From positions 868,001 through 932,000 of the forward strand of contig NZ_BCNB01000006.1 of assembly GCF_001485575.1 (NCBI RefSeq): a stretch of 64,000 nucleotides of DNA, read 5' to 3'. The stretch is from Haloarcula sp. CBA1127. Its GTDB lineage: Archaea; Halobacteriota; Halobacteria; Halobacteriales; Haloarculaceae. Shown here one piece after another: positions 1 through 64,000 of this stretch (its first letter is position 1; each line of letters begins with the position of its first letter). A program made the translations under genes and the position numbers. Below the pieces are notes generated by a model, which saw only the letters and a list, made by a program, of their open reading frames with translations, did not search any database and was not told where the DNA came from.

Positions 1-122
1 TGGTCACCGGACTGCCGTTCGCCCGCGCCGCGGCTACCATGGCTCCGTTCATCCCGTTTGACCTCCTGAAGCTCGGTATCGCGATCGCCATCGTGCAGGG
101 TGGGTATCTCGCCGGTCGATGA
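1..122 (+). CDS. bioY: BioY-like biotin ECF transporter S component, C-terminal end (partial)
   Basis: The reading frame enters from the left edge (first full codon at position 3) and stops at 120-122. The last 39 residues include FARAAATMAPFIPFDLLKLG, matching the PFIPFDLLK-type end of BioY substrate-binding membrane proteins. The stop overlaps the start of the next gene (ATGA), and the next two genes encode the ATPase and T component of the same kind of importer, which supports the call. BioY is the membrane protein that captures biotin. Only the tail is visible, so the name rests on the tail motif and the context. Confidence 0.8.
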   Translation, partial: VTGLPFARAAATMAPFIPFDLLKLGIAIAIVQGGYLAGR

Positions 123-823
123 TCGAGGTCAGCGACCTGCGCTATCGGTACGGCGATGTCGATGTTCTTGACGGGGTCACGCTGTCGATACCTGATGGTC
201 AGTACTGTCTGCTCGTCGGCCCGAACGGGAGCGGCAAGACGACGCTCGTCCGGCATCTCAACGCTCTGCTGACGCCCGACACCGGCACGGTCACCGTCGA
301 CGGGACCGACGTGACGGACGACCCCGTCGTCGCCCGGACACGTATCGGGATGGTGTTCCAGCACCCCCGCGACCAGTTCGTCGCTGCGACCGTGGCGGCT
401 GACGTGGCCTTCGGTCCGGAAAACCTCGGGCTCGACAGGGCCGAAATCGACCGCCGAGTCGAAACGGCGCTCGACGCTGTCGACCTCGGTGACGCCGCTG
501 AGAGCCGTATTGACGCCCTCTCCGGCGGCGAACAAGCCCGTGTCGCCATCGCCGGGGCACTCGCCATGGAGCCGGACTATCTCGTGCTTGACGAACCGCT
601 TGTCGGGCTCGACTGGCCGGCACGGAAGTCAGTGCTTGACCACCTCGACGCGCTGGTCGCTGATGGCACAGGCGTCATCGTCGTCACACACGACCTCCGG
701 GACCTCCACGAGCGGGCCGACCGCCTCGTCGCGCTGCACGCGGGGGACGTCGTTCTCGACGCGTCGCCAGCCGAAGCGCTTGATGCCCTTCCGGACCTCG
801 GCATCCGAGACCCGCGATGTTGA
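119..823 (+). CDS. bioM: Biotin ECF transporter ATP-binding protein BioM
   Basis: An ABC ATPase of 234 residues with Walker A GPNGSGKT at 34-41, Q-loop Q81, signature LSGGE at 134-138 and Walker B YLVLDE at 154-159. The length and the GMVFQHPRDQFVAATV stretch are typical of ECF-type energising subunits. It overlaps the bioY stop by 4 bp (ATGA) and the next gene by 7 bp, so the three form one translationally coupled operon. It hydrolyses ATP on the cytoplasmic face to drive biotin uptake through BioY and BioN. Most ECF modules have this shape; the biotin specificity is inferred from the BioY tail upstream. Confidence 0.88.
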   Translation: MIEVSDLRYRYGDVDVLDGVTLSIPDGQYCLLVGPNGSGKTTLVRHLNALLTPDTGTVTVDGTDVTDDPVVARTRIGMVFQHPRDQFVAATVAADVAFGPENLGLDRAEIDRRVETALDAVDLGDAAESRIDALSGGEQARVAIAGALAMEPDYLVLDEPLVGLDWPARKSVLDHLDALVADGTGVIVVTHDLRDLHERADRLVALHAGDVVLDASPAEALDALPDLGIRDPRC

Positions 824-1527
824 GCTACCGACCCGGCGCGACGTTCGCGCATCGGCTGGACCCGCGGTCGAAGCTGCTGGTCCAGTTCGGGCTCGCTATT
901 GCCGCGGTCGCGCACCCCACGCTCCCGTGGCTTATCGGGACGACCGCGTTCGCGCTGGGCACGCTCGCGGCGGCGCGACTCTCGCCGCTGGCCGTCCTGC
1001 GCTCCTATCGGGTCGTCCTTGCCGTGCTGGCGGTGGCCCCGTTCGTCGCTGGCGTGGCGCTCGGTCCACCGTGGTTTCGGGTCGACCCGGCGTTGCGCTC
1101 GGCGTTGCACGTCGGGCGCATCCTTCCGGTGTTGCTCGTCAGCGCCGCCTACCTCACGTCGACGCCGGTCCGGGACACCCGGGCGGCGGTCCAGCGTCTG
1201 GTACCCGGGAAGCCCGGCCAGATTCTCGGCATCGGGATGGCGCTCGTCGTCCGGTTGTTCCCGCTGGTGCTCGCTGACGTTCGCGAGGTGCGCGATGCGA
1301 TCCACGCCCGTGGCGGCGAGGCCCGCCCGCTGTGGGACCGTGCTCGGCTACTCGCCGTCCGGTCGCTGGAACGGACGCTCGACCGCTCTGACCGGCTCTC
1401 GGTCGCCCTGCGGGCCCGCTGTTTCGCGTGGAACCCAACGCTGCCGCCGCTTGCCTTCGACCGTCGTGACTACCCGGTGCTCGCCATCGGCATCGCGCTG
1501 GCGGTGTCGCCGCTTGTCCCGGTCTAA
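817..1527 (+). CDS. bioN: Biotin ECF transporter transmembrane protein BioN (EcfT family)
   Basis: A 236-residue membrane protein with hydrophobic segments near residues 24-56, 66-86 and 100-113 and a final one at 215-235. Two cytoplasmic Ala-Arg-containing motifs (HARGGEARPL and VALRARCF) correspond to the coupling helices by which EcfT proteins contact their ATPases. The start lies inside the end of bioM. Together with BioM and BioY it forms the biotin importer. The gene is last in the operon; the next gene is convergent. Confidence 0.86.
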   Translation: MLSYRPGATFAHRLDPRSKLLVQFGLAIAAVAHPTLPWLIGTTAFALGTLAAARLSPLAVLRSYRVVLAVLAVAPFVAGVALGPPWFRVDPALRSALHVGRILPVLLVSAAYLTSTPVRDTRAAVQRLVPGKPGQILGIGMALVVRLFPLVLADVREVRDAIHARGGEARPLWDRARLLAVRSLERTLDRSDRLSVALRARCFAWNPTLPPLAFDRRDYPVLAIGIALAVSPLVPV

Positions 1528-1563
1528 TCGGTCGCCTGCGCGTCCAGCGCTGCAGCCTCGCTC

Positions 1564-4500
1564 TCACTCCACGATATCGACATCGGTAATCTCGAACCGT
1601 GCGCCGCCCTCGCTCCCCTCGTCGATAGTCACCGACCAGTCGTGAGCGTCGGCGATTTCCGCGACGATCCAGAGCCCGAACCCCGTCCCGGCGTCTGATG
1701 TCGAGTATCCGGTCTCGAACACGCGCGACCGGTTCGCCTCGTCGATACCTTCGCCGTCGTCTTCGACGTAGAAGCCGTCGTCTAGCTCCCCGAGGGTGAT
1801 TGTCACGTCGTCGCCGCCGTGTTCCACGCTGTTGCTGAACAGGTTCTCGAGCAGTTGTTCCAATCGGCTCCTGTCAGCACGAACGACGGCGTCCGTCTCG
1901 ACAGCGAGTTCGGCGTCGCTGGTTTCGACGTTGTGCCAGCACTGTTCGGCCGTGTCCGTGAGCGCAACTACGCCGGCGTCAACCGCTGACTGCTCATCGC
2001 GTGCGGCTGCGAGCAGGTCGTCGATGAGCGTTCGCATCCGTTCGAGCGCGTCACTGGCGCTGTCGAGGTGTTCGCTGTCGGACTCCTGCTGGGCCAGTTC
2101 GATGCGTCCCTCGGCGACGGATAGTGGGTTCCTGAGGTCGTGGCTGACGATGCTGGTGAACTCTTCGAGACGTTCGTTCGTGTCCTCCAGTTCCTGCTCG
2201 CGTCGCTTGCGCTCGGTGATGTCACGGTCGATACCGATCGCCCGGACCGGCGTCCCGTCGCTGTCGGATTCGACCCGGCCCTTCGCCTCCATCCAGCGGA
2301 CCTCGCCGTCACGGGCGATTCGGAACTCGGCTTCGTACGTGCCGGTCTCGGTCGCCGATTCGATGCGTGCCGCCACGTCCCGCTGGTCCTCGGGATGGAC
2401 CAGCGGTAAAAACTCGTCCAGCGACTCGATGTCAGTGCCGTACAGCGTCTCGGACCCGGGGTAGTACGACAGGCCGCCGGACTCGAACTCGCGGTCCCAG
2501 ACGACCGCATTCGTGGTCTCTAGCGCGATTTCCATCCGCTCGCGAGCCCCTTCTAGTTCGCGCTCCCGGAGCTTTCGGTCCGTGATATCCTGGACAGAGC
2601 CACGGAGTTTGACAACGTCGCCGTTCTCGGTGACCGGTTTACACAGCGCGCGAACCCATCGGTAGTGGTCGCCGTCGCCGATACGCACCTCCATGTCGTA
2701 CCCTTCGGCCGTTTCTATTGCCCGATGGAACTCAGTCCTGACAGTTTCCCTGTCGTCGGGGTGGTACAGGTCGATGATAGAGTCGATGCTCAGTTCGTCG
2801 TCCGGGGTCAGTCCGTGCAGCCGGTAGAACTCGCTTGTCACCGTCATCTCCGGCGGTTCGCTTGTCACATCTATCTCCCAGCCGCCGACACTCGCGATCC
2901 GCTGGGCCTGGTCGAGGAGTTCTTTCGTCCGCGTAAGCTCCTGTTCGCGTGCCTTCCGTTCGGTGATATCCCGGCCGATACCGGCCAGCATCGGGTTCCC
3001 ATCGGGGTCCTCGACGCGGGTCGCCGTGAACTCGTGAGGGATCTGGTCCCCCGATTTCGTAATAAACGGTGCTTCCACGCGGGTTGTGTCACCCTCGAAC
3101 ACCGATTCGATAGCGGCCCCAACGAGGTCCCGATACTCCTCCGGGAAGAACTCGGCTCCGTGGGTCCCGGCGACTTCGGCAGCCGAGTAGCCAGTCACGT
3201 TCAGCAGACTCTCGTTCCAGCGCCGGAAGCGGCCGTCGCTGTCGAGGACGTAGAACACGTCGTCGATGGCGTCCAGCATATCGTCGGTGTACTCCTTGTA
3301 CCGCTCGAGGCGCTGTTCACGCTGCTGGCGTTCGAGTTCGTAGCTCACCCACTGCGTTGCGAGATGGACGAACGTCTTCTCCTCCTCTGTGAACGGGCTC
3401 TTGCGGGGTGTGCGGTCGACGAAACAGAGCGTCCCTGAATGCGCGCTACAGACACGGACCTCGCTGCTGATGTACGTCTCGTATTCCCAGCGGTCGTAAG
3501 CCGGGTCCGAGGCCCACCCTTCTTCGGATGCCTCCGCAATTGCCATGACGCTCCCTGTATCGATCATCTTCCGGCAGTACGACTCCGACAGCGGCGTGAC
3601 CGTTCCCGGCGTGAGCCGTTCGTCGCTCCCGCTCGCATAGCGCACGGTGAACTCGTCGCGGTCAGTATCGTTCGCGGACAGGAACGCGCCAGCGGTCCCA
3701 AGGCGCTCCCGACCAAGGTCCAGAACCGCCTGTATCTTCTCTTCAAACGAGGCGTCGGGGTCGGCGCTGATTTCGTAGAGCTTCCGGAGCGTCTGGTTGT
3801 GCTCTGCGAGCTGGTTCTTGGTGGCTCCGAGTTCACGCTCGCGGTTCCGCCGCTCGGTGATGTCACGAGCGAATCCGGCCACGCGAACTATCTCTCCGGC
3901 GTCGTTCGTGATCGGCTCGCCCTGTATCCAGACCCAGCGCTGATACGCCTCTGTTGCGTTGACACGGCATTCGACGTCAGCCGACTCGCCGTGCATGAGA
4001 CGCCGCATCGCGTCTTTCATCAGTTCGCGGTCTTCGGGATGGATACCGTTCAGGAAATCGTGGGGGTTGTCACGGAGTTTGGCCACTGACCGCCCCCAGA
4101 TATCCTCGTAGGCGGAGTTGATCACGAGGACTTCGCTCAGGTCGGCCGTGAACTCCCAGAGGATATCGTTGGTTGCCTCGGTGAGTTCCCGGACGCGCCG
4201 TTCCGACTCGGCGGCCTGTCGCTTTGCGCGGGACTCGGAGACCGCGTTTTCGATGCGGTTGGCCAGTAGCTCGTACACCTCGACACCGAACGACTTCTGT
4301 AGATAGTCGGTGACGCCCATCGAGATCGCTTCGCTGGCCACCTCTTCGCTGCCCTTGCCGGTGAACAGAATGAACGGTAGATCCGGGTTCGTTTCCCGAA
4401 TTGCATCGAGCAGTTCGATGCCGTTCATCTCCGGCATATCGTAGTCGGAGACGACAGCGTCGAACCCGTCTTCGGCGAGCCGGTCGAGCCCGTCTCGTGC

Positions 4501-4662
4501 GCTGGTCGCGGTTTCGACGGAGATTCGGTCGTCTACGGCCTCTAGGGAATCTGCTGCGACAGCTACGAAGTCGGGATCGTCGTCGATGTGTAATACCCGA
4601 ATCTGTTCGCCGACGACATCGCTTTCCCCGTCGAGATGCCGACCACGAAGCGCCTCGGTCAT
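1564..4662 (-). CDS. Orphan sensor histidine kinase: receiver, four PAS, one GAF, HisKA, HATPase
   Basis: A 1032-residue soluble signalling protein. An N-terminal receiver domain (about 20-130) carries the acidic pocket DDDPDF and phospho-acceptor aspartate in VVSDYDMPEMNG. It is followed by a PAS domain (about 155-275), a GAF-like domain (about 290-440), three more PAS/PAC units joined by DITERK-type linkers, a HisKA box with SHDLRNPLSVA near 840, and an ATPase domain with NLFSNSVEHG, DDGEGI and GTGFGLWIV. No membrane segment is visible. Haloarchaea carry many such receiver-first orphan kinases and the stimulus cannot be read from sequence. ATG at 4662 is preferred; a TTG two codons earlier is the only extension. 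No cognate output regulator lies beside it. Confidence 0.9.
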   Translation of the reverse strand: MTEALRGRHLDGESDVVGEQIRVLHIDDDPDFVAVAADSLEAVDDRISVETATSARDGLDRLAEDGFDAVVSDYDMPEMNGIELLDAIRETNPDLPFILFTGKGSEEVASEAISMGVTDYLQKSFGVEVYELLANRIENAVSESRAKRQAAESERRVRELTEATNDILWEFTADLSEVLVINSAYEDIWGRSVAKLRDNPHDFLNGIHPEDRELMKDAMRRLMHGESADVECRVNATEAYQRWVWIQGEPITNDAGEIVRVAGFARDITERRNRERELGATKNQLAEHNQTLRKLYEISADPDASFEEKIQAVLDLGRERLGTAGAFLSANDTDRDEFTVRYASGSDERLTPGTVTPLSESYCRKMIDTGSVMAIAEASEEGWASDPAYDRWEYETYISSEVRVCSAHSGTLCFVDRTPRKSPFTEEEKTFVHLATQWVSYELERQQREQRLERYKEYTDDMLDAIDDVFYVLDSDGRFRRWNESLLNVTGYSAAEVAGTHGAEFFPEEYRDLVGAAIESVFEGDTTRVEAPFITKSGDQIPHEFTATRVEDPDGNPMLAGIGRDITERKAREQELTRTKELLDQAQRIASVGGWEIDVTSEPPEMTVTSEFYRLHGLTPDDELSIDSIIDLYHPDDRETVRTEFHRAIETAEGYDMEVRIGDGDHYRWVRALCKPVTENGDVVKLRGSVQDITDRKLRERELEGARERMEIALETTNAVVWDREFESGGLSYYPGSETLYGTDIESLDEFLPLVHPEDQRDVAARIESATETGTYEAEFRIARDGEVRWMEAKGRVESDSDGTPVRAIGIDRDITERKRREQELEDTNERLEEFTSIVSHDLRNPLSVAEGRIELAQQESDSEHLDSASDALERMRTLIDDLLAAARDEQSAVDAGVVALTDTAEQCWHNVETSDAELAVETDAVVRADRSRLEQLLENLFSNSVEHGGDDVTITLGELDDGFYVEDDGEGIDEANRSRVFETGYSTSDAGTGFGLWIVAEIADAHDWSVTIDEGSEGGARFEITDVDIVE

Positions 4663-4815
4663 AGTCAACTAGTTCACAAGTCCACGCAAAAACAGTTCTG
4701 CCCGTTACTCTACGTTCGCGCGTGAGCGAAGCCTGCAGTCAATGATGACGAGAGCGTCACCTGTGTGTGACAACAACGGACCGTCAACGACCCGGTAGGA
4801 CAGGGATATTTGGCT

Positions 4816-5610
4816 TCAGTCTGCTGCGCGGCCGCCGCTGCCAGCGTACGCGCGAGTCACGTCGACGAGCGCCTTCCGGAACTCGGACTCATTCGGCTCA
4901 GGCGAGAGTGCCGCGAAGTGGCGCTTAAACTCCGCGAGGTTGACCGATTCGGCGTCCTGGGCCGCGGCATGGGCGAGGTCGTACAGCCGGTGGTCCGAGC
5001 CGACCAGATCGTGGCGTTCACACAGCGCAAGGGCGAACGCTGCGTTGACAGCTGTGATGTCCGGATCTGCAGCCGGCGTCAGCCGCGCGGCCGGTTCGCT
5101 TGGATGTCGAACCCGAGTCGACGATGTCGAGCGATCCCAGGTCGGCGGATCGCCGGGGCGGTCCGCGACGGCAGCCGCGAGGCTGGCTTCCAGAAACGGA
5201 ACCAGTTTGTCGCCGGGCACCACCGGCATCCAGATGTCGTCGGCGTAGACGTCTTTCATGTGGTTGGCGATCTGGTAACAGTGCGTGAGCTTTCGCTGCT
5301 CGACCGAGCGCCCCGCCAGCGCGAGGTAAATGGCTTCCCGCGTCGACTGCGTGTGTGACGGATGCCCGCGTTCGTGGTGATGCATGTGCGCGTATTCGTG
5401 TAACGCCAGTTCGCGGGCCATCGCGCTCGTCGCGGCTTGACGGGAGATTGTCAGCCTGTGGGTGTCGTCGCTGTGGCTGACACGGGTGCGCTCGTCAGGG
5501 TCCTCCCGGACCCGGACAGTCACTGGTCGGTTCAGGTCGTGTTCCGTCGAGAAGAGGTCCCTCGCTCCGAGAAACGGTTCGGCCGGCCCACCCTGCACGT
5601 GCACGTCCAT
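4816..5610 (-). CDS. DUF5781-like haloarchaeal protein with HExxH zinc-protease motif
   Basis: A protein of about 264 residues, starting MDVHVQGGPAEPF. Residues 71-75 read HEYAH, a gluzincin-type HExxH motif, in the context ELALHEYAHMHHHE. In known metallopeptidases this binds zinc and supplies the catalytic glutamate. I recall this as a conserved haloarchaeal family (DUF5781) without assigned function. ATG at 5610 is chosen because a TATA-like TTAATA lies near 5638-5645, giving a very short leader; ATG at 5619 is the alternative. No signal peptide is visible, so it probably acts in the cytoplasm. Protease activity is inferred from the motif only. Confidence 0.72.
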   Translation of the reverse strand: MDVHVQGGPAEPFLGARDLFSTEHDLNRPVTVRVREDPDERTRVSHSDDTHRLTISRQAATSAMARELALHEYAHMHHHERGHPSHTQSTREAIYLALAGRSVEQRKLTHCYQIANHMKDVYADDIWMPVVPGDKLVPFLEASLAAAVADRPGDPPTWDRSTSSTRVRHPSEPAARLTPAADPDITAVNAAFALALCERHDLVGSDHRLYDLAHAAAQDAESVNLAEFKRHFAALSPEPNESEFRKALVDVTRAYAGSGGRAAD

Positions 5611-5676
5611 GTGTGGCATTATCACGGGCTGCAGCGGTATTAATGCACGGGTGGGGGCAGCGTTCGCACGCAGCCC

Positions 5677-6870
5677 TCAGGACTCGAGCGCCGCGAAACC
5701 GCGCTCCAGGTCGGCCCGGAGGTCCTCGACGTCCTCGATCCCCACCGAAAGGCGGATGAGTGTATCGGAGATGCCGAGTTCGTCCCGCGCCGCCGGTGAG
5801 AGCGGTTCGTGTGTCATCGCCGCCGGAAGTTCCGCTAGGCTCTCGACACCGCCGAGGCTGACTGCCAGCGTCACCGTCTCTAACGCTTCGAGGAAGCGCT
5901 TTGCGTCGGCCATCTCTCCGGCCAGTTCGAACGAGAGCACGCCGCCAAAGCCCTGCATCTGCTCCCGGGCGAGGTCGTGCTGTGGATGGCTCTCTAACCC
6001 CGGGTAGTGGACCGCTTCGACGCGCTCGTGGTCGTCGAGGTACTGCGCGAGGGCCATAGCGTTGTTCTCGTGGCGAGTCATCCGGACACCCAGCGTCTTG
6101 ATGCCTCGTGAGATGAGATAGCTGTCGAACGGGGCGAGCATATTCCCGAGCGCGATTTGTTGGCGGAACTCGACCCGTTCGGCCACCTCGGGGTCGTCGG
6201 TAATCAGCGCGCCGCCGACGGCATCGCTGTGGCCGTTGAGGTACTTCGTTGTGCTGTGGACCACGAGGTCCGCACCGAGCGATAGCGGCTGTTGGAAGTA
6301 CGGACTCGCGAAGGTGTTGTCGACCCCGACCGTCGCGTCGTAGTCGGCGGCGACGGCCGCAATCGCGTCGATGTCGCACAGTCTGATACCAGGGTTCGTC
6401 GGAGTTTCAACCCAGACTAACTCCGTTTCCGGTGTCATCGCGGCCGCTACAGCGTCGGCATCGGTCGCATCGACGAACTCCACGTCGACCCCAAGCTGGT
6501 CCCGGAACAGCGTTTCGAACATTCGTCGCGTGCCCGCGTAGAGGTCGTCGAACGCGACGACATGGTCGCCCGGTTCGACTAGTGAGAGCACCGCTGTTGC
6601 GACGGCTGCCGTCCCCGAACTGAAGGCATAGGCCTGCTCTCCGCCTTCGAGCGCGGCTAACTCCTGTTCGAGACCGTGTCGTGTCGGGTTCGACAGCCGC
6701 GAGTAGAGGAACTCCCCGTCCCCGGGGTCGATGTCCTCTAGAGACAGGTTCGTGTCGAGCCCGGCCAGTTCGTAGGTTGAGGAGAGGTGTATCGGGAGCG
6801 TGACATCCCCTGCTGCTGACGTCGTCTCGGTATCGACTGCAATCGTGTCGAGGTGTGGACGTCGAGTCAT
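5677..6870 (-). CDS. Cystathionine gamma-synthase/lyase family PLP enzyme
   Basis: A 397-residue fold-type I PLP enzyme of the Cys/Met metabolism family. Visible features are SRLSNPTRHGLEQELAALEG near the N-terminus, FSSGTAAVATA, the cofactor-binding VDNTFASPYFQQPL, and the Schiff-base lysine in HSTTKYLNGHSDAVGG. The C-terminal SLGGVESL and HEPLSPAAR motifs are also typical. It makes or cleaves cystathionine in transsulfuration; synthase and lyase cannot be told apart from sequence alone. ATG at 6870 fits the family start and has an AT-rich TATA-like GGTATTAGC about 27 bp upstream, suggesting a leaderless message. Divergent from fusA. Confidence 0.9.
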   Translation of the reverse strand: MTRRPHLDTIAVDTETTSAAGDVTLPIHLSSTYELAGLDTNLSLEDIDPGDGEFLYSRLSNPTRHGLEQELAALEGGEQAYAFSSGTAAVATAVLSLVEPGDHVVAFDDLYAGTRRMFETLFRDQLGVDVEFVDATDADAVAAAMTPETELVWVETPTNPGIRLCDIDAIAAVAADYDATVGVDNTFASPYFQQPLSLGADLVVHSTTKYLNGHSDAVGGALITDDPEVAERVEFRQQIALGNMLAPFDSYLISRGIKTLGVRMTRHENNAMALAQYLDDHERVEAVHYPGLESHPQHDLAREQMQGFGGVLSFELAGEMADAKRFLEALETVTLAVSLGGVESLAELPAAMTHEPLSPAARDELGISDTLIRLSVGIEDVEDLRADLERGFAALES

Positions 6871-7073
6871 ACCCACCCGTCTGCTGGCTGGCGCTAATAC
6901 CTTTGCAATCATTACTCATGCGCCTGCAAATAATTATAATCACTGCGCATACGCCTCTGGATATCGACGGGTCGGAATGCCAGACCATGCCACGCGAACG
7001 GCCGAATTTCGAGCAGTCACGGCCGTAGTGAAACACTATCCTTTTGACCCTGCTGTTGATAGAAAGCTGTATA

Positions 7074-9260
7074 ATGGGCCGACGTAAGAAAATCGTCCAA
7101 GAATGTGAGACACTGATGGACGATCCGGAGCACATCCGGAACATCGCCATCGCTGCTCACGTCGATCACGGAAAGACGACACTGACAGACAATCTGCTGG
7201 CCGGTGCCGGCATGATTTCCGACGACACCGCCGGCGAACAGCTGGCGATGGACACCGAGGAAGACGAACAGGAACGTGGGATCACCATCGACGCGGCTAA
7301 CGTTTCGATGACCCACGAGTACGAGGACCAGAACCACCTCATCAACCTTATCGACACCCCTGGCCACGTCGACTTCGGTGGCGACGTGACCCGTGCGATG
7401 CGTGCCGTCGACGGCGCGCTGGTGGTCGTCGACGCCGTCGAGGGCGCGATGCCCCAGACCGAGACGGTGCTCCGGCAGGCGCTCCGCGAGGGCGTCAAGC
7501 CGACGCTGTTCATCAACAAGGTCGACCGCCTCATCTCCGAACTTCAGGAAGGCCCTGAAGAGATGCAGAAGCGCCTGCTCGCGGTCATCCAGGACGTCAA
7601 CGACCTCATCCGCGGCATGACCGAGGAGATGGACGACATCGAGGACTGGACGGTCTCCGTCGAGGAAGGGACCGTCGGCTTCGGCTCCGCACTGTACAAG
7701 TGGGGCGTCTCGATGCCGTCGATGCAGCGGACCGGCATGGACTTCGGCGAAATCATGGAACTCGAGCGCAATGACAACCGCCAGGAACTCCACGAGCGGA
7801 CGCCGCTGTCCGACGTGGTGCTCGACATGGTGTGTGAGCACTTCCCCAACCCTGTCGACGCCCAGCCGATGCGCGTTCCGCGTATCTGGCGTGGCGACGC
7901 CGAATCCCAGCTCGCCGAGGACATGGCGATGGTCAACGAAGACGGCGAAGTCGTCCTGATGGTCACCGACATCGGTGTCGACCCCCACGCCGGCGAGATC
8001 GCCGCCGGTCGTGTCTTCTCCGGCACGCTGGAGAAGGGTCAGGAGCTGTACGTCTCCGGAACTGCGGGCAAGAACCGCATCCAGAGCGTCGGCATCTACA
8101 TGGGTGGCGAACGCGAGGAAGTCGAGCACGTTCCCGCCGGGAACATCGCCGCCGTCACGGGCCTCAAGGACGCCATCGCTGGCTCCACCGTCTCAAGCGA
8201 GGAGATGACGCCGTTCGAGTCCATCGAGCACATCTCGGAGCCGGTCATCACGAAGTCCGTTGAGGCACAGAACATGGACGACCTGCCGAAGCTCATCGAG
8301 ACGCTCCAGCAGGTCGCCAAGGAAGACCCGACCATTCAGGTCGAAATTAACGAGGACACCGGCGAGCACCTCATCTCCGGGCAGGGTGAACTCCACCTGG
8401 AAGTCATCGGCCAGCGTATCGAGCGCAACCAGGGCATCCCGATCAACACCGGTGAGCCGATTGTTGTCTACCGCGAGGCCCCGCAGGAAGACAGCCGCGA
8501 AGTCGAAGGTCGGTCGCCGAACAACCACAACCGCTTCTACATCAGCATCGAGCCGCTCGGCGAGGACATCGTCGAGACGATCAAGATGGGCGAGGCGTCG
8601 ATGGACATGCCGGAACTGGAGCGCCGTGAAGCGCTGCAGGAGGCCGGCATGGACAAGGACGACTCCCAGAACATCGAGCACATCCACGGGACCAACATCC
8701 TGCTTGATGAGACGAAGGGTATCCAGCACCTCAACGAGACGATGGAGCTCGTCATCGAAGGTCTCGAAGAGGCCCTCGATGACGGCCCGCTCGCGTCCGA
8801 GCCGGTCCAGGGGTCGCTCATCCGTCTCCACGACGCCCGCCTCCACGAGGACGCCATCCACCGCGGTCCGGCCCAGGTCATCCCGGCCGTCCGCGAGGCC
8901 GTGCACAACTCCCTCATCGACGCCAGTATCAAGCTGCTGGAGCCGATTCAGCAGGTCCGCATCGACGTGCCCAACGACCACATGGGCGCAGCGAGCGGCG
9001 AAATTCAGGGTCGCCGTGGCCGCGTCGACGACATGTACCAGGAAGGTGACCTGATGGTCGTCGAAGGCGTCGCCCCGGTTGACGAGATGATCGGCTTCTC
9101 CTCCGACATCCGCTCCGCCACCGAGGGCCGTGCCTCCTGGAACACCGAGAACGCCGGCTTCCAGGTCCTTGCCGACAACCTTCAGCCCGACAAGATCAGC
9201 GAGATCCGCGAGCGCAAGGGCATGAAGCAGGAACTGAACCCGGCCATCGACTACTTCTAG
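7074..9260 (+). CDS. fusA: Translation elongation factor EF-2
   Basis: A 728-residue archaeal EF-2 that drives ribosome translocation with GTP. Start [12 protein letters not shown]1 loop HVDHGKTT at about 29-36, switch region [12 protein letters not shown]3 [10 protein letters not shown] and G4 NKVDRL. The C-terminal domain has the diphthamide-site motif AIHRGPAQ, whose histidine is modified in archaea and eukaryotes. ATG at 7074 is chosen because archaeal EF-2 starts with this basic stretch; the in-frame upstream codons have no family match. The gene stands alone, ends in a T-run and is followed by the hairpin array described separately. Confidence 0.98.
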
Positions 9261-9264
9261 ACCA

Positions 9265-9272
9265 CCTTTTTC
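9265..9272 (+). terminator. T-rich terminator of fusA
   Basis: An uninterrupted T5 run follows the fusA stop codon within 12 bases. Archaeal transcription commonly ends at such oligo-T tracts without needing a hairpin. The hairpins downstream would then lie outside the main transcript. Confidence 0.6.
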
Positions 9273-9279
9273 CCGCTCG

Positions 9280-9494
9280 GGTGAGCGCTACGCGCTCACC
9301 TCTCGCGGCAAAAACGTGGTCTTGCTGAGCGGAGTCGTTCGAGGGGCGCAAGCGCCCCTCGTGATGACGAGAGAGCGAAGCTCTCTCGAACCACGAAGCA
9401 AGGCTCGAAAGACGAGCCCCGCGAGTCTTTCGGCGGCGAAAAAGGCGCGAATCGCTCCGCGATTCGCGGGAAACCGCGCGCCGTCGGCGCGCGG
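9280..9494. repeat. Array of six perfect short inverted repeats
   Basis: Six consecutive hairpin-forming palindromes occupy 215 bp: 9280-9300 (8-bp arms GGTGAGCG), 9341-9360 (8-bp arms GAGGGGCG), 9368-9388 (9-bp arms CGAGAGAGC), 9402-9418 (6-bp arms GGCTCG), 9446-9468 (9-bp arms CGCGAATCG) and 9474-9494 (10-bp arms CCGCGCGCCG). Loops are 1-5 bases and several centre on GCGAAGC- or GCGC-like cores. No convincing ORF covers the segment. It separates fusA from a convergent gene. Confidence 0.85.
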
Positions 9495-9547
9495 TATGCG
9501 TGTCCGCTCTGCTCTGTCTTATTGACTGCACTCAGACTTGTTTTCCG

Positions 9548-10654
9548 CTACTCTGCTTCTGTCTGCGCCCGTAATCGGTCGATTCGGTTCCCCAGCGGCG
9601 GCGATTTCGAGAACGGGTTCGCGAGTCGTCGTCGGGACGGCTCCATGTTGTGGACATCGGCGTATCGTTCGAGGGCGTCCGCGACGGTATCCGGGCCAAC
9701 GCGCTCGGCCGCGTAGTCGTCGGCTGCCCGGACACCGCGGCGAGTGACCCACAGGCTTAGGATGACGAGTCCGAGACTCGCGCCGACAAGGGGCCACAGC
9801 GGGCCAACGTCGGCCAGTGCCACGAACAGCGGAACTACTGCGACAAGCAGGCCACCGGCGACTCTGAGTAGTACCTGTGCCTCCTGACGACCCGCTTCCA
9901 CCGCAAGTAACGCCGTCGCAGTCTCGTCGTCGTAGCTGTCGAGGAACGTGCTCGTCACGAATAACCGTCGGTATCGGCCGAACCCTCGGATGGTTGCGCT
10001 CGCCGTCTCCTCCTTGTTAGTGTCGAGCACCCGGACGTCACGGACAGCTACCCCGGCGCGCTGTCTGAGCGAATCGAGCCGTTCGTCAGTCGCTTCTGCT
10101 GGCCTGTGAGTCGACCGTAATAGTGGGATATGCCACGGTGCTGTAGCAAGTACGGCAACAAAGAATACGACGAAGAGGGCAAACAGCGCAGTCGACCCGA
10201 GTCCAATTTCAAGCGGTGCGACGCCGACGGTCACCAACACGGACAATCCGAGGACGTACCGCCCCATCCGGACGAGCGCCCGGCCGGTCGTGAGTTCGAT
10301 GTCCCGGACGCTTCGGACGCCGCGAACGGTCGGCGCGTAGGCGATCAGTCCCACGACGCCTGCGGCGAGCAGTTCGGTGAACGTCGCCAGCAACGTTTCG
10401 ACTGCTCCAGTCCCTCCGCCGACCACTGCGTAGCCGAGTCCGACCAGCCGAAAGACGGCATACGACAGCAGGACGAACGGGAACAGGAGACCGAGGTACA
10501 ACTGCCGATATCTGGCGACGGGGTTCGAGAGCCGCTGTACGATTGCGCTTCCGAGCGCGCCGAGGACGATTCCGACGACGGCGAAGACTCCGACGAGGAA
10601 CACCGCCGCACCTATCGATATCGGTGATGACTGGAGGGCGTACACATACGACAC
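9548..10654 (-). CDS. M48/HtpX-like membrane protein, apparently catalytically dead
   Basis: A 368-residue integral membrane protein with helices near 12-35, 50-75, 90-108, 130-170 and 255-295. The layout, with a soluble stretch VRVLDTNKEETASATIRGFG before a helix and a DDETATALLAVEAGRQEAQ segment, follows M48 (HtpX-type) peptidases. Where the family has the zinc motif HExGH this protein reads VEAGRQEAQ, so the metal ligands are missing. It may be a pseudoprotease. GTG at 10654 is the only suitable start. Convergent with fusA, separated by the hairpin array. Confidence 0.65.
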   Translation of the reverse strand: MSYVYALQSSPISIGAAVFLVGVFAVVGIVLGALGSAIVQRLSNPVARYRQLYLGLLFPFVLLSYAVFRLVGLGYAVVGGGTGAVETLLATFTELLAAGVVGLIAYAPTVRGVRSVRDIELTTGRALVRMGRYVLGLSVLVTVGVAPLEIGLGSTALFALFVVFFVAVLATAPWHIPLLRSTHRPAEATDERLDSLRQRAGVAVRDVRVLDTNKEETASATIRGFGRYRRLFVTSTFLDSYDDETATALLAVEAGRQEAQVLLRVAGGLLVAVVPLFVALADVGPLWPLVGASLGLVILSLWVTRRGVRAADDYAAERVGPDTVADALERYADVHNMEPSRRRLANPFSKSPPLGNRIDRLRAQTEAE

Positions 10655-10754
10655 GCTTCACCGGTGAGGAAAAAAACGTAGCGTTCCCCTGCCAGTGGTT
10701 GTCTCGATAGAGGCAGGCCCCACGCTTAGGTTATCCGGCGTCAAACGGCCAGAT

Positions 10755-10976
10755 ATGAGCGACCGCCTGCATCAGATTGTGGACCTTCTCGTGGCTGCTG
10801 TCATCGCCGGCACGTCGACGTTCATCTGGAGTGTCGTTCTGCCGACGGGGCTGGCGCTGACGCTTGCGGGGATGTTCGCGGCGATGTACTACTTTTCGCG
10901 CAACCCCTGGGGGTCGCCTCGCGGCGAGGCGTACAACGAGTGGATCGACGACCTGTACGACCGCTTTCTGCCCTGA
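10755..10976 (+). CDS. Small two-helix membrane protein, function unknown
   Basis: A 73-residue protein with two hydrophobic segments (about 8-30 and 32-47) and a charged tail RGEAYNEWIDDLYDRFLP. ATG at 10755 is preferred to upstream codons because the preceding residues look like untranslated sequence. It precedes the ACT-homoserine dehydrogenase operon, but that operon has its own promoter, so the two are probably separate. I do not recognise the family. Confidence 0.6.
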   Translation: MSDRLHQIVDLLVAAVIAGTSTFIWSVVLPTGLALTLAGMFAAMYYFSRNPWGSPRGEAYNEWIDDLYDRFLP

Positions 10977-10990
10977 GATCAAACGAACGG

Positions 10991-10999
10991 TTTCTTATA
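10991..10999 (+). promoter_or_regulatory. TATA element before the homoserine operon leader
   Basis: The TTTCTTATA stretch lies about 25-30 bp upstream of the ATG at 11024, the usual archaeal spacing for a transcript that starts at or just before that codon. This makes the short leader ORF, not the ACT gene, the first codon of the message. Confidence 0.5.
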
Positions 11000-11023
11000 C
11001 GTGCCCCCGCTGAGTCATCTACA

Positions 11024-11059
11024 ATGAGCCGAGATACCCAGGAGGTGAGCGGGCGATGA
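11024..11059 (+). CDS. 11-codon leader ORF (MSRDTQEVSGR) coupled to the ACT gene
   Basis: ATG at 11024 opens an 11-residue frame whose TGA (11057-11059) overlaps the ATG of the next gene as ATGA. A strong Shine-Dalgarno sequence GGAGGTGA (11041-11048) sits inside it, 7 bases before the ACT start. With a TATA element about 25-30 bp upstream, the message probably begins at this codon. Its translation could control ribosome access to the ACT gene. It has no run of threonine or methionine codons, so it is not a classical attenuator peptide. Confidence 0.45.
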   Translation: MSRDTQEVSGR

Positions 11060-11589
11060 GCGACTCGACCGACGAGGTACGGTCCTACACAGTTCGGCTG
11101 GAACTGGTCGACGAACCGGGCGAACTGCTGCGGGCGCTCGAGCCCATCGCCACGAACGGCGGGAACCTCCTCTCTATCTTCCACGAGCGGGGGAACGTGA
11201 CCCCGCGGGGGCACATCCCCGTGGAGGTTGATCTGGAGGCGACCCCCGAGCGGTTCGACGGAATCGTCGACGCACTCCGGGACGCGGGCATCAACGTCAT
11301 TCAGGCCGGGGCCGAGCAGTACAGTGAGGCGCTGACCATCATCCTCACCGGCCACCTCGTCAACACTGACCTCTCCGACACACTCTCGCGGATTCACGAA
11401 TCGACGGACGCGACCGTGACCGACCTCTCGCTGTCGGCACCGGAGGGCACGGACGATGCCTCCAGCGCGCGTATCCGTCTGGCGACGGAGGAAGGGGCGG
11501 TCGACGAGACGATGTCCGCTATTCGCACCGTTGCTGATGAAAAGGGACTCCACGTCATCGAGCCACTCGCTGCGGGAGGTGAGGCATGA
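11056..11589 (+). CDS. ACT-domain amino acid-binding protein (homoserine dehydrogenase partner)
   Basis: A 177-residue protein. The first ACT domain (about 9-75) has the characteristic VRLELVDEPGELLRALEPI and the GGNLLSIFHERG ligand loop; a second ACT-like unit follows (about 90-170). ACT domains bind small effectors, usually amino acids. The gene overlaps hom by 4 bp (ATGA), so the product is probably a separate regulatory subunit that makes homoserine dehydrogenase sensitive to an end product such as threonine. That role is inferred from the coupling. The start is supported by the SD sequence at 11041-11048. Confidence 0.82.
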   Translation: MSDSTDEVRSYTVRLELVDEPGELLRALEPIATNGGNLLSIFHERGNVTPRGHIPVEVDLEATPERFDGIVDALRDAGINVIQAGAEQYSEALTIILTGHLVNTDLSDTLSRIHESTDATVTDLSLSAPEGTDDASSARIRLATEEGAVDETMSAIRTVADEKGLHVIEPLAAGGEA

Positions 11590-12530
11590 AACTCGCCGTC
11601 ATCGGAGCTGGTGCCGTCGGCTCCTCCGTCGTCGAACTGGCGAGCGACCACGGCCATTCAGTTACTGCATTTGCTGACTCCAGTAGCGCCATCATCGACA
11701 GCGCCGGTATCGACACTGCTGCGGTTCTCGACCGGAAACGAACCGACGGCGTCGTCGGGGACGACGCACCCGAAGACGCGCTTTCGGCCGAGTACGACGT
11801 GCTTGTCGAGGCAACGCCGACGACGCTCGGCGACGCCGAACCCGGCTTCGGACATATCCAGGCCGCGCTTGAACGGGACCGACACGCCGTGCTGGCGAAC
11901 AAAGGCCCGGTCGCCGAGCGGTACGCAGACGTTCGCGCGCTGGAACGCGAAAGCGAGGGGAATGTGCTGTTCGAGGCGACTGTCGGCGGTGCGATGCCGA
12001 TTCTGTCGACCATCGACGACTTCGACCCGAGCCATATCACCGCCGTCCGCGGGGTGCTCAACGGCACGGCGAACTTCATCCTCTCGCGGATGGCGACCGA
12101 GGGCCTCGATTACGAGCACGTCCTCGCGGAAGCGCAGGACCTCGGCGTCGCCGAGGCTGACCCGACCTTCGACGTGGACGGCACCGACGCGGCGCTGAAA
12201 GGCGTCATCATCGCAAACGTCCTGTCCGATGACGAGACGGAGTATACGCTTGACGACGCTGAAGTGACAGGAATTCAGGAGATCTCCGGCAGCGCGCTCG
12301 AACTCGCGCGGGCGGACGGCCGGACCGTCCGGCTCATCGCCGAGGTCGTCGAGGGCTCCGTCCGCGTCGGCCCGCGACTCGTGCCGGACAACGCGCCGCT
12401 TGCCGTCTCCGGGACCCGGAACATTGCCCAGCTAGAGACTGAACACGCCGGCCAGCTCAACATCTCCGGCCGCGGTGCCGGCGGCCCGGAGACCGCGAGC
12501 GCGGTGCTTGCTGATATCGGCCGACTGTAA
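11586..12530 (+). CDS. hom: Homoserine dehydrogenase
   Basis: A 314-residue NAD(P)-dependent enzyme that reduces aspartate semialdehyde to homoserine, the branch to threonine and methionine. The N-terminal Rossmann motif is AVIGAGAVGSSV, followed by VLANKGPVAERY, FEATVGGAMPIL, GVLNGTANFIL and the catalytic-region EADPTFDVDGTDAALK. It is shorter than bacterial enzymes because it lacks a C-terminal ACT domain; that function is supplied by the preceding gene. A Shine-Dalgarno GGAGGTGA lies just before the start, within the ACT coding region. Confidence 0.95.
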   Translation: MKLAVIGAGAVGSSVVELASDHGHSVTAFADSSSAIIDSAGIDTAAVLDRKRTDGVVGDDAPEDALSAEYDVLVEATPTTLGDAEPGFGHIQAALERDRHAVLANKGPVAERYADVRALERESEGNVLFEATVGGAMPILSTIDDFDPSHITAVRGVLNGTANFILSRMATEGLDYEHVLAEAQDLGVAEADPTFDVDGTDAALKGVIIANVLSDDETEYTLDDAEVTGIQEISGSALELARADGRTVRLIAEVVEGSVRVGPRLVPDNAPLAVSGTRNIAQLETEHAGQLNISGRGAGGPETASAVLADIGRL

Positions 12531-12741
12531 CGGGCCACAGGAGTTCCAGCGCGGCCACATCGTTCTCTGTATTCGCTGTCTTGCACAGTCACCAGTTCTG
12601 TTTGTCACTCCGAAGGACACAAACCGGCTGTGACTGTCGGTAGCGGTCGCTCCCCTGACCAAGATATCGGGTGTCACACTACCATGGCATGGCGTGCCGA
12701 ATCGCAAGAAAGCGACGGCCTGACGCTTACACGCTTTCGAA

Positions 12742-12750
12742 ATCGTTTTA
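12742..12750 (+). promoter_or_regulatory. TATA element of the EF-1alpha/S10 operon
   Basis: CGTTTTATG lies about 55-60 bp before the EF-1alpha ATG, which would give an untranslated leader of roughly 30 bases. Position and AT-richness stand out in the 273-bp gap 12531-12803; the rest of the gap shows no gene. Confidence 0.5.
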
Positions 12751-12803
12751 TGAACCACCAGCTAATAAACCCGATACAGCGCCTCTGCGCGTGAGAGATA
12801 ACA

Positions 12804-14069
12804 ATGAGCGACGAACAACACCAGAACCTGGCCATTATCGGCCACGTCGACCACGGGAAGAGCACGCTCGTCGGCCGACTCCTGTACGAGACAGGATCGG
12901 TACCGGAGCACGTCATCGAACAGCACAAGGAAGAAGCCGAGGAGAAGGGCAAGGGCGGCTTCGAGTTCGCCTACGTCATGGACAACCTCGCCGAAGAGCG
13001 TGAGCGTGGTGTCACCATTGACATCGCCCACCAGGAATTCAGCACTGACGCCTACGATTTCACCATCGTGGACTGTCCTGGTCACCGCGACTTCGTGAAG
13101 AACATGATTACCGGCGCGTCCCAGGCAGACAACGCCGTCCTGGTCGTCGCCGCCGACGACGGTGTCCAGCCGCAGACCCAGGAGCACGTGTTCCTGGCCC
13201 GCACCCTGGGCATCGGCGAGCTCGTCGTCGGTGTCAACAAGATGGACCTCGTCGACTACGGCGAGTCCGAGTACAAGCAGGTCGTCGAAGAGGTCAAGGA
13301 TCTCCTCACTCAGGTCCGCTTCGACCCTGACAACGCCAAGTTCATTCCGCTCTCGGCGTTCGAAGGCGACAATGTCGCCGAGGAATCCGAGAACACGGAC
13401 TGGTACGACGGCGAAATCCTGCTGGAAGCACTCAACAACCTGCCGGCCCCGGAGCCGCCGACGGACGCGCCGCTCCGACTGCCGATTCAGGACGTCTACA
13501 CCATTTCCGGTATCGGTACGGTCCCGGTTGGCCGTGTCGAGACGGGTATCCTGAACACCGGCGACAACGTCAGCTTCCAGCCGTCTGACGTCTCCGGTGA
13601 AGTGAAGACCGTCGAGATGCACCACGAGGAAGTCCCGAAGGCCGAGCCCGGTGACAACGTCGGGTTCAACGTCCGCGGCGTCGGCAAGGACGACATCCGA
13701 CGCGGTGACGTCTGTGGTCCGGCCGACGACCCGCCATCGGTCGCCGAGACCTTCCAGGCCCAGATTGTCGTGATGCAGCACCCGTCCGTCATCACCGAGG
13801 GTTACACGCCGGTCTTCCACGCTCACACGGCACAGGTCGCCTGTACCGTTGAGTCCATCGACAAGAAGATCGACCCGTCCTCCGGCGAGGTCGCCGAGGA
13901 GAACCCCGACTTCATCCAGAACGGGGACGCTGCCGTCGTGACGGTCCGCCCACAGAAGCCACTCAGCATCGAGCCGTCCTCCGAGATTCCGGAGCTCGGC
14001 TCGTTCGCTATCCGCGACATGGGTCAGACCATCGCCGCCGGCAAAGTCCTCAGCGTCAACGAGCGATAA
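12804..14069 (+). CDS. tuf: Translation elongation factor EF-1alpha
   Basis: A 421-residue aEF-1alpha that delivers aminoacyl-tRNA to the ribosome. G1 GHVDHGKS at 13-20, switch [13 protein letters not shown]3 DCPGHRDF, G4 NKMD, then beta-barrel domains with GRVETGIL and [12 protein letters not shown]. It stands 3 bp before the S10 gene, the classical archaeal tuf-rpsJ pair, and is probably transcribed with it. Confidence 0.98.
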
Positions 14070-14072
14070 CGT

Positions 14073-14384
14073 ATGTCCCAGCAGGCACGCGTTCGGCTCG
14101 CGGGTACAAGCCCCGAGGACCTCGACGACATCTGCGCCGACGTGCGGGAAATCGCGAACAAGACCGGTGTCGAACTCTCCGGTCCGGTTCCGCTCCCAAC
14201 CAAGACGCTTGAGGTTCCCAGCCGCAAGTCCCCCGACGGTGAGGGGACTGCGACGTGGGAACACTGGGAGATGCGCGTCCACAAGCGGCTCATCGATATC
14301 GACGCCGACGAACGGGCACTGCGCCAGCTGATGCGCATCCAGGTTCCCAACGACGTCTCCATCGAGATCGTCCTCGAGGACTGA
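14073..14384 (+). CDS. rpsJ: 30S ribosomal protein S10
   Basis: A 103-residue S10/uS10 protein. Family features include [34 protein letters not shown] and [12 protein letters not shown], ending in the [13 protein letters not shown] strand. S10 sits in the head of the small subunit. It directly follows EF-1alpha in one operon and precedes tRNA-Ala. Confidence 0.97.
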
Positions 14385-14487
14385 GCCTCGGGACCTGTCG
14401 CTTCGCGACAGCGTCGGTGTGGCACCCGTCCGAACCGCTGGCCGGGACAGTGTGAATCGCTATCGAAGGCCGCTCTCACGCGCAGGG

Positions 14488-14496
14488 TTTTTATAA
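14488..14496 (+). promoter_or_regulatory. TATA element of tRNA-Ala
   Basis: TTTTTATAA lies about 27-35 bp upstream of the mature tRNA 5' end, the expected archaeal promoter position. The tRNA therefore appears to have its own promoter in addition to possible readthrough from S10. Confidence 0.6.
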
Positions 14497-14522
14497 CTCC
14501 GCGTTCGAGTGGCAGACCACGC

Positions 14523-14594
14523 GGGCTCGTAGATCAGTGGCAGATCGCTTCCTTCGCAAGGAAGAGGCCCCGGGTTCAAATCCCGGCGAGTCCA
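14523..14594 (+). tRNA. tRNA-Ala (anticodon CGC)
   Basis: The 72-nt sequence folds as a cloverleaf: acceptor GGGCTCG pairs with CGAGTCC including a G3-U70 wobble, the alanine identity element. The anticodon arm is CTTCC-TTCGCAA-GGAAG with anticodon CGC, and the T arm is CCCGG-GTTCAAATC-CCGG in form. CCA is not encoded. A short T-run (ATTTT) follows 5-10 bases downstream and probably ends transcription. It reads GCG alanine codons. Confidence 0.95.
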
Positions 14595-14882
14595 TACCAG
14601 ATTTTCGTCATATAGAATGTGATGGAGGAGCGACAGCGTCACGCTTGCAGGGCCATTCCGATGCTACCCTGGTGTATTGCAAACTTTGCACTGATTACGT
14701 ACCGTTGCTGTTGCGGGTAGGGAGTCTGCCCGCCCTATTGGCACGGTCGTCTAGTATTTTCCCGTAGGAATGCTTTCCACAAGAACCGGCTATCGTAACA
14801 CCCGGGTTCGGGGCGGAGGGTTCCGCTGGGCAGAATGAAGTGGAAACGACGGAGTATCTGTAGCCGCGACGACGGTTGCGAC
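14595..14882. other. Intergenic region between tRNA-Ala and the cohesin gene
   Basis: A 288-bp gap with the two genes converging. It holds the tRNA terminator T-run near 14600 and an AT-rich patch near 14753-14765 that would give a T-run for leftward transcripts. I see no gene or clear repeat in the rest. Confidence 0.5.
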
Positions 14883-16205
14883 TCACTGCTCTCCTTCCCG
14901 TCGATAGCCGAGCCAGCCAAGCAACAGCGACAGCGAGACGACAACGGCGGCGAGACTGAAGCCGGGGCCGGAGCCGTCCGTTGTTGGCGTCTGCGTATCT
15001 GGGCTGGGTGTTGTCCTGCCGGTCTCAGCCTCCGTGGCTGTCGTCTGTCCAGCAGCCTGTGATGTGGTGGCCGTCTTGGTGTCGGTTACAGTGGCCGACG
15101 CCGTCGAATCCGGCGTGGATGGTACGGTCACGGTTGCTGTCCCAGTCGTCGTCTTGTTTCCGGTTGCGTTCGTCGTCCCGTCCGTCGTACTGTTTGCCGC
15201 CCGAACAGTCACGTTGCCCACACTGGTTGTGTTGAGCTTCACGGTGTGGACGCCGGATGAGTTGAACCGGACTGTGAGGTTCACCCGGCGCTGTTCTCCC
15301 TCCGGGATTTCGAGGCTCGCATTCGTCCCCGTCACTGTTCCGTTATCGTAGACACGCGCTTCGAACGTTCCGTCCTCGTCACCGCCATTCTCGATAGTTC
15401 CGGACACCGTGACCGGCTCTCCAGGCGCAACCAACGTTCTGTTGAGCGACGCGTTTATGACCGAGAACGATGGTTCAGATGGGGAGATAGCACCGCCTCC
15501 GCCCCCACCGCCACCGCTGTTGTCATCGTCATTATTGCTATCGTTGCTGTCGCTATCGCCATCGTCACTCCCGTCGCTATCGTTGCTACCGCCGTCAGAA
15601 CCGTCGGTATCGTTTCCAGCTCCGTCGTCAGTATCGGTCGCTGTTCCCGTGGCCGTTGCCGTGTCCGTTCCCGACGGTGTCGGGGTTGCCGAACCATTGT
15701 CGACACGTAGCTCAATACTGTTGAAGGCTTCAGGTGTGACGGTCGCGCCGTCGCTGTCCGACAGCTTCGTGTCCGCGTCGACGAAGACGAGCTGTGTGGT
15801 CCCAGTGGCGTTGTCTGAAACTGTGAGTGTGATTTCGGCGAGAACAGGGTCGTTCGTCTCTCCGGACCGAATCTGATTGAACGCGACCCAGCCGGCCTCG
15901 TTGTTCACATTCGTGACGGGGTCGTCGAAGTCGCCGCTGCCGGCAACGGTGTCTATCTCCGCGATGGTTGGGTCGAACGTGACGTTGGTCTGGTAGCCAC
16001 GCACCGCCGTTGCGTTGGCCCAGACCTGCACGGTGACTGTTTCACCGGGCGCAACGGCGATCGTGTTGTCGGACGCTTCCGAGACTGTGTCATCGAGCGA
16101 AATCGCGCTTGCAGCCCCCGGTGCCAGTGTGGCGACCGCCACCGGGAGCGTTCCGACTACGACCGTCAGAGCAACGGCGATAACAAGCGTTCGGCTGGCT
16201 CTCAT
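14883..16205 (-). CDS. Secreted cohesin-domain protein with CARDB-like domain and PGF-CTERM anchor
   Basis: A 440-residue surface protein. Residues 1-33 form a Sec signal peptide. A cohesin-like beta sandwich follows (about 40-150) with GETVTVQVWANAT, GYQTNVTFDPTIAEI and GWVAFNQIRSG. Then come a Thr/Asp/Gly-rich linker (poly-Gly near 236-241), a CARDB-like adhesion domain (about 245-340; APGEPVTVSGTIENGGDEDG), a second Thr-rich linker, and a C-terminal GPGF plus hydrophobic helix and YRREGEQ tail. The tail is the PGF-CTERM signal processed by archaeosortase for lipid anchoring. It overlaps by 4 bp the upstream gene, whose product ends in a dockerin, so this is probably the cell-wall receptor for that enzyme. 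Confidence 0.85.
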   Translation of the reverse strand: MRASRTLVIAVALTVVVGTLPVAVATLAPGAASAISLDDTVSEASDNTIAVAPGETVTVQVWANATAVRGYQTNVTFDPTIAEIDTVAGSGDFDDPVTNVNNEAGWVAFNQIRSGETNDPVLAEITLTVSDNATGTTQLVFVDADTKLSDSDGATVTPEAFNSIELRVDNGSATPTPSGTDTATATGTATDTDDGAGNDTDGSDGGSNDSDGSDDGDSDSNDSNNDDDNSGGGGGGGGAISPSEPSFSVINASLNRTLVAPGEPVTVSGTIENGGDEDGTFEARVYDNGTVTGTNASLEIPEGEQRRVNLTVRFNSSGVHTVKLNTTSVGNVTVRAANSTTDGTTNATGNKTTTGTATVTVPSTPDSTASATVTDTKTATTSQAAGQTTATEAETGRTTPSPDTQTPTTDGSGPGFSLAAVVVSLSLLLGWLGYRREGEQ

Positions 16206-18049
16206 TGGTCCCCTCCCGCCAAGTTCTGGGCGGAAACAGCATCGCCGATGTCGACATCACCGTCGCCGTCGATGTCTGCGGCGTCCTGGTCCATGTCGAC
16301 ATCTTCGCCGGTGACTGAGCGCTGGATCCGGTTCACGTCGTCAGTGTCGACGTCACCATCGCCGTCGGCGTCGCCGGCCAGGGTCTCGCCGGCGGTATAG
16401 CTGACAGTCAGCGTCGGTGGGGTGGCGCTGTCGGCGCTCTGGATATCCCAGCCGTCGCTCCCGAGCGGGCGGAACACCCACCCGGCGTTCTGTGCGCCGT
16501 TCGCCCACGCCTGCACGCTCGCCGTCACATCAACCGATGTTTCACCTGTCTCTACCGCGCCGATTCGTGTGACCGCCTCGGCAACGGCCTGGGACCCGTC
16601 CGCCTGGATGCCACCGTCGAACGACGCCCACGTCGAATCGGCGCTCCACTCCGTTCGCAGTCGGTGGACCGCTGCGCCATCTCCCTCGTCAGATGTTTCA
16701 AGCGCTACAGTGGCCTGTTTTACGTCCGACCCGGGCGGTATCTGCCCGCCGTCTGTACCGATGATACCGTCGAACCGGAGGAGGGCCTGGCTGCTACTGC
16801 CCGACCCTTCCGGATCGCTGCCGTCGATAGACAGTGTCTCGGCGGTGCCGTAGCTCGCCTCTGGATTGGCGGCGCGTATCACCGTGTCAGTCGTCCCGCT
16901 GTAGCCATCGGTCCGCTGCTGGAATGTCGCCGTCGGTCCCTCGGGCGTCTCGGGTGTTGCCGTTGGTTCCGGCGTCTTGGACGACGACCCGAACCGATCG
17001 TCAAAGTCAAGGTCGAATCCGAACTGCGAGTCGCTGTCGGTCTTTTCCTCTTCCGTACTCGGTGAGTACGTCCGCACCTGGATTCGATCCGGCGCGTCTG
17101 ACCCGTCTCCGGGACGGAACTCGATGCGCCGCAGCAGGCCGTTCCCACCGTTGGGTCGGAACTGGTAGTTCGCAAGCAGCTCGTACACCGATGTGCCGTC
17201 GTCGTTTGTCGACACCTGATGGGCCTCCCCACCGCTCCCGTCCGTACCCTCGTGCCAGTGGCCACAGAGAACCATGAATATCTGGCCGTTCGGTGAGACG
17301 AGGTCTTCCCAGAGGGTCTGGCCCGTATTACCGATCTCACTCGCTTCCTGCAACTGTCGGGTTCGTCGCTGTGGCTCGTCGCGGAGATACGAGTGCGTCG
17401 TGAGTATCGTCGCCCGGTCCGGATACTGGTCGAGGACGCTCTGACCCCATCCAAGTGGGGTCGATGGGTCGTCCACCGTCCCCGGCGGTTCCCACTCCAG
17501 GGCGAGATGGAGGAAGTCGTATCCACCGGCCGAAAACAGCTGATAGGTACTGAGGCTATCCCGACCTTCGTCACCGTTTGTTGGGCCTGCCCCGCCGAAC
17601 CAGTCCCGACCCTCGTACCGCGACGAGCCGAAGTACTCCCGATACTTGGCAATAGCGGAATTCCGGTCCCACAGTGTTGCGTAGTCGTGATTGCCCGTCA
17701 CGGTGGCGTATGGGACCACTCCGTCGAGCGTGGACATGGCCGCATCCATGTACTGCCACTCCGCGTCGTCGTCGCCGTGGTCGACCACATCGCCTTCGTG
17801 GCTGACGAACGCGATGTTCTCCGCGTCCGCGTTGTCGGCGATCCACTGCGTCTGATCCTTGGCGTAGGGCGTCCCCTCTTTGGCGTACACCTGCGTGTCC
17901 GGCAGTGCGACGACCGTCCAGTAGTCTGACTGCTGGCCGGTGCTGACAGTGGTTCCCAGCGTGGTGAGGCCGGCGCCAGCACCGACGGCTTTGAGCAGCC
18001 CTCGTCTGGTCGTCGTGGCCGACCGTTCCAACCTGTCGCTATTGTCCAT
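16202..18049 (-). CDS. Tat-exported calcineurin-like phosphoesterase with DNRLRE and dockerin domains
   Basis: A 615-residue exported protein. The N-terminal TTRRGLLKAVGAGAG is a twin-arginine signal. The phosphoesterase domain (about 35-310) has VALPDTQVYA, GDVVDHG, GNHDY and GHWHEG metal-binding motifs. A Pro/Thr-rich linker leads to a DNRLRE-type beta domain (about 355-545). The C-terminus carries two calcium-binding dockerin repeats, DADGDGDVDTDDVNRIQ and DIDGDGDVDIGDAVSAQ. It is translationally coupled (ATGA) to the cohesin protein downstream, suggesting a calcium-dependent complex at the cell surface. Substrate unknown. ATG at 18049 is preferred to 18064 because the Tat motif follows at a normal distance. 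Confidence 0.88.
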   Translation of the reverse strand: MDNSDRLERSATTTRRGLLKAVGAGAGLTTLGTTVSTGQQSDYWTVVALPDTQVYAKEGTPYAKDQTQWIADNADAENIAFVSHEGDVVDHGDDDAEWQYMDAAMSTLDGVVPYATVTGNHDYATLWDRNSAIAKYREYFGSSRYEGRDWFGGAGPTNGDEGRDSLSTYQLFSAGGYDFLHLALEWEPPGTVDDPSTPLGWGQSVLDQYPDRATILTTHSYLRDEPQRRTRQLQEASEIGNTGQTLWEDLVSPNGQIFMVLCGHWHEGTDGSGGEAHQVSTNDDGTSVYELLANYQFRPNGGNGLLRRIEFRPGDGSDAPDRIQVRTYSPSTEEEKTDSDSQFGFDLDFDDRFGSSSKTPEPTATPETPEGPTATFQQRTDGYSGTTDTVIRAANPEASYGTAETLSIDGSDPEGSGSSSQALLRFDGIIGTDGGQIPPGSDVKQATVALETSDEGDGAAVHRLRTEWSADSTWASFDGGIQADGSQAVAEAVTRIGAVETGETSVDVTASVQAWANGAQNAGWVFRPLGSDGWDIQSADSATPPTLTVSYTAGETLAGDADGDGDVDTDDVNRIQRSVTGEDVDMDQDAADIDGDGDVDIGDAVSAQNLAGGDQ

Positions 18050-18394
18050 ACGCACACCCGGCACAGAGCCTGCGGTGAGTCAGGGCGCAACCCGACTGCT
18101 TCCGTATGATCCATCCGTTGTCTCGCCTGCCACGATGGCACTCTCCCGTCTGCCATCGGCCGGCCGTCTCGGCATATAATCGATACATTGCTAGGCTCTC
18201 GAACACAGACCCGTTCGCTGAACGGCGATTAGTTATTACTCGGTTACTGCGAGTATGCCGTTGCTTTTCGGTGCTATCACAACGGGAACGCTTTGTCGAA
18301 ACTATCCATCTACTCATAGTCAGGGGGTTCAATGTCACTCTCAGGTTATGTCGCGGTTTCATTCCGTTTTCACGACGCATATACGATACTCGGC
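18050..18394. other. Intergenic region upstream of the dockerin phosphoesterase
   Basis: A 345-bp gap with no convincing gene. On the minus strand CGATTATATG (18173-18182) could be a TATA element giving a leader of about 100 bases for the phosphoesterase. A perfect 6-bp inverted repeat CCGTTC/GAACGG occurs at 18211-18225, upstream of that element, in an operator-like position. Confidence 0.4.
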
Positions 18395-19531
18395 TCAATC
18401 CATGGCCTGTATCACACGCGGTGAGTCAAGCGACTCGACGGCCTCAACGATGGCAGTGTCGAGATTGTGGTCGCCCCAGTCCCGTTTCCGGGGGATGTAT
18501 GCGCGGTAGGTCGCGACGTCGTCGAACAGTTCTCGGAACGTCGCTCGCTCCTGTTCCACGACTGTATCGAGGGCGGCGACCATCGAACCGTCATCAACGA
18601 GTGAATCGTAGGCGTGGAAGTATTCCCTGAGCCGTCCATCCCATTCGAAGTTACAGATAGACGATGTGGCCGACATCGCGGTGTCGGTCGGGATGCCTTC
18701 TACAGTGATTGTGTCGGCGTTTGGCGCGGCCTGAAGGAACACGACGTTGTCGACCGTCGATTGCTCGACGTGTTCCGAACGCGGATACAGGTCCGAGATA
18801 TTCGTGAAATCCCGGCTGTCGTCGCCGAGAAACGTCTCGTTCAGGAAGTTGAGTACTGTCTCCGGGAACGAACCGGTTCTATCGACTCGTTCGTCGATAA
18901 ACCCGTGGAGTTCATTGCGCAGTCGGTCCCGCTCTGTGTCGTGCTGTCGTTTTATTTCGGGGAACGACTCGATATTGAACGGCTGGAGGTTCACACCAAG
19001 CGGGTAGCCGACAGCCGTGCCGTCCGCGCCGACCCAGAGCCGGTCATCGGAGAGGAAGTCCGCGCCCTCGCGCAACAGCGACAGCAAGGTGTTGGTCTTG
19101 CCGGCGCCACGCCAGGCCGGAAACAGCGTCGTCCGGCCGTCGAGTCGCACGCCCGAGGCGTGTATCAGCGCCTGCTGTCGCGCAGCCCGCTGCTGTCGGA
19201 TGTGGAACTCGACCGGATAGATGGAGTAAAACGGCTCGAAGCCGTGTGTCACTCGAATGTGTTGCCAGCCCGGCGTGACCGCCATGAAGTCCGCCCCGTT
19301 CCGGATGACGAACTCGTCGCCAGTCCAGGCGTAATGGTCGTCAGGGTCCCCGAGGACGATCTCCGCGTGGACCTCGTCTGTCATCTCCTCGATGACGATG
19401 TCGGGATCGTTGACAGGTGTGTCGGTCTCGAACTGATCGTACATCTTCCGGTACTGCCGGCTCGTCCGCCCGCCAGCCCCGAGTACCGTTACGACAACGT
19501 CGCCAAAGAAGTCGTACGAGCGTTGGTTCAT
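18395..19531 (-). CDS. HPr-kinase-like P-loop protein
   Basis: A 378-residue protein. A P-loop WRGAGKTN at about 140-147 is followed by LLREGADFLSDDRLWVG, the arrangement of HPr kinase/phosphorylase-like C-terminal domains, here in a haloarchaeal setting with no HPr gene nearby. The N-terminal 120 residues (FGDVVVTVLGAGGRTSRQYR) match nothing I know. Related stand-alone HprK-like ATPases occur in peptide or surface-modification loci, but the substrate here is unknown. ATG at 19531 is chosen over GTG at 19537. A dyad over its promoter (19615-19642) suggests regulation. Confidence 0.65.
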   Translation of the reverse strand: MNQRSYDFFGDVVVTVLGAGGRTSRQYRKMYDQFETDTPVNDPDIVIEEMTDEVHAEIVLGDPDDHYAWTGDEFVIRNGADFMAVTPGWQHIRVTHGFEPFYSIYPVEFHIRQQRAARQQALIHASGVRLDGRTTLFPAWRGAGKTNTLLSLLREGADFLSDDRLWVGADGTAVGYPLGVNLQPFNIESFPEIKRQHDTERDRLRNELHGFIDERVDRTGSFPETVLNFLNETFLGDDSRDFTNISDLYPRSEHVEQSTVDNVVFLQAAPNADTITVEGIPTDTAMSATSSICNFEWDGRLREYFHAYDSLVDDGSMVAALDTVVEQERATFRELFDDVATYRAYIPRKRDWGDHNLDTAIVEAVESLDSPRVIQAMD

Positions 19532-19614
19532 AGCCACCTCGATAGATGCTGGCCCGGTATCGGACCGAGATAGACAATCATCTGACTCATCGTTCTCGTC
19601 TGTACGCGGCTACT

Positions 19615-19642
19615 GCATATTGTTATATATGCGACAATATGC
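19615..19642. promoter_or_regulatory. 9-bp dyad flanking a TATA element
   Basis: GCATATTGT (19615-19623) and ACAATATGC (19634-19642) are perfect inverted repeats around TATATATGCG. The enclosed TATATA is a strong TATA box for the leftward HPr-kinase-like gene (leader about 65-70 bases). A dyad over the TATA box is a typical archaeal repressor site. The rest of 19538-19780 shows no gene. Confidence 0.55.
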
Positions 19643-19780
19643 CACGGCTCACTACTAACGACTGATTAGTGCTTGAAAGCCACACGTGCGGTTCGGGACG
19701 AAGCATGATACGAAACGCCGGAGTCCTGCTGTTCCACGGTTGATTTTCAGGTAAGGCTGGGTTATGAACGATTTAGCCGC

Positions 19781-20398
19781 TTAAAAGAACTGAAACAGAT
19801 CGTCCCGCTGGACCTCGTGGAGGTGGTGTCGGACGGCCTCGTTCAGCGGCTCGGTGGAGCCGCGCTTTGCGCTGATCGGTGCGATAGTTTCCTGCCACTG
19901 CTGCCACGGCGGGTGCAGACCGAGGCGGTCACAGAGTTCGTTCAAACGGTCGTCTTTGTCGTCGACCTTGTCCATCTTGTTGACAGCGACGACCGGTTCG
20001 ACGCCGACCTCCCGAAGGAAGTGAAACATCTCCACGTCGTGTGGAATCTCGTCGGGACCGGAGTGGCGGTCGATGATGTCGATGACCGACTTGCCGTCCA
20101 CGACGAGGATACCGACGAGAATGTGTTCGGCGTTCCGCTCGATGTACTGGACCACGTCGGTCTTGATTTCCTCGCGGACGTCTTCGGGGACGCCTTTCAT
20201 GTACCCGAAGCCGGGGAGGTCACTGATGACGAAGTCGGCGCTGGCCCAGTCGAAGTGGTTGGGCGAACGCGTGACGCCGGGCCGCTGGCCCGTGTCGAAC
20301 GTGTGGCCCGTTATCTCGCGCATCAACGTCGATTTCCCGACGTTTGACCGACCGACGAGCACCACCTCGGCGTCCCGGTCCGGTCGTGATTCGAACAT
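19781..20398 (-). CDS. engB: GTP-binding protein EngB
   Basis: A 205-residue small GTPase of the EngB/YihA family, which in bacteria helps large-subunit assembly. G1 GRSNVGKST at 16-24, the family-specific [11 protein letters not shown] after switch I, G3 [10 protein letters not shown], and G4 NKMDK. The length is normal. Divergent from the DUF389 gene with a 147-bp spacer. The archaeal role is inferred from family membership. Confidence 0.93.
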
Positions 20399-20545
20399 AC
20401 CCCGTGTACTCCGCCAGCGGGGAAAAGCGCGTCCGTTTCCCGAGGACCGACCGTTTCGTGATTCACGGCCGCGTTTCGATCCAGTTCTGCATCCGGGACC
20501 CGCTAACTAGCCGCTTTTTTACCCTCGCGGGTCCCACCCGGAGCC

Positions 20546-21826
20546 GTGCGGCTGGTACAGATACTGATTCCGACCGGAAAGCGCGACGCCGTCCTGGGCG
20601 TGTTGGCCGAGGAGGGCATCGACTACGTGCTTACCGACGAGACGAGCGGGCGGGAGTTCACCGCTGTTGTCACCTTTCCAGTCCCGACAAACGCGCTCGA
20701 ACCAGTCCTCGAAGAGTTGCGGGATGTCGGCATCAACGACGACGGCTACACGGTCGTCGTGGACGCGAACACCGTCATCTCCAGCCAGTTCGACGAGCTA
20801 GAAGAGAAGTACGCCGAGGAGGAAGACGAAGACCGCATCGCCCGGGAAGAACTCACATCGAAAGCGAAGGACCTCGCCCCCTCGCTGTCGAACTACGCGC
20901 TGATGACCGTCATCAGCGCGATTATCGCGACTGCGGGGCTTCTGCTCGACTCCCCCGCTGTCGTCGTCGGCTCGATGGTCATCGCACCGCTCATCGGCCC
21001 GGCGATGACCGCCAACGTCGGCACCGTCGTCGACGACAACGAGATGTTCGCCCGTGGCGTCAAACTTCAGGCTGTCGGGCTCGGACTTGCCGTCGCAAGT
21101 GCGACTGCATTTGCCCTGCTCGTCCGGTACGCTAACGTCATTCCGCCGCTCGCCGACGTGACCGCGGTTGGCCAGATACGCGAGCGGGTCGCCCCTGACT
21201 TCCTCTCGCTGATCGTCGCGCTTGGCGCTGGCGCGGCCGGCGTTGTCAGCCTCACCAGCGGCGTCTCGACGGCGCTCGTTGGCGTCATGATCGCCGTCGC
21301 GCTCATCCCGCCGGCGGCCACGGTCGGCATCGGCATCGCCTGGGGCCAGCCGCTCGTCAGTCTCGGGTCTGCCGTGCTTTTGCTGGTGAACGTTCTCTCG
21401 ATCAACCTCGCGGTGCTCGTCGGGCTCTGGTATCAGGGCTACCGCCCGGAACACTGGTTTCAGGAGAGCAACGCACGGTCGGCGACTGTCAAACGCATCG
21501 GCGTCCTCGCCGTCTCGATACTCGTCCTGTCGGCGTTTCTGGGCGGCGTGACGCTGGACTCCTACCAGCGAGCGACGACGGAGTCGGACATCCGCGAGGG
21601 CATTGAGGAGAGCGTCGACCCGCCGGCGAGTGTCCTGTCGGTCGAAGTTGAGTCGACGAACACTGCCATTTTCCAGCGGCCGCGCCGCGTCGTTGTCACC
21701 GTCGGTCTGCCGCCGGATGCGGAGCAACCATTACTTGCTGACCAGATCGATATCGCGGCTGACGACGCGGCCGGCCGAGACGTTGCGACGGAAGTTCACT
21801 ATGTCACTGTTGAACGGAACGGCTGA
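20546..21826 (+). CDS. DUF389/TIGR00341 family membrane protein
   Basis: A 426-residue protein: an N-terminal soluble ACT-like segment (about 1-105, VRLVQILIPTGKRDAVLGVL), then six or so membrane helices between about 115 and 345 with the family hallmark DSPAVVVGSMVIAPLIGPAM, then a C-terminal soluble tail. Function of the family is unknown. The start is GTG at 20546, preceded by a T6 tract near 20514-20520. A good start is not available downstream because the N-terminal strand is conserved. Confidence 0.85.
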   Translation: MRLVQILIPTGKRDAVLGVLAEEGIDYVLTDETSGREFTAVVTFPVPTNALEPVLEELRDVGINDDGYTVVVDANTVISSQFDELEEKYAEEEDEDRIAREELTSKAKDLAPSLSNYALMTVISAIIATAGLLLDSPAVVVGSMVIAPLIGPAMTANVGTVVDDNEMFARGVKLQAVGLGLAVASATAFALLVRYANVIPPLADVTAVGQIRERVAPDFLSLIVALGAGAAGVVSLTSGVSTALVGVMIAVALIPPAATVGIGIAWGQPLVSLGSAVLLLVNVLSINLAVLVGLWYQGYRPEHWFQESNARSATVKRIGVLAVSILVLSAFLGGVTLDSYQRATTESDIREGIEESVDPPASVLSVEVESTNTAIFQRPRRVVVTVGLPPDAEQPLLADQIDIAADDAAGRDVATEVHYVTVERNG

Positions 21827-21887
21827 CGCTCAAAACCGACTTTGAGCGTTCGACGGCATAAATACCGCTGGGTGTGTCGGAGATGAT

Positions 21888-22598
21888 ATGGTATCACGAC
21901 CACTCGCAATCGCTGGTGTGCTGACATTGCTCGTCGCCGGTGGTGTCGGGTTCGCACTCGCGGATACTGGAACCGTCGCACCGTCGACGAATTCGACCGT
22001 GAGCGTCAACGCCGATGCGACCGTCGAACGCGCGCCCGACCGTGCAACTGTCACTGTCGCTGCCGTGGGTCGCGGTGAGACCGCCGAAGCGGCACGCAAC
22101 AATCTCAGCGGCGACGCTGACGCCATCACGTCGGCGCTGGAAGACGAGGGGGCGACCGTGACATCCTCGCGGTTCCAGATCCGCCCCGAGTACGAGGAGA
22201 GCCGAGAGGGCCGCGAACAGGTTGGCTACGTGGCCATCCACACCGTCGAGGCCGAAACGAGCAACGTTTCGATTGCCGGGACACTCATCGATGCCGCAGT
22301 CGACGCCGGCGCGGACCGTGTCGAGGGCGTGCGCTATTCGCTGAGTGAGGAGACAAGGCAGGACGCCCGCGAAGAAGCCCTGACGACCGCCATGGACAAC
22401 GCCCGGACGGACGCCGAAGTCGTCGCCGCTGCGGAGGATCGATCCGTCGGTGACGCTGTCACGGTCCAGACCAGCAACCACGGCCGCCCCGTCGTGTACG
22501 CGGAAGCAATGGCGTCCGATGCCGGCGGACGGACGAACATCCAGCCTGGCGATGTCACCGTCGACGCTTCGGTTAGCGTCACGTACGAACTAGAATAA
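21888..22598 (+). CDS. Exported SIMPL (DUF541) domain protein
   Basis: A 236-residue protein with an N-terminal hydrophobic export or anchor segment (about 6-27) followed by the SIMPL domain. Family features visible are VSVNADATVERAPDRATVTVAA, LSGDADAITSALEDEG, RFQIRPEYEES, YVAIHTVEAETSN and the conserved ARTDAEVVAAAED. SIMPL proteins are periplasmic or cell-surface proteins of poorly known role. The gene follows the DUF389 gene by 61 bp and may be co-transcribed, although an AT-rich GCATAAATACC lies near 21857. Confidence 0.85.
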   Translation: MVSRPLAIAGVLTLLVAGGVGFALADTGTVAPSTNSTVSVNADATVERAPDRATVTVAAVGRGETAEAARNNLSGDADAITSALEDEGATVTSSRFQIRPEYEESREGREQVGYVAIHTVEAETSNVSIAGTLIDAAVDAGADRVEGVRYSLSEETRQDAREEALTTAMDNARTDAEVVAAAEDRSVGDAVTVQTSNHGRPVVYAEAMASDAGGRTNIQPGDVTVDASVSVTYELE

Positions 22599-22630
22599 GC
22601 CGTTCTTATTCGCTACTGTGGTTCCTGCTC

Positions 22631-22640
22631 GGCCGTTTTT
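22631..22640 (+). terminator. T5 terminator after the SIMPL gene
   Basis: GGCCGTTTTT lies about 35 bases after the SIMPL stop codon, before the 59-bp repeats. Likely intrinsic archaeal terminator. Confidence 0.5.
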
Positions 22641-22686
22641 ACACGTCATCTTCCGATGACGACAGCCCCGCGACGGCGACAGCAGT

Positions 22687-22745
22687 CCTCGCGGGTCGCT
22701 TTGCTCCCCGCTCGGCGTTTTCGAGACGCCTCCCGGTGGTCGGCG
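22687..22745 (+). repeat. 59-bp direct repeat, copy 1
   Basis: Begins CCTCGCGGGTCGCTTTGCTC and ends GGTGGTCGGCG. It contains two potential hairpins (GCGGG/CCCGC and GGCGT/ACGCC). A second copy lies 83 bp downstream with a few substitutions in its middle. The segment lies between the SIMPL and NOG1 genes and has no ORF of note. Confidence 0.8.
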
Positions 22746-22769
22746 GTTTATTCAGATAACAATTACAGC

Positions 22770-22828
22770 CCTCGCGGGTCGCTTTGCTCCCCGCTTGGAG
22801 TCTTCGAGACGCCTCCCGGTGGTCGGCG
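22770..22828 (+). repeat. 59-bp direct repeat, copy 2
   Basis: Same length and ends as the copy at 22687; the central differences are C to T and changes in GGCGTTTTCGAGACGCC, here GGAGTCTTCGAGACGCC, which largely preserve hairpin pairing. This copy runs up to the NOG1 3' end. Confidence 0.8.
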
Positions 22829-22843
22829 TCTCGCTATGTCTCG

Positions 22844-23839
22844 CTACTCGTCAAACGGCAGTTCGAGTTCGTAGTCCACCGCGTCGATAGCGGCCTGCAA
22901 CACGCCGTCGACGTTGTCGTCTTCGGTGACGCTCATGTAGTGGTCGGCCTCGACGTCCGTCGAGAGGTCGCTCTTGTTCGCGATGGTCAGCACGGGCACG
23001 TCGAAACGCGCTTCGATGGCGTTTCGCAGTTCCAGCTGGTCCGCGAGCGGATAGCCACATTCGCCACTGGGGTCGATGAACACAAGGACTGCGTCTGCGA
23101 GGTGTTCAAGCGCGCTCACGGCCTGTGACTCGATCTCGTTGCGGTCCTCCGGTGGCCGGTCGAGCAGGCCGGGTGTGTCGACGAGCTGGTAGCGGATACG
23201 CTGGTCCTCGAAGTGACCGACGCGGATCTGCGTCGTCGTGAACGGATACGAGGCGATCTCGTTGTCGGCCCGCGTGACGCGGTTGACGAACGACGACTTA
23301 CCCACGTTGGGGTAGCCGGCGACGACGATGGCTGGCTCGTTCGGGCGGATGTCGGGGATGTCTTTGAGGGCGTTGTGCGCGGTCGAGACGGCGGCGAGGT
23401 CGTCTTCGACTTCCTCGACGACGTCGGCGATACGGGCGAAGGCCTGCTTGCGGAGTTTCCGGGCGGTGTCGATGTCGCCGCGGGCGACGCGGCTCTCGTA
23501 CTCCTGGCGGATCTCGACGACCTTGTCGGCGGCCCACGAGATCTCCGAAAGGTGCTGTTTCAGCGCGTCGATACCGGGGTCGTCGTCCGCGGGGTAGGAC
23601 TCGCCGACGACAGCGTCGGCGAGTTCGACGTAGAAGGGGTCGAGATCATCAATCGTCGGCCACGCGGTCACCACGTTCTCCATGTTGTCGGAGGCGATGT
23701 TCGACGCCGTCATCAGCATCGACTGCTGGGCTTCGTTCCCGTCCTTGGCCCCGCCGGCGCGTGACGCCCGCGAGAAGGCTTTGTCCACGAGCTCCTCGGC
23801 AGTGGGCGTCGTCGGCAGACCCTCGAAGGGATGGCTCAT
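22844..23839 (-). CDS. NOG1-like GTPase
   Basis: A 331-residue Obg-superfamily GTPase. The N-terminal helical domain (about 1-150, starting PFEGLPTTPTAEELVDKAF) is the NOG1 N-domain. The G domain shows G1 GYPNVGKSSFVNRVT, G3 DTPGLLDRP and G4 NKSDL. NOG1 proteins act in maturation of the large ribosomal subunit. The archaeal version lacks the long eukaryotic C-terminus, as here. Single gene, divergent from the ASCH gene. Confidence 0.93.
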   Translation of the reverse strand: MSHPFEGLPTTPTAEELVDKAFSRASRAGGAKDGNEAQQSMLMTASNIASDNMENVVTAWPTIDDLDPFYVELADAVVGESYPADDDPGIDALKQHLSEISWAADKVVEIRQEYESRVARGDIDTARKLRKQAFARIADVVEEVEDDLAAVSTAHNALKDIPDIRPNEPAIVVAGYPNVGKSSFVNRVTRADNEIASYPFTTTQIRVGHFEDQRIRYQLVDTPGLLDRPPEDRNEIESQAVSALEHLADAVLVFIDPSGECGYPLADQLELRNAIEARFDVPVLTIANKSDLSTDVEADHYMSVTEDDNVDGVLQAAIDAVDYELELPFDE

Positions 23840-23933
23840 AGGTTCCGTTGACGGCCGGAGCGTAAAAGCGCGTTCAATCGCGCCCCAAACTGTTGCGAGT
23901 CACGCTTTTGAGCGTCCCGAACACAGTTCCGGT

Positions 23934-24251
23934 ATGGCACAGATTGACGCCGGCGAGATTCTGCCGAACGATCACGTCCAGCAGATGGCCGCCGACGGGC
24001 GGGTCACTCAGATGCACCGCGGCCACCAGTACGCCGACGAGGGCGACACGTTCGAGATCGACGGCACCGAGTTCGAGGTGACAGACGTAACACACCGGAC
24101 GCTGGGCGACATGACTGACGAGGACGCACAGCGAGAGGGGTCAGAGGACCTCGCTGCGTACAAGAACCGGATGAAGAAAGTCCACGGCAGCTTCGAGTGG
24201 GACGACGACAGCGAGGTCGTCCGCCATCGGTTCGCACCTGTCGACGAGTAG
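23934..24251 (+). CDS. ASCH-domain-like small protein
   Basis: A 105-residue protein with the beta-barrel pattern of ASCH/PUA-like domains: GEILPNDHVQQMAADGRVTQMHRG, an acidic GDTFEIDGTEFEVTDVTHRTLGDMTDEDA segment and a C-terminal FEWDDDSEVVRHRF strand. ASCH domains are thought to bind RNA and occur with translation factors. The molecular role here is unknown. ATG at 23934 gives the compact domain; upstream codons overlap the NOG1 5' end on the other strand. Confidence 0.7.
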   Translation: MAQIDAGEILPNDHVQQMAADGRVTQMHRGHQYADEGDTFEIDGTEFEVTDVTHRTLGDMTDEDAQREGSEDLAAYKNRMKKVHGSFEWDDDSEVVRHRFAPVDE

Positions 24252-24271
24252 CGCCCCGACGACTGAGCGCC

Positions 24272-26209
24272 CTATTCTTCCGACACCACGTCGACGCCAG
24301 TAAACTCGAAGCATGCGCCGCCAGTGTCACTTTCAGTGAGGGTGACTGTCCAGCCATGCGCAGCGGCGATCTGTGAGATAATCGAGAGCCCGAATCCGGT
24401 GCCGTCAGTCGTCGTCGAGTAGCCGCTCTCGAACACCGTCTCCCGGTCGGCTTCGGGGATGCCTGTGCCGTCATCCGAGACGGCGAACCCGCCCGGAATC
24501 GCACTCATCGTTATTGTCACGCCCGGACCGTCGTAGTCGCTGGCACCGCCAGACTGCATCTGCTCGTCCGTGGCGCTGTGCTCGATGGCGTTTCGGATCA
24601 GGTTTTCAAGCAACTGCTTGAGCCGCGTTGCGTCTGCCTGTATCTTGCGGTCGGTGTCGACCACCAGCGCCGCGTCGCCGGTGTCGACCACATCCCAGCA
24701 GTCCTCGACTGCCGTTCCCAGTGCCACCGTTTCCATCTCGGTGATGCTGTCGCCGGTCCGGGCCAGCAACAGCAGGTCGTCTATCAACGCCTGCATCCGC
24801 TCGAGTGCCTGCTCTATCGCAGCGATGTTGTCGTCGTCACACTCCTCTTTCAATGCACTCAGCCGACCAATAGCGACGTTCAGTGGGTTACGAAGGTCGT
24901 GACTGACGACTGTGGCGAACCGTTCCAGGCGGTCGTTTTGCGTCGACAGTTCCTGCTCACGGTCACGGAGTTGTCTGTCGCGCTCGACGGCAGCGAGGGC
25001 CGCCTCCATATTTGCCGCGAGGACCCGTCCAGCGACGATATCTGCTTCGTTGAAAGCGTCGACAGTCGCCGATGCGGCGATGAGAAGGCCGTGTTCCCCC
25101 AGTGGCAGATATAGCTCGCTGCGTATCGGCGTCTCGGGGTTCTGCACGTCCTCTTCTAGCCGCACGTCCGGAACTGCGGTCGGCTCGCCCTGTTCGTACA
25201 CCCGCCAGGCAATGCTGTCGCCCTGCTCGAACGTCGGGATATCACCGACCAACTCCCGAGCCGACGCGGTCGCGGCGACGGGCTCTAACTGCCCGTCGTC
25301 GTTGAGGAGGTGGACGGCATTCGCGTCGAGCCCGATAATCTCCGCGGCCGCGTTGACACCGATACCGGCGACTTCGTTGTGGACTTCGGCGGCCATCAAC
25401 TGCCGGGTGGCCTCGTGTAGCGCTTCGAGTCGCTGCTCGCGCTCGTCGGTATCGCTTCGGTCGCTGATGACGGACACTGTGCCGTCGTCGCCGTCCCAGG
25501 TCACGTCACACGCTGTGATGCTGGCTTGGACGCTGTTGCCGGCCAGCGTCCGTATCATCCGTCTGGCCTGGCCAGCCGTTTGGTCGTCCTCAACGACGCG
25601 TTCGACGGTCTCGACTCCGCCGTCCGCCGTTGGCTCGACGAGTTCAGTCAGCGCTTGGTCGCGGAGTTCGTCGCTGTCGGCGGCACTGAACAGATCAACT
25701 GCTGCCGGGTTCGCGTACACGACGGTGTCGGCGACGCTGACGAGGACCGCATCGCTTGTCGCGTCGAGAATCCGTTTCGTCCGTGTCTGTGCGGCGTCGG
25801 CTGTTGCTTTCGCTCTGACTCGCTCGACCGCGTTTCGGACCCGCTTCCCGAGCACGGCGTACTGCTGGGTCCCGTGTGATTTTTGAATGTAGTCGGTGAC
25901 TCCAGCCGAGACTGCCTCGCTCGCGAGCGACTCGCTCCCCTGACTTGTAAACAGCAGAAACGGTATGTCCGGGTCTCTGGCGCGGACCGCTTCTAGAAAC
26001 TCCAGCCCGTCGGTACCGGGCATATCGTAGTCGCTGACGATGCAGTCCACGTCGTGCTCGTCCAGATACGACAGCCCGTCCGTAGCGCTCGTGACCCCGG
26101 TGGCGTCGATCGCCCCGTCGTTGCGTTCGAGATGTGTCGCAATGAGGTCGGCGTACGATGGTTCGTCATCGACACAGAGGACTGTAACGCCCGACGCCAC
26201 ATGGCCCAT
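24272..26209 (-). CDS. Sensor histidine kinase: receiver, PAS, GAF, HisKA, HATPase
   Basis: A 645-residue soluble kinase. The receiver domain (about 8-120) has VDDEPSYADL and the acceptor Asp in VSDYDMPGTDG. A PAS domain (about 140-250) and a GAF domain (about 265-410) follow. HisKA has SHDLRNPLNVAIGRL, and the ATPase domain has NLIRNAIEHS, DDGTGIPEADRE and GTGFGLSII. It is built like the larger kinase at 1564-4662 but with fewer sensory units. ATG at 26209 is preferred because the receiver begins immediately after it. Ligand and partner are unknown. Confidence 0.9.
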   Translation of the reverse strand: MGHVASGVTVLCVDDEPSYADLIATHLERNDGAIDATGVTSATDGLSYLDEHDVDCIVSDYDMPGTDGLEFLEAVRARDPDIPFLLFTSQGSESLASEAVSAGVTDYIQKSHGTQQYAVLGKRVRNAVERVRAKATADAAQTRTKRILDATSDAVLVSVADTVVYANPAAVDLFSAADSDELRDQALTELVEPTADGGVETVERVVEDDQTAGQARRMIRTLAGNSVQASITACDVTWDGDDGTVSVISDRSDTDEREQRLEALHEATRQLMAAEVHNEVAGIGVNAAAEIIGLDANAVHLLNDDGQLEPVAATASARELVGDIPTFEQGDSIAWRVYEQGEPTAVPDVRLEEDVQNPETPIRSELYLPLGEHGLLIAASATVDAFNEADIVAGRVLAANMEAALAAVERDRQLRDREQELSTQNDRLERFATVVSHDLRNPLNVAIGRLSALKEECDDDNIAAIEQALERMQALIDDLLLLARTGDSITEMETVALGTAVEDCWDVVDTGDAALVVDTDRKIQADATRLKQLLENLIRNAIEHSATDEQMQSGGASDYDGPGVTITMSAIPGGFAVSDDGTGIPEADRETVFESGYSTTTDGTGFGLSIISQIAAAHGWTVTLTESDTGGACFEFTGVDVVSEE

Positions 26210-26272
26210 ACTCCCTGATATGCACCGTGTTAGTGTCAATCTGTCGTACGCTGAACCTGACGAGAGGTGGTC

Positions 26273-26569
26273 TTACCGTCGCTTCGCCAGTTCCACCCGC
26301 AAATCGTCGACATCCATATCCTTCATTGACAACAGGACGAGCAGATGATAGACGATGTCGGCTGACTCGTGGGCCAGTTCCTCGGTATCGTCGTCTTTCG
26401 CCGCCAGAATCAGTTCCGTGGTCTCTTCGCCGAGCTTCTCCAGTACGGCGTTTTCGCCCTTCTCGTGGGTGAACAGCGACGCAGTATAGGAGTCCTCGGG
26501 CAGGTTCGCCTTGCGGTCCTCGATGACAGCGAACAGTTCGTCGATAACGTCGCCGGTGTCGTCGTTCAT
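26273..26569 (-). CDS. hisE: Phosphoribosyl-ATP pyrophosphatase
   Basis: A 98-residue HisE of the all-alpha NTP pyrophosphatase superfamily: second step of histidine synthesis, removing pyrophosphate from phosphoribosyl-ATP. Visible motifs are EDSYTASLF, KLGEETTELILAAKDD and the metal-binding ESADIVYHLLVLL. Full length. It lies 36 bp downstream of pdxT on the same strand, probably in one transcript. Confidence 0.94.
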   Translation of the reverse strand: MNDDTGDVIDELFAVIEDRKANLPEDSYTASLFTHEKGENAVLEKLGEETTELILAAKDDDTEELAHESADIVYHLLVLLSMKDMDVDDLRVELAKRR

Positions 26570-26605
26570 AGCCGCCGTTCGGTTAGCGGGGCCTTCAGGC
26601 CGTCG

Positions 26606-27199
26606 CTACGACTCCACGGAGTCGAAAAAGGCCAGGTCGTGGATGCGCGGGTCCTCGGTCAGTTCGGGGTGGAATGACGTGCCGACGACCGGTCCGTCAC
26701 GGACCGCGACCGGGCGGTCGTCCCACGTCGCCAGCACTTCGACGTCCTCACCCACGTAGTCGATGACCGGTGCGCGGATGAACACCGCCGGGAACGGGTC
26801 GTCGAGCCCGGTCACGTCAAGCGGGGCCTCGAAGCTGTCTTTCTGTCGACCGAAGGCGTTGCGTTCGACGGAGACGTCGATGACGTTCAGCGTGTCGACG
26901 CGGTCGTCCTGTGCGTCGGTCGCGCTGACGATGAGCCCGGCACACGTCGCCAGCACCGGCTTGCCCGCCTCGATGTGGGCCTGGATTTCCGCTGCGATGC
27001 CCTCCCGGTGAATGAGCCGCGAAATCGTGGTGGATTCGCCGCCCGGTAGCAACAGGACATCGCAGTCCGGGACCAGTCCTGCCTCGCGTATCTCGACGAC
27101 CTCAGCGGTCCGGTCGTGGGCTGCTGCTGCCCGCTCGATTGCGTCCCCGTGTTCAGAGACATCGCCCTGAACCGCGAGTACACCCGCGCGTAGCGTCAT
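26606..27199 (-). CDS. pdxT: Pyridoxal 5'-phosphate synthase glutaminase subunit PdxT
   Basis: A 197-residue class I glutamine amidotransferase that feeds ammonia to PdxS for PLP synthesis. Motifs: GVLAVQGDVSEH, LLPGGESTTISRL, the nucleophile Cys in ATCAGLI, and the catalytic His-x-Glu in SFHPEL. Full length with a normal start. The pdxS partner is not in the window. Confidence 0.95.
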   Translation of the reverse strand: MTLRAGVLAVQGDVSEHGDAIERAAAAHDRTAEVVEIREAGLVPDCDVLLLPGGESTTISRLIHREGIAAEIQAHIEAGKPVLATCAGLIVSATDAQDDRVDTLNVIDVSVERNAFGRQKDSFEAPLDVTGLDDPFPAVFIRAPVIDYVGEDVEVLATWDDRPVAVRDGPVVGTSFHPELTEDPRIHDLAFFDSVES

Positions 27200-27364
27200 A
27201 CGTCCCTGTTGGTGGCCCCGTGCGAAAAGCCTCTCGTCTCCTGCAAGTGTCTGTCTCGGCAGGGGCTGTCCTGGCTGAGCACAGTATCGTCCCTCCCGCC
27301 ACCCAGTGCTCCTTGGTCATAACCGAACCAAACGGTTAGGTGAGACGGGATGCAGACGTGAGAC

Positions 27365-28399
27365 ATGGGAAAGCGACGGCAGGACCCGGTCGAGGCAAAC
27401 GCTGACGGGTCTGCTGATCTCTACGAGATATCGACTTGGGAGCCCCGGTCGACACTGGACCGGTTCGCCCACTGGCTCTACCACATCGGAATACGGACCC
27501 TGCGGTATCTGGTCATCCTTGCGGCCATTCTGATCCTCCTCCTGCAGCTCGCGTTCGGGAGCCTCGGCGCACTCAGCGACCAGCCACTGTTTGCCGGGAT
27601 GGCGATTCTCTCCGCCGTGCCGGCGCTCGGACTCGCGGCCTACATCTACTATGCTGACGTGACTACGCCGGAGCCGCTGACACTGCTCGTGGGGACGTTC
27701 CTGCTGGGCGTGCTGTTTGCCGGCTTTGCCGGTATTCTCAATGGCCGCTTGGGCGATCCGGTGCAGGCAATCGGCTCCGGGTTCGGCCTGGTGCCGTTTC
27801 TCGGACAGGTGTTCTTCTTCTTCCTTATTGTCGGTCCCGTCGAAGAGACAGTGAAGCAACTCGCGGTGCGTCTGTACGCCTTCCGCGATGACCGCTTCGA
27901 TACCGTTGTCGACGGCGCGGTGTACGGTGCTGCCGCCGGTCTTGGCTTTGCGACCATTGAAAACGCGTTGTATATCACCCAAAACGCCGAGATGGCTACC
28001 GGGACAGTTGAGTTACTCGCCGCCAGCAGCGACATCACTGCGGTCAGAGCGCTTGCGGGCCCGGGCCACGTCATCTACTCGGCCTTCGCCGGTTACTACC
28101 TCGGCCTGGCCAAGTTCAATCCGGACGATGCCGGCCCGATCGTCCTGAAAGGGCTGCTCATCGCTTCGCTCATCCACGCCGTCTACAACACGCTGGCCGG
28201 CCCAGTTACGGCCATTGCGGCCACGATATACAACGTCGACTTCCTCGTCGCGTTCTTCGGCTTCGTCATCGTGTACGACTCGATCTTCGGCCTCCTGTTG
28301 TTGAGGAAGGTTCGCGCTTATCGGCAGGCGTACACCCGCGCTCACGAAGACCCGGACGAGACCGATATTCGCCCGGAACAGACCGAGTTCGACCCTTAA
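27365..28399 (+). CDS. PrsW-family intramembrane metalloprotease
   Basis: A 344-residue protein with about eight membrane helices. Motifs of the PrsW (M82/CPBP-like) family are visible: the helix motif GPVEETVKQLAVR with paired glutamates, FATIENALYI, and GHVIYSAFAGYYLG plus HAVYNTL as metal ligands. PrsW proteases cut membrane-bound regulators such as anti-sigma factors in bacteria; the archaeal substrate is unknown. The last codons overlap the convergent riboflavin synthase gene by 4 bp. Confidence 0.87.
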   Translation: MGKRRQDPVEANADGSADLYEISTWEPRSTLDRFAHWLYHIGIRTLRYLVILAAILILLLQLAFGSLGALSDQPLFAGMAILSAVPALGLAAYIYYADVTTPEPLTLLVGTFLLGVLFAGFAGILNGRLGDPVQAIGSGFGLVPFLGQVFFFFLIVGPVEETVKQLAVRLYAFRDDRFDTVVDGAVYGAAAGLGFATIENALYITQNAEMATGTVELLAASSDITAVRALAGPGHVIYSAFAGYYLGLAKFNPDDAGPIVLKGLLIASLIHAVYNTLAGPVTAIAATIYNVDFLVAFFGFVIVYDSIFGLLLLRKVRAYRQAYTRAHEDPDETDIRPEQTEFDP

Positions 28400-28974
28400 G
28401 CAAGCTGTTCGACGTACTTTGCGACCACGTCGACCTCCAGATGTACCGGATCACCGACCGACTTCTCCGACAGCGTCGTCTCGGCGTACGTCGTCGGGAT
28501 GATCGCCACGTCGAACGCCTCAGAGCGACGGTCGGCGACAGTGAGACTGATGCCGTCGACCGTTATCGACCCTTTCTGGACCAGATAGTCCCGGTGGGCC
28601 TCAGGCAGGGAGAACGTGAACGTCCAGTCCTCGCCTTCCTGCCCGATACCGACGATTTCGGCCGTCGTATCGACGTGGCCCTGTACGATGTGGCCGTCGA
28701 ACCGGCCGTCGGCGGGCATCGCCCGCTCAAGGTTCACCCGGTCCCCACCATCGAGGTCATCGAAGAATGTCCGGGCGAGGGTTTCCTGAGCGAGAAACAC
28801 CTCGAACCACTCGCCGTCGGCTGCCTTCTCGACGGTGAGACAGACGCCGCTGACGCTGATCGACTGGCCGTGGTCGAGTCCCTCGAACGGCGCGCCGATT
28901 CGCATCCGGCGCCCGCCCTCGTCGTCAATAACCGCCTGCACCTCGCCGGTCGTCTCGACGATTCCGGTGAACAT
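28396..28974 (-). CDS. ribE: Riboflavin synthase, alpha-subunit type
   Basis: A 192-residue protein with the tandem lumazine-binding barrels of bacterial-type riboflavin synthase. Each starts with the conserved fold: MFTGIVETTGEV at the N-terminus and FDGHIVQGHVDTTAEIV in repeat 2. SVSGVCLTV and SITVDGISLTV are the paired substrate-site motifs. It dismutates two lumazines to riboflavin. Many archaea use an unrelated RibC, so the alpha type suggests an old bacterial acquisition in haloarchaea. ATG at 28974 is fixed by the universal MFTGI start. Confidence 0.94.
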   Translation of the reverse strand: MFTGIVETTGEVQAVIDDEGGRRMRIGAPFEGLDHGQSISVSGVCLTVEKAADGEWFEVFLAQETLARTFFDDLDGGDRVNLERAMPADGRFDGHIVQGHVDTTAEIVGIGQEGEDWTFTFSLPEAHRDYLVQKGSITVDGISLTVADRRSEAFDVAIIPTTYAETTLSEKSVGDPVHLEVDVVAKYVEQLA

Positions 28975-29031
28975 ATGCCAGATACGGCGCGGCTGGCGGA
29001 AAGCACTTCGCTTCCCGGAGACGTAACATAG

Positions 29032-29045
29032 ACTCGGAACCGAGT
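29032..29045. promoter_or_regulatory. Dyad ACTCGG-AA-CCGAGT upstream of riboflavin synthase
   Basis: A 6-bp perfect inverted repeat separated by AA lies 58 bp upstream of ribE and next to AT-rich TATA-like sequence (29045-29055) for leftward transcription. It also lies upstream of the small gene at 29103. The position suits a regulator site. Confidence 0.45.
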
Positions 29046-29102
29046 AATTATTTACGCTCGGCTTGCAGAAGGAATTTACACTCGCCGCTGGTAACGCGGT
29101 GT

Positions 29103-29249
29103 ATGGCAGCCACGCCCGACGCTGACCACAACTGGACGACCCGTCACGCACGGACGGAGCCGACCGAAACCGGTCGGATCGTCGAGGTGCCCGACGAACT
29201 AACCGGGGACTGGGACCTGCGACACGCGGAGACGAAAGGTCGAAGTTAA
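29103..29249 (+). CDS. Small hydrophilic protein (48 residues), function unknown
   Basis: ATG at 29103 opens a 48-residue frame starting MAATPDADHNWTTRHART and containing RIVEVPDELTGDWDLRHAE. A TTTACA element at 29074-29079 lies 24-29 bp upstream, the right distance for a leaderless message. The gene ends over the pgk stop codon on the other strand (4-bp convergent overlap). Promoter spacing and haloarchaeal acidic composition favour a real gene. Confidence 0.55.
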   Translation: MAATPDADHNWTTRHARTEPTETGRIVEVPDELTGDWDLRHAETKGRS

Positions 29250-30448
29250 TCCTGCAGCACTTCGACGCCGACCAGATCTGCCCCGGTCAGCGCCCGGATG
29301 TAGGCCCCGCCCGCGATAGAGACGTGGCCGAACTCGTCCTCTTCCATTCCGTACATCTCGATAGCTCGTGAGGTGTCGCCGCCGCCGACAACGGAGAAGC
29401 AGTCGGTGTCGGCGATGGCTTCGAGCACGCCAGCAGTGCCGACCGAGAACCGCTCGTCCTCAAACATCCCCAGTGCGCCCTTCACGAAGACGGCCTCGGA
29501 GTCGCGAATGATAGGCGAGTACTCCATGACCGTCTCGCTCCCAACGTCGAGGTAGGAAACGCTCTTCTCCTCGATGTCGTCGACGGCCTGCTCAGCGCGG
29601 TCACCGTCGTCTTCGTAGGCTAGGTCGACCGCGAGCGTGATCTGGTCGCGGTGGTCTTCGAGCATCGTCTCAATCTTCTCGCTGTTTGCCTCCCATTGCT
29701 CGTCGTAGAGGTTCGCGTCGTCGATGTCGTAGCCGACCGGGTAGCCAGCGGCCCGCAGGAACAGCTCCCCGGCGATACCGCCAAGCAGGAAGTCGTCGAC
29801 TTTCTCGTCGAGATGGGTCATCACGTCAATGACATCTGTTGCCTTCGTTCCGCCGACGACCATCGTCACCTGCCCGTCGAACTCCTTCTCGGCAATGGCG
29901 GTGTTGGCCTCGTACTCGGTTTCCATCACGCGGCCCGCGTAGGCGTCCATCACCAGCGGGAAGCCCACCAGCGAGGCGTGCGAGCGGTGGGCCGCGGAGT
30001 AGGCGTCGTTGATGTAGGCATCGAACTCGCCTTTGAGCGTCTGGACGAACTCCGTCTGTGACTTGACTTCCGGGTCTTCCTCGGGCAGTTCGTCGTCGCA
30101 CATCCGCGTGTTCTCCAGAACGAGCACGTCGCCGCCGTCGAGATCGGCGATGTCGTGAATCGCCTGTGGCCCGTAGGTCTCGTCGACGAAGTCCACGTCG
30201 TGGTCGATGTGTTCCGCGAGGATGTCGGCGTGTTGCTCGAGTGAGACGAAATCGTCACGACCCGGGCGACCCTGGTGGGCCAGCACCGCGACCTCGAACC
30301 CGCGGTCGATCAGTTCGTTGATCGTCTCAGCGTGGCGGTCGAACCGCCGGTTGTCCTGTACCACGCCGTCCTCTACCGGTGAATTGAGATCAAGTCGAAC
30401 GAGAACGCGCTGTCCGTCGTCGAGGTCGTCGAGCGTCTGGAAAGTCAT
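29246..30448 (-). CDS. pgk: Phosphoglycerate kinase
   Basis: A 400-residue glycolytic/gluconeogenic enzyme that transfers phosphate between 1,3-bisphosphoglycerate and ADP. Motifs: VLVRLDLNSPVEDG with the substrate-binding RLDLN, LAHQGRPG, DAYSAAHRSHAS, MVVGGTKATDV and the C-terminal VVGGGDTSRAIEMYG. It is acidic as expected for a haloarchaeon. ATG at 30448 is chosen; GTG directly before it is an alternative. Same strand as gap, 336 bp downstream of it, but with a possible promoter of its own. Confidence 0.97.
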   Translation of the reverse strand: MTFQTLDDLDDGQRVLVRLDLNSPVEDGVVQDNRRFDRHAETINELIDRGFEVAVLAHQGRPGRDDFVSLEQHADILAEHIDHDVDFVDETYGPQAIHDIADLDGGDVLVLENTRMCDDELPEEDPEVKSQTEFVQTLKGEFDAYINDAYSAAHRSHASLVGFPLVMDAYAGRVMETEYEANTAIAEKEFDGQVTMVVGGTKATDVIDVMTHLDEKVDDFLLGGIAGELFLRAAGYPVGYDIDDANLYDEQWEANSEKIETMLEDHRDQITLAVDLAYEDDGDRAEQAVDDIEEKSVSYLDVGSETVMEYSPIIRDSEAVFVKGALGMFEDERFSVGTAGVLEAIADTDCFSVVGGGDTSRAIEMYGMEEDEFGHVSIAGGAYIRALTGADLVGVEVLQD

Positions 30449-30784
30449 CACTCAAGAGGAAACCTGCCGGCCGCTTAACGGTTTCCGAGTCCGAACAGCG
30501 AGTGGCCTGCTGGGGGAGTAGCACCGGTATCTGCTCTGGTTGCCACGGTAAAATGGGGGTGGGAGAGGGGTGGGGTGGGAAGTCGGTGGAGACACCTGCG
30601 CCGTACACAGCCGACACCGGGTCACAGCGTGTCGATTGCGGGCACGGTTGTCTGTGCTGACACACAGAGACGGCCAGTGGTCAGGCACTGGCTCGGGCTC
30701 TCTGTGTATCGAAACCTAGTGAACAATGATTATAAATCTTCCTGCCGTTGCCAGTCGGGTCTCCCCGAAGCAGTCGGCCAGCGA
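30449..30784. other. Intergenic region between gap and pgk with G4 motif and minus-strand TATA
   Basis: The 336-bp gap has no convincing gene. The plus strand carries five G-runs at 30555-30579. On the minus strand ATTTATAATC (about 30728-30737) is a strong TATA box whose start site would fall near 30705, giving pgk an untranslated leader of about 255 bases, or else promoting a small RNA. A 78-residue minus-strand frame (30452-30688) is Pro/Arg-rich, unlike haloarchaeal proteins, and is not called. Confidence 0.5.
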
Positions 30785-31789
30785 TTACTCCGTGATGTAC
30801 TCGGCCACGTCAAGCATCCGGTTCGAGAAGCCGTACTCGTTGTCGTACCAGGTGAGAATCTTCGTCATCCCGGAGACGACGTTCGTCGACTGCAGGTCGA
30901 CCTGCGTGGAGTACGGGTCTCCGAGGATGTCGGAGGAGACGACATCCTCGCTCGTGACGCCCAGCACGCCTTCGAGTTCGCCGGCGGCGGCCTCCTCGAA
31001 AGCGGCGTTGACGTCACTCTCCGTCACGTCGTCGTCGAGGTCGACGACGAACTCGGTGATAGAGCCGTTCGGCACCGGGACGCGGATGGCCATCCCGTCG
31101 AGCTTGCCCTCAAGCTCGGGCAGGACCTCAGTGGCCGCCTGCGCGGCACCGGTCGAGGTCGGGATGATGTTTTCGGCGGCTGCGCGACGACGGCGGGGCT
31201 TGCCGTTCGGGCCGTCCATCAGGTTCTGCGAGCCGGTGTAGGCGTGGACCGTCGTTAGCTGGCCGGCGTTGATGCCGAATTCCTCGTCGAGGACCTTCGC
31301 GACCGGGGTGATGGAGTTGGTCGTACAGGAGGCGTTCGAGACGACATCTTCGCCCTCGTATTCGTCGTGGTTGACGCCGTAGACGAGCTGTTTGACCGGT
31401 TCGTCGCCCTTTGGCGGGGCGGAGATGAGGACCTTGTCAGCCCCGGCGTCGAGATGCTGGCTCGCGTCTTCCTTGGTGCGGAAGATGCCGGTCGCCTCGA
31501 AGGCGACATCCACATCGAGGTCTTCCCACGGGAGCTGTGTGGGGTCGGTTTCGTGGAAGATGCCCGCCTCGAAGTCGGTCCCTTCGACTGTGAGGACGCC
31601 GTCGTCGACGCTGGCTCCTTCGAGTTCGCCCATGACGGTGTCGTACTGGGCGAAGTAGTCAATCTCCGAATCGTCCATCACGTCGTTGATACCGACGACT
31701 TCGACGTTGTCGTTCTCTAACGATGCGCGGAATACGTTGCGGCCGATACGGCCGAAGCCGTTGAGGCCGACACGGACTGGCTCACTCAT
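30785..31789 (-). CDS. gap: Glyceraldehyde-3-phosphate dehydrogenase, class I (bacterial type)
   Basis: A 334-residue enzyme. N-terminal NAD(P) motif GLNGFGRIGRNVFRA, catalytic cysteine in SNASCTTNSITPVAKVL, phosphate site TVHAYTGSQNL and C-terminal WYDNEYGFSNRMLD. This is the bacterial/eukaryotic class, which haloarchaea use in place of the archaeal type II enzyme. TTTTACAC near 31819-31826 is a likely TATA box about 30 bp before the start. Confidence 0.96.
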   Translation of the reverse strand: MSEPVRVGLNGFGRIGRNVFRASLENDNVEVVGINDVMDDSEIDYFAQYDTVMGELEGASVDDGVLTVEGTDFEAGIFHETDPTQLPWEDLDVDVAFEATGIFRTKEDASQHLDAGADKVLISAPPKGDEPVKQLVYGVNHDEYEGEDVVSNASCTTNSITPVAKVLDEEFGINAGQLTTVHAYTGSQNLMDGPNGKPRRRRAAAENIIPTSTGAAQAATEVLPELEGKLDGMAIRVPVPNGSITEFVVDLDDDVTESDVNAAFEEAAAGELEGVLGVTSEDVVSSDILGDPYSTQVDLQSTNVVSGMTKILTWYDNEYGFSNRMLDVAEYITE

Positions 31790-31990
31790 TGGTGTCTAGA
31801 GAGGCAGTCGGTCAGTGTAAAATGTTTTCGGATTTGTTGTAAATTTGTGTTTGTTTATGCGTGTTCGGGCTCGAATGATTAATAGTGAGGGTGCTAGCCC
31901 GACTGAGGGTGCCCCCTCGACAGTGTCAGCTAACAGGGACTAGGTTCGTCCGAAGGCTTTTGAAACGGACGGACGTACTGGTCTATAGGA

Positions 31991-32377
31991 ATGAGACGCG
32001 ATGACAGTGACGACCCGTTCGACGAGTTCTTCCGGGAAATAGAGCGGATGATGGACGAGATGATGGGGGCCGAAGGCGACGTCCACATCGACCGGGACAC
32101 CGGTGGCGGTGGGGCCGACCTCCACGTCGACGTTCACGAAACCGACGAGGAGATCCGGGTCGTCGCCGACGTTCCGGGCGTCGACAAGGACGCAATCGAC
32201 CTCAAGTGCGACGGCACTGTCCTCACGATCAACGCCGAAAGTCCGGAGCGCGAGTACCACGAACGACTGACCCTACCGACCCGCGTCGACGAACACTCCG
32301 CCGCCGCGACGTACAACAACGGCATCCTCGAAGTCACCTTTGACCCCGAAGAGGACTCCGCGGACATCGAACTGTAG
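31991..32377 (+). CDS. Hsp20/alpha-crystallin family small heat shock protein
   Basis: A 128-residue chaperone. The alpha-crystallin domain spans about 42-128 with DLHVDVHETDEEIRVVADVPG, VLTINAES and the closing AATYNNGILEVTF motif. The N-terminal arm is short and rich in Met and acidic residues (REIERMMDEMMGAEG). It prevents aggregation of unfolded proteins. A second paralogue is at 55566. Divergent from gap with about 200 bp between, which shows no further gene. Confidence 0.92.
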   Translation: MRRDDSDDPFDEFFREIERMMDEMMGAEGDVHIDRDTGGGGADLHVDVHETDEEIRVVADVPGVDKDAIDLKCDGTVLTINAESPEREYHERLTLPTRVDEHSAAATYNNGILEVTFDPEEDSADIEL

Positions 32378-32397
32378 CGCGCACAGTGCACCGTCTG

Positions 32398-32402
32398 TTT
32401 TT
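32398..32402 (+). terminator. T5 terminator after the Hsp20 gene
   Basis: A T5 tract about 20 bases after the Hsp20 stop, in the short convergent gap before the ATP-grasp gene. Confidence 0.45.
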
Positions 32403-32429
32403 AAACACGAGAACAGCGCACTCGCTTCG

Positions 32430-33293
32430 TTACTGCTCCGCTGTTTGCCGTATCAACGCCGCCAGGTCGTCCCAGAAGCCGTCCTCGTACTTCGTTGCCG
32501 AGTCGATCGTCGGCCGGGCGTTCGTCTCGTTGACCACTGCACGGTCCTCGGTCACCAGCAGGTCGACACCGAGGTACGGAATCGCCAGTTCGTCGGCCGC
32601 GTCTTCTGCCAGTTCCCGCAGCGCTGCTGGTAGTGCCTGCCCTTCAGCCTCGGCCCCGCGGTGGACGTTGTGTTTCCACCGGCCCTGCTCGCGGCTCGCC
32701 TCGGGGAGTCGACGTTCGACCGCGCCGACGTACTCGCCGTCGACGATCATTACCCGGTAATCGGCGGCGTCAGCGATGTACTCCTGCACGAGAAACGACT
32801 GGTCGCCGACCGCGCGGTAGTCGTGGACCAGATCGAGGTAGTCGACGATGCCGAGAAACGAATCCAGGTCGTGGGCCTTTGCGACGCCGACGCCGCGGGT
32901 CGTCGAATTCGGCTTTATGACCACGGGTGGGTCGAACTGTTCGAACGCCGCGGTCAGCTCGGCTTCACTCGCCGGGTTCGACACGACGACCGTTTCGGGA
33001 ACGGGCACGTCTGCACGGCCGAGGCGCGCCAGTACGTCGGCCTTGTTCCGCGAGCGGAGGATGGCCTCGCGGTCGTTGACCCACGGCACGTCCAGCATGG
33101 CGTCGGCGACCGCTCCCTCCATGATTCGGGAGGGATAGACGAAGCCTACGTCGTATTCGTCGAAGGGGCTCTCGTCAAGCGGCAGCGTTCGCTCGGCCGT
33201 TTCGACGTGGCCCACCTCGATATCCCGGGCCGCCAGCGGGGCCTGCATCCGCTCGAAAGTCTCGGCGTTCGTGGCGACGGCCAGCCTGTGCAT
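32430..33293 (-). CDS. RimK-like ATP-grasp ligase
   Basis: A 287-residue ATP-grasp protein. The N-terminal domain (about 1-90) ends with VNDREAILRSRNKADVLARL; the ATP-grasp core shows VVIKPNSTTRGVGVAKA, FLVQEYIADAADYRVMIVDG, RWKHNVHRGAEAE and the metal-binding YLGVDLLV...VNETNARPTI. Relatives join amino acids to carboxylates (RimK, LysX, MptN). No LysW or other carrier lies nearby, so the substrate cannot be assigned. ATG at 33293 is chosen over upstream codons because the fold begins there. Confidence 0.85.
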   Translation of the reverse strand: MHRLAVATNAETFERMQAPLAARDIEVGHVETAERTLPLDESPFDEYDVGFVYPSRIMEGAVADAMLDVPWVNDREAILRSRNKADVLARLGRADVPVPETVVVSNPASEAELTAAFEQFDPPVVIKPNSTTRGVGVAKAHDLDSFLGIVDYLDLVHDYRAVGDQSFLVQEYIADAADYRVMIVDGEYVGAVERRLPEASREQGRWKHNVHRGAEAEGQALPAALRELAEDAADELAIPYLGVDLLVTEDRAVVNETNARPTIDSATKYEDGFWDDLAALIRQTAEQ

Positions 33294-33469
33294 GGCTTTT
33301 GGTTGTCGTGGAGAGATAAAACACGCTCGCAGCCACACAGTTGAGGCCCTGTCGCGCGCCTCGTTCCGGCCGCCACAATCCACAGAATAGCGGGTAGAGT
33401 GGATGAATACGCAACTATCTACAAAATTGTCAGACAAACACTAAGTATGTTGGGGAAAATAGGCCACGC

Positions 33470-33901
33470 GTGTACGACGATATCCTCTTTCCGACGGATG
33501 GGAGTGACGGTGCAGACGAGGCGCTCGCACACGCGCTCGAACTGGCAGCGACGCACGACGCGACGATTCATGTGCTCTCTGTCGTCGATTCGACGTATCT
33601 CGGGAGCGCCGCGGCAGAAGCAACGACCATCGAATCGCTGCAGCAACAGACCGAGCAGGTCATCGACGAGACTGTCGACGATATCGCCGCCCACGGCGCG
33701 GCCGTTGTTGCCGAGCACCGAATGGGCGACCCATACGAGGAGATTATCGACTACGCTGAGACTGCCGGTGTCGATATGATCGTCATGGGAACCCACGGCC
33801 GGAGCGGTCTGGACCGGTTTCTGCTGGGGAGCGTTACCGAGAAAGTTGTTCGGACGGCGGACGCGCCGGTGTTGACGGTCCGACTGTCCGGCGATACGTA
33901 G
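33470..33901 (+). CDS. Universal stress protein UspA family
   Basis: A 143-residue USP domain. It begins (GTG) with VYDDILFPTDGSDGADEALAHALEL and ends with the ATP-binding motif GTHGRSGLDRFLLGSVTEKVV. Haloarchaea have many USP paralogues with stress-related but mostly undefined roles. A small palindrome TTGTC-A-GACAA lies 33-43 bp upstream (33427-33437), near where a TATA element would be expected. Confidence 0.9.
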   Translation: MYDDILFPTDGSDGADEALAHALELAATHDATIHVLSVVDSTYLGSAAAEATTIESLQQQTEQVIDETVDDIAAHGAAVVAEHRMGDPYEEIIDYAETAGVDMIVMGTHGRSGLDRFLLGSVTEKVVRTADAPVLTVRLSGDT

Positions 33902-33958
33902 CGGGCACCCGCTAGCAGCGCCGGCCACCCGTGTGGTGTGGCAGGCCGTTCTGCCGAG

Positions 33959-34156
33959 TCACTCACCGCTACGACTTCGCCGGAGCACCCACAGCACGAG
34001 GAGCGCGCCCTCGACCCGGGCGGCACTGTACACCCACGGGCGCAGGGTTATTTCGTCGCCATCTGTCGTCGCGAGTCTCATCCAGAAATCGACGACTTTC
34101 CGGGGCCGGAGCAGTTCGAGGACGCCGAGGGTCAAGAGCATGAGTCGGAGTACCAT
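33959..34156 (-). CDS. Small membrane protein, function unknown
   Basis: A 65-residue protein starting MVLRLMLLTLGVLELLRPRK, with a first helix over 2-17 and a second hydrophobic segment near the C-terminus (VEGALLVLWVL). A VVDFWMRLATT segment joins them. The pattern of helix, RPRKVVDFW and short loop recurs in small haloarchaeal membrane proteins. ATG at 34156 is the natural start. Convergent with the USP gene. Confidence 0.6.
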   Translation of the reverse strand: MVLRLMLLTLGVLELLRPRKVVDFWMRLATTDGDEITLRPWVYSAARVEGALLVLWVLRRSRSGE

Positions 34157-34408
34157 ACTGGTGGTACGCGGAACGGGCGCAAGAAGATTATGGGTGCTGG
34201 TACCATGGATTAAGAAGCACGCCCCGAGTGTATGGGTTCGCGATTGAGACACGGCTCAGTATCCTGCGGAGCGGCACGGAAAACGAGGCCGAGGGCGGCG
34301 AGTTGCGGACGTCTCGCCCTGCGAACGGCGAGCGAACACTGCTTGACTTACGCGACCAGCGGGTCTTCGTCGTGTTTTGCGAACGGCCAGAAGACGTTGT
34401 TGACCGAT

Positions 34409-34942
34409 TTACGCGATCAGCTTCTCTTCGCCGCGTTCGACCTTGATGCGGCAAGAGGGCGTGATCTTGTTGTAGGCACGGCGGAACGCTTCCTTGACGT
34501 GCTCTGCGTCTTCGACGTTACAGTAGGCGGTGAACAGCTGTTCGCCGGCCTGAACGCGGGCGGCGGTGCCAACGATCTTCCCGAAGGCGGCACGCATCCC
34601 GTCGGAGACACGGTCGGCTCCGGCACCGGTCGCCTGCTTGTTCTCGCGCAGGACCTGGTGGGGGAACTTCCGTAGCGTCATCTTGTAGTCACCCTCTTCG
34701 CCGATCTCCTTGATCAGGTGGCGGTTGGCCGACAGGCGGGAGGCCTCCAGCGAGCCGTGACGGAGCTGGACGGTCTCCTCGACGATGAGGCTGATCTGGA
34801 CGGGGTAATCGTCGGCGTCCTTCTGCTTACGGCCCATCTTGTGCTGTGCGATCTTCGACCCAGGAATGCCTGTGATGTATTCGCGTCGGGTGTACGCGGG
34901 CTTGTCGATGTCCCGGTACATTGAGGCGGGTTTGTCCGACAT
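34409..34942 (-). CDS. rpl10e: 50S ribosomal protein L10e (uL16)
   Basis: A 177-residue L10e protein starting [22 protein letters not shown], with [31 protein letters not shown] and [22 protein letters not shown] typical of archaeal/eukaryotic L10e. It lies near the peptidyl transferase centre and the A-site tRNA. ATG at 34942 is fixed by the family start. The 150-bp gap downstream of its stop (34253-34408) shows no clear gene. Confidence 0.96.
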
Positions 34943-35171
34943 AGGTACTCTTGGAGAATACGTCGCCGAGCGGCCCAATAAGGGCTTCGAACCCGCCCGG
35001 CAGCGTGCCGTGGTGTCCCATACACCGGTGTGCGACCGCCAGCGGCCCCGGACTGACCGTTGCTGTCGTTGCTGGGGTCCCTGCTCTCGGTAGTCCCGGA
35101 ACATCGGTACTGGCCCGGTAACACCGCTGTCACCGCGCTCTTTTAGGCTTTGCACGCGTACGACTGTTACC

Positions 35172-36170
35172 ATGAATATGCTCGTCGACGGCGAGTGGCG
35201 GACCGACGCGTACGAAACCACGAACGAGGACGGGGCGTTCGATCGGCAGGACACGACCTTCCGTGACCGGGTCGAGGACAGCCCCGACGCGCGGTTCCAG
35301 CCCGAAGCCGGCCGGTACCACCTGTACGCCTGCCGCGCCTGTCCGTGGGCCCACCGGATTCTGGTCGCCCGGAAGCTGCTGGGACTCGAAGACGCCATCA
35401 CCGTTGACTACGTCGACCCGTTCCGCGGCGAGGGCGGCTGGCAGTTTACCCCTGGGAAGGCGGGCTGTACGTCGGATACAGTCAACGGATCGGAGTACCT
35501 CCGTGAGGTCTACGTCGCGGCCGACCCCGACGCGACCTGCCGCGTGACGGTTCCGGTGCTGTGGGACAAACAGGAGGAGACAATCGTCAACAACGAGTCA
35601 GAGGAGATCCTCCGGATGCTCGATACTGAGTTCGACGATGTGGCCGACAACGACGTCGACCTCTACCCCGAGGGGTATCAGGACGAGGTCGACCGCATCA
35701 TCGACGACATCTACGAGCCCATCAACAACGGCGTCTACCGCTGTGGCTTCGCGAACAGCCAGTCGGCCTACGACGAGGCCGTCGAGGAGCTGTTCGACGC
35801 CCTGGACCACTGGGACGCCGTCCTCAAGGACCAGCGCTTCCTCGCCGGCGACCGCCTGACGGAGGCGGACATCTGTCTGTTCACGACGCTCGTTCGCTTC
35901 GACGAAGTGTACCACACCCACTTCATGTGCAACCACAAGCTCATTCGCGAGTACGACAACCTCTGGCCGTACCTCCGGGATCTCTACCAACTCCCCGGCG
36001 TCGCCGAGACGGTGAACATGGACCATATCACGGAGCACTACTACACCACTCATCCCGACGTGAGCCCGAAGCGTATCGTCCCGATGGGTCCCGATCCCGA
36101 CTTCGAGGCTGCCCACGACCGCGATGAACTGCCGGGCGACCTTCCCGAGACGCTGTTCCCGACAGCGTAA
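35172..36170 (+). CDS. Glutathionyl-hydroquinone reductase-like protein (omega-type GST)
   Basis: A 332-residue member of the YqjG/ECM4 family. The catalytic cysteine lies in [21 protein letters not shown], followed by [21 protein letters not shown], which binds the thiol cofactor, and the C-terminal helical domain with [20 protein letters not shown]. The family reduces glutathionyl-hydroquinones. Haloarchaea generally use gamma-glutamylcysteine instead of glutathione, so the real thiol partner probably differs. Divergent from L10e. Confidence 0.9.
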
Positions 36171-36248
36171 CCGGGCAGTTTCGCGGTCGGATATCGAACA
36201 CTGAGTCGACGCTGTTCCTTTTATATACCCAGTTCTCACCTGTGTTCA

Positions 36249-36746
36249 ATGAGTCGGGTAGACGGGCGAAGTCGGGCCGTGAGCCCAGTTATCGGCGTCG
36301 TTTTCCTCGTCGGAGTTGCTGCAATTCTCGCCGCCACCGTCGGTGTGTTCGCGCTCAGCTTCAGCGAGCAGCAGCCGACACAGGCCCCACAGGTCGCTAT
36401 CGTGGCCGACTACAGCGAGCGGACCACCGGCAACGGGGAGTATCTGAACCTCAGCTTCAGCAGCGGTGAAACCGTCTACCGGGACAATCTCACTGTTGTT
36501 GTCTCCGGTGCCAAGCGAACGGACGGCAGCGCCGTGACGCTCGACACCGATCCGATCCAGGCACAGGCTTCGACGCGGATCACGTCGGGGACACAGATCA
36601 CGATACATCAGGGACAGTTCACTGGGAGCGGCGCACCACTGGACCTGAGTGACGCGACGCTTCGACTCGTCTGGAACCCCGTGGACGATCCGGAGTCGGA
36701 AACGTACGTCATCTATCGCTGGCCGGACCCGAGCCAGCGCAACTGA
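36249..36746 (+). CDS. Archaeal class III type IV pilin-like protein
   Basis: A 165-residue protein. The N-terminus SRAVSPVIGVVFLVGVAAIL is the archaeal prepilin signal: a short basic leader, cleavage by PibD after the Arg, then the hydrophobic polymerisation helix. The remaining domain is beta-rich with TGNGEYLNLSFSSGETVY, as in DUF1628-type pilins. A TTTTATATA box at about 36219-36227 precedes the start by 22-30 bp. No pilus assembly genes are near, so it is probably an orphan minor pilin. Confidence 0.87.
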   Translation: MSRVDGRSRAVSPVIGVVFLVGVAAILAATVGVFALSFSEQQPTQAPQVAIVADYSERTTGNGEYLNLSFSSGETVYRDNLTVVVSGAKRTDGSAVTLDTDPIQAQASTRITSGTQITIHQGQFTGSGAPLDLSDATLRLVWNPVDDPESETYVIYRWPDPSQRN

Positions 36747-36782
36747 ACGGCTGTTTTGGCTCCGCTATCGGACTGGCTCTCC

Positions 36783-37835
36783 TCACTCGGCCAGCGAGAG
36801 CGTGACCTCGTCGGTTTCGTAGTCCTCGAGGAACGACCCGGAGCCGCCCAGCGAGACAGTCCGGTCGCCGATGTCAACGACCAGCGTGTGTTCGATGGGG
36901 TAGGAGTTGGTCCCCGGCTCGGCGACGCCCTGTTTCGTCTCGACAACGGTCCCCTCGATGGTCGTTGTGTCGTCGTCCGCCTGTACTGCCCGTACGTCCG
37001 CGGAGACGTGGATGTTGTGGCCGGCGCGCAGGTGGAGCGTGGTCTGGAGGACGGCGTGGCGGAAGTCGTGGTAGGTGGCGGGGAGCGGGGCCGGGTCGGT
37101 GACGGTCTCCTCGGTGGCCATCAGCCAGTAGTTCCCGAGGAACGACCCCGACAGCACGGGGACGAGCTGTTGCTGGACGAAGGCAATAGCACGCTGGTCG
37201 GAGTTGGTGCGTGTCACCATCTCGGCCGGGGAGACGAGGCCGAACTGGGCATCGACGGTGAGCATTATCGGCATCGGCTGGTTCCAGGACCGGACCACGG
37301 AGGCCAGCCCACTCACGTCGTCCGGGCGCAGGTCGTCGGCGCTGCTGACGACCAGCATCACGAGGACGCCGCGGTCGACGGCCGCACCCAGTTCCTCCGA
37401 GATCTCCGGGAGGTACTGCTGGGGAACTGACAGCATGATTTCACGCTCCGCGTTTCTGATGTACTCCGTGAGCCGCTTGATCACTGTCACCCGCGACTTG
37501 ATGACATCGAACTGCTGTGGTTCCCGCGCACTCGCCGAGTATCGGGAATCGAGCGCCCCGCTCATCTCTTCGAGCCGGTCGGTCAGGGCGTCGATGACCT
37601 CCTCGGGCGGCCGGGCGCGGATCGTCGTGGGCACGACGTGGTCGTTGACCTCCACGAACCCGCGGTCTTCGAGCGATTCGCTGATGCTGTAGACGTACCG
37701 TTTGGAAACGCCGGTGTCGTCGGCGATTTCGCTGGCTGTGGCCTCGCCGCTGCCGAGAATCGACAGGTACGTGTCGACTTCCTTCTCGGACAGGCCCAGT
37801 TGCCCCAGCCTGTCCCTGAGAGTCGAATCGTCCAT
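36783..37835 (-). CDS. TrmB-family sugar-sensing transcriptional regulator
   Basis: A 350-residue regulator with an N-terminal winged helix (about 1-75; LSEKEVDTYLSILGSGEATASEIADDTGVSKRYVYS), a connecting coiled region (about 80-125) and a C-terminal TrmB sugar-binding domain. It lies beside a glucoamylase, amylase and ABC importer, so it most likely controls maltodextrin genes in response to sugar. I looked for the TACT-N7/8-GAGTA motif known from Halobacterium TrmB in the intergenic regions of the locus and did not find a clear match. Confidence 0.85.
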   Translation of the reverse strand: MDDSTLRDRLGQLGLSEKEVDTYLSILGSGEATASEIADDTGVSKRYVYSISESLEDRGFVEVNDHVVPTTIRARPPEEVIDALTDRLEEMSGALDSRYSASAREPQQFDVIKSRVTVIKRLTEYIRNAEREIMLSVPQQYLPEISEELGAAVDRGVLVMLVVSSADDLRPDDVSGLASVVRSWNQPMPIMLTVDAQFGLVSPAEMVTRTNSDQRAIAFVQQQLVPVLSGSFLGNYWLMATEETVTDPAPLPATYHDFRHAVLQTTLHLRAGHNIHVSADVRAVQADDDTTTIEGTVVETKQGVAEPGTNSYPIEHTLVVDIGDRTVSLGGSGSFLEDYETDEVTLSLAE

Positions 37836-38010
37836 CTGTTCACATCTGGTAACGGCGGCGGATAACTGTGTTTCGGTGCTGTATGGCCCGCCAACACCTC
37901 CGAAGCCGCCGCAACGGAACCGTATCGTCGACTAGCCCACCACCGCTGTTCACAAGAATGAAAAACTATTACACCATATTTTATATTCCCCGCAGTGGTG
38001 TCTCTCACCA

Positions 38011-40029
38011 ATGACGCTCCGGACGGCACTTAACGACTTCAAGCGGACGCGGGACCGCCGCCACCAGTTCCCGGGTGAACTCCGCTCTACGACGGGCAGT
38101 TTCTCCGGACTCGACAGCCGCTTGGTGCATATCGACAACGACGGCTCGCTGCGGGACTACTCCTATCCGCTGTGTGGGCTCACAGGAATTGACCGCTCGC
38201 GGTTCGGCATCGAAACGGGTTCGACGACGTGGTTCAGCGCCGACGCCGACCAGCGGTATCGGGGTGACGCAGGCGTCGTCGAGACAATCCACGACTGCGG
38301 CGACTGGGCCGTCGTCCAGACGGACTGCACCATCGAGCAGGCCCACGTCACCCGGTTCGAACTTCGCGGCGACGCGCCCGCCGACGTGTCGCTTCGGGCG
38401 TTCGTCGATTTCGCACCAAACGGGCGGACCGGCCAACAGAGTCTGTTGATGCACGGAAACACCGTCGAGGCCTACCACCGGTCCGAACACGACTTCATTG
38501 GCGTCTCTACCGAACTCGACACTGCCGCGGGCCAGATTCCTGAGCGGTTCCCCGAACTCGTCGACGACGACCCGGTCTCGTTCCCTCGGGACACCGGAGC
38601 GCGCCGGTACGAGGATACGACGCTTACCGGCGGTGTCCTGCTGTCCGCGCCGTTTGTCGACGGCGGCGTCACGCTGACGACGCTGCTGACGGACACGAAC
38701 GAAACCGGGCGTGACGCGGCGCTGTCGACCATCGACCGGCTGGTGAGCGACCATTACACCTCGGAGACGCTGCTCGAAGCAGGCCAGGCACAGCGGCGAT
38801 GGCGCGTCCCCGCGGACACGCCGAGCCGCGAAAGCGTCGTGGCCGACCTCCGCGTCCTCTCGCTGTTATCGGCCGCGAACGGGGCCAGAATCGCCGCGCC
38901 GGACTTCGACCCGTACTACGTCACCTCCGGCGGCTACGGCTACACGTGGTTCCGCGACGACGCCGAGATATCAGCCTTCCTGCTCGAAGCCGACGGGACG
39001 TTCGACCTCGGACTCGATGCGTGGCACCAGCGCTCCGCTGAATTCTACTGTCGCACGCAGCAACCGGACGGGAGCTGGCCCCACCGTGTCTGGCCCGGCG
39101 ACGAGACGCTGGCCCCGGGCTGGGCGAACGCCCGGCTCGAAAGCGGTTCGGACGCGGACTATCAGGCCGACCAGACTGCGAGTGTGACCACCTTCCTCGC
39201 GACGTATCTCCGGACCGGCGAGCCGGCCGACCCGGAGTGCATCGAAGCCACGCTCGGGCGCGCCGTCGAGAGCATCGATGACACGTTGGCTGACGACGGC
39301 CTTCCCATTGCCTGCCAGAACGCCTGGGAAAATATGCAGGGCCGGTTCACGCACACCGCTGCAACCTTCTTGCACGCTTACGCGGCCGTCGCCCGCGCGC
39401 CCGTTTGTGCCACGCTCCGGGATCACGCCCGGTCACAGGCCGAAACAGTGCTGTCAGCCCTTGATGCGCTGTGGACCGGTGACCGCTACGCCCTCCGCGA
39501 ACACGACAGGACCATCGACGACCGACTGGACTCCGCGACGCTGGCCCTCCCCGCTGCCTGTCGCGTCGCTGCCGAGGCCATCGACCTGCCGGCGGAGACC
39601 CGCGACCGGCTCTACACCCACGTCGAGACGACACTCGACGGGCTGGAACGGGACACCGGCGACATCCGCGGCCTCGTCCGCTTCGAGGGCGACGACTGGC
39701 GGTGTGGCTCACAAGACCACGAGAAAATCTGGACCGTCTCGACGGCGTGGGGCGCAAACAGTGCCGCCCAGCTGGGTGCGCTCCTGCGTGATGCCGACGA
39801 CAGCCGAGCAACGGGGGCCTACGCCCGGTCCCGGGATCTGCTGGGGGAGATTCTCCCCGGCGGCTCGCTCGTTCAGTCCAGCGGCTACCTCCCCGAACAA
39901 CTGTTCGACGATGGGACGCCTGACTGTGGCACGCCGCTTGGCTGGCCCCACGCGCTCCGGCTGGCAACGGTGGCCCACCTCACTGACGCCGAGGAATTCA
40001 CTGCCGAACCACTGAGCGCCCGCGAGTGA
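38011..40029 (+). CDS. GH15 glucoamylase (glucan 1,4-alpha-glucosidase)
   Basis: A 672-residue protein. The N-terminal beta-sandwich (about 1-270) and the (alpha/alpha)6 barrel (about 280-650) follow archaeal glucoamylases. Motifs: TSGGYGYTWFRDDAEIS, WHQRSAEFYCRTQQPDGSWPH, CQNAWENMQGRFTHTAATF with a catalytic-region glutamate, and SSGYLPEQLFDDGTP. It releases glucose from maltodextrin ends. No signal peptide is present, so it works in the cytoplasm on imported oligosaccharides. ATTTTATATT at 37977-37986 is a TATA box about 25-30 bp before the ATG, so the message is nearly leaderless. Confidence 0.93.
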   Translation: MTLRTALNDFKRTRDRRHQFPGELRSTTGSFSGLDSRLVHIDNDGSLRDYSYPLCGLTGIDRSRFGIETGSTTWFSADADQRYRGDAGVVETIHDCGDWAVVQTDCTIEQAHVTRFELRGDAPADVSLRAFVDFAPNGRTGQQSLLMHGNTVEAYHRSEHDFIGVSTELDTAAGQIPERFPELVDDDPVSFPRDTGARRYEDTTLTGGVLLSAPFVDGGVTLTTLLTDTNETGRDAALSTIDRLVSDHYTSETLLEAGQAQRRWRVPADTPSRESVVADLRVLSLLSAANGARIAAPDFDPYYVTSGGYGYTWFRDDAEISAFLLEADGTFDLGLDAWHQRSAEFYCRTQQPDGSWPHRVWPGDETLAPGWANARLESGSDADYQADQTASVTTFLATYLRTGEPADPECIEATLGRAVESIDDTLADDGLPIACQNAWENMQGRFTHTAATFLHAYAAVARAPVCATLRDHARSQAETVLSALDALWTGDRYALREHDRTIDDRLDSATLALPAACRVAAEAIDLPAETRDRLYTHVETTLDGLERDTGDIRGLVRFEGDDWRCGSQDHEKIWTVSTAWGANSAAQLGALLRDADDSRATGAYARSRDLLGEILPGGSLVQSSGYLPEQLFDDGTPDCGTPLGWPHALRLATVAHLTDAEEFTAEPLSARE

Positions 40030-40170
40030 ACTGCTGGGTCACTGGTCGCCCGCGGGTACCATCTTTCGCGGACCACGCTGCTTGACGTTGGAAAACATAG
40101 CGGATGGCCGTAGGGACTCTATAACTAGTCGAAAACAGCGACTACGTCTGAGCTTGGAGCACTTATCGCC

Positions 40171-41337
40171 CTACTGCGGCGTTGCGACAGGCGCGTCCTC
40201 GCCGGCCGTGACCGCCTCGCCGGTCTCTGTATCGAACAAATGGACAGCGGATTCGTCGAACGACACCTGTACTTGGTCGCCGATGGCCGGCTCCACGTCG
40301 GTGCTCACCCTGGCGATGAAATCCGGCGCGCCGTCGCCCTCGAACCCGGCCTTCGATTGGCCCAGATCGAGATAGAGGTAGTTGTCGCTACCGATGGGTT
40401 CGAGCACGTCGACCGTCGCCGGGACGGCGTTCTGGTCGCCGCCGTCGCTGACCGAAACGTGTTCCGGTCGGATACCCAGCACGTACGACCCGCGCTGGCT
40501 GTCGCCGAAGGCACTGGCGCGGCCGCCCGTGAGGTCATAGGAGAAGTCGTCGTTAGCGCCGGTGAGTCGCACGCCGCTGCTGAGCGGCTCCGCGGTCACG
40601 TCGAGGAAATTCATCGAGGGCGAGCCGACGAAGCCGCCGACGAACTGGTTCGTCGGGTTCTCGTACACCGTCTTTGGCCGGCCGGCCTGCTGGAGCTTCC
40701 CGTCGTTGAGAATGACGATGCGGTCGCCCATCGTCATGGCTTCTTCCTGGTCGTGGGTGACGTAGACAGCGGTAATTCCGAGTTCTTCTTGCAGGCGCTG
40801 GATTTCCGTCCGCATCGTCGTCCGGAGCTTCGCGTCGAGGTTGCTGAGTGGCTCATCGAAGAGGAACACGTCGGGCTCGCGGACGATGGCGCGCCCGAGT
40901 GCGACCCGCTGCTTCTGCCCGCCGGAGAGCTGGTCCGGCGTGTCATCAAGCAGGTCCCCGATACCCATCATCTCCGCCGTCTCGGTGACTCGCTCCTGTC
41001 GTTCCTCCTTCGAGAGGTCCGTGCTCATCCGGAGGCCAAACGCCATGTTCTGCCGGATGGACTTGTGCGGGTACAGCGCGTAGTTCTGGAACACCATCGC
41101 CACGTCGCGCTTGCGGGCGTGGACGTCTGTCACGTCCTCGTCGCCAATGCGGATACGACCGCTTGTCGGCCGCTCAAGCCCGGCAATCATCCGCAGTGTC
41201 GTCGATTTCCCACACCCCGACGGGCCGACGACCGTTACGAACTCCCCATCGTCGATGGACAGATCGATGTCGTCGACCGCCACGATGGAGCCACCGTCGA
41301 ACTCCTTGCGGAGACCGTCTAGTTCGAGACTCGCCAT
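40171..41337 (-). CDS. malK: MalK/UgpC-type ABC transporter ATP-binding protein
   Basis: A 388-residue ATPase starting [16 protein letters not shown]. Walker [11 protein letters not shown]-loop [10 protein letters not shown], signature [17 protein letters not shown], Walker [16 protein letters not shown] and H-loop [10 protein letters not shown], then a C-terminal TOBE domain (about 235-380). This is the energiser of carbohydrate importers and should serve the MalEFG genes at 43729-47060. An ACTTATTA element lies about 25-30 bp upstream (41362-41369, minus strand), giving a leaderless transcript separate from the amylase gene upstream. Confidence 0.92.
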
Positions 41338-41429
41338 TACACAGAGTCTCACACCCATCGCTAATAAGTTTGATGGGATTTTTCATAGAAGTTCTAGCAG
41401 AGTCGATGCAGGCATGGAACCGAGCGCCG

Positions 41430-43517
41430 TCAGCGGCCGTTCGGCGCTGATACCACAACGATATCGCCGACCTCGACTGTCCCGTCACTGCCGATTGGAG
41501 TGTTGCTGAGAAGGTCAGTGTCCCCGACTGGGCTGTCCAGTGAGACGCTCGCCGTGCCGTCGCCGAAGTGCAGGACGACCACCAGCGCCTCATTGCCGTC
41601 GGTGCGTTCGTACGCGACGACGCTGTCAGGATCGCCTGTCTCGACGGTGTGTGGAACCGGGTGTACCTCGGGCGCGCGCAGTGCCGCGTGGTCCGCTCGC
41701 AGCGCCACCAGTTGCCGGTGGAAGTCGGTTAAGTCGTTGTCGCCGTCGTGCCAGCGCATCGTCCCACGTTGCTGTTCGACGCCGCGCTCCTGGCCGGCGT
41801 ATATCATCGGCGTCCCGGGGAGCGTGAACGTGGCTCCGACGGCCGCCCGAAGCGACGCGGCCCCGTACTTGTCGAGGTAGCGGTCTTCGTCGTGGTTGTC
41901 GACGTACCGCATGTGGCCGGCACGGTCGGGATAGCCGTGCTCGGCCGTCGCGTCGAGCGCCTCGAACAGCGCCGACGCCGGTTCCTCGCCTGCCCCGATG
42001 TCGCGGAGCGTGTCGAACAGGTCCGTGTCGTAGTGGACGTCGAACTCGTTTTCGGCGAAAGCGGCGTCACGCGGGACTGTCTCGTCGAGTAGCAGGAACT
42101 CCGAGTCGTCGGCTTTCACCCGCTCCCGGACCTCCTTCCAGAAGCCGTGTGGCACGCCCCAGGCCACGTCACAGCGGAACCCGTCGACCACGTCGCGCCA
42201 CTCCTCGACCACGTCGAGCATCCAGCGCCGAACGTCGAGCGAGTCGTAGTCGAGGTTCGGAATCCGCGTCCAGTTGAAGTAGTGCCCCGGCGCATCCTCG
42301 CCCGCCCAGTCGATGTCGGAGACATCCTGTGACGCCGGGATCCGTTCGTAGTAGTCGGCGTACTCGGGGACGCCGGCCCGGTGAAGCTGGAACGCCGGGT
42401 GGTCCCGCGAGCTGTGGTTGATGACTAGGTCGAAGACGACCCGAATCCCGGCGTTGTGAAGTCGGTCGACCAGCGACTCGAACTCAGCGCGTGTTCCCAG
42501 GTCCTCGGCGGTGTCGAAGAAGTCAGTGATGTGGTAGCCATGGCGGGTCGGACTCGCCTGAACAGGGGTGAGCCACACCACGTCGACGCCCAGTGACTCG
42601 ATGTAGGGGACCCGCCGCTCGATGGCCTCAAAGGTCGTGTCGACGGTTTCGCCGGCGAACGACCGGACGAATATCTCGTAGATGGTGGCGTCACTGGCCC
42701 AGGCTGGCGGGTCGGCCGGCCGCGAGACGGACACTGCCTCGCCTGTGCCCGCATCCTCGTTCTCCGTGCCGCGTTCCACGACCAGCGTGTCTGCAACGCT
42801 GTGGCGCTCGGCGGCGGCGACCGCGTGAATCCGGGCCGTTTCAGGCAGTGCTTCGCGTGGGACTCGGAGTTCGTCGCCGTCGACAGTCACGGCCGACTCT
42901 GACAGCACACCTCGACCGTCGAGATAGAACTCGACTTCCGGTTCGCTCCCCGACGAGGCCGCGCGAGCGTCCGCAGAGACGACGAGGTCCGCATTCACCG
43001 TTTCACTGGTGAGTTCGACCCGGGGACGACCGGGACCTTCGATGGTGACCTCGTCGGTCGCGGTCGACTCGAAGGAGCCGTCAAAACTGAAAATTGCGTG
43101 GTGGGTCCCCGGCGGGAGTTCGGTCTCGATGACCCACTCGTCACCGTCGCGCTCGGCCCAGTGGGTTCCCATCCTGAAGTCGTTGAACGTTCCAATGACG
43201 ATGGCGCGGTCGGCGACGGCGAGATCGTCGTCGTCGAAATCGTCCGCTGTGACGCTGAATCGGGCTGTCTCGGTGACGCCCGGGAACGCTCGGACGACCT
43301 GCTCGTGTGTACCGTCTGCGACGGTTAGCTCGGCTCGATAGACACCCGGGGCGTCGGGTTCGAGGTGGCAGACCGGACCATCGCCAAGCGTTGCCGTACT
43401 CGCTGCTGGCTGCTCGACTACCCGCCACTCGGCAGTCATTTTGGGGTCGGGCTGGCGCGGGGCCAGTTCCACCGATTCGCCGACGGTGGCGAACCGTGGC
43501 GGTCCTGGATGGTGCAT
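41430..43517 (-). CDS. GH13 alpha-amylase-type glycoside hydrolase (intracellular)
   Basis: A 695-residue protein. An N-terminal Ig-like segment (about 1-110) and a CBM48-like domain (about 110-165; FNDFRMGTHWAERDGDEWVIETELPPG) precede the GH13 barrel (about 270-610). Conserved regions: VVFDLVINHSS, GFRCDVAWGVP with the nucleophile Asp, EFLLLDETVPRD with the acid/base Glu, and RYVDNHDEDRYL with the third carboxylate. No signal peptide. It probably acts as a maltodextrin or cyclodextrin hydrolase on imported substrate. Whether it is an amylase, neopullulanase or cyclomaltodextrinase cannot be settled here. Confidence 0.92.
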   Translation of the reverse strand: MHHPGPPRFATVGESVELAPRQPDPKMTAEWRVVEQPAASTATLGDGPVCHLEPDAPGVYRAELTVADGTHEQVVRAFPGVTETARFSVTADDFDDDDLAVADRAIVIGTFNDFRMGTHWAERDGDEWVIETELPPGTHHAIFSFDGSFESTATDEVTIEGPGRPRVELTSETVNADLVVSADARAASSGSEPEVEFYLDGRGVLSESAVTVDGDELRVPREALPETARIHAVAAAERHSVADTLVVERGTENEDAGTGEAVSVSRPADPPAWASDATIYEIFVRSFAGETVDTTFEAIERRVPYIESLGVDVVWLTPVQASPTRHGYHITDFFDTAEDLGTRAEFESLVDRLHNAGIRVVFDLVINHSSRDHPAFQLHRAGVPEYADYYERIPASQDVSDIDWAGEDAPGHYFNWTRIPNLDYDSLDVRRWMLDVVEEWRDVVDGFRCDVAWGVPHGFWKEVRERVKADDSEFLLLDETVPRDAAFAENEFDVHYDTDLFDTLRDIGAGEEPASALFEALDATAEHGYPDRAGHMRYVDNHDEDRYLDKYGAASLRAAVGATFTLPGTPMIYAGQERGVEQQRGTMRWHDGDNDLTDFHRQLVALRADHAALRAPEVHPVPHTVETGDPDSVVAYERTDGNEALVVVLHFGDGTASVSLDSPVGDTDLLSNTPIGSDGTVEVGDIVVVSAPNGR

Positions 43518-43728
43518 ACGCCTACGGTGCGGGGTCGGTACTGTGAGTGTTACGCTTCCGATTAGATTTTAGAAAAAATATTACTTCGTTTGTTCTACTA
43601 CGGCCGGTTTGCTGAAACCGATACACAGCGAGGCAATTTCACACCGACTCTCGGAATCTATCATCATTGTCTCCTTCTATTTCCGAATGATTTAAGTTGT
43701 GAAAGACTATTTCATCCCATATCTATCC
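43518..43728. promoter_or_regulatory. Divergent promoter region between the amylase and malE
   Basis: Markedly AT-rich for this genome. Leftward, AATATTTTTTCTAAAATCTA (43564-43583, minus strand) holds TATA-like sequence 50-65 bp before the amylase start. Rightward, GATTTAAG at 43689-43696 lies about 33-40 bp before the malE ATG at 43729. A single TrmB site here could control both directions, but I see no clear TrmB dyad. Confidence 0.5.
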
Positions 43729-45009
43729 ATGACAATGGAACGACGGACGGTGCTCAAGCGGATCGGCGGTGTCGGGGCGGCTACAGCCCTTGCTGGCTGT
43801 AGTGTGCAAGAGCAGGGCAGTGGCGGCTCGGAGGGGGGAACGGCTTCCGGCGATGGCTCGGGCGATGGGGCAAGCGGCGGGAGTCAGCAGTCCAGCGGGA
43901 CCGCGACGGCGTGGTATCAGCTTCAGGATTCGGAGATACCTGCACGCGAGGACGCGATGGAGACGTTCGCGAGCGAGACGGAGTTCGGCGTCGAGGGGTC
44001 AGATATCTCCAATATGGAAAAGAAGACCACGAGCGCGATTCCGGCCGGGCAGGGGCCGGAGGTCTTCGAGTGGGCACACGACTGGGTTGGCGACTACTAC
44101 CAGCGGGAGTTCGTTGTCGACCAGTCCGACGAACTCTCCGTGAGCTTAGACCAGTTCACGGACGCCGCCGCCTCCGCCGTCCAGTTCGACGACGCCGTCG
44201 TCGGCCTCCCGCACTCGGCGGAGACGGTGACGCTCATCTACAACACGGACATCGTCGACGAAGCGCCCGAGACCATCGACGACATGGTGTCGGCCATGGA
44301 ATCGTACCACGACCCGAGCAGCAGCCAGTACGGCCTCGCTGCGCCGTTTGACCCGTACTTCACGAGCGGGTGGATACAGGCTTTCGGCGGCTACTACTTC
44401 GACCCGGCGCAGGACCCGGCGCTCGGGCTGGATGCCGACGAAGCTATCGAGGGGCTCCAGTTCGCTCTCGACACCCTCCGTCCGTATATGCCCGACGACC
44501 CGAACTACGAACCGCAGGCTGCGACGTTCTCGGAGGGGAACGCCGCCTTCGCAGTCAACGGGCCATGGTATCTGGCGACGCTGAACCAGAGCGACGTGAA
44601 CTACGAAGTGGCGACGTTCCCTGCCATCGACGGCGGCGAGGTGACGCCGTACACCGGCATCTCGATGTGGTACTTCGCGGATGGGATGAGCGAGGGCGGG
44701 GCCGACGCCACGGCCGCCCGGAACTTCGTCGAGTGGTTCGCTACCAACGAGGACCACGCCACGCGACTCGCTGAGGAGCAGGGTTCGATTCCGGTGCTCG
44801 ACAGCCTCGTCGGCAGCGACGAACTCCCCGACCACGTCCAGACGTACTCCCAGACCGTCAGCCAGGGGGTCCCGATGCCGACCGACCCGCGCATGAACAA
44901 GGTGTGGTCGCCGCTTGAGAACGCTCTTATCGAGGCGTTCAACGGCGATTCGAGCGCCGAAGACGCACTGACGACTGCCGCCGAAGAAATCCGCAGCAAC
45001 TGGGAGTAA
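43729..45009 (+). CDS. malE: Maltodextrin-type ABC transporter solute-binding lipoprotein
   Basis: A 426-residue extracellular binding protein. The N-terminus MTMERRTVLKRIGGVGAATA is a Tat signal followed by the lipobox LAGC; the lipidated Cys is followed by a Gly/Ser-rich spacer to about residue 57. The mature part has the solute-binding fold (GPEVFEWAHDWVGDYYQREF, GLPHSAETVTLIYNTDIV, NAAFAVNGPWYLATLNQ). It hands sugar to the permeases that follow. ATG at 43729 is chosen because it gives a normal signal length; 43735 is also possible. Confidence 0.92.
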   Translation: MTMERRTVLKRIGGVGAATALAGCSVQEQGSGGSEGGTASGDGSGDGASGGSQQSSGTATAWYQLQDSEIPAREDAMETFASETEFGVEGSDISNMEKKTTSAIPAGQGPEVFEWAHDWVGDYYQREFVVDQSDELSVSLDQFTDAAASAVQFDDAVVGLPHSAETVTLIYNTDIVDEAPETIDDMVSAMESYHDPSSSQYGLAAPFDPYFTSGWIQAFGGYYFDPAQDPALGLDADEAIEGLQFALDTLRPYMPDDPNYEPQAATFSEGNAAFAVNGPWYLATLNQSDVNYEVATFPAIDGGEVTPYTGISMWYFADGMSEGGADATAARNFVEWFATNEDHATRLAEEQGSIPVLDSLVGSDELPDHVQTYSQTVSQGVPMPTDPRMNKVWSPLENALIEAFNGDSSAEDALTTAAEEIRSNWE

Positions 45010-45018
45010 GAAACGCCC

Positions 45019-45981
45019 ATGAGTACGGTTTCACGAGCGGCGGACCGCATCGAGTCGGTCCCGTTTCTGACGCGGGACGACGCGTCGTTACTGCTAGTGC
45101 TCCCGGGGCTGTTCGTCTTCTCGGCGTTCATGCTGTTCCCGGTCCTCTACTTGCTAGGTATCTCCTTTACCAACGCCGAGCCGGCCAATCTGTTCGCCGG
45201 TGAGGGCGTCATCGCCGTGCTCACGTTCGGCGACGCGCTGTTCGTCGGGCTAGAGAACTACGCCGACGTGCTGACTGATGGCCAGTTCTGGAACTCCTTT
45301 GGCGTCACCTGGCTGTTTGTCGCCACGAGCGTCACGCTCAAAATCGGGGCAAGCCTGGCTATCGCGCTCATCGTGACCAGCGAACTCGTCCGCGGCAAGC
45401 GTGTCCTGCGCTCGCTCATCATCTTCCCGATGGGGCTGCCGCCGATTTTCACTATCACCGTGTGGCGCGGCATCTTCAGTTCCGCCGAGTTCGGGCTGAT
45501 GAACCAGCTACTGACCGCGTTCGGGGCGAGTTCGGTCGCGTGGCTCTCGGGCCGCTGGACTGCCTTCGTCGCGTACAACGTCACGGAGGCGTGGCTGGCG
45601 TACCCGTTCATGGTCATCATCACCGTCAGCGCGCTCCAAGACGTGCCCGAAGAACTCCACGAGGCGGCCGTCGTCGACGGCGCGGGCTTTCTCGCACGCT
45701 TTGCCCACATCACCCTGCCGTCGATCAAGCGGCCTGTGCTGTTCGCATCGATTCTGACATCTGCGGCGTCGTTCCAGCAGTTCCTCATTCCGTTCGTGTT
45801 CAACCAGGGCGGCCCGGCGCGGGCGAACGAACTCATCGTCGTCTACGGCTACCGTGAGGCGCTGTCGTTCCAGCAGTACGGTCGTGGTGCGGCCATCAGC
45901 ATCATCGCGCTCGTGTTCATCGGCGCGTTCATGTGGCTCAACGTCAAGAAAGGGAAACTCGCCGACGGGGTGAACGACTGA
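45019..45981 (+). CDS. malF: ABC transporter permease, MalF type
   Basis: A 320-residue permease with six or more membrane helices, the first at about 24-48 (LLLVLPGLFVFSAFMLFPVLYL). The EAA motif ELHEAAVVDGAGFLARFAHI near 210-230 docks to MalK. It begins 9 bp after malE and overlaps malG by one base (TGATG), so the three are one operon. Confidence 0.93.
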   Translation: MSTVSRAADRIESVPFLTRDDASLLLVLPGLFVFSAFMLFPVLYLLGISFTNAEPANLFAGEGVIAVLTFGDALFVGLENYADVLTDGQFWNSFGVTWLFVATSVTLKIGASLAIALIVTSELVRGKRVLRSLIIFPMGLPPIFTITVWRGIFSSAEFGLMNQLLTAFGASSVAWLSGRWTAFVAYNVTEAWLAYPFMVIITVSALQDVPEELHEAAVVDGAGFLARFAHITLPSIKRPVLFASILTSAASFQQFLIPFVFNQGGPARANELIVVYGYREALSFQQYGRGAAISIIALVFIGAFMWLNVKKGKLADGVND

Positions 45982-47060
45982 TGTTGCTCGGTGCAATCGC
46001 CCGGAAGCTCAGCGATGACATCAAGACGTTCGCAACGATGCCCGCCCGAACCGTTCGAAAGTGGTCCTACACTGTGCAGGCGGTCCGTCGCGGCGAGCTA
46101 CCCGCGTCGGAGGTTCTGAAAGTCATCCTCTCGACGATTGGCGCGACACTGGTCGTACTGGCACTGCTCTTCCCGATCTACTGGATTCTGATGGCGGCTC
46201 TCTCCGGCTCCGGAAGCTCGCTGTACACCTCAGAGAGCTTCTCACTGCTGCCATCCAATCCGACGGTCAAACCGTTCATCTGGGTGATCGGTGACCTCAT
46301 CGTGCCGTCGTACTCGATCTCCGCCGCCATCCCGTTCACCGACCTCGCCTTTGTGTTCCAGACGCCGGGGATCGAAATTCTGGACGCCTCCGACTACGGC
46401 GTCGACCGTCCGTCGGATTTCAAGCACTTCCTCTGGAACAGCCTCATGGTGGCGATTCCGACCGTGCTGATCGCGATGTCGCTCATCATTCCGGCAGCGT
46501 ATGCCCTCTCGCGCCGGGAGTTCCTCTTCCGCCGAAAGGTTCTGTTCCTCTACGTCCTGATGACACAGGTCGGCGGCGGCCTCGGCGTCGCCCTGCTCAT
46601 CGGGATGTACGCGCTGTACGTCCAGTTCGGCATTAACGACAGCAAGCTGGCGCTTGCAGTGTACTACGCAGCGACCGCCGTGCCGTTCAATACGTGGCTA
46701 CTGAAGACCTACATGGACGGCATTCCGGTCTCCTACGAGGAGGCCGCCGTTGTCGACGGTGCGCCGCCGTGGCGGGTCGTCACCGAGGTCATCATTCCGA
46801 TGTCGACCGCCGGGCTGGCGACGGTGTTCATCTTCGTCTTCCTCACCGGCTGGACGGAGTTCGTCGTCGCCCAGACGCTGCTGGGGACGGAGAACTACAC
46901 GCTGCCGGTCGGCCTGTACGCGATGGTCGACGAGTACTCCATCCCGTGGGCGCGCTTCTCCGCGTTCGCGCTCACCTTCGCCTCGCCGATCATGCTGGCG
47001 TACCTGTTCGCCCAGCGCTACATCGAGGGCGGCCTCTCCTTCAGCGGGATGGAAGGTTAG
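45981..47060 (+). CDS. malG: ABC transporter permease, MalG type
   Basis: A 359-residue permease. After an N-terminal amphipathic stretch, the first helix (LVVLALLFPIYWILMAAL, about 52-70) is followed by an extended loop and then five helices. EAA motif SYEEAAVVDGAPPWRVVTEV. It pairs with MalF to form the pore. ATG at 45981 overlaps the malF stop. Ends overlapping a convergent lipoprotein gene by 4 bp. Confidence 0.93.
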   Translation: MLLGAIARKLSDDIKTFATMPARTVRKWSYTVQAVRRGELPASEVLKVILSTIGATLVVLALLFPIYWILMAALSGSGSSLYTSESFSLLPSNPTVKPFIWVIGDLIVPSYSISAAIPFTDLAFVFQTPGIEILDASDYGVDRPSDFKHFLWNSLMVAIPTVLIAMSLIIPAAYALSRREFLFRRKVLFLYVLMTQVGGGLGVALLIGMYALYVQFGINDSKLALAVYYAATAVPFNTWLLKTYMDGIPVSYEEAAVVDGAPPWRVVTEVIIPMSTAGLATVFIFVFLTGWTEFVVAQTLLGTENYTLPVGLYAMVDEYSIPWARFSAFALTFASPIMLAYLFAQRYIEGGLSFSGMEG

Positions 47061-47659
47061 GCCGGCGCGACGCCGGCTGTCATCCAGCAGCCCTCGTAGG
47101 GCGCTTCGGTCTGCTTTTCGACCGTCCACCGGTAGCTCGTCGTCGCTCCGGTCCCGTTGACGACCGTCACCGGCTGTGACGCGGTGTTGCCATCGCGGTC
47201 GAGCGGCCCGTACCGCACGCCCGTCGCGTTCAGGAGCGGTTCGAATCCGCTCTGGATTGTCCGGACGAAGTTCGCGTACGGTCCTGTCAGGTCCCGGTTC
47301 GACGGGGACGCGAACTGCCAGGTGGTGTTGATGCCCTCGTTCGTCGCCGGGTCGTTGTTCTGCAGCGCCAGCACCTGAATGTGGACAACGAGTCCCGGTG
47401 GCCGCTCGCAGTTCGGTCGTAGTTCGAGGACCCGCGGCTGTGTCACCGCCGACCTGTTGGCGTCGACGGAGACGTTGCCCCAGTACTCTTGGTCGGCATC
47501 CGGTACGGCCGTCGTCTCCGCGGCTCTGTCAGTCGGAACGGGTGCGGGTGTCACCGCGGATTCTGCAGGTGACGGCCCGCCGCCGAACAGCGCTCCGCAC
47601 CCGGCCAGGAGCGCGACGACGCAGACGACTCCCAGCCGGACGCCCCTGTGCTGTGTCAT
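47057..47659 (-). CDS. Haloarchaeal lipoprotein, function unknown
   Basis: A 200-residue protein with signal peptide 1-19 and lipobox LLAGC, then a Pro/Thr/Ala-rich spacer to about residue 50 and a globular domain containing CERPPGLVVHIQVLALQNND, SGFEPLLNATGVRYGP and a C-terminal YEGCWMTAGVAP. Two cysteines in the mature domain could pair outside the cell. No recognisable enzyme motif. Convergent with the malEFG operon. Confidence 0.7.
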   Translation of the reverse strand: MTQHRGVRLGVVCVVALLAGCGALFGGGPSPAESAVTPAPVPTDRAAETTAVPDADQEYWGNVSVDANRSAVTQPRVLELRPNCERPPGLVVHIQVLALQNNDPATNEGINTTWQFASPSNRDLTGPYANFVRTIQSGFEPLLNATGVRYGPLDRDGNTASQPVTVVNGTGATTSYRWTVEKQTEAPYEGCWMTAGVAPA

Positions 47660-47780
47660 ACAATCTCATGTGGCTCTACGACCTTCGCTGTTCGGTCGTC
47701 GCTCACGGCTGCACGACCGCCGCTGGTCGCTGTCCGTGGCGGTCAACGCTTTTGAGCCATGCGCCTCTCGTTCGGGACAC

Positions 47781-48701
47781 ATGGTGGTTGTTAACGCTGC
47801 TGGCCTTTTTGCCGGTCTGGCGCTTCTCCTCGTTGGCGCCGACAGGACGGTGCGGTCGGCGGCCGAGCTTGCCCTCTATTACGGGGTCTCTACGTTCTTC
47901 GTGGGTGTCACCGTTATTTCGGTCGGCACGTCGATCCCGGAGATGACCACCTCGGTGTACGCCGCGACCTATGGGGCCGGCGACCTGCTTGTCGGGAATA
48001 TCGTCGGCTCCGAGACGGCACAGATCACGCTGGCTATCGGCCTCGTGGCGCTCATCTCGCCTATCGCTGCGGAGCGACGGAACGTCCTGATATACGGCGG
48101 CGCGATGGTGCTCGCCATGATTATCATGATCCTCACGCTGGAGGACGGCATCACCCGCTTGGAAGGGCTGTTGATGATGCTCGCCTACCTCATGTTCATC
48201 CACGACCTCTACTCCACCGAGGGCGGCGAGGAAATCACCGAGGAGGTCATCGAGGACGAGGAACCGCCGGCGCGGGCGCTACCCCAGATCGCCGTCGGGA
48301 TCGTTCTCGTGATCGTCGGCGGCCACCTGCTGGTGACCAATGGCGTCGCCATCGCGACGGTCGCGGGCATCCCCGAGTACCTCGTCGGGGTCCTGGCTGG
48401 CCTGGGAACGACGACCCCGGAGATCGCCGTCGCCGGTATCGCCGCTCGCGAAGGCCGCGAAGGTATCTCCGTCGGGTCGCTGCTCGGGAGCAATATCACG
48501 GACCCGGTGTTCTCACTTGGCGTCGGCGCACTAGTCGCAGACGTCACGCTGGCTGACCCGGCGGCCGTCGCCGCGTCCGTGACGTACATGCTGGTCGTCT
48601 CGCTCGTCGTCCTCGGACTGCTGTACTGGCGGCGGGGCATCGGACGCCGAAGCGCGGTCGTCTGTATGCTCCTGTATCTCCCGTCGCTCGCGCTGTTCTG
48701 A
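47781..48701 (+). CDS. Sodium/calcium exchanger-type cation antiporter (CaCA family)
   Basis: A 306-residue membrane protein with ten predicted helices in two homologous halves. The alpha-1 repeat reads VISVGTSIPEMTTSVYAA and alpha-2 reads LAGLGTTTPEIAVAGIAAREG, containing the ion-binding Thr/Ser-x-x-Pro-Glu signature. An acidic cytoplasmic loop (EGGEEITEEVIEDEEPPA) links the halves. It exports Ca2+ or a similar cation in exchange for Na+; the specific ion is not deducible. ATG at 47781 is supported by the first hydrophobic segment starting right after. Confidence 0.92.
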   Translation: MVVVNAAGLFAGLALLLVGADRTVRSAAELALYYGVSTFFVGVTVISVGTSIPEMTTSVYAATYGAGDLLVGNIVGSETAQITLAIGLVALISPIAAERRNVLIYGGAMVLAMIIMILTLEDGITRLEGLLMMLAYLMFIHDLYSTEGGEEITEEVIEDEEPPARALPQIAVGIVLVIVGGHLLVTNGVAIATVAGIPEYLVGVLAGLGTTTPEIAVAGIAAREGREGISVGSLLGSNITDPVFSLGVGALVADVTLADPAAVAASVTYMLVVSLVVLGLLYWRRGIGRRSAVVCMLLYLPSLALF

Positions 48702-48709
48702 CCGGCCGC

Positions 48710-49417
48710 TCAGTCCAGTCGCCCCTCGACGGCGTCGATGTCGCCCGGTTCGTTGACGTTGTGACACCACCCGTCGAGTTCGACCGCCTCGACCCGGTGG
48801 CCGGCGCTCAACAGCAGGTCGATTGCGTCGGGCAGTTCGTACTCGCCGCGCTCGGAGGGGCGCGTCAGCGCGCAGGCGTGGCCGATGGCCGGTTCGAAGA
48901 TGAAAAAGCCCCGCGTGACCAGCGTTGACGGCGGGTCCGACGGCTTCTCGACGAGGCCGGTTACCCCGCCCTCGTCGTTGGTCGTGACGACGCCGGTCGT
49001 TCTGGCCTCGGCCCGCGACACGCTCTCGACGAGTAGCGTCGCGCTGGCGTCGGTCTCGTGGTGTCGGTCAAGCACGTCGCCAAGGTTCGCCCGGCAGACG
49101 TTGTCGCCGTTCAGCATGACAAAGGTCCCGTCGACGGCGGAACTGGCCTGTTCGAGCGCGTGGGCGAGCCCCAACTGCTCGTCCTGCCGGACGTACGCTA
49201 TCGGTGTGTCTCGGTACTGCTCGCCGTAGTGGGACACGATGTCGTCACCGCGGTAGCCGATAACGACGACCAACCGGTCGACGCCGAGTGACCGCAGCGT
49301 ATCGAAGCAGTGTGTCAGCAGTGGCTTTCCGTCCACCTCGACGAGTCCCTTCGGTCTGTCCGCGGTGAGCGGCCGCATCCGCGTCCCTTCGCCGGCAGCG
49401 AGTACGACGCCGTCCAT
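48710..49417 (-). CDS. Sugar-phosphate nucleotidyltransferase
   Basis: A 235-residue enzyme of the RmlA/GalU-like NTP transferase family. N-terminal signature VVLAAGEGTRMRPLTADRPKGLVEV with the nucleotide loop, PLLTHCFDTLRSLGVDRLVVVI, and the metal-site Asp in FVMLNGDNVCR. It makes NDP-sugars from NTP and sugar-1-phosphate. It lacks a C-terminal left-handed helix. Substrate not determined. ATG at 49417 is chosen because the motif begins 4 residues later. Confidence 0.9.
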   Translation of the reverse strand: MDGVVLAAGEGTRMRPLTADRPKGLVEVDGKPLLTHCFDTLRSLGVDRLVVVIGYRGDDIVSHYGEQYRDTPIAYVRQDEQLGLAHALEQASSAVDGTFVMLNGDNVCRANLGDVLDRHHETDASATLLVESVSRAEARTTGVVTTNDEGGVTGLVEKPSDPPSTLVTRGFFIFEPAIGHACALTRPSERGEYELPDAIDLLLSAGHRVEAVELDGWCHNVNEPGDIDAVEGRLD

Positions 49418-49492
49418 ATCCGGCCCCACGCTCGGGCCGGCTAAATGCCTGTGGGCGAGCGGATTTTGTCTGTGGCCCGCCAACCTCGACGC

Positions 49493-49651
49493 ATGGTCGA
49501 GGAGTGTGACACCTGCGGCCGGTCGGTCACTGTCGAGGAAGCCATTCGCCGGGAGACGTTCGGTGACCTCGACACCAACCGCTGGCAGACGCTGTGCTGT
49601 CCGAATTGCGGTGCGCGGCTCCGGACTGTCTTCGTCAGGCCGGACGCCTGA
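49493..49651 (+). CDS. Small zinc-ribbon protein (52 residues)
   Basis: Two CxxC pairs, ECDTCGRS and CCPNCGAR, about 28 residues apart, form a zinc-ribbon. The rest is short and acidic. ATG at 49493 is preferred. Such mini zinc proteins are abundant in haloarchaea and are probably nucleic-acid or protein-binding accessory factors. No partner is obvious beyond neighbouring small genes. Confidence 0.7.
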   Translation: MVEECDTCGRSVTVEEAIRRETFGDLDTNRWQTLCCPNCGARLRTVFVRPDA

Positions 49652-49692
49652 CGGGGAAAGAGACAGGTGGCAGTGGCGTGTGACTCTAACAC

Positions 49693-49878
49693 ATGGAAGA
49701 CGAAGCGTGGCGCTCGGTCGACATCATCCGGGACAACGACGGCATACCGCACGTCCTCCAGCAGAAGATGCTGGTGTTCACCAGCGGCGTCTCCGAGGAG
49801 TCGGCTGGCTACACCAAGCCGGCGATGGAACACCGGCTCGTCCCGCTCAAGGACCTCACGAAATTCGGTCGGTCATGA
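49693..49878 (+). CDS. Small conserved-looking protein, function unknown
   Basis: A 61-residue protein starting MEDEAWRSVDIIRDNDGIPHV with an extended middle (LQQKMLVFTSGVSEESAGY) and a C-terminal MEHRLVPLKDLTKFGRS. It lies 41 bp after the zinc-ribbon gene on the same strand and may be co-transcribed. No motif recognised. Confidence 0.6.
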   Translation: MEDEAWRSVDIIRDNDGIPHVLQQKMLVFTSGVSEESAGYTKPAMEHRLVPLKDLTKFGRS

Positions 49879-49985
49879 CCTTTCGTCGGGGCAGTCAGCG
49901 CTTCGACCGATAGCCCGAAGACCGACTGGTTGGCCAAAAAACACCTCGGGATACACTTTTGCGCCCGTCGGAACGAGTATCAGTA

Positions 49986-50726
49986 ATGGCGGAACCGCTG
50001 TACGTCGGCGTCGATCGAAGCGACGAGTCCTGGGTCGCTGTGGCGTTCACCGGCGACGGCTTCGACCACACGTCCGTGTTCGATAGTATCGGCGCGTGCT
50101 GGGCAGCTTACGAGGAGCGCGCCCGCCGGATTCTGGTCGGGGTGCCGATTGGACTTGTCGAATCCGGCGAGCCGGACCGCCGGTGTGATGAACTCGCTCG
50201 GTCAGTCCTCGGCGACCGAAGCACGACGGTCCGCACGCCGCCGGTGCGAGAAGCGACCCGGAAACAGCGCTACTCGACGGCCAATCGCGTCCACAAGCGC
50301 AAGACTGGACACGAACTCTCCGAGCGGGCGTTCGCACGGAGCGACAGCCTCGCCCGAGTCGACGAACTCCTGCAGGAACTGCCCGAGGCCGCCGCTGCCA
50401 TTCGGGAGTCTCATCCGGAAGTCTGCTTCCGAGCACTTGGCGGCGAGCCGCTCACTCACCCGAAGCACACTGCCGGAGGGTACGCTGAGCGGATGCGGAT
50501 TCTCGCGCATTACGACCGTGACGCCGCCCCGACAGTCCAGAAAGCCGCCGAAGCGACCGGTGGCACAGCGGTGGCCGTCGACGACGTGCTGGACGCCGTC
50601 GCTCTCGCGTACACAGCACAGCCGGGTGATGGAGAACTGTACACGCTCCCGCCCGAGCCGCCGCGAGATGCGACGGGGCTGCCGATGGAAATCGTCTATC
50701 GGACAGCGTCGCCACTGATCACGTAG
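49986..50726 (+). CDS. DUF429 family protein
   Basis: A 246-residue protein starting MAEPLYVGVDRSDESWVAVAF, an RNase H-like first strand with the catalytic-type acidic residue. Further family features are VGVPIGLVESGEPDRRCDELAR, RTPPVREA, SHPEVCFRALGGEPLTHPKH and the C-terminal VDDVLDAVALAYTA. DUF429 proteins are predicted RNase H-fold nucleases; activity is unproven. ATG at 49986. Confidence 0.8.
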   Translation: MAEPLYVGVDRSDESWVAVAFTGDGFDHTSVFDSIGACWAAYEERARRILVGVPIGLVESGEPDRRCDELARSVLGDRSTTVRTPPVREATRKQRYSTANRVHKRKTGHELSERAFARSDSLARVDELLQELPEAAAAIRESHPEVCFRALGGEPLTHPKHTAGGYAERMRILAHYDRDAAPTVQKAAEATGGTAVAVDDVLDAVALAYTAQPGDGELYTLPPEPPRDATGLPMEIVYRTASPLIT

Positions 50727-50853
50727 TGACGCGCCGGCGAGCGCTGTTGCTCGTCGTGAGTTATGTACGTGCCAGCGACACTGCCGTGTACGCTATGGTA
50801 CACCGCGACCGCTGACAAGTGATTATAATGCTAGACTGAAGACAGATGCCGTC

Positions 50854-51048
50854 TTACAGTCGCGTGAGGTTGGTCGCACGCGGACCCTTGTCCGCCTGCT
50901 CGATGTCGAACTCGACTTCCTGCCCCTCTTCGAGGTCAGGGCCGCCGACGTCTTCCATGTGGAAGAAGACGTCTTCGTCCGCATCGTCGGTTTCGATGAA
51001 GCCGTAACCACCAGTGTCGTTGAAGAAGTCGACAGTGCCTTCCGCCAT
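50854..51048 (-). CDS. cspA: Cold shock protein CspA family, copy B
   Basis: A 64-residue CSD protein, MAEGTVDFFNDTGGYGFIET. RNP1-like GYGFI and RNP2-like VFFHMED single-strand nucleic-acid-binding motifs are present. It follows its near-identical paralogue by 2 bp and is very probably co-transcribed with it. It acts as an RNA chaperone. The two differ at only about eight positions, mostly conservative (for example E/K3 and D/E). Confidence 0.94.
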   Translation of the reverse strand: MAEGTVDFFNDTGGYGFIETDDADEDVFFHMEDVGGPDLEEGQEVEFDIEQADKGPRATNLTRL

Positions 51049-51050
51049 TG

Positions 51051-51245
51051 TTAGAGCCTCGTGACGTTGTTGGCGCGCGGACCCTTGTCCGCCTGCTCGA
51101 TGTCAAATTCGAGCTCCTGTCCTTCCTCGAGGTCCGGGCCGCCGATGTCTTCCATGTGGAAGAAGACGTCCTCGTCCGCGTCCTCAGTGTCGATGAAACC
51201 GTAACCGCCAGTGTCGTTGAAGAAATCAACCGTTCCTTTCGCCAT
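51051..51245 (-). CDS. cspA: Cold shock protein CspA family, copy A
   Basis: A 64-residue CSD protein starting MAKGTVDFFNDTGGYGFIDT, nearly identical to copy B. First gene of the tandem pair. ATG at 51245 is chosen; the start three codons upstream adds residues not seen in copy B. Confidence 0.94.
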   Translation of the reverse strand: MAKGTVDFFNDTGGYGFIDTEDADEDVFFHMEDIGGPDLEEGQELEFDIEQADKGPRANNVTRL

Positions 51246-51429
51246 TGCAACCAAAGAGATGCCAGCACCACGGATAACAGTGTCGGTACGATGCTCTGGT
51301 GGGAAACAGAGCTATCCGGCCGCTGTCTGGCGATTATGGGGTGTGTAATACTGGCATACCACACACGCCGCCGCCCCTCTCGGCTGGCTGTGGACGCTCC
51401 GGTGTCACGTTCGGTCGTACCGTCTCACT

Positions 51430-51711
51430 AACCGACTGGAATCAGACACCGGAACCCCCAATCGTAACTATGCACCGTGGCGCACGGGACCGTCTCGTCG
51501 GCGACGGGCCGGGAATCCCCGACGACCGGCGTGACAGCGTTTTCGACCCGCGGGCGACACGCACGGCGGCGGACTCCATCTCGTCGAGACGCTCGTTACG
51601 GGTTTCGGCGGCGATATCTCTCTTGCCGACACCGCCAGCAAACCCGACACGACCTTCCCCGACACCGACCTTGATGGCGCACACTTCGTCGTCGAACTCC
51701 CGCAAGCGTGA
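51430..51711 (+). pseudogene. Frameshifted remnant of a histidine kinase ATPase domain
   Basis: One frame reads VGDGPGIPDDRRDSVFD (N/G1-box region of a HATPase). After about position 51549 the match continues one frame over as GDTHGGGLHLVETLVTGFGG and FVVELPQA, ending at TGA 51709-51711. That is the ordered end of a kinase G2 region and C-terminus. No phosphorylation-site histidine or earlier domain remains. The reading frame is broken, so it is a decayed fragment. Confidence 0.7.
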
Positions 51712-51763
51712 CACCTGTCCGCACGACCGACGTTTCTTGATTGTGGGGGGCACAGTGAGGCGT

Positions 51764-52288
51764 ATGTTCCCTCGCTTGCGTGCACAGGGTCCGACCGTAC
51801 TTATCCCGCTGGCGTGGCTGCTCGTGGGGCTGGCCCATCTCAATGTGGTCACTGACCGGACCGTGTTGATATTCCACATCGTTGCCGCCGTCCTCATCGC
51901 TGCTTTCGCCGTCCTCTCGTGGGACGAGATGGTGACGGGCGTCCTCCGGATCTGGCGCGATATTCTGCTCGTTGGACTCCTGCTCACCGTCGGCGGCATC
52001 GTCGGTTTCCTCTACGCTCCGCTCCGGGTTCCGTTCCTGACGACGACAATACTGGGGTGGCTGGCTGTTCCGGGCGTCGGCCTCTACTACACTGGGAAGC
52101 ACGTTCCGGCAGGCCAGCGGATGTACACGGCTGGCGCAGTGCTGAGCGTTCTCGGTGCGGCGGTGTACGCCGGCGCGCTGTTCCCGCCGGCGGAAACCGC
52201 GTTGCTCGCCGGCATCGGACTTGCGCTGGTCGGCCAGACGGTCGGCATCGTTCAGGCGGTTCGCCAGCCCGACGAACCGTCAGGCTAG
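51764..52288 (+). CDS. Membrane protein, function unknown
   Basis: A 174-residue protein with five or six hydrophobic helices (about 13-30, 35-55, 62-85, 93-108, 118-140 and 143-160). Starts MFPRLRAQGPTVLIPLAWLL. No known motif. The in-frame codons upstream belong to the kinase remnant, so ATG at 51764 is taken. It overlaps the convergent FAD/Fe-S dehydrogenase by 9 bp. Confidence 0.65.
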   Translation: MFPRLRAQGPTVLIPLAWLLVGLAHLNVVTDRTVLIFHIVAAVLIAAFAVLSWDEMVTGVLRIWRDILLVGLLLTVGGIVGFLYAPLRVPFLTTTILGWLAVPGVGLYYTGKHVPAGQRMYTAGAVLSVLGAAVYAGALFPPAETALLAGIGLALVGQTVGIVQAVRQPDEPSG

Positions 52289-55200
52289 GGCCGCATCGAG
52301 CTTCTCCACCGGATGCGGCGGCTCGCCGTCGCTTTCGTCCCAGTCGTCCAGTTGCGTGCGACAGGACGCGCCGGGCGCGACCACCGTGTCGCCGCGGCTC
52401 TCGCCGATCTGGTCAAACAGGATGGAGCCGATGGCCTTGCTCATCGAGAAGTGCTCGGCCTCGTAGCCGAAGGAGCCGGCCATGCCACAACAGCCCGAAT
52501 CTAGCGGGTCCACGTCGTAGCCGGCCCGCCGGAGGACGCCGACGGCGTGGTGGTCTTTCTTCGTCGCCTTCTGGTGACAGTGGCCGTGGTAAGTCAGCGT
52601 CTCGGCTGGCACGTCCCAGTCGGCGCTCTCGTCCAGCCGGAAAGTATCGAGGTACTCACAGACCCCGTAGGCATTGGCCGCGAGCGTCTCAACGTCCTCG
52701 CCCGACAGCAGGTCCAGATAGTCTGACTGGAACATCACGGCGTCGCTTGGTTCGACCAGCACTACGTCCCAGCCCTCCTCGACTGCGGGGGCGAGCGCGT
52801 CTACGTTGTCCCGCGCGGTCGCTCGGGACTGGTCGAGAAAGCCCTTCGAGTGAGCGGGCCGCCCGCTGTCGGTTCGGTCAGCCAACTGGACGTGGACACC
52901 CGCGGCTTCGAGCACGCGGACGGCGGCTTTCCCGACCTCGGGATGGCTGTAGTTCGTGTACGTATCAGGGAACAGCAGCGCCCGTCGCTCGGCCTCGTCG
53001 GCCGGGACCTGCGGACCGCGTTCGTCGAACCAGTCCTGTAGCGTCATCCGCTGGAAGCTCGGGAGTGTCCGGTCCGGGGCGATACCGACCGCCTTTTGAA
53101 GAATGGTGCGAGCGCCCGGGACCTTCGTCGCGAGGTTCGACAGCGGCGCGAACGCGCTTCCGAGTCCGGCAAGCGCGTCGACGTTCGCGAACAGTTTGTC
53201 CCGGAAACTGGAGCCGTGTTCCTGATGGTAGGCGTGGGTCACCTCCGCTTTGAGCTTCGCCATGTCGACCTCGCTCGGGCAGTCCTTCGCACACCCCTTA
53301 CAGCCGATACAGAGGTCGAGCACCTCGTGCATGAACTCTTCGTCCGTAGGGTCGTCCGGCAGGTCGCCGCTCATCGCTTGCCGGAGCATATTCGCCCGCC
53401 CCCGCGTCGTCGTCATCTCCTCCTCGGACGCGCGATAGGTCGGACACATCACGCCGCCGGTCGTCTCCTGGGGGCCGCGACAGCCGCCACAGCCGTGGCA
53501 GAGTTCGACCATCCCCTGCATTCCGTTGTCGTTGTCCCACTCCAACGCGGGGTCGAAGCCGGCGTTGAACTCGTACTCCGGTGAAAAGCGGAGGTTCTCG
53601 GTCATGTCGACCGTGCGTGCCCGCTCGGGCATCGCGCCGGACTCGACCTCACTTGCGTCGACACCGACGACCTGCCCGGGGTTGAGCAGCCAGTCGGGGT
53701 CGAACGTCGATTTGAGTTCTTGGAACGTCTCCCAGAGGTCTGCGCCGTAGAGCTTCTTGTTCCACTGCGTGCGGGCGCGCCCGTCGCCGTGTTCGCCCGA
53801 GACGCTCCCGCCGTATTTCACCACGAGGTCCGTCACTGCGTCGGTGATGGACTCCATGGTCTGGACGCCCTCGACCGACTTTGTGTTGATGAGTGGGCGG
53901 ATGTGGAGCACGCCGGGGCCAGCGTGGGCGTAGAAGGAGGCGAAGGTGTCGTGTTCCTCCAGTATTTCCTGAAATTCGGCGACGTACTCCGGGAGGTTCG
54001 CCGGCGGGATGGCGGTGTCCTCGATGAACGAGCCGTGTTTTTCGTCGGTCGTCCGCGAGAGCAGTATCGGGAGGCCGGATTTGCGCATTTTCCAGAACTT
54101 CTCGCGTTTTGCCTCGTCGTGGGCTTCCATCGCGTCGAACGCCCGTATCGGCGTGTCAACGACGGTCCGGTTCGCGGTCGGGTTGGCGACGGGGTCGACG
54201 CCGTTCGTTCGGTCCGCAAGCAGGTCGGCGACCTTCTGTCGCCCGCTCTCCTCGTCGTCGGCGTAGAACTCCACGATGAGGACCGCTCGGGTCCCCTCAG
54301 GCAACATCCCGACCACGTCCTCGAACTCGGCGGTGTCCCGGGCCAGGTCAATGAGCACGTCGTCGAGCACCTCGACGGCCGCCGGGTCGTGTTTGAGGAT
54401 GTCCGCAACGTCTTCCATGGCCTCGATGAGTCCCTCGTAGGCGAGCAGGCCCATCGACTTGGTCTCGGGAATCGGCTCCAGGGACACCTCGGCCTCGGTG
54501 ACAATTGCGAGGGTCCCCTCGCTGCCGGCCAGCAGCGAAGCGACGTTGATGGTCCCGTCCTGTGCGTCGTCGAGCACCCAGTCGAGGTTATACCCTGAAA
54601 CGTTGCGCTTCAGGTCCGGGTAGTGGCTCTCAATCTCCTCGCCCTCCTCCGTGAGTATCCGCTCGATTTCGGCGTAAATCTGCGCTTCGAGGTCACCGCT
54701 GGGGTCTGCTCGGTCGCGTAGTTCCTCGCGGGTGACCTCCCCGAACGTGGTGACGGTGCCGTCCGCGAGGACGACCTCGCACTCTTCGATATAGGCGTCG
54801 GTCTTGCCGTACTGCAGGGAGTGTGCGCCGGTGGAGTTGTTACCGATAGCGCCGCCGAGGACGCTCTTGTCGCCCCACGCTGGGTCCGGCGCGAACTTCA
54901 GCCCGTGGTCGGCCAGCTCCCCGTTCAGGTCGCCGAGCTTGATGCCCGGCTGGGCCCGCGCTCGCCGGTCGTCGGGCCGCGCTTCGACGAGGTCGTTCAT
55001 GTACCGCGAGAAATCCAGCACGACGGCCTCATTGACGGTCTGGCCGGCGAGGCTCGTCCCGCCGCCCCGCGGCAGAACCGGAATCTCTCGCTGTGCGCAG
55101 TAGGACATGACCGCGGCCACGTCCTCGGTTGACTGTGGATAGACGACGCCGATGGGCAGCACCTCGTAGAGGCTGGCGTCGGTCGCGTACAACTGTCGCG

Positions 55201-55345
55201 AGTACTCGTCGAACCGGACCTCGCCGTCGACGCGCGCCTGTAGGTCATCGACGAGGCCCGACCGAGCGACGGTGTCGTTCTGATAGTCGTAGTTCGATAC
55301 CTCGTCAGCTGCTGGGTCTATCCGGTTGCCGGAATCGGTTGCCAT
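52280..55345 (-). CDS. Fused FAD-binding and Fe-S oxidoreductase (GlcD-GlpC type 2-hydroxyacid dehydrogenase)
   Basis: A 1021-residue protein. The N-terminal half (about 40-540) is a VAO-type flavoprotein: PVLPRGGGTSLAGQTVNEAVV binds FAD, and GSVSGEHGDGRARTQW is the C-terminal catalytic-site motif. The C-terminal half is a ferredoxin-type domain with CIGCKGCAKDCPSEVD (cubane cluster), an unusual CHGCGGCRGPQ, and two CCG-like electron-transfer motifs (HGHCHQKA and DSGCCGMAGSFGYE). It oxidises D-lactate, glycolate, D-2-hydroxyglutarate or a similar acid, passing electrons to the respiratory chain. Substrate unassigned. ATG at 55345 preferred over 55375. Confidence 0.9.
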   Translation of the reverse strand: MATDSGNRIDPAADEVSNYDYQNDTVARSGLVDDLQARVDGEVRFDEYSRQLYATDASLYEVLPIGVVYPQSTEDVAAVMSYCAQREIPVLPRGGGTSLAGQTVNEAVVLDFSRYMNDLVEARPDDRRARAQPGIKLGDLNGELADHGLKFAPDPAWGDKSVLGGAIGNNSTGAHSLQYGKTDAYIEECEVVLADGTVTTFGEVTREELRDRADPSGDLEAQIYAEIERILTEEGEEIESHYPDLKRNVSGYNLDWVLDDAQDGTINVASLLAGSEGTLAIVTEAEVSLEPIPETKSMGLLAYEGLIEAMEDVADILKHDPAAVEVLDDVLIDLARDTAEFEDVVGMLPEGTRAVLIVEFYADDEESGRQKVADLLADRTNGVDPVANPTANRTVVDTPIRAFDAMEAHDEAKREKFWKMRKSGLPILLSRTTDEKHGSFIEDTAIPPANLPEYVAEFQEILEEHDTFASFYAHAGPGVLHIRPLINTKSVEGVQTMESITDAVTDLVVKYGGSVSGEHGDGRARTQWNKKLYGADLWETFQELKSTFDPDWLLNPGQVVGVDASEVESGAMPERARTVDMTENLRFSPEYEFNAGFDPALEWDNDNGMQGMVELCHGCGGCRGPQETTGGVMCPTYRASEEEMTTTRGRANMLRQAMSGDLPDDPTDEEFMHEVLDLCIGCKGCAKDCPSEVDMAKLKAEVTHAYHQEHGSSFRDKLFANVDALAGLGSAFAPLSNLATKVPGARTILQKAVGIAPDRTLPSFQRMTLQDWFDERGPQVPADEAERRALLFPDTYTNYSHPEVGKAAVRVLEAAGVHVQLADRTDSGRPAHSKGFLDQSRATARDNVDALAPAVEEGWDVVLVEPSDAVMFQSDYLDLLSGEDVETLAANAYGVCEYLDTFRLDESADWDVPAETLTYHGHCHQKATKKDHHAVGVLRRAGYDVDPLDSGCCGMAGSFGYEAEHFSMSKAIGSILFDQIGESRGDTVVAPGASCRTQLDDWDESDGEPPHPVEKLDAALA

Positions 55346-55565
55346 GGTGTGTGTCGTGTCCAGTCGCCCGGCCACCGACGGACCGGGTACTCGGCGGTTA
55401 TCTGTGGCTGTTCTAGCTGTACGCCTGTCAAAACAGTTCCGCTACGGTATCCCATCACGCGCTTCCGAGTCGGCCGAATGCAGGCTGTGGACGGTGCTTC
55501 TGCCTCCCTATGATAGCACGTGTTACGCAACTGTTACTATCTACAACAGCCTATATAAGGTGATT

Positions 55566-56066
55566 ATGACACCCAGCAACGACCCCTTCGAGACGATGCT
55601 CCGACTCTTCGCACAGACGCAACAGGAAATGATGAGCGACAGTTTGGGCCGGCGGACGGGTAGCGATTCGGGACGCCGAATGTTCGACGCTCCCGAAAAC
55701 CGCGCCGACCGACCAGCCGCTAGCACGCGCTCGGTCGACCACCGCCAGCACGGCATCGACACGAACCTCCACGTCGACGAGACCGACGACGGGTACGTCG
55801 TGATGGTCGACCTCCCGGGATTCGAGCGCGATGACCTCTCCGTTCGCTTCGAGGATGGCGTCCTCAGCATTCAGGGTGAGACCACGGTCGCTACGGAGAC
55901 CAGCGACGGCGCTCGCCGACACAGCCGACGGGTCGCCGAGCGAGTCGCCGTTCCCCAGCCGGTCGTGGACGACGACATCACTGCCACATACCACAACGGG
56001 GTCCTCGAAGTAACGCTGCCGCGCGCAGACGACGCCGACGACTCGAACCGGATTGATATCGAGTAG
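55566..56066 (+). CDS. Hsp20/alpha-crystallin family small heat shock protein
   Basis: A 166-residue chaperone with an N-terminal arm (about 1-58) and an alpha-crystallin domain (about 62-160): TNLHVDETDDGYVVMVDLPGF, VLSIQGE and ITATYHNGVLEVTLPR. The TATA-like CTATATAAG lies only about 8-15 bp before ATG 55566, so the mRNA may start inside the ORF and use ATG 55596 instead; the alternative is a weaker element near 55535-55545. Confidence 0.88.
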   Translation: MTPSNDPFETMLRLFAQTQQEMMSDSLGRRTGSDSGRRMFDAPENRADRPAASTRSVDHRQHGIDTNLHVDETDDGYVVMVDLPGFERDDLSVRFEDGVLSIQGETTVATETSDGARRHSRRVAERVAVPQPVVDDDITATYHNGVLEVTLPRADDADDSNRIDIE

Positions 56067-56219
56067 ACCCGCTTTTCGGCTGTTGTCCGTCGATGTTACA
56101 CAACTATCTCAGTGCACACCCTTAGCGACCTGCTATTCCAGTATTAGTCAGCTACTGCTCTCTTATCGCCTCTATAGTTTCCTGTGACCTCCCTCGATTG
56201 CGTGCTGTGAGGGCGTAAT

Positions 56220-56894
56220 ATGTCAGAAGCGACCTGGGACGTTCAGGACGGCGCAATCGTCGAGCGGCCACGGAACGTCCGGAAGCACCCGCTGTTACAC
56301 CGAATCTACGAGCGACACGACGAGCTACTAGCCGAACAGCTCCCGGCCGGTCGGACGCTCGAACTCGCGTTCGGCCAGCACATGCATCCCCGGGCCGACA
56401 TCGGGCTGGAAGGCTGGCCGTCGAACGCCGAAACCGTCCGCAAGCCGGCGCTAGCCGGCGACGCCCGCGCGCTGCCGTTCGACGACAACTCCTTTGACGC
56501 CGTTATCGGCCGCCGGTTCCTCCATCACGTCCCGCCCGCGGACCGCCCGGAGATAATTCGCGAAGCCGCCCGCGTTCTCCGCCCCGACGGCCGCGTCGCC
56601 CTGCTCGAAGGAACGCCGGGGCTGTACCGCAAGCTCACCAAGGGTGCCGCGTTCCGGCTGGGGCTTCTGGAGGAGGACACCGATATCTACGGCCACCTCT
56701 CGGAGACCGCCGTCACCGACCTCGTCTCCGACTCGTTCAAGATCATAAAGAAACAGACGCTCGGATCACCGCTGATGCTCGCGAGCATCTCCGAGTCGGA
56801 CGTATCGGCGCGGCTTCTCGACCTCTACGAACGGACGCAGTTCGTCAAGTGGTGGACGCTCGTGGTGGGCGAGCGTCCCGAGTCTGTCGCGTGA
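56220..56894 (+). CDS. SAM-dependent methyltransferase (class I)
   Basis: A 224-residue methyltransferase. The SAM-binding motif I is modified (RTLELAFGQHMHPRADIGLEG) and motif IV/V reads LPFDDNSFDAVIGRRFLHHVP, then ARVLRPDGRVALLEGTPG. The core is a methyltransferase-11-like fold. The motif I glycine pattern is weak, so SAM binding should be treated with some care. Substrate not evident. The stop codon abuts the convergent PRC-barrel-like gene. Confidence 0.75.
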   Translation: MSEATWDVQDGAIVERPRNVRKHPLLHRIYERHDELLAEQLPAGRTLELAFGQHMHPRADIGLEGWPSNAETVRKPALAGDARALPFDDNSFDAVIGRRFLHHVPPADRPEIIREAARVLRPDGRVALLEGTPGLYRKLTKGAAFRLGLLEEDTDIYGHLSETAVTDLVSDSFKIIKKQTLGSPLMLASISESDVSARLLDLYERTQFVKWWTLVVGERPESVA

Positions 56895-57140
56895 CTACAG
56901 GTCGACAGTCACACGCAGTTCGCTGTCAGTTATCGTTCCGACGGCGTCGGCGGCGACCTTGATATCGTCCTCGTCGGCATCACCGAATCCGAGTCCCTGC
57001 ACCCAGGCTTCGGTGAGATCGGGCTCCGGCTCGACGTACGCGACCTGCCTTTCCGGGTCGACCTCGGTCACGATACCGATCTGTTCTCCCTGTGCGTCCA
57101 TGAGAAACTTTCCCTCGTCTTCTGTCGATAACACTGCCAT
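56895..57140 (-). CDS. PRC-barrel-like small protein
   Basis: An 81-residue protein starting MAVLSTEDEGKFLMDAQGEQIGIVTEVDPE. The alternating beta pattern and the GEQIGIV and VAYVEPEP segments resemble PRC-barrel domains found in haloarchaea, often in tandem with other regulatory proteins. It may bind other proteins or RNA; the role is unknown. ATG at 57140; the upstream codons do not fit the domain. Confidence 0.6.
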   Translation of the reverse strand: MAVLSTEDEGKFLMDAQGEQIGIVTEVDPERQVAYVEPEPDLTEAWVQGLGFGDADEDDIKVAADAVGTITDSELRVTVDL

Positions 57141-57238
57141 TTCATCTGACACCACTGGCCGGACCCAGTAATAAACGTCGGTCACGCCACTCCGCCAGCT
57201 TGCCCTTTCCCCTTGCTAGTAACATCCGCTCTTGCTCG

Positions 57239-57808
57239 CTAGTACCGCGAGAAGTTCTCGTCGGGGTAGACCCCTTCGTCAGTGATATCAACCACGTCCA
57301 GCGTCGCCAGGCGACTGAGACGGTCCGCCGCGTCACCCTCGTCGATACCCAGTTCTACCGCCCGTGCCAGCACGCGGTCATGGCTGGGTACGGACTCGAT
57401 GAAGCCATCACTGTCCGTCTCTGTCTCCTCCGCGATGATCGCCTTCAGAATGGCCCCGTGCTCCCGCTTCGACGGCGTGGTGCTGTCGCCGGTCCAGTCC
57501 ACGCTTAGGGTCCCGTCTTCGTTGACGTGGGAGACGACGAATCCGTCCGGCAGCGCTTCCGTCACCGCCGCTACCAGCGCTGCCCGGTCGAGCCGCGCCT
57601 CGAACCGGAACCGCTTGCCGTCTTTGGACTGGCCGAGACTCCCGACGTTCGTCCCCGCTTCTGCTATGGCCTCCGAAACCGCGTCCGCGAGCCGGTCCTG
57701 TACTGACGCCGCGACGGCGTCCCGCTCCGCATCGAGGTCTGCGAGTTCATCGGTCAGGGTCGCGTGGCGCTCCATCTGCTCGTGTGCTGGCTCCTCTGTC
57801 ATATCCAT
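57239..57808 (-). CDS. Haloarchaeal protein of unknown function
   Basis: A 189-residue acidic protein. Residues 1-50 form a helical, partly coiled-coil-like segment (HEQMERHATLTDELADLDAERDAV). The central part has GQSKDGKRFRFEARLDRAALV and a VVSHVNEDGTLSVDW strand, and the C-terminus DRLSRLATLDVVDITDEGVYP resembles a small winged helix. I do not recognise the family. ATG at 57808 (MDMTEEP) or 57802. It is the last ordinary-looking chromosomal gene before the integrated element. Confidence 0.6.
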   Translation of the reverse strand: MDMTEEPAHEQMERHATLTDELADLDAERDAVAASVQDRLADAVSEAIAEAGTNVGSLGQSKDGKRFRFEARLDRAALVAAVTEALPDGFVVSHVNEDGTLSVDWTGDSTTPSKREHGAILKAIIAEETETDSDGFIESVPSHDRVLARAVELGIDEGDAADRLSRLATLDVVDITDEGVYPDENFSRY

Positions 57809-57920
57809 GCTACTCGTCGCCACGGAAGTACCTGTTCCGGTGACTAGGACGGACCGACACAACAGTTAGTCGTTCAGGATCACAGCCATGAGTCACAGTA
57901 ACCGGAGATACAAAATCAGG

Positions 57921-58079
57921 ATGCCGCCTCCCGGATTGTGAACCAGAGGAAGACGGACCGCTCGCTTCGCTCGCGGTTGCGACTTCCAGGGTTCAAATCA
58001 CGGTCTGGTGCATGTCACTGCTCACCGACTCGGTCGCGTCGCTCTCTCGCTGGTTCGCAGGAAAATGCCGCCTCCCGGA
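57921..58079. repeat. Likely integration site: tRNA-3'-end-like sequence and 15-bp direct repeat
   Basis: ATGCCGCCTCCCGGA occurs at 57921-57935 and again at 58065-58079. Read on the minus strand, the first copy continues as GGTTCACAATCCGGGAGGCGGCAT, close to a tRNA T arm plus acceptor (canonical GGTTCAAATCCGGGAGGCGGC) with one inserted base. A plus-strand AGGGTTCAAATC near 57987 is a further T-loop-like piece. No complete tRNA can be built. The integrase starts 46 bp after the second copy. This is therefore the probable attL region. Confidence 0.55.
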
Positions 58080-58124
58080 CCTCAACTGGTGGTTTACATG
58101 CCTATATGACAACCCCCGATGTAG

Positions 58125-59372
58125 ATGACGAGAAACGCAGATCGTCGAATCGAGAATCTGCAGGAGCGCATCGAGCGCGCCGAAGAGATGAGTGGAGACG
58201 ACCAGAACGTGTTGCAGGCCTTCGACAACAGACTCGCCCTGCTCGGGAGTCAGTACGGCAAGGAGCGCCGTGAAAAGCTCCTCAGGCACTGTGTGCGTAT
58301 CGCCGAGGAAGTCGGTGGACTGGCTGACTCTCTTGACGACAAGCGAGCTGCCGAGGATATCGTCCGCTGGATTCACGACACCTACGACAACGAGGAATCC
58401 AACCGGGACTACCGCGTCGCATTCCGGATGTTCGGGAAGCACGTCACCGACGGCGACGAGATTCCCGATAGCATCTCGTGGGTCTCGGCAACTACGTCGA
58501 AGGACTACAACCCGATGCCGAACCCGGCGAAGATGCTCTGGTGGGAGGAACACATCTTGCCCATGCTCGACGAGTGCCGCCACGCCCGCGACAAGGCGCT
58601 CATCGCCGTCGCATGGGACTCCGGGGCCCGGAGCGGGGAACTCCGCAACCTCACCGTCGGAGACGTTTCTGACCACAAATACGGCCTGCGTATCTCCGTC
58701 GACGGCAAGAAGGGCGAGCGGTCGATTACGCTCGTCCCATCCGTCCCCCATCTCCGGCAGTGGCTGAACGTCCATCCGGGAAAGGACCAGCCGGACGCGC
58801 CCCTCTGGTCGAAACTGAGCAAACCCGAGGATATCAGCTACCAGATGAAGTTGAAGATTCTCAAGAAGCACGCTCGGAAGGCCGGAATCGACCACACCGA
58901 GGTAACGTTCACGCAGATGCGGAAGTCGTCGGCGTCGTATCTGGCTTCGGACGGTGTCAATCAGGCCCACCTCGAAGACCACCACGGCTGGGACCGGGGT
59001 TCGGACGTGGCTTCCCGGTACGTCGCTGTCTTCGGTGACGCCAACGACCGCGCTATCGCGCAGGCCCACGGCGTCGACGTGGAGGAAGACGAGTCTGATC
59101 CGATTGCGCCGGTCACTTGCCCGCGATGCCGGAACGAGACGCCCCGCGACGAACCCACCTGCGTCTGGTGCAGTCAGGCGATGGACGCGGCCGCGGTTGA
59201 GGAGATCGAACGAGAGCAGAAGGAGATTCGATCGGAGCTGTTGCAGATTGCTCACGACGATCCCGACTTCCTCGACAATCTCGACCGTGTCGAGCGGTTC
59301 ATTGAGCTCGGTGATGAGAACCCCGAAATCCTCCGCGAGGCGCGGGCGTTCGCTGACGCCACCGAGAGCTGA
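58125..59372 (+). CDS. Tyrosine-recombinase (XerC/D-like) integrase
   Basis: A 415-residue site-specific recombinase. The catalytic domain (about 155-310) has the first Arg in SGARSGELRNL, a box with LEDHHGWDRGSDVASRYVAVF including the HxxR-type positions and nucleophile Tyr. A C-terminal zinc-ribbon-like segment CPRCRNETPRDEPTCVWC follows, then a coiled tail, typical of haloarchaeal element integrases. ATG at 58125 has a TATA-like TTTACA at about 58093-58098. It lies next to the attL-like sequence and marks the left edge of the mobile element. Confidence 0.9.
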   Translation: MTRNADRRIENLQERIERAEEMSGDDQNVLQAFDNRLALLGSQYGKERREKLLRHCVRIAEEVGGLADSLDDKRAAEDIVRWIHDTYDNEESNRDYRVAFRMFGKHVTDGDEIPDSISWVSATTSKDYNPMPNPAKMLWWEEHILPMLDECRHARDKALIAVAWDSGARSGELRNLTVGDVSDHKYGLRISVDGKKGERSITLVPSVPHLRQWLNVHPGKDQPDAPLWSKLSKPEDISYQMKLKILKKHARKAGIDHTEVTFTQMRKSSASYLASDGVNQAHLEDHHGWDRGSDVASRYVAVFGDANDRAIAQAHGVDVEEDESDPIAPVTCPRCRNETPRDEPTCVWCSQAMDAAAVEEIEREQKEIRSELLQIAHDDPDFLDNLDRVERFIELGDENPEILREARAFADATES

Positions 59373-59384
59373 AACGGACACCGT

Positions 59385-59573
59385 CTACACCTCCTCCTTC
59401 GCGCGCTCTATCTCGCTTTGCACGTCGTGAAGGGTGGGTTCGTTCCCGTACCGGATCAGCGCCTGTAGCGCCATCGCGCGGACGAACTCGTCGTCACCGT
59501 GCTTGATTATGCGGACGAGCGTGTCCTTGTTCTCTTGAACGAACTGGTCCCCAGCTGCGCTCTTCGCCGTCAT
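59385..59573 (-). CDS. Small helical protein of the integrated element
   Basis: A 62-residue protein (MTAKSAAGDQFVQENKDTLVRI) with a repeated amphipathic helix pattern, AMALQALIRYGNEPTLHDVQSEI, resembling a single HEAT-like hairpin. It overlaps by 4 bp the upstream zinc-finger gene, so they are an operon, convergent with the integrase. Possibly an accessory (excisionase- or regulator-like) factor; no motif confirms this. Confidence 0.6.
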   Translation of the reverse strand: MTAKSAAGDQFVQENKDTLVRIIKHGDDEFVRAMALQALIRYGNEPTLHDVQSEIERAKEEV

Positions 59574-59716
59574 TGAATCACCCCCTGCGGCGACAGTCCG
59601 AACTCACTCGGTCGGTGCGATGCGACGTGGTGGGAGACTCGCTTGTCCCGGAGGTCGATGCCACAGACCGGACACTCGACGAGTCGAATCTTGTCGTGGC
59701 CGAACCGCTCAATCAT
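59570..59716 (-). CDS. Small C2H2-type zinc-finger protein of the integrated element
   Basis: A 48-residue ORF starting MIERFGHDKIRLVECPVCG. The segment CPVCGIDLRDKRVSHHVASH fits a Cys2-His2 finger with spacing C-x2-C-x11-H-x4-H. Its TGA overlaps the next gene's ATG (CAATGA), typical translational coupling. A further 10-codon frame (59722-59754, MPPEQSPVWG) precedes it and may be a leader. C2H2 mini-proteins are common in haloarchaeal viruses and elements and probably bind DNA. Confidence 0.65.
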   Translation of the reverse strand: MIERFGHDKIRLVECPVCGIDLRDKRVSHHVASHRPSEFGLSPQGVIQ

Positions 59717-59890
59717 CCCGCTCACCCCCAGACTGGCGACTGTTCGGGTGGCATGCGATACTTCGCTGGGTCGACGTTAGCTCATCGTGTCTGAATTCCA
59801 TCGTCCGATGAAGGCCGGTTAGGCCGGCGACACCGGACCGGGAGCGCGTCGTCCCCAAGTGCTAAGTATCTAGCTCTAGTAACTAAGAGT

Positions 59891-59962
59891 GGGAAGACAT
59901 CTTCCCGGTCCAATCGATTCAAAACGTATGGCCCAAGCCTGGTGAGCTTGTCAGGGCCATAC
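59891..59962. promoter_or_regulatory. Two inverted repeats upstream of the zinc-finger operon
   Basis: GGGAAGA-CA-TCTTCCC (59891-59906) is a perfect 7-bp dyad. GTATGGCCC (59926-59934) and GGGCCATAC (59954-59962) form a perfect 9-bp inverted repeat over a 19-base spacer whose inner AAGC/GCTT could add pairs. They lie in the gap between the zinc-finger operon and the AT-rich block. A minus-strand 69-residue frame crosses both and is not called. Operators or a small structured RNA are the candidates. Confidence 0.5.
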
Positions 59963-60071
59963 ATTTGCACTTTACCACTTTTGAGAGTCATCTGTCTGAA
60001 TCCTGTAAGTTGTTTGTTGGTTGTATTCTGCGTATTGAGTCCTTATTCGGTGATTTCACTTAGTTTCTGTT

Positions 60072-60222
60072 GATTAGTTAATAAGTTAATTAGTTAGTTA
60101 ATTACTAAGCAATTCATCTCCGTTCCCGGATTGGTATTGTGCTGCATGTATATCCCATAGTGACTGGCTCTACTTAGTATATGTCAATGAATGAATAATT
60201 GATTGAATGAATGAGTGAATGG
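60072..60222. repeat. AT-rich repeat block in the integrated element
   Basis: 60072-60109 repeats TTAGTTAA/AAGTTAATTAG units with local palindromes; 60185-60216 is a 4-bp-periodic GAAT/GATT/GAGT run. Both are strikingly AT-rich in this genome. No ORF lies here apart from the end of the Tat gene at 60224. Such blocks can be replication origins, promoters or partition sites; which one cannot be told. Confidence 0.5.
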
Positions 60223-60223
60223 G

Positions 60224-60523
60224 TTAGTTACGCCTCCTACCGGGGTGTGTCTCAGTCTCCTCTCGGAGTTGAGAAAGGGCGTCTTCGAGCTTTGGGATAG
60301 CTTCTGTGCGGTCGTAATCCGGCCGGGTTAGCGCTCGGAGAGCGGGTTGGACGTGTTCGGTGGCAACGTGTGCGGCGAAATCGTCCGGGATAGCGGACTG
60401 TGGCTCCGCTGGTGGGTCGACCGAGAGCGCGGCGACCGCGGCCGCAGCACCGAGAAACTGCCGTCGTCTTGGGTCGTTCGTTGAGGCGATGCTTTCATTC
60501 CTATGTGTATCGTCAGCTGACAT
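60224..60523 (-). CDS. Small twin-arginine signal protein, function unknown
   Basis: A 99-residue protein. MSADDTHRNESIASTNDPRRRQFL begins with the Tat-type RRRQFLG followed by the hydrophobic AAAAVAALSV. The mature part is short and helical (EHVQPALRALTRPDYDRTEAI). ATG at 60523; upstream in-frame codons extend into structured DNA with no protein-like composition. It is exported if Tat recognises the motif. No known domain. Confidence 0.6.
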   Translation of the reverse strand: MSADDTHRNESIASTNDPRRRQFLGAAAAVAALSVDPPAEPQSAIPDDFAAHVATEHVQPALRALTRPDYDRTEAIPKLEDALSQLREETETHPGRRRN

Positions 60524-60599
60524 GGGTTCTTGATCTCCGAGAACCCGGCCCGCCTGGCCTAACAGGCGGGCACTTCTCAAACATTGTGCCCCGAGGGGC
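60524..60599. promoter_or_regulatory. Three successive hairpins before the Tat gene start
   Basis: GGGTTCT/AGAACCC (60524-60546), CCCGCCTG/CAGGCGGG (60549-60570) and GCCCC-GA-GGGGC (60588-60599) follow one another directly upstream of the Tat gene ATG. In a leftward transcript they would form a structured leader ending one base from the start codon, so they could control translation. No known riboswitch fold is recognised. Confidence 0.5.
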
Positions 60600-60610
60600 C
60601 GGTTTCTCTT

Positions 60611-60670
60611 ACCATCTCCTATTCTGTGTAATGGTGATAAAGCTTCCCCATCACACACTGAGGAGATGGT
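60611..60670. promoter_or_regulatory. Concentric double dyad overlapping the wHTH gene promoter
   Basis: ACCATCTCCT (60611-60620) pairs perfectly with AGGAGATGGT (60661-60670). Inside it TGTGTAATGG (60625-60634) pairs with CCATCACACA (60648-60657) at 9 of 10 positions, sharing the same centre (60641). TGATAAAG (60635-60642) in the middle is a TATA-like element 25-30 bp before ATG 60666. Binding here would block TBP. A likely autoregulatory operator for the wHTH protein that starts at its right arm. Confidence 0.7.
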
Positions 60671-60962
60671 GATGATCTTGGAGAAGTATTCACTATTTAC
60701 ATACGTGATGTGGTCGAAGGAGAGGACAGTGCCGGGGAAAGATCGTGACAAGGAGTCTGGGAAGTACACGACCAGCTACACGGACTCCGATTTCGTCGAT
60801 GCAATTCGCCGACTTGACGGTATGGCTGGAACTTCTGAGATCGCCGACGAAGTAGGTTGTACTCGACGGACTGCGTACACTCGTCTCAAGTCGCTTGATG
60901 AAAATGGAGAGATCGAGAGTCGTGAAGTGGGGAACTCTCTCGTCTGGATTATATCCGAGTAG
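60666..60962 (+). CDS. Winged-helix DNA-binding protein of the integrated element
   Basis: A 98-residue protein. The C-terminal half (about 35-98) is a winged helix: FVDAIRRLDGMAGTSEIADEV, then GCTRRTAYTRLKSLDENGEIE as recognition helix and wing, and SREVGNSLVWII as the closing strand. This resembles MarR/PhiH1-type haloarchaeal repressors. ATG at 60666 places the start about 25 bases after the central TATA element, i.e. leaderless; ATG at 60708 is an alternative. Probably a repressor of its own divergent region. Confidence 0.75.
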   Translation: MVMILEKYSLFTYVMWSKERTVPGKDRDKESGKYTTSYTDSDFVDAIRRLDGMAGTSEIADEVGCTRRTAYTRLKSLDENGEIESREVGNSLVWIISE

Positions 60963-61303
60963 TTTACTGGTGTTTGTTATATGAAATGCGTCCTTTCGGT
61001 TCGGATGCTTTGTTGAAATCCTCAGTACACCACCAAGACAACCTCCGATTCTTTACTTTTCGGAAGCACGACCCTCTCCTCAACATAGAGGTGCGTCATT
61101 CGCCAATTTCAACGAAGACGAAGGTCTCCGAGCAGGGGTGATAACACCCCAATCAGAGGACAGGGAGGGCTAAGTAAACAGTCACGGTTACAGGTATTGG
61201 CACAGCGTTGGAAGAGCGACTAATCGAATGATGACTACGGCCGATCACGGAGAACCGCCGCTAAAGCACCCCTTCCGACCAACGATATTACCGCCTGCTT
61301 CGC
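60963..61303. other. Intergenic region downstream of the wHTH gene
   Basis: No convincing gene. A perfect hairpin GGGGTG-ATAA-CACCCC lies at 61135-61150 and could end rightward transcripts. CTTTGTTGAAATCC near 61010 looks like a fragment of an insertion-sequence end seen in haloarchaea, but a single end is not proof. Confidence 0.35.
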
Positions 61304-61830
61304 GCTGCTTGAGTGCCCTCTATCCCTTGATATTGCTGCTCTTCGATCCCGGAACTACTGGGAAGCAGGGAATGTTACTGCTACCAGCCGCTTCTCGCCC
61401 CTCACTCAAGCAGAGATTTGCGCTGCTTGAGTCCCTTCTCTCCCGTGTTCTGGCTGCTCTCCGATGCCAACCACCGAGACCACCGTTTTAGCGGGGGAAA
61501 CTACCGCTTGATTACCCCTTTCTGGTTGCTCTTCCCTGTCCGCTTCAGATCCAGCGGGAACGACCACCGCTCAGGGGGTGCTTTGGCCGTTGGTAGTTCT
61601 GTCGCTTAAGCGCTGCTTGAGGTCGCTCTTTTTCTGTTTTTGCTTCGGTCTGATGCCGACCGCTCAGACCGCGCTTGAAGAGGTGAAAATGCCTCCCTGA
61701 GTACCTCTTTCTGGTTGCTCTTCGCCCTTCGTTTCAAATTGAGCGGGAACGACCACCGCTCGGGAGGGTGCTCACCCCTCTGGTCGTTTTGCTGCTTGAG
61801 CGTACCTTGAGGTCGCTCTTTCCCCTGTTT
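61304..61830. repeat. Imperfect tandem repeat array (about 190-bp period)
   Basis: GCTGCTTGAG recurs at 61304, 61422, 61612 and 61791, with an inverted CTCAAGCAG at 61405. A duplicated block of about 120-140 bp lies at 61513-61650 and 61702-61840: it begins TAC-C-TTTCTGGTTGCTCTTC, has an identical 20-mer (61553-61572 and 61742-61761) and ends in GAGGTCGCTCTTT (61619 and 61809), a 189-190 bp offset. An ORF on either strand is not convincing. Lower GC than the chromosome. Confidence 0.7.
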
Positions 61831-62010
61831 CTGCTTTTTGCTGAGACAGGGCGAACGAGCAGCAAACAAGGGATCTATCCTCACTCCTATACCATTGATT
61901 GAGTGCCGCCTTACACCGCTCTACTGCTCATTTTCGCTTTAATTGACTTGCTAATATTCAAACTCCAGTTTCGGGTATCTACTGTAGAGCGCTTATTTTA
62001 GCGATGCTTT

Positions 62011-62913
62011 TTATATGTCAATCCCGCTCGTGACCTGATCCGGTGATAGCGACGAAACATCCATGAATCCGGAAAGTTCTTTCACCACTTCTTGAACGAC
62101 AGATTGCAGTTCGATTTCTGGTACAACAATCTGGTAGGTGTTTTCGACGAATGCGTGGAACTCTTCTACCTCTCGTTGTACAGTTTCAACCATATCGTCT
62201 ACCCCGTCATCAGAATGTTCCTGCAGGATTTCTATACTCTTGACGGTCATCTGTGCGAGGTATGAAGCCAACTGGTCTACGTTCCGGAGTGCTTCTTTAG
62301 TGAATCCTCGAATCGCATAATGCACTTCACTCAGTGTGAGCCGATATAGAACCGTTGAGGTAGATCGCAACCGATATAGATAGTGATTGTTGAGATATCG
62401 TGTACTTTTCCAGGCAGTCTTGTAATTGAGCGGGGTAGTGAACAAAAAGCACTCTACAACAAACAGACCGATTGATTTGTAGAACGCATCGAACCATTTC
62501 TCTTTCACCGCTTGTAGTGACTCTGCCTTTTTTGAGGCGTCCTGCAGGGCATCTGCAGTTTCTACCAGATTCCACCCTGCGATCGCCACGGCTACAACTG
62601 AACTACCTGTCGCTGCGGTACTCGCCATCCGAGCAAACTTGCCATGTCCTAGATAGATGCCGAGGTGGTCCTCGAGTACCTCAGTGATCTTCCGGAGTCG
62701 GCGTAGTGTTGTAGTATCGATCTCTCGCTTTGCTTGGATCAACATACGATCTCCTTCTGCGAGGTTGAAATCTAAGCTATTATCGTGTATCTCAGACAGG
62801 ACACCGGCCAAGTCAAGTGCTGGTTTTCGCGTCTCTACTCTTGCATGCCGGTACAATCCGCCATCGAGACGGCTTACCGCTAAATTAACACGGTCAGCAT
62901 TCAATTCGACCAC
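62011..62913 (-). CDS. Membrane protein of the integrated element, function unknown
   Basis: A 300-residue protein. An N-terminal soluble domain (1-94; LSEIHDNSLDFNLAEGDRML) is followed by two hydrophobic segments (about 98-116, AATGSSVVAVAIAG; and 147-163, SIGLFVVECFLFTT), then a helical region (165-300; LYRLRSTSTVLYRLTLSEVHYAIRG and EVVKELSGFMDVSSL). Codon use is AT-richer than the core genes. I do not recognise the family. It is divergent from the next gene with a 52-bp spacer that must contain both promoters. Confidence 0.75.
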   Translation of the reverse strand: MVELNADRVNLAVSRLDGGLYRHARVETRKPALDLAGVLSEIHDNSLDFNLAEGDRMLIQAKREIDTTTLRRLRKITEVLEDHLGIYLGHGKFARMASTAATGSSVVAVAIAGWNLVETADALQDASKKAESLQAVKEKWFDAFYKSIGLFVVECFLFTTPLNYKTAWKSTRYLNNHYLYRLRSTSTVLYRLTLSEVHYAIRGFTKEALRNVDQLASYLAQMTVKSIEILQEHSDDGVDDMVETVQREVEEFHAFVENTYQIVVPEIELQSVVQEVVKELSGFMDVSSLSPDQVTSGIDI

Positions 62914-62965
62914 ATCTGCTAGGTAGTGGGAATGTATTTAACTCTTGTCGGTGAAAATAAATACA

Positions 62966-63916
62966 ATGTCTGGTGATGAGGATACTGAGGAAACACCTCT
63001 TAGTCGTCGCACTGTCCTACTATTGTTAGGTGGGACTGTCGCCCTCGGCACTGTCGTGAGTAAGGATGATGAGGAAGCTCCCGATTTCTCGGGTGAAAAG
63101 TCTGAACTACAATACATAGCCGGGATTATTAATTCAACTGATCTTAGAAATCCCCTGAACAACTCTATGCTGCGTTCGACGATCGATACGGCCCTAAAGT
63201 CAGTGAACGCCTCACTCACTGATAAGGGGATAGACCCCACTGGAAAGACTGTATCCTCAACACCTTCCGTTGGAGCTGACAATATCAAACAGGCTCTACG
63301 GTACTATCAAGAGCTACAGCAGACCTTGGCTGAAGCTGGTTCTCTGAGTGAGAAAGTCGAAAGCCGTGAGATTGCCAGTATGTACACTGAATATTTCGAT
63401 GGTAAATCAAACCAAGAGACCCACCTTCCCGATATTGATTCATCCCTTTCTAGATTCAGTAAAACGGTAAATACGCGTACTTTTAGCGATATACCAACCT
63501 CAACCCAGCAGCTCTTACCAGATCAGAGTCGGGTCAATTCGCAACTGAATCAGCAGAGGGCCGTCTATAAGAAACACGCCGATATGCAAGGACGATTCCC
63601 GAGCGTAATTTCTTCGATCAATAGCGGTATCGATGATTTCGAGCACTCGTCTTTCGACTCTGCGGCCCGCAGCTTCCAGCAAGCGAAGAATAAGGCAAGT
63701 GTACAGGTCAGTGATTCTCTAAAGGATTACAAGGTAACGTCATATTCCCTCTCACTGGGAGACTACAGTAATATATTCAGGCTATATCGGCGAGCTGCCG
63801 GTAATATGGCCGCTGCCTGTGCCGAAGGGCTGAACCGGAAAGAACGGAATCAGAAGATCGATCTCGGTATTAGAAAGCAGTTCAAAGCAAGAAGTCTGTT
63901 TGCTGACCGTGATTGA
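62966..63916 (+). CDS. Tat-signal or membrane-anchored protein of the integrated element, function unknown
   Basis: A 316-residue protein. Residues 11-30 contain SRRTVLLLLGGTVALGTVV, a twin-arginine signal or N-terminal anchor. The rest is helical, with QALRYYQELQQTLAEAGSLSEK and LNQQRAVYKKHADMQGRFP, and is poor in Cys. ATG at 62966 is preferred over an upstream TTG. Shares AT-rich codon use with its divergent neighbour, suggesting the two came together. No known motif. Confidence 0.75.
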   Translation: MSGDEDTEETPLSRRTVLLLLGGTVALGTVVSKDDEEAPDFSGEKSELQYIAGIINSTDLRNPLNNSMLRSTIDTALKSVNASLTDKGIDPTGKTVSSTPSVGADNIKQALRYYQELQQTLAEAGSLSEKVESREIASMYTEYFDGKSNQETHLPDIDSSLSRFSKTVNTRTFSDIPTSTQQLLPDQSRVNSQLNQQRAVYKKHADMQGRFPSVISSINSGIDDFEHSSFDSAARSFQQAKNKASVQVSDSLKDYKVTSYSLSLGDYSNIFRLYRRAAGNMAAACAEGLNRKERNQKIDLGIRKQFKARSLFADRD

Positions 63917-63974
63917 TTTTAGCTGTCGGACTGCTTGGAGAAGACCTACCTACTAACAGGGGCCACCGGACTGT

Positions 63975-64000
63975 ATGTCAGATCCCACAACGGTTCTCCA
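63975..64000 (+). CDS. Possible start of a next gene (partial)
   Basis: ATG at 63975 opens MSDPTTVL before the sequence ends. It follows a 58-bp gap after the previous gene. Too short to judge; listed so that the frame can be checked in the adjoining sequence. Confidence 0.25.

Follow-up and report, generated by a model that had tools for sequence, protein, structure and literature searches.

Behind the EF-2 gene fusA of Haloarcula sp. CBA1127, the window (the whole 64,000-nucleotide stretch of DNA that was analyzed) carries a three-layer stack of small, non-coding palindromic modules, the outermost of which, element P, is probably a mobile, mosaic, two-way terminator as well as a landing pad for other modules. 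The fusA region shows small mobile repeats nested in each other at gene ends; P repeats are present in most of the Halobacteria genomes sampled, at the ends of core genes, and are apparently unannotated.

Six hairpins behind fusA

The fusA open reading frame (7044-9260, plus strand), identified by its Pfam EF-2 domains, ends in a TAG codon at 9258-9260. The convergent downstream gene (9548-10654, minus strand) has no Pfam match, and its transcript would enter element P from the right. An inverted-repeat search recovered the six perfect hairpins that a preliminary description had reported; they fill 9280-9495 and lie at 9280-9300, 9340-9361, 9368-9388, 9402-9418, 9446-9468 and 9473-9495, with arms of 9, 10, 9, 6, 10 and 11 bp, respectively. 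Chance is insufficient to account for them, as that description had also held: none of 1000 dinucleotide-preserving shuffles of 9258-9500 gave six hairpins (mean 0.71, maximum 5), and across the whole 64 kb only the fusA-flanking region has at least five hairpins per 243 bp, the rest of the window being not comparable. A further outer arm pair of 18 bp encloses hairpin 1 (9259-9276/9305-9322, 89%). The arms do differ from hairpin to hairpin, as had been described, but the constancy of the linkers, the outer arm pair and the further genomic copies had been overlooked. BLAST located pieces of the hairpin region at several other places in this genome, some of them contiguous but lacking the middle portion of the window copy.

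Element P occupies 9262-9499 (plus strand) and measures 122 bp when its inserts are subtracted; it begins 1 nt past the fusA stop codon, with its CCACC end adjoining that stop. The plan of the window copy is CCAC-C-TTTTT-hairpin-AAAAA-C-GTGG..AAAAAGG-hairpin-GNGAAACCGC-hairpin-GCGGTATGC, and the plan common to P copies aligned side by side is CCACC-TTTTTC-hairpin 1-AAAAACGTGG-GCGAAAAAGG-hairpin 2-GNGAAACCGC-hairpin 3-GCGGTATGC. The left part (9262-9319, plus strand) comprises CCAC, C, T5 (9267-9271), hairpin 1 (9280-9300), A5 (9310-9314), C and GTGG, and folds as one long hairpin (DNA fold z = −7.1 on the plus strand and −9.0 on the minus strand). The second A5, within GCGAAAAAGG (9436-9445, plus strand), is conserved across P copies and corresponds on the minus strand to a terminator-like T5C tract. 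Beyond it stand hairpin 2 (9446-9468, plus strand, arms CGCGAATCGC), whose arms differ at orthologous sites, and hairpin 3 (9473-9495, plus strand); the right end of P after it is TATGC, which reaches 9499. Linkers are constant between copies; arms are replaced wholesale yet remain perfect palindromes. This unusual rule, conserved linkers with changeable arms that must stay perfect, offers a test of palindrome upkeep and exchange in archaeal DNA.

Modules nested within P

Relative to the fusA site of H. vallismortis, the window copy of P is 116 bases longer, the surplus lying between GTGG and GCGAAAAAGG. It consists of module D holding module B (9320-9435, plus strand), inserted in the P linker at this junction. 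A compact P copy without inserts also exists in this genome (C6:504185-504301). Module B (9334-9394, plus strand) sits in the loop of D's first hairpin; it is about 61 bp long here, with similar lengths elsewhere, and follows the plan GTCGTTCGA-hairpin-TCGTGATGACGA-hairpin-TCGAACCAC, its hairpins lying at 9340-9361 and 9368-9388. Its ends are inverted, GTCGTTCGA matching GTGGTTCGA (the reverse complement of TCGAACCAC) at 8 of 9 positions. The second half of D (9402-9432, plus strand) contains the hairpin GGCTCG..CGAGCC / CGAAAGAC..GTCTTTCG.

Module B was found in 50 of 79 genomes, with 0 control matches, and the D signature in 10 of the 79; both C and D have narrower distributions than B. In one clean pair of Haloarcula sites, filled (L253) versus empty (L252), B constitutes an exact 59-bp insertion with no target duplication, and another Haloarcula site pair differs by exactly one module C (60 bp). 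Judged by such occupied and empty sites in relatives, B, C and D show themselves to be insertions, and D and B evidently entered P later, B doing so without target duplication. The mobile palindrome family that had been offered as one reading of the hairpins is supported by these exact nested insertions, by the copies elsewhere and by the empty sites.

The 99 distinct B modules comprise 198 hairpins, of which 176 are fully Watson-Crick. The two hairpin positions are filled by 27 and 34 arm sequences, of which 13 serve in both, and nine arms were found with a loop and also with its reverse complement. Arms shared between positions and inverted loops are what would be expected if hairpins are exchanged and inverted. 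At one locus (L268), an HtpX-like peptidase gene is broken up by an IS605-like palindrome end containing a B module; at two others, L233 and L081, hairpin 1 of P or its linker has received yet another module with two hairpins, GCAGCCCATCAGAA..TTCTGAGGACG.

P as a dispersed family

Family counts rest on pattern searches with reversed controls. The general P pattern (T5, 18-48 nt, A5, 5-9 nt, A5) matched 204 of the 242 Halobacteria genomes sampled, covering 72 of their 74 genera, with the reversed pattern near zero; some genera have few matches or none. Pattern searches place about 12 P loci on the main chromosome of this genome, and one relative has 56 raw matches against 0 for the control. A strict pattern stands right behind the fusA stop in 25 of 80 named fusA loci, ranging from Haloarcula to Natrinema; the loci without it include L017, L020 and L022. 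Five haloarchaeal plasmids have a match, in each case in an unannotated spacer, which added no further clue. The viral contigs and phage records searched gave no match, so that there is no sign of a virus-borne element. Together, the matches show P to be a dispersed Halobacteria family whose linkers are conserved and whose hairpin arms are exchanged freely.

Twelve P sites were compared across up to six Haloarcula genomes. At orthologous genes, hairpin 1 and the linker type of P often differ while hairpin 2 or 3 is identical, from which it follows that modules exchange separately. Sites lacking P include L231, L248, L251, L261, L263, L264 and L223-L226. The fusA gap itself, which had been proposed for inspection in relatives, has no hairpins in several of them and the same plan with other arms in many more; by sequence comparison the site shows three states, P with other arms, P without inserts (as in H. 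vallismortis) and no P.

P as a probable two-way terminator

Gene calls at P loci were made from codon usage. The 57 P copies with genes on both sides are arranged ++ in 19 cases, +- in 17, -- in 17 and -+ in four, and in one of these last four a tRNA gene ends towards the element. Divergent contexts thus account for 3 of 57 copies versus 26 of 67 in the background, a small sample of gene gaps of at least 60 bp (p = 1e-5). In about 25 of 60 copies, CCACC stands 0-6 nt behind a stop codon. P is therefore shown, as far as gene calls allow, to be located at gene 3′ ends and often to abut the stop codon. The copies in this genome adjoin housekeeping genes: fusA, gyrA, ilvD, an isoleucyl-tRNA synthetase-like gene, kae1-bud32 and the genes for the DNA polymerase D small subunit, PAN, korB and a trkA-like protein.

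T5 tracts are present on both strands of P, and the next base is C in 78 of 144 copies on the plus strand and in 88 of 144 for the first minus-strand tract. Many haloarchaeal 3′ ends likewise have T5C and hairpins, and in Haloferax termination in vivo reached 95% when T5C was inserted (PMC7237163). From the T5 tracts, hairpins and position we infer that P terminates transcription. T tracts of the T5C type with hairpins on both strands, the placement at gene 3′ ends and the near-absence from divergent gaps are the grounds for taking P to be a mobile two-way terminator. On the plus strand, the T5 directly behind the stop codon of the left gene would end that gene's transcript; on the minus strand, two T5 tracts that come after hairpins 3 and 2 would stop transcripts arriving from the right. 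P could thus work as a two-way terminator or insulator, and 3′ ends may in addition be protected by its hairpins. The modules themselves contain no gene and would spread through recombination or a trans-acting factor; both the upkeep of perfect arms and their exchange, by hairpin swapping and inversion, would take place at the DNA level. On the terminator reading, P is a supply of natural two-way terminators for haloarchaeal genetics. Several points weigh against it: archaeal T-tract termination needs no hypervariable perfect hairpins, the strand bias of hairpin 1 (see below) is not explained by a symmetric terminator, no mobilizing enzyme has been identified, and the gene-end duplications beside some copies (see below) fall outside it.

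That the copies are ordinary terminators which arose independently at each gene, with convergent hairpins, would fit their function and position and the T5C tracts and hairpins at many haloarchaeal 3′ ends (PMC7237163). We give this explanation almost no credence, given that the long conserved linkers GNGAAACCGC..GCGGTATGC, AAAAACGTGGGCGAAAAAGG and TCGTGATGACGA cannot be convergent and that the nested insertions are exact.

One further P copy (L111, at about 334.6 kb of C6 in this genome) lies directly upstream of the putative promoter of the RNase P RNA gene, and occupies the same place in several Haloarcula.

Pairing and strand bias

The triplet before the T tract covaries with the triplet after the first A tract (CCA/TGG, GTA/TAC, CGA/TCG, GAA/TTC, GGA/TCC, GCA/TGC and others). 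At this foot of hairpin 1, 353 of 432 cells pair, versus a mean of 240 and a maximum of 268 in a shuffle that ignores kinship; despite the relatedness of copies, the eight different complementary triplet types argue for a real helix. Mismatches in P stems comprise 14 G-T and 22 A-C in about 1200 pairs, and those in B stems 5 G-T and 8 A-C in about 1800 pairs (P and B pooled, p = 0.15). As G-T and A-C are similarly rare, either the stems are kept at the DNA level or pairing matters on both strands.

These data bear on whether the region encodes a structured RNA, a 3′ UTR domain or small RNA under selection for RNA pairing, as the preliminary description had suggested among its readings. The folds are strong (z of −8.6 and −9.6 for the two strands), the helix foot covaries and the elements sit behind stop codons. 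Helices of a one-strand RNA should, however, show an excess of G-U, which the equal rarity of G-T and A-C contradicts, although the same mismatch pattern would be expected of RNA hairpins that have to form in both transcripts. Searches of Rfam at gathering and permissive thresholds gave no relevant family for the hairpin region, and the orientation of P relative to transcription varies. We accordingly regard a structured RNA as very unlikely.

Hairpin 1 is not symmetric. In 108 of 144 copies the better fold is that of the minus strand (p = 8e-15); tandem GA/GA mismatches favor the minus strand by 56:2, and GNA apical loops do so by 46:9.

Duplicated gene ends and possible recombination

About a quarter of P copies lie beside a gene whose 3′ end occurs twice. 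The order is the functional end, then a reversed P, then an older copy of the end that starts right after GGTGG from a variable point X, the P side of the junction (CCACC/GGTGG) being constant. In this genome (L099-L112, e.g., L109, L110, L103 and L100) the duplicated ends belong to gyrA, ilvD, the IleRS-like gene and a methyltransferase gene. Three ilvD duplications in different genomes have different break points. Inspection of the junctions by eye revealed no consistent microhomology motif, and the partner site X showed no consensus. Three origins were weighed for the duplicated ends, namely duplication of the target site, tandem duplication and the import of a gene end from a foreign source; none accounts for every case. 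Several P copies (L102, L104 and L111, and L238-L242 and L257-L260 in relatives) are followed downstream by another recurring unit, CCTGCCCTTCCCCGGGTCGC..GCTCCCGGCC.

The fixed-junction duplications point to a recombination role outside the terminator model and prompt the question whether an undescribed kind of recombination is at work. Of the recombination or replication-pausing zone that had been among the earlier readings, they keep the recombination part a possibility. P might be primarily a folded single-strand DNA site for recombination or transposition, with termination as a by-product. A recombinase would read the minus-strand hairpin (GA/GA, GNA loops and T5/A5 stem) and cut the GGTGG/CCACC foot, which would then be joined to unspecific sites, carrying gene 3′ ends along. 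The minus-strand bias of hairpin 1, the gene-end duplications with their fixed CCACC junction (about a dozen cases, those of this genome included) and the lack of G-U enrichment in stems agree with such a site. Against it stand the missing consensus at X, the lack of a candidate enzyme and of any Y1 transposase in this genome, and the avoidance of divergent gaps, which termination explains better. We consider this primary role unlikely. A bolder version, an undescribed class-wide haloarchaeal recombination system that would recognize the folded minus strand of P by its structure, cut the CCACC/GGTGG foot and join it to unspecific sites, thereby duplicating, exchanging and moving gene 3′ ends with their terminators, and would re-make arms as perfect palindromes by hairpin exchange, seems to us decidedly unlikely.

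Relation to known repeats

In the open literature searched on haloarchaeal palindromic repeats and RNA motifs, no description of P was found; the only relevant report concerns the PATEs and SMRs of Haloquadratum. PATEs are haloarchaeal elements whose palindromes resemble IS605 ends and which lack inverted ends, and SMR-A of Haloquadratum walsbyi (HqIRS42/43/55) is short (about 110 bp) and non-coding, with inverted ends and no target duplication, and inserts in palindromes of PATEs and IS605-type elements (PMC3119063). Module B is similarly short and non-coding, with inverted ends and no target duplication, and occurs within palindromes and beside IS605-type tnpB genes (L270, L278, L284). Unlike SMR-A, it combines constant linkers with two hairpins that vary freely, and it enters P and D as well; at about 61 versus about 110 bp it falls short of the SMR-A length, so that B works like an SMR but is not filed as a member, and it is set beside HqIRS42/43/55 by description rather than by sequence identity. 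Our best reading of B is that smaller SMR-like palindromes use P as a landing pad.

P shares with PATEs a short, non-coding, palindromic, intergenic and dispersed character, but differs in its T5/A5 linkers and its position at gene 3′ ends. An origin as remnants of IS200/IS605 elements, resembling PATEs or REPs and mobilized by a Y1 transposase (TnpA or RAYT), would suit palindromes without an open reading frame, the tnpB neighbors of B and the many PATEs of haloarchaea (PMC3119063). Yet PF01797 had 0 matches in this genome in a search that was positive in Haloferax volcanii, P has no IS605-like end, and the inverted ends of B are unlike PATEs; such an origin is therefore highly improbable. 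With no Y1 transposase in this genome, a resident IS200/IS605 or RAYT source was rejected.

P resembles haloarchaeal terminators (PMC7237163) in having T5C-type tracts right behind stop codons, with hairpins, but unlike plain terminators it is dispersed, has conserved linkers, looks active on both strands and is a target for insertions. We rate P, which matches none of the PATEs or small mobile repeats, as a mosaic palindromic repeat that probably doubles as a terminator. Bacterial BIME/REP and BOX elements are intergenic mosaic palindromic repeats near gene ends, in which the hairpin sequence is conserved. P is likewise an intergenic mosaic of palindromes near gene ends, but with the reverse pattern of constant linkers and variable arms, and no RAYT-type (Y1) gene is present in this genome. 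In integron attC sites, structure rather than sequence is conserved, the fold is strand-specific and the site is located behind stop codons. P is similar in all three respects, by analogy only, and no integrase link, cassette arrays or core site were found for P.

Other repeats in the window

Repeats at 22687 and 57960 had been suggested to belong to the same class as the fusA hairpins, but neither fits the P, B, C or D patterns. The first lies in a gene gap at 22683-22828, where a different unit of two hairpins, 63 nt long, is repeated in tandem (two copies, 94%). At 57918-58090, stretches resembling tRNA 3′ ends occur on both strands (GGGTTCAAATC, CCGCCTCCCGGATTGTGAACC) around a single palindrome; no intact tRNA was found there, and the stretches are perhaps integration remnants.
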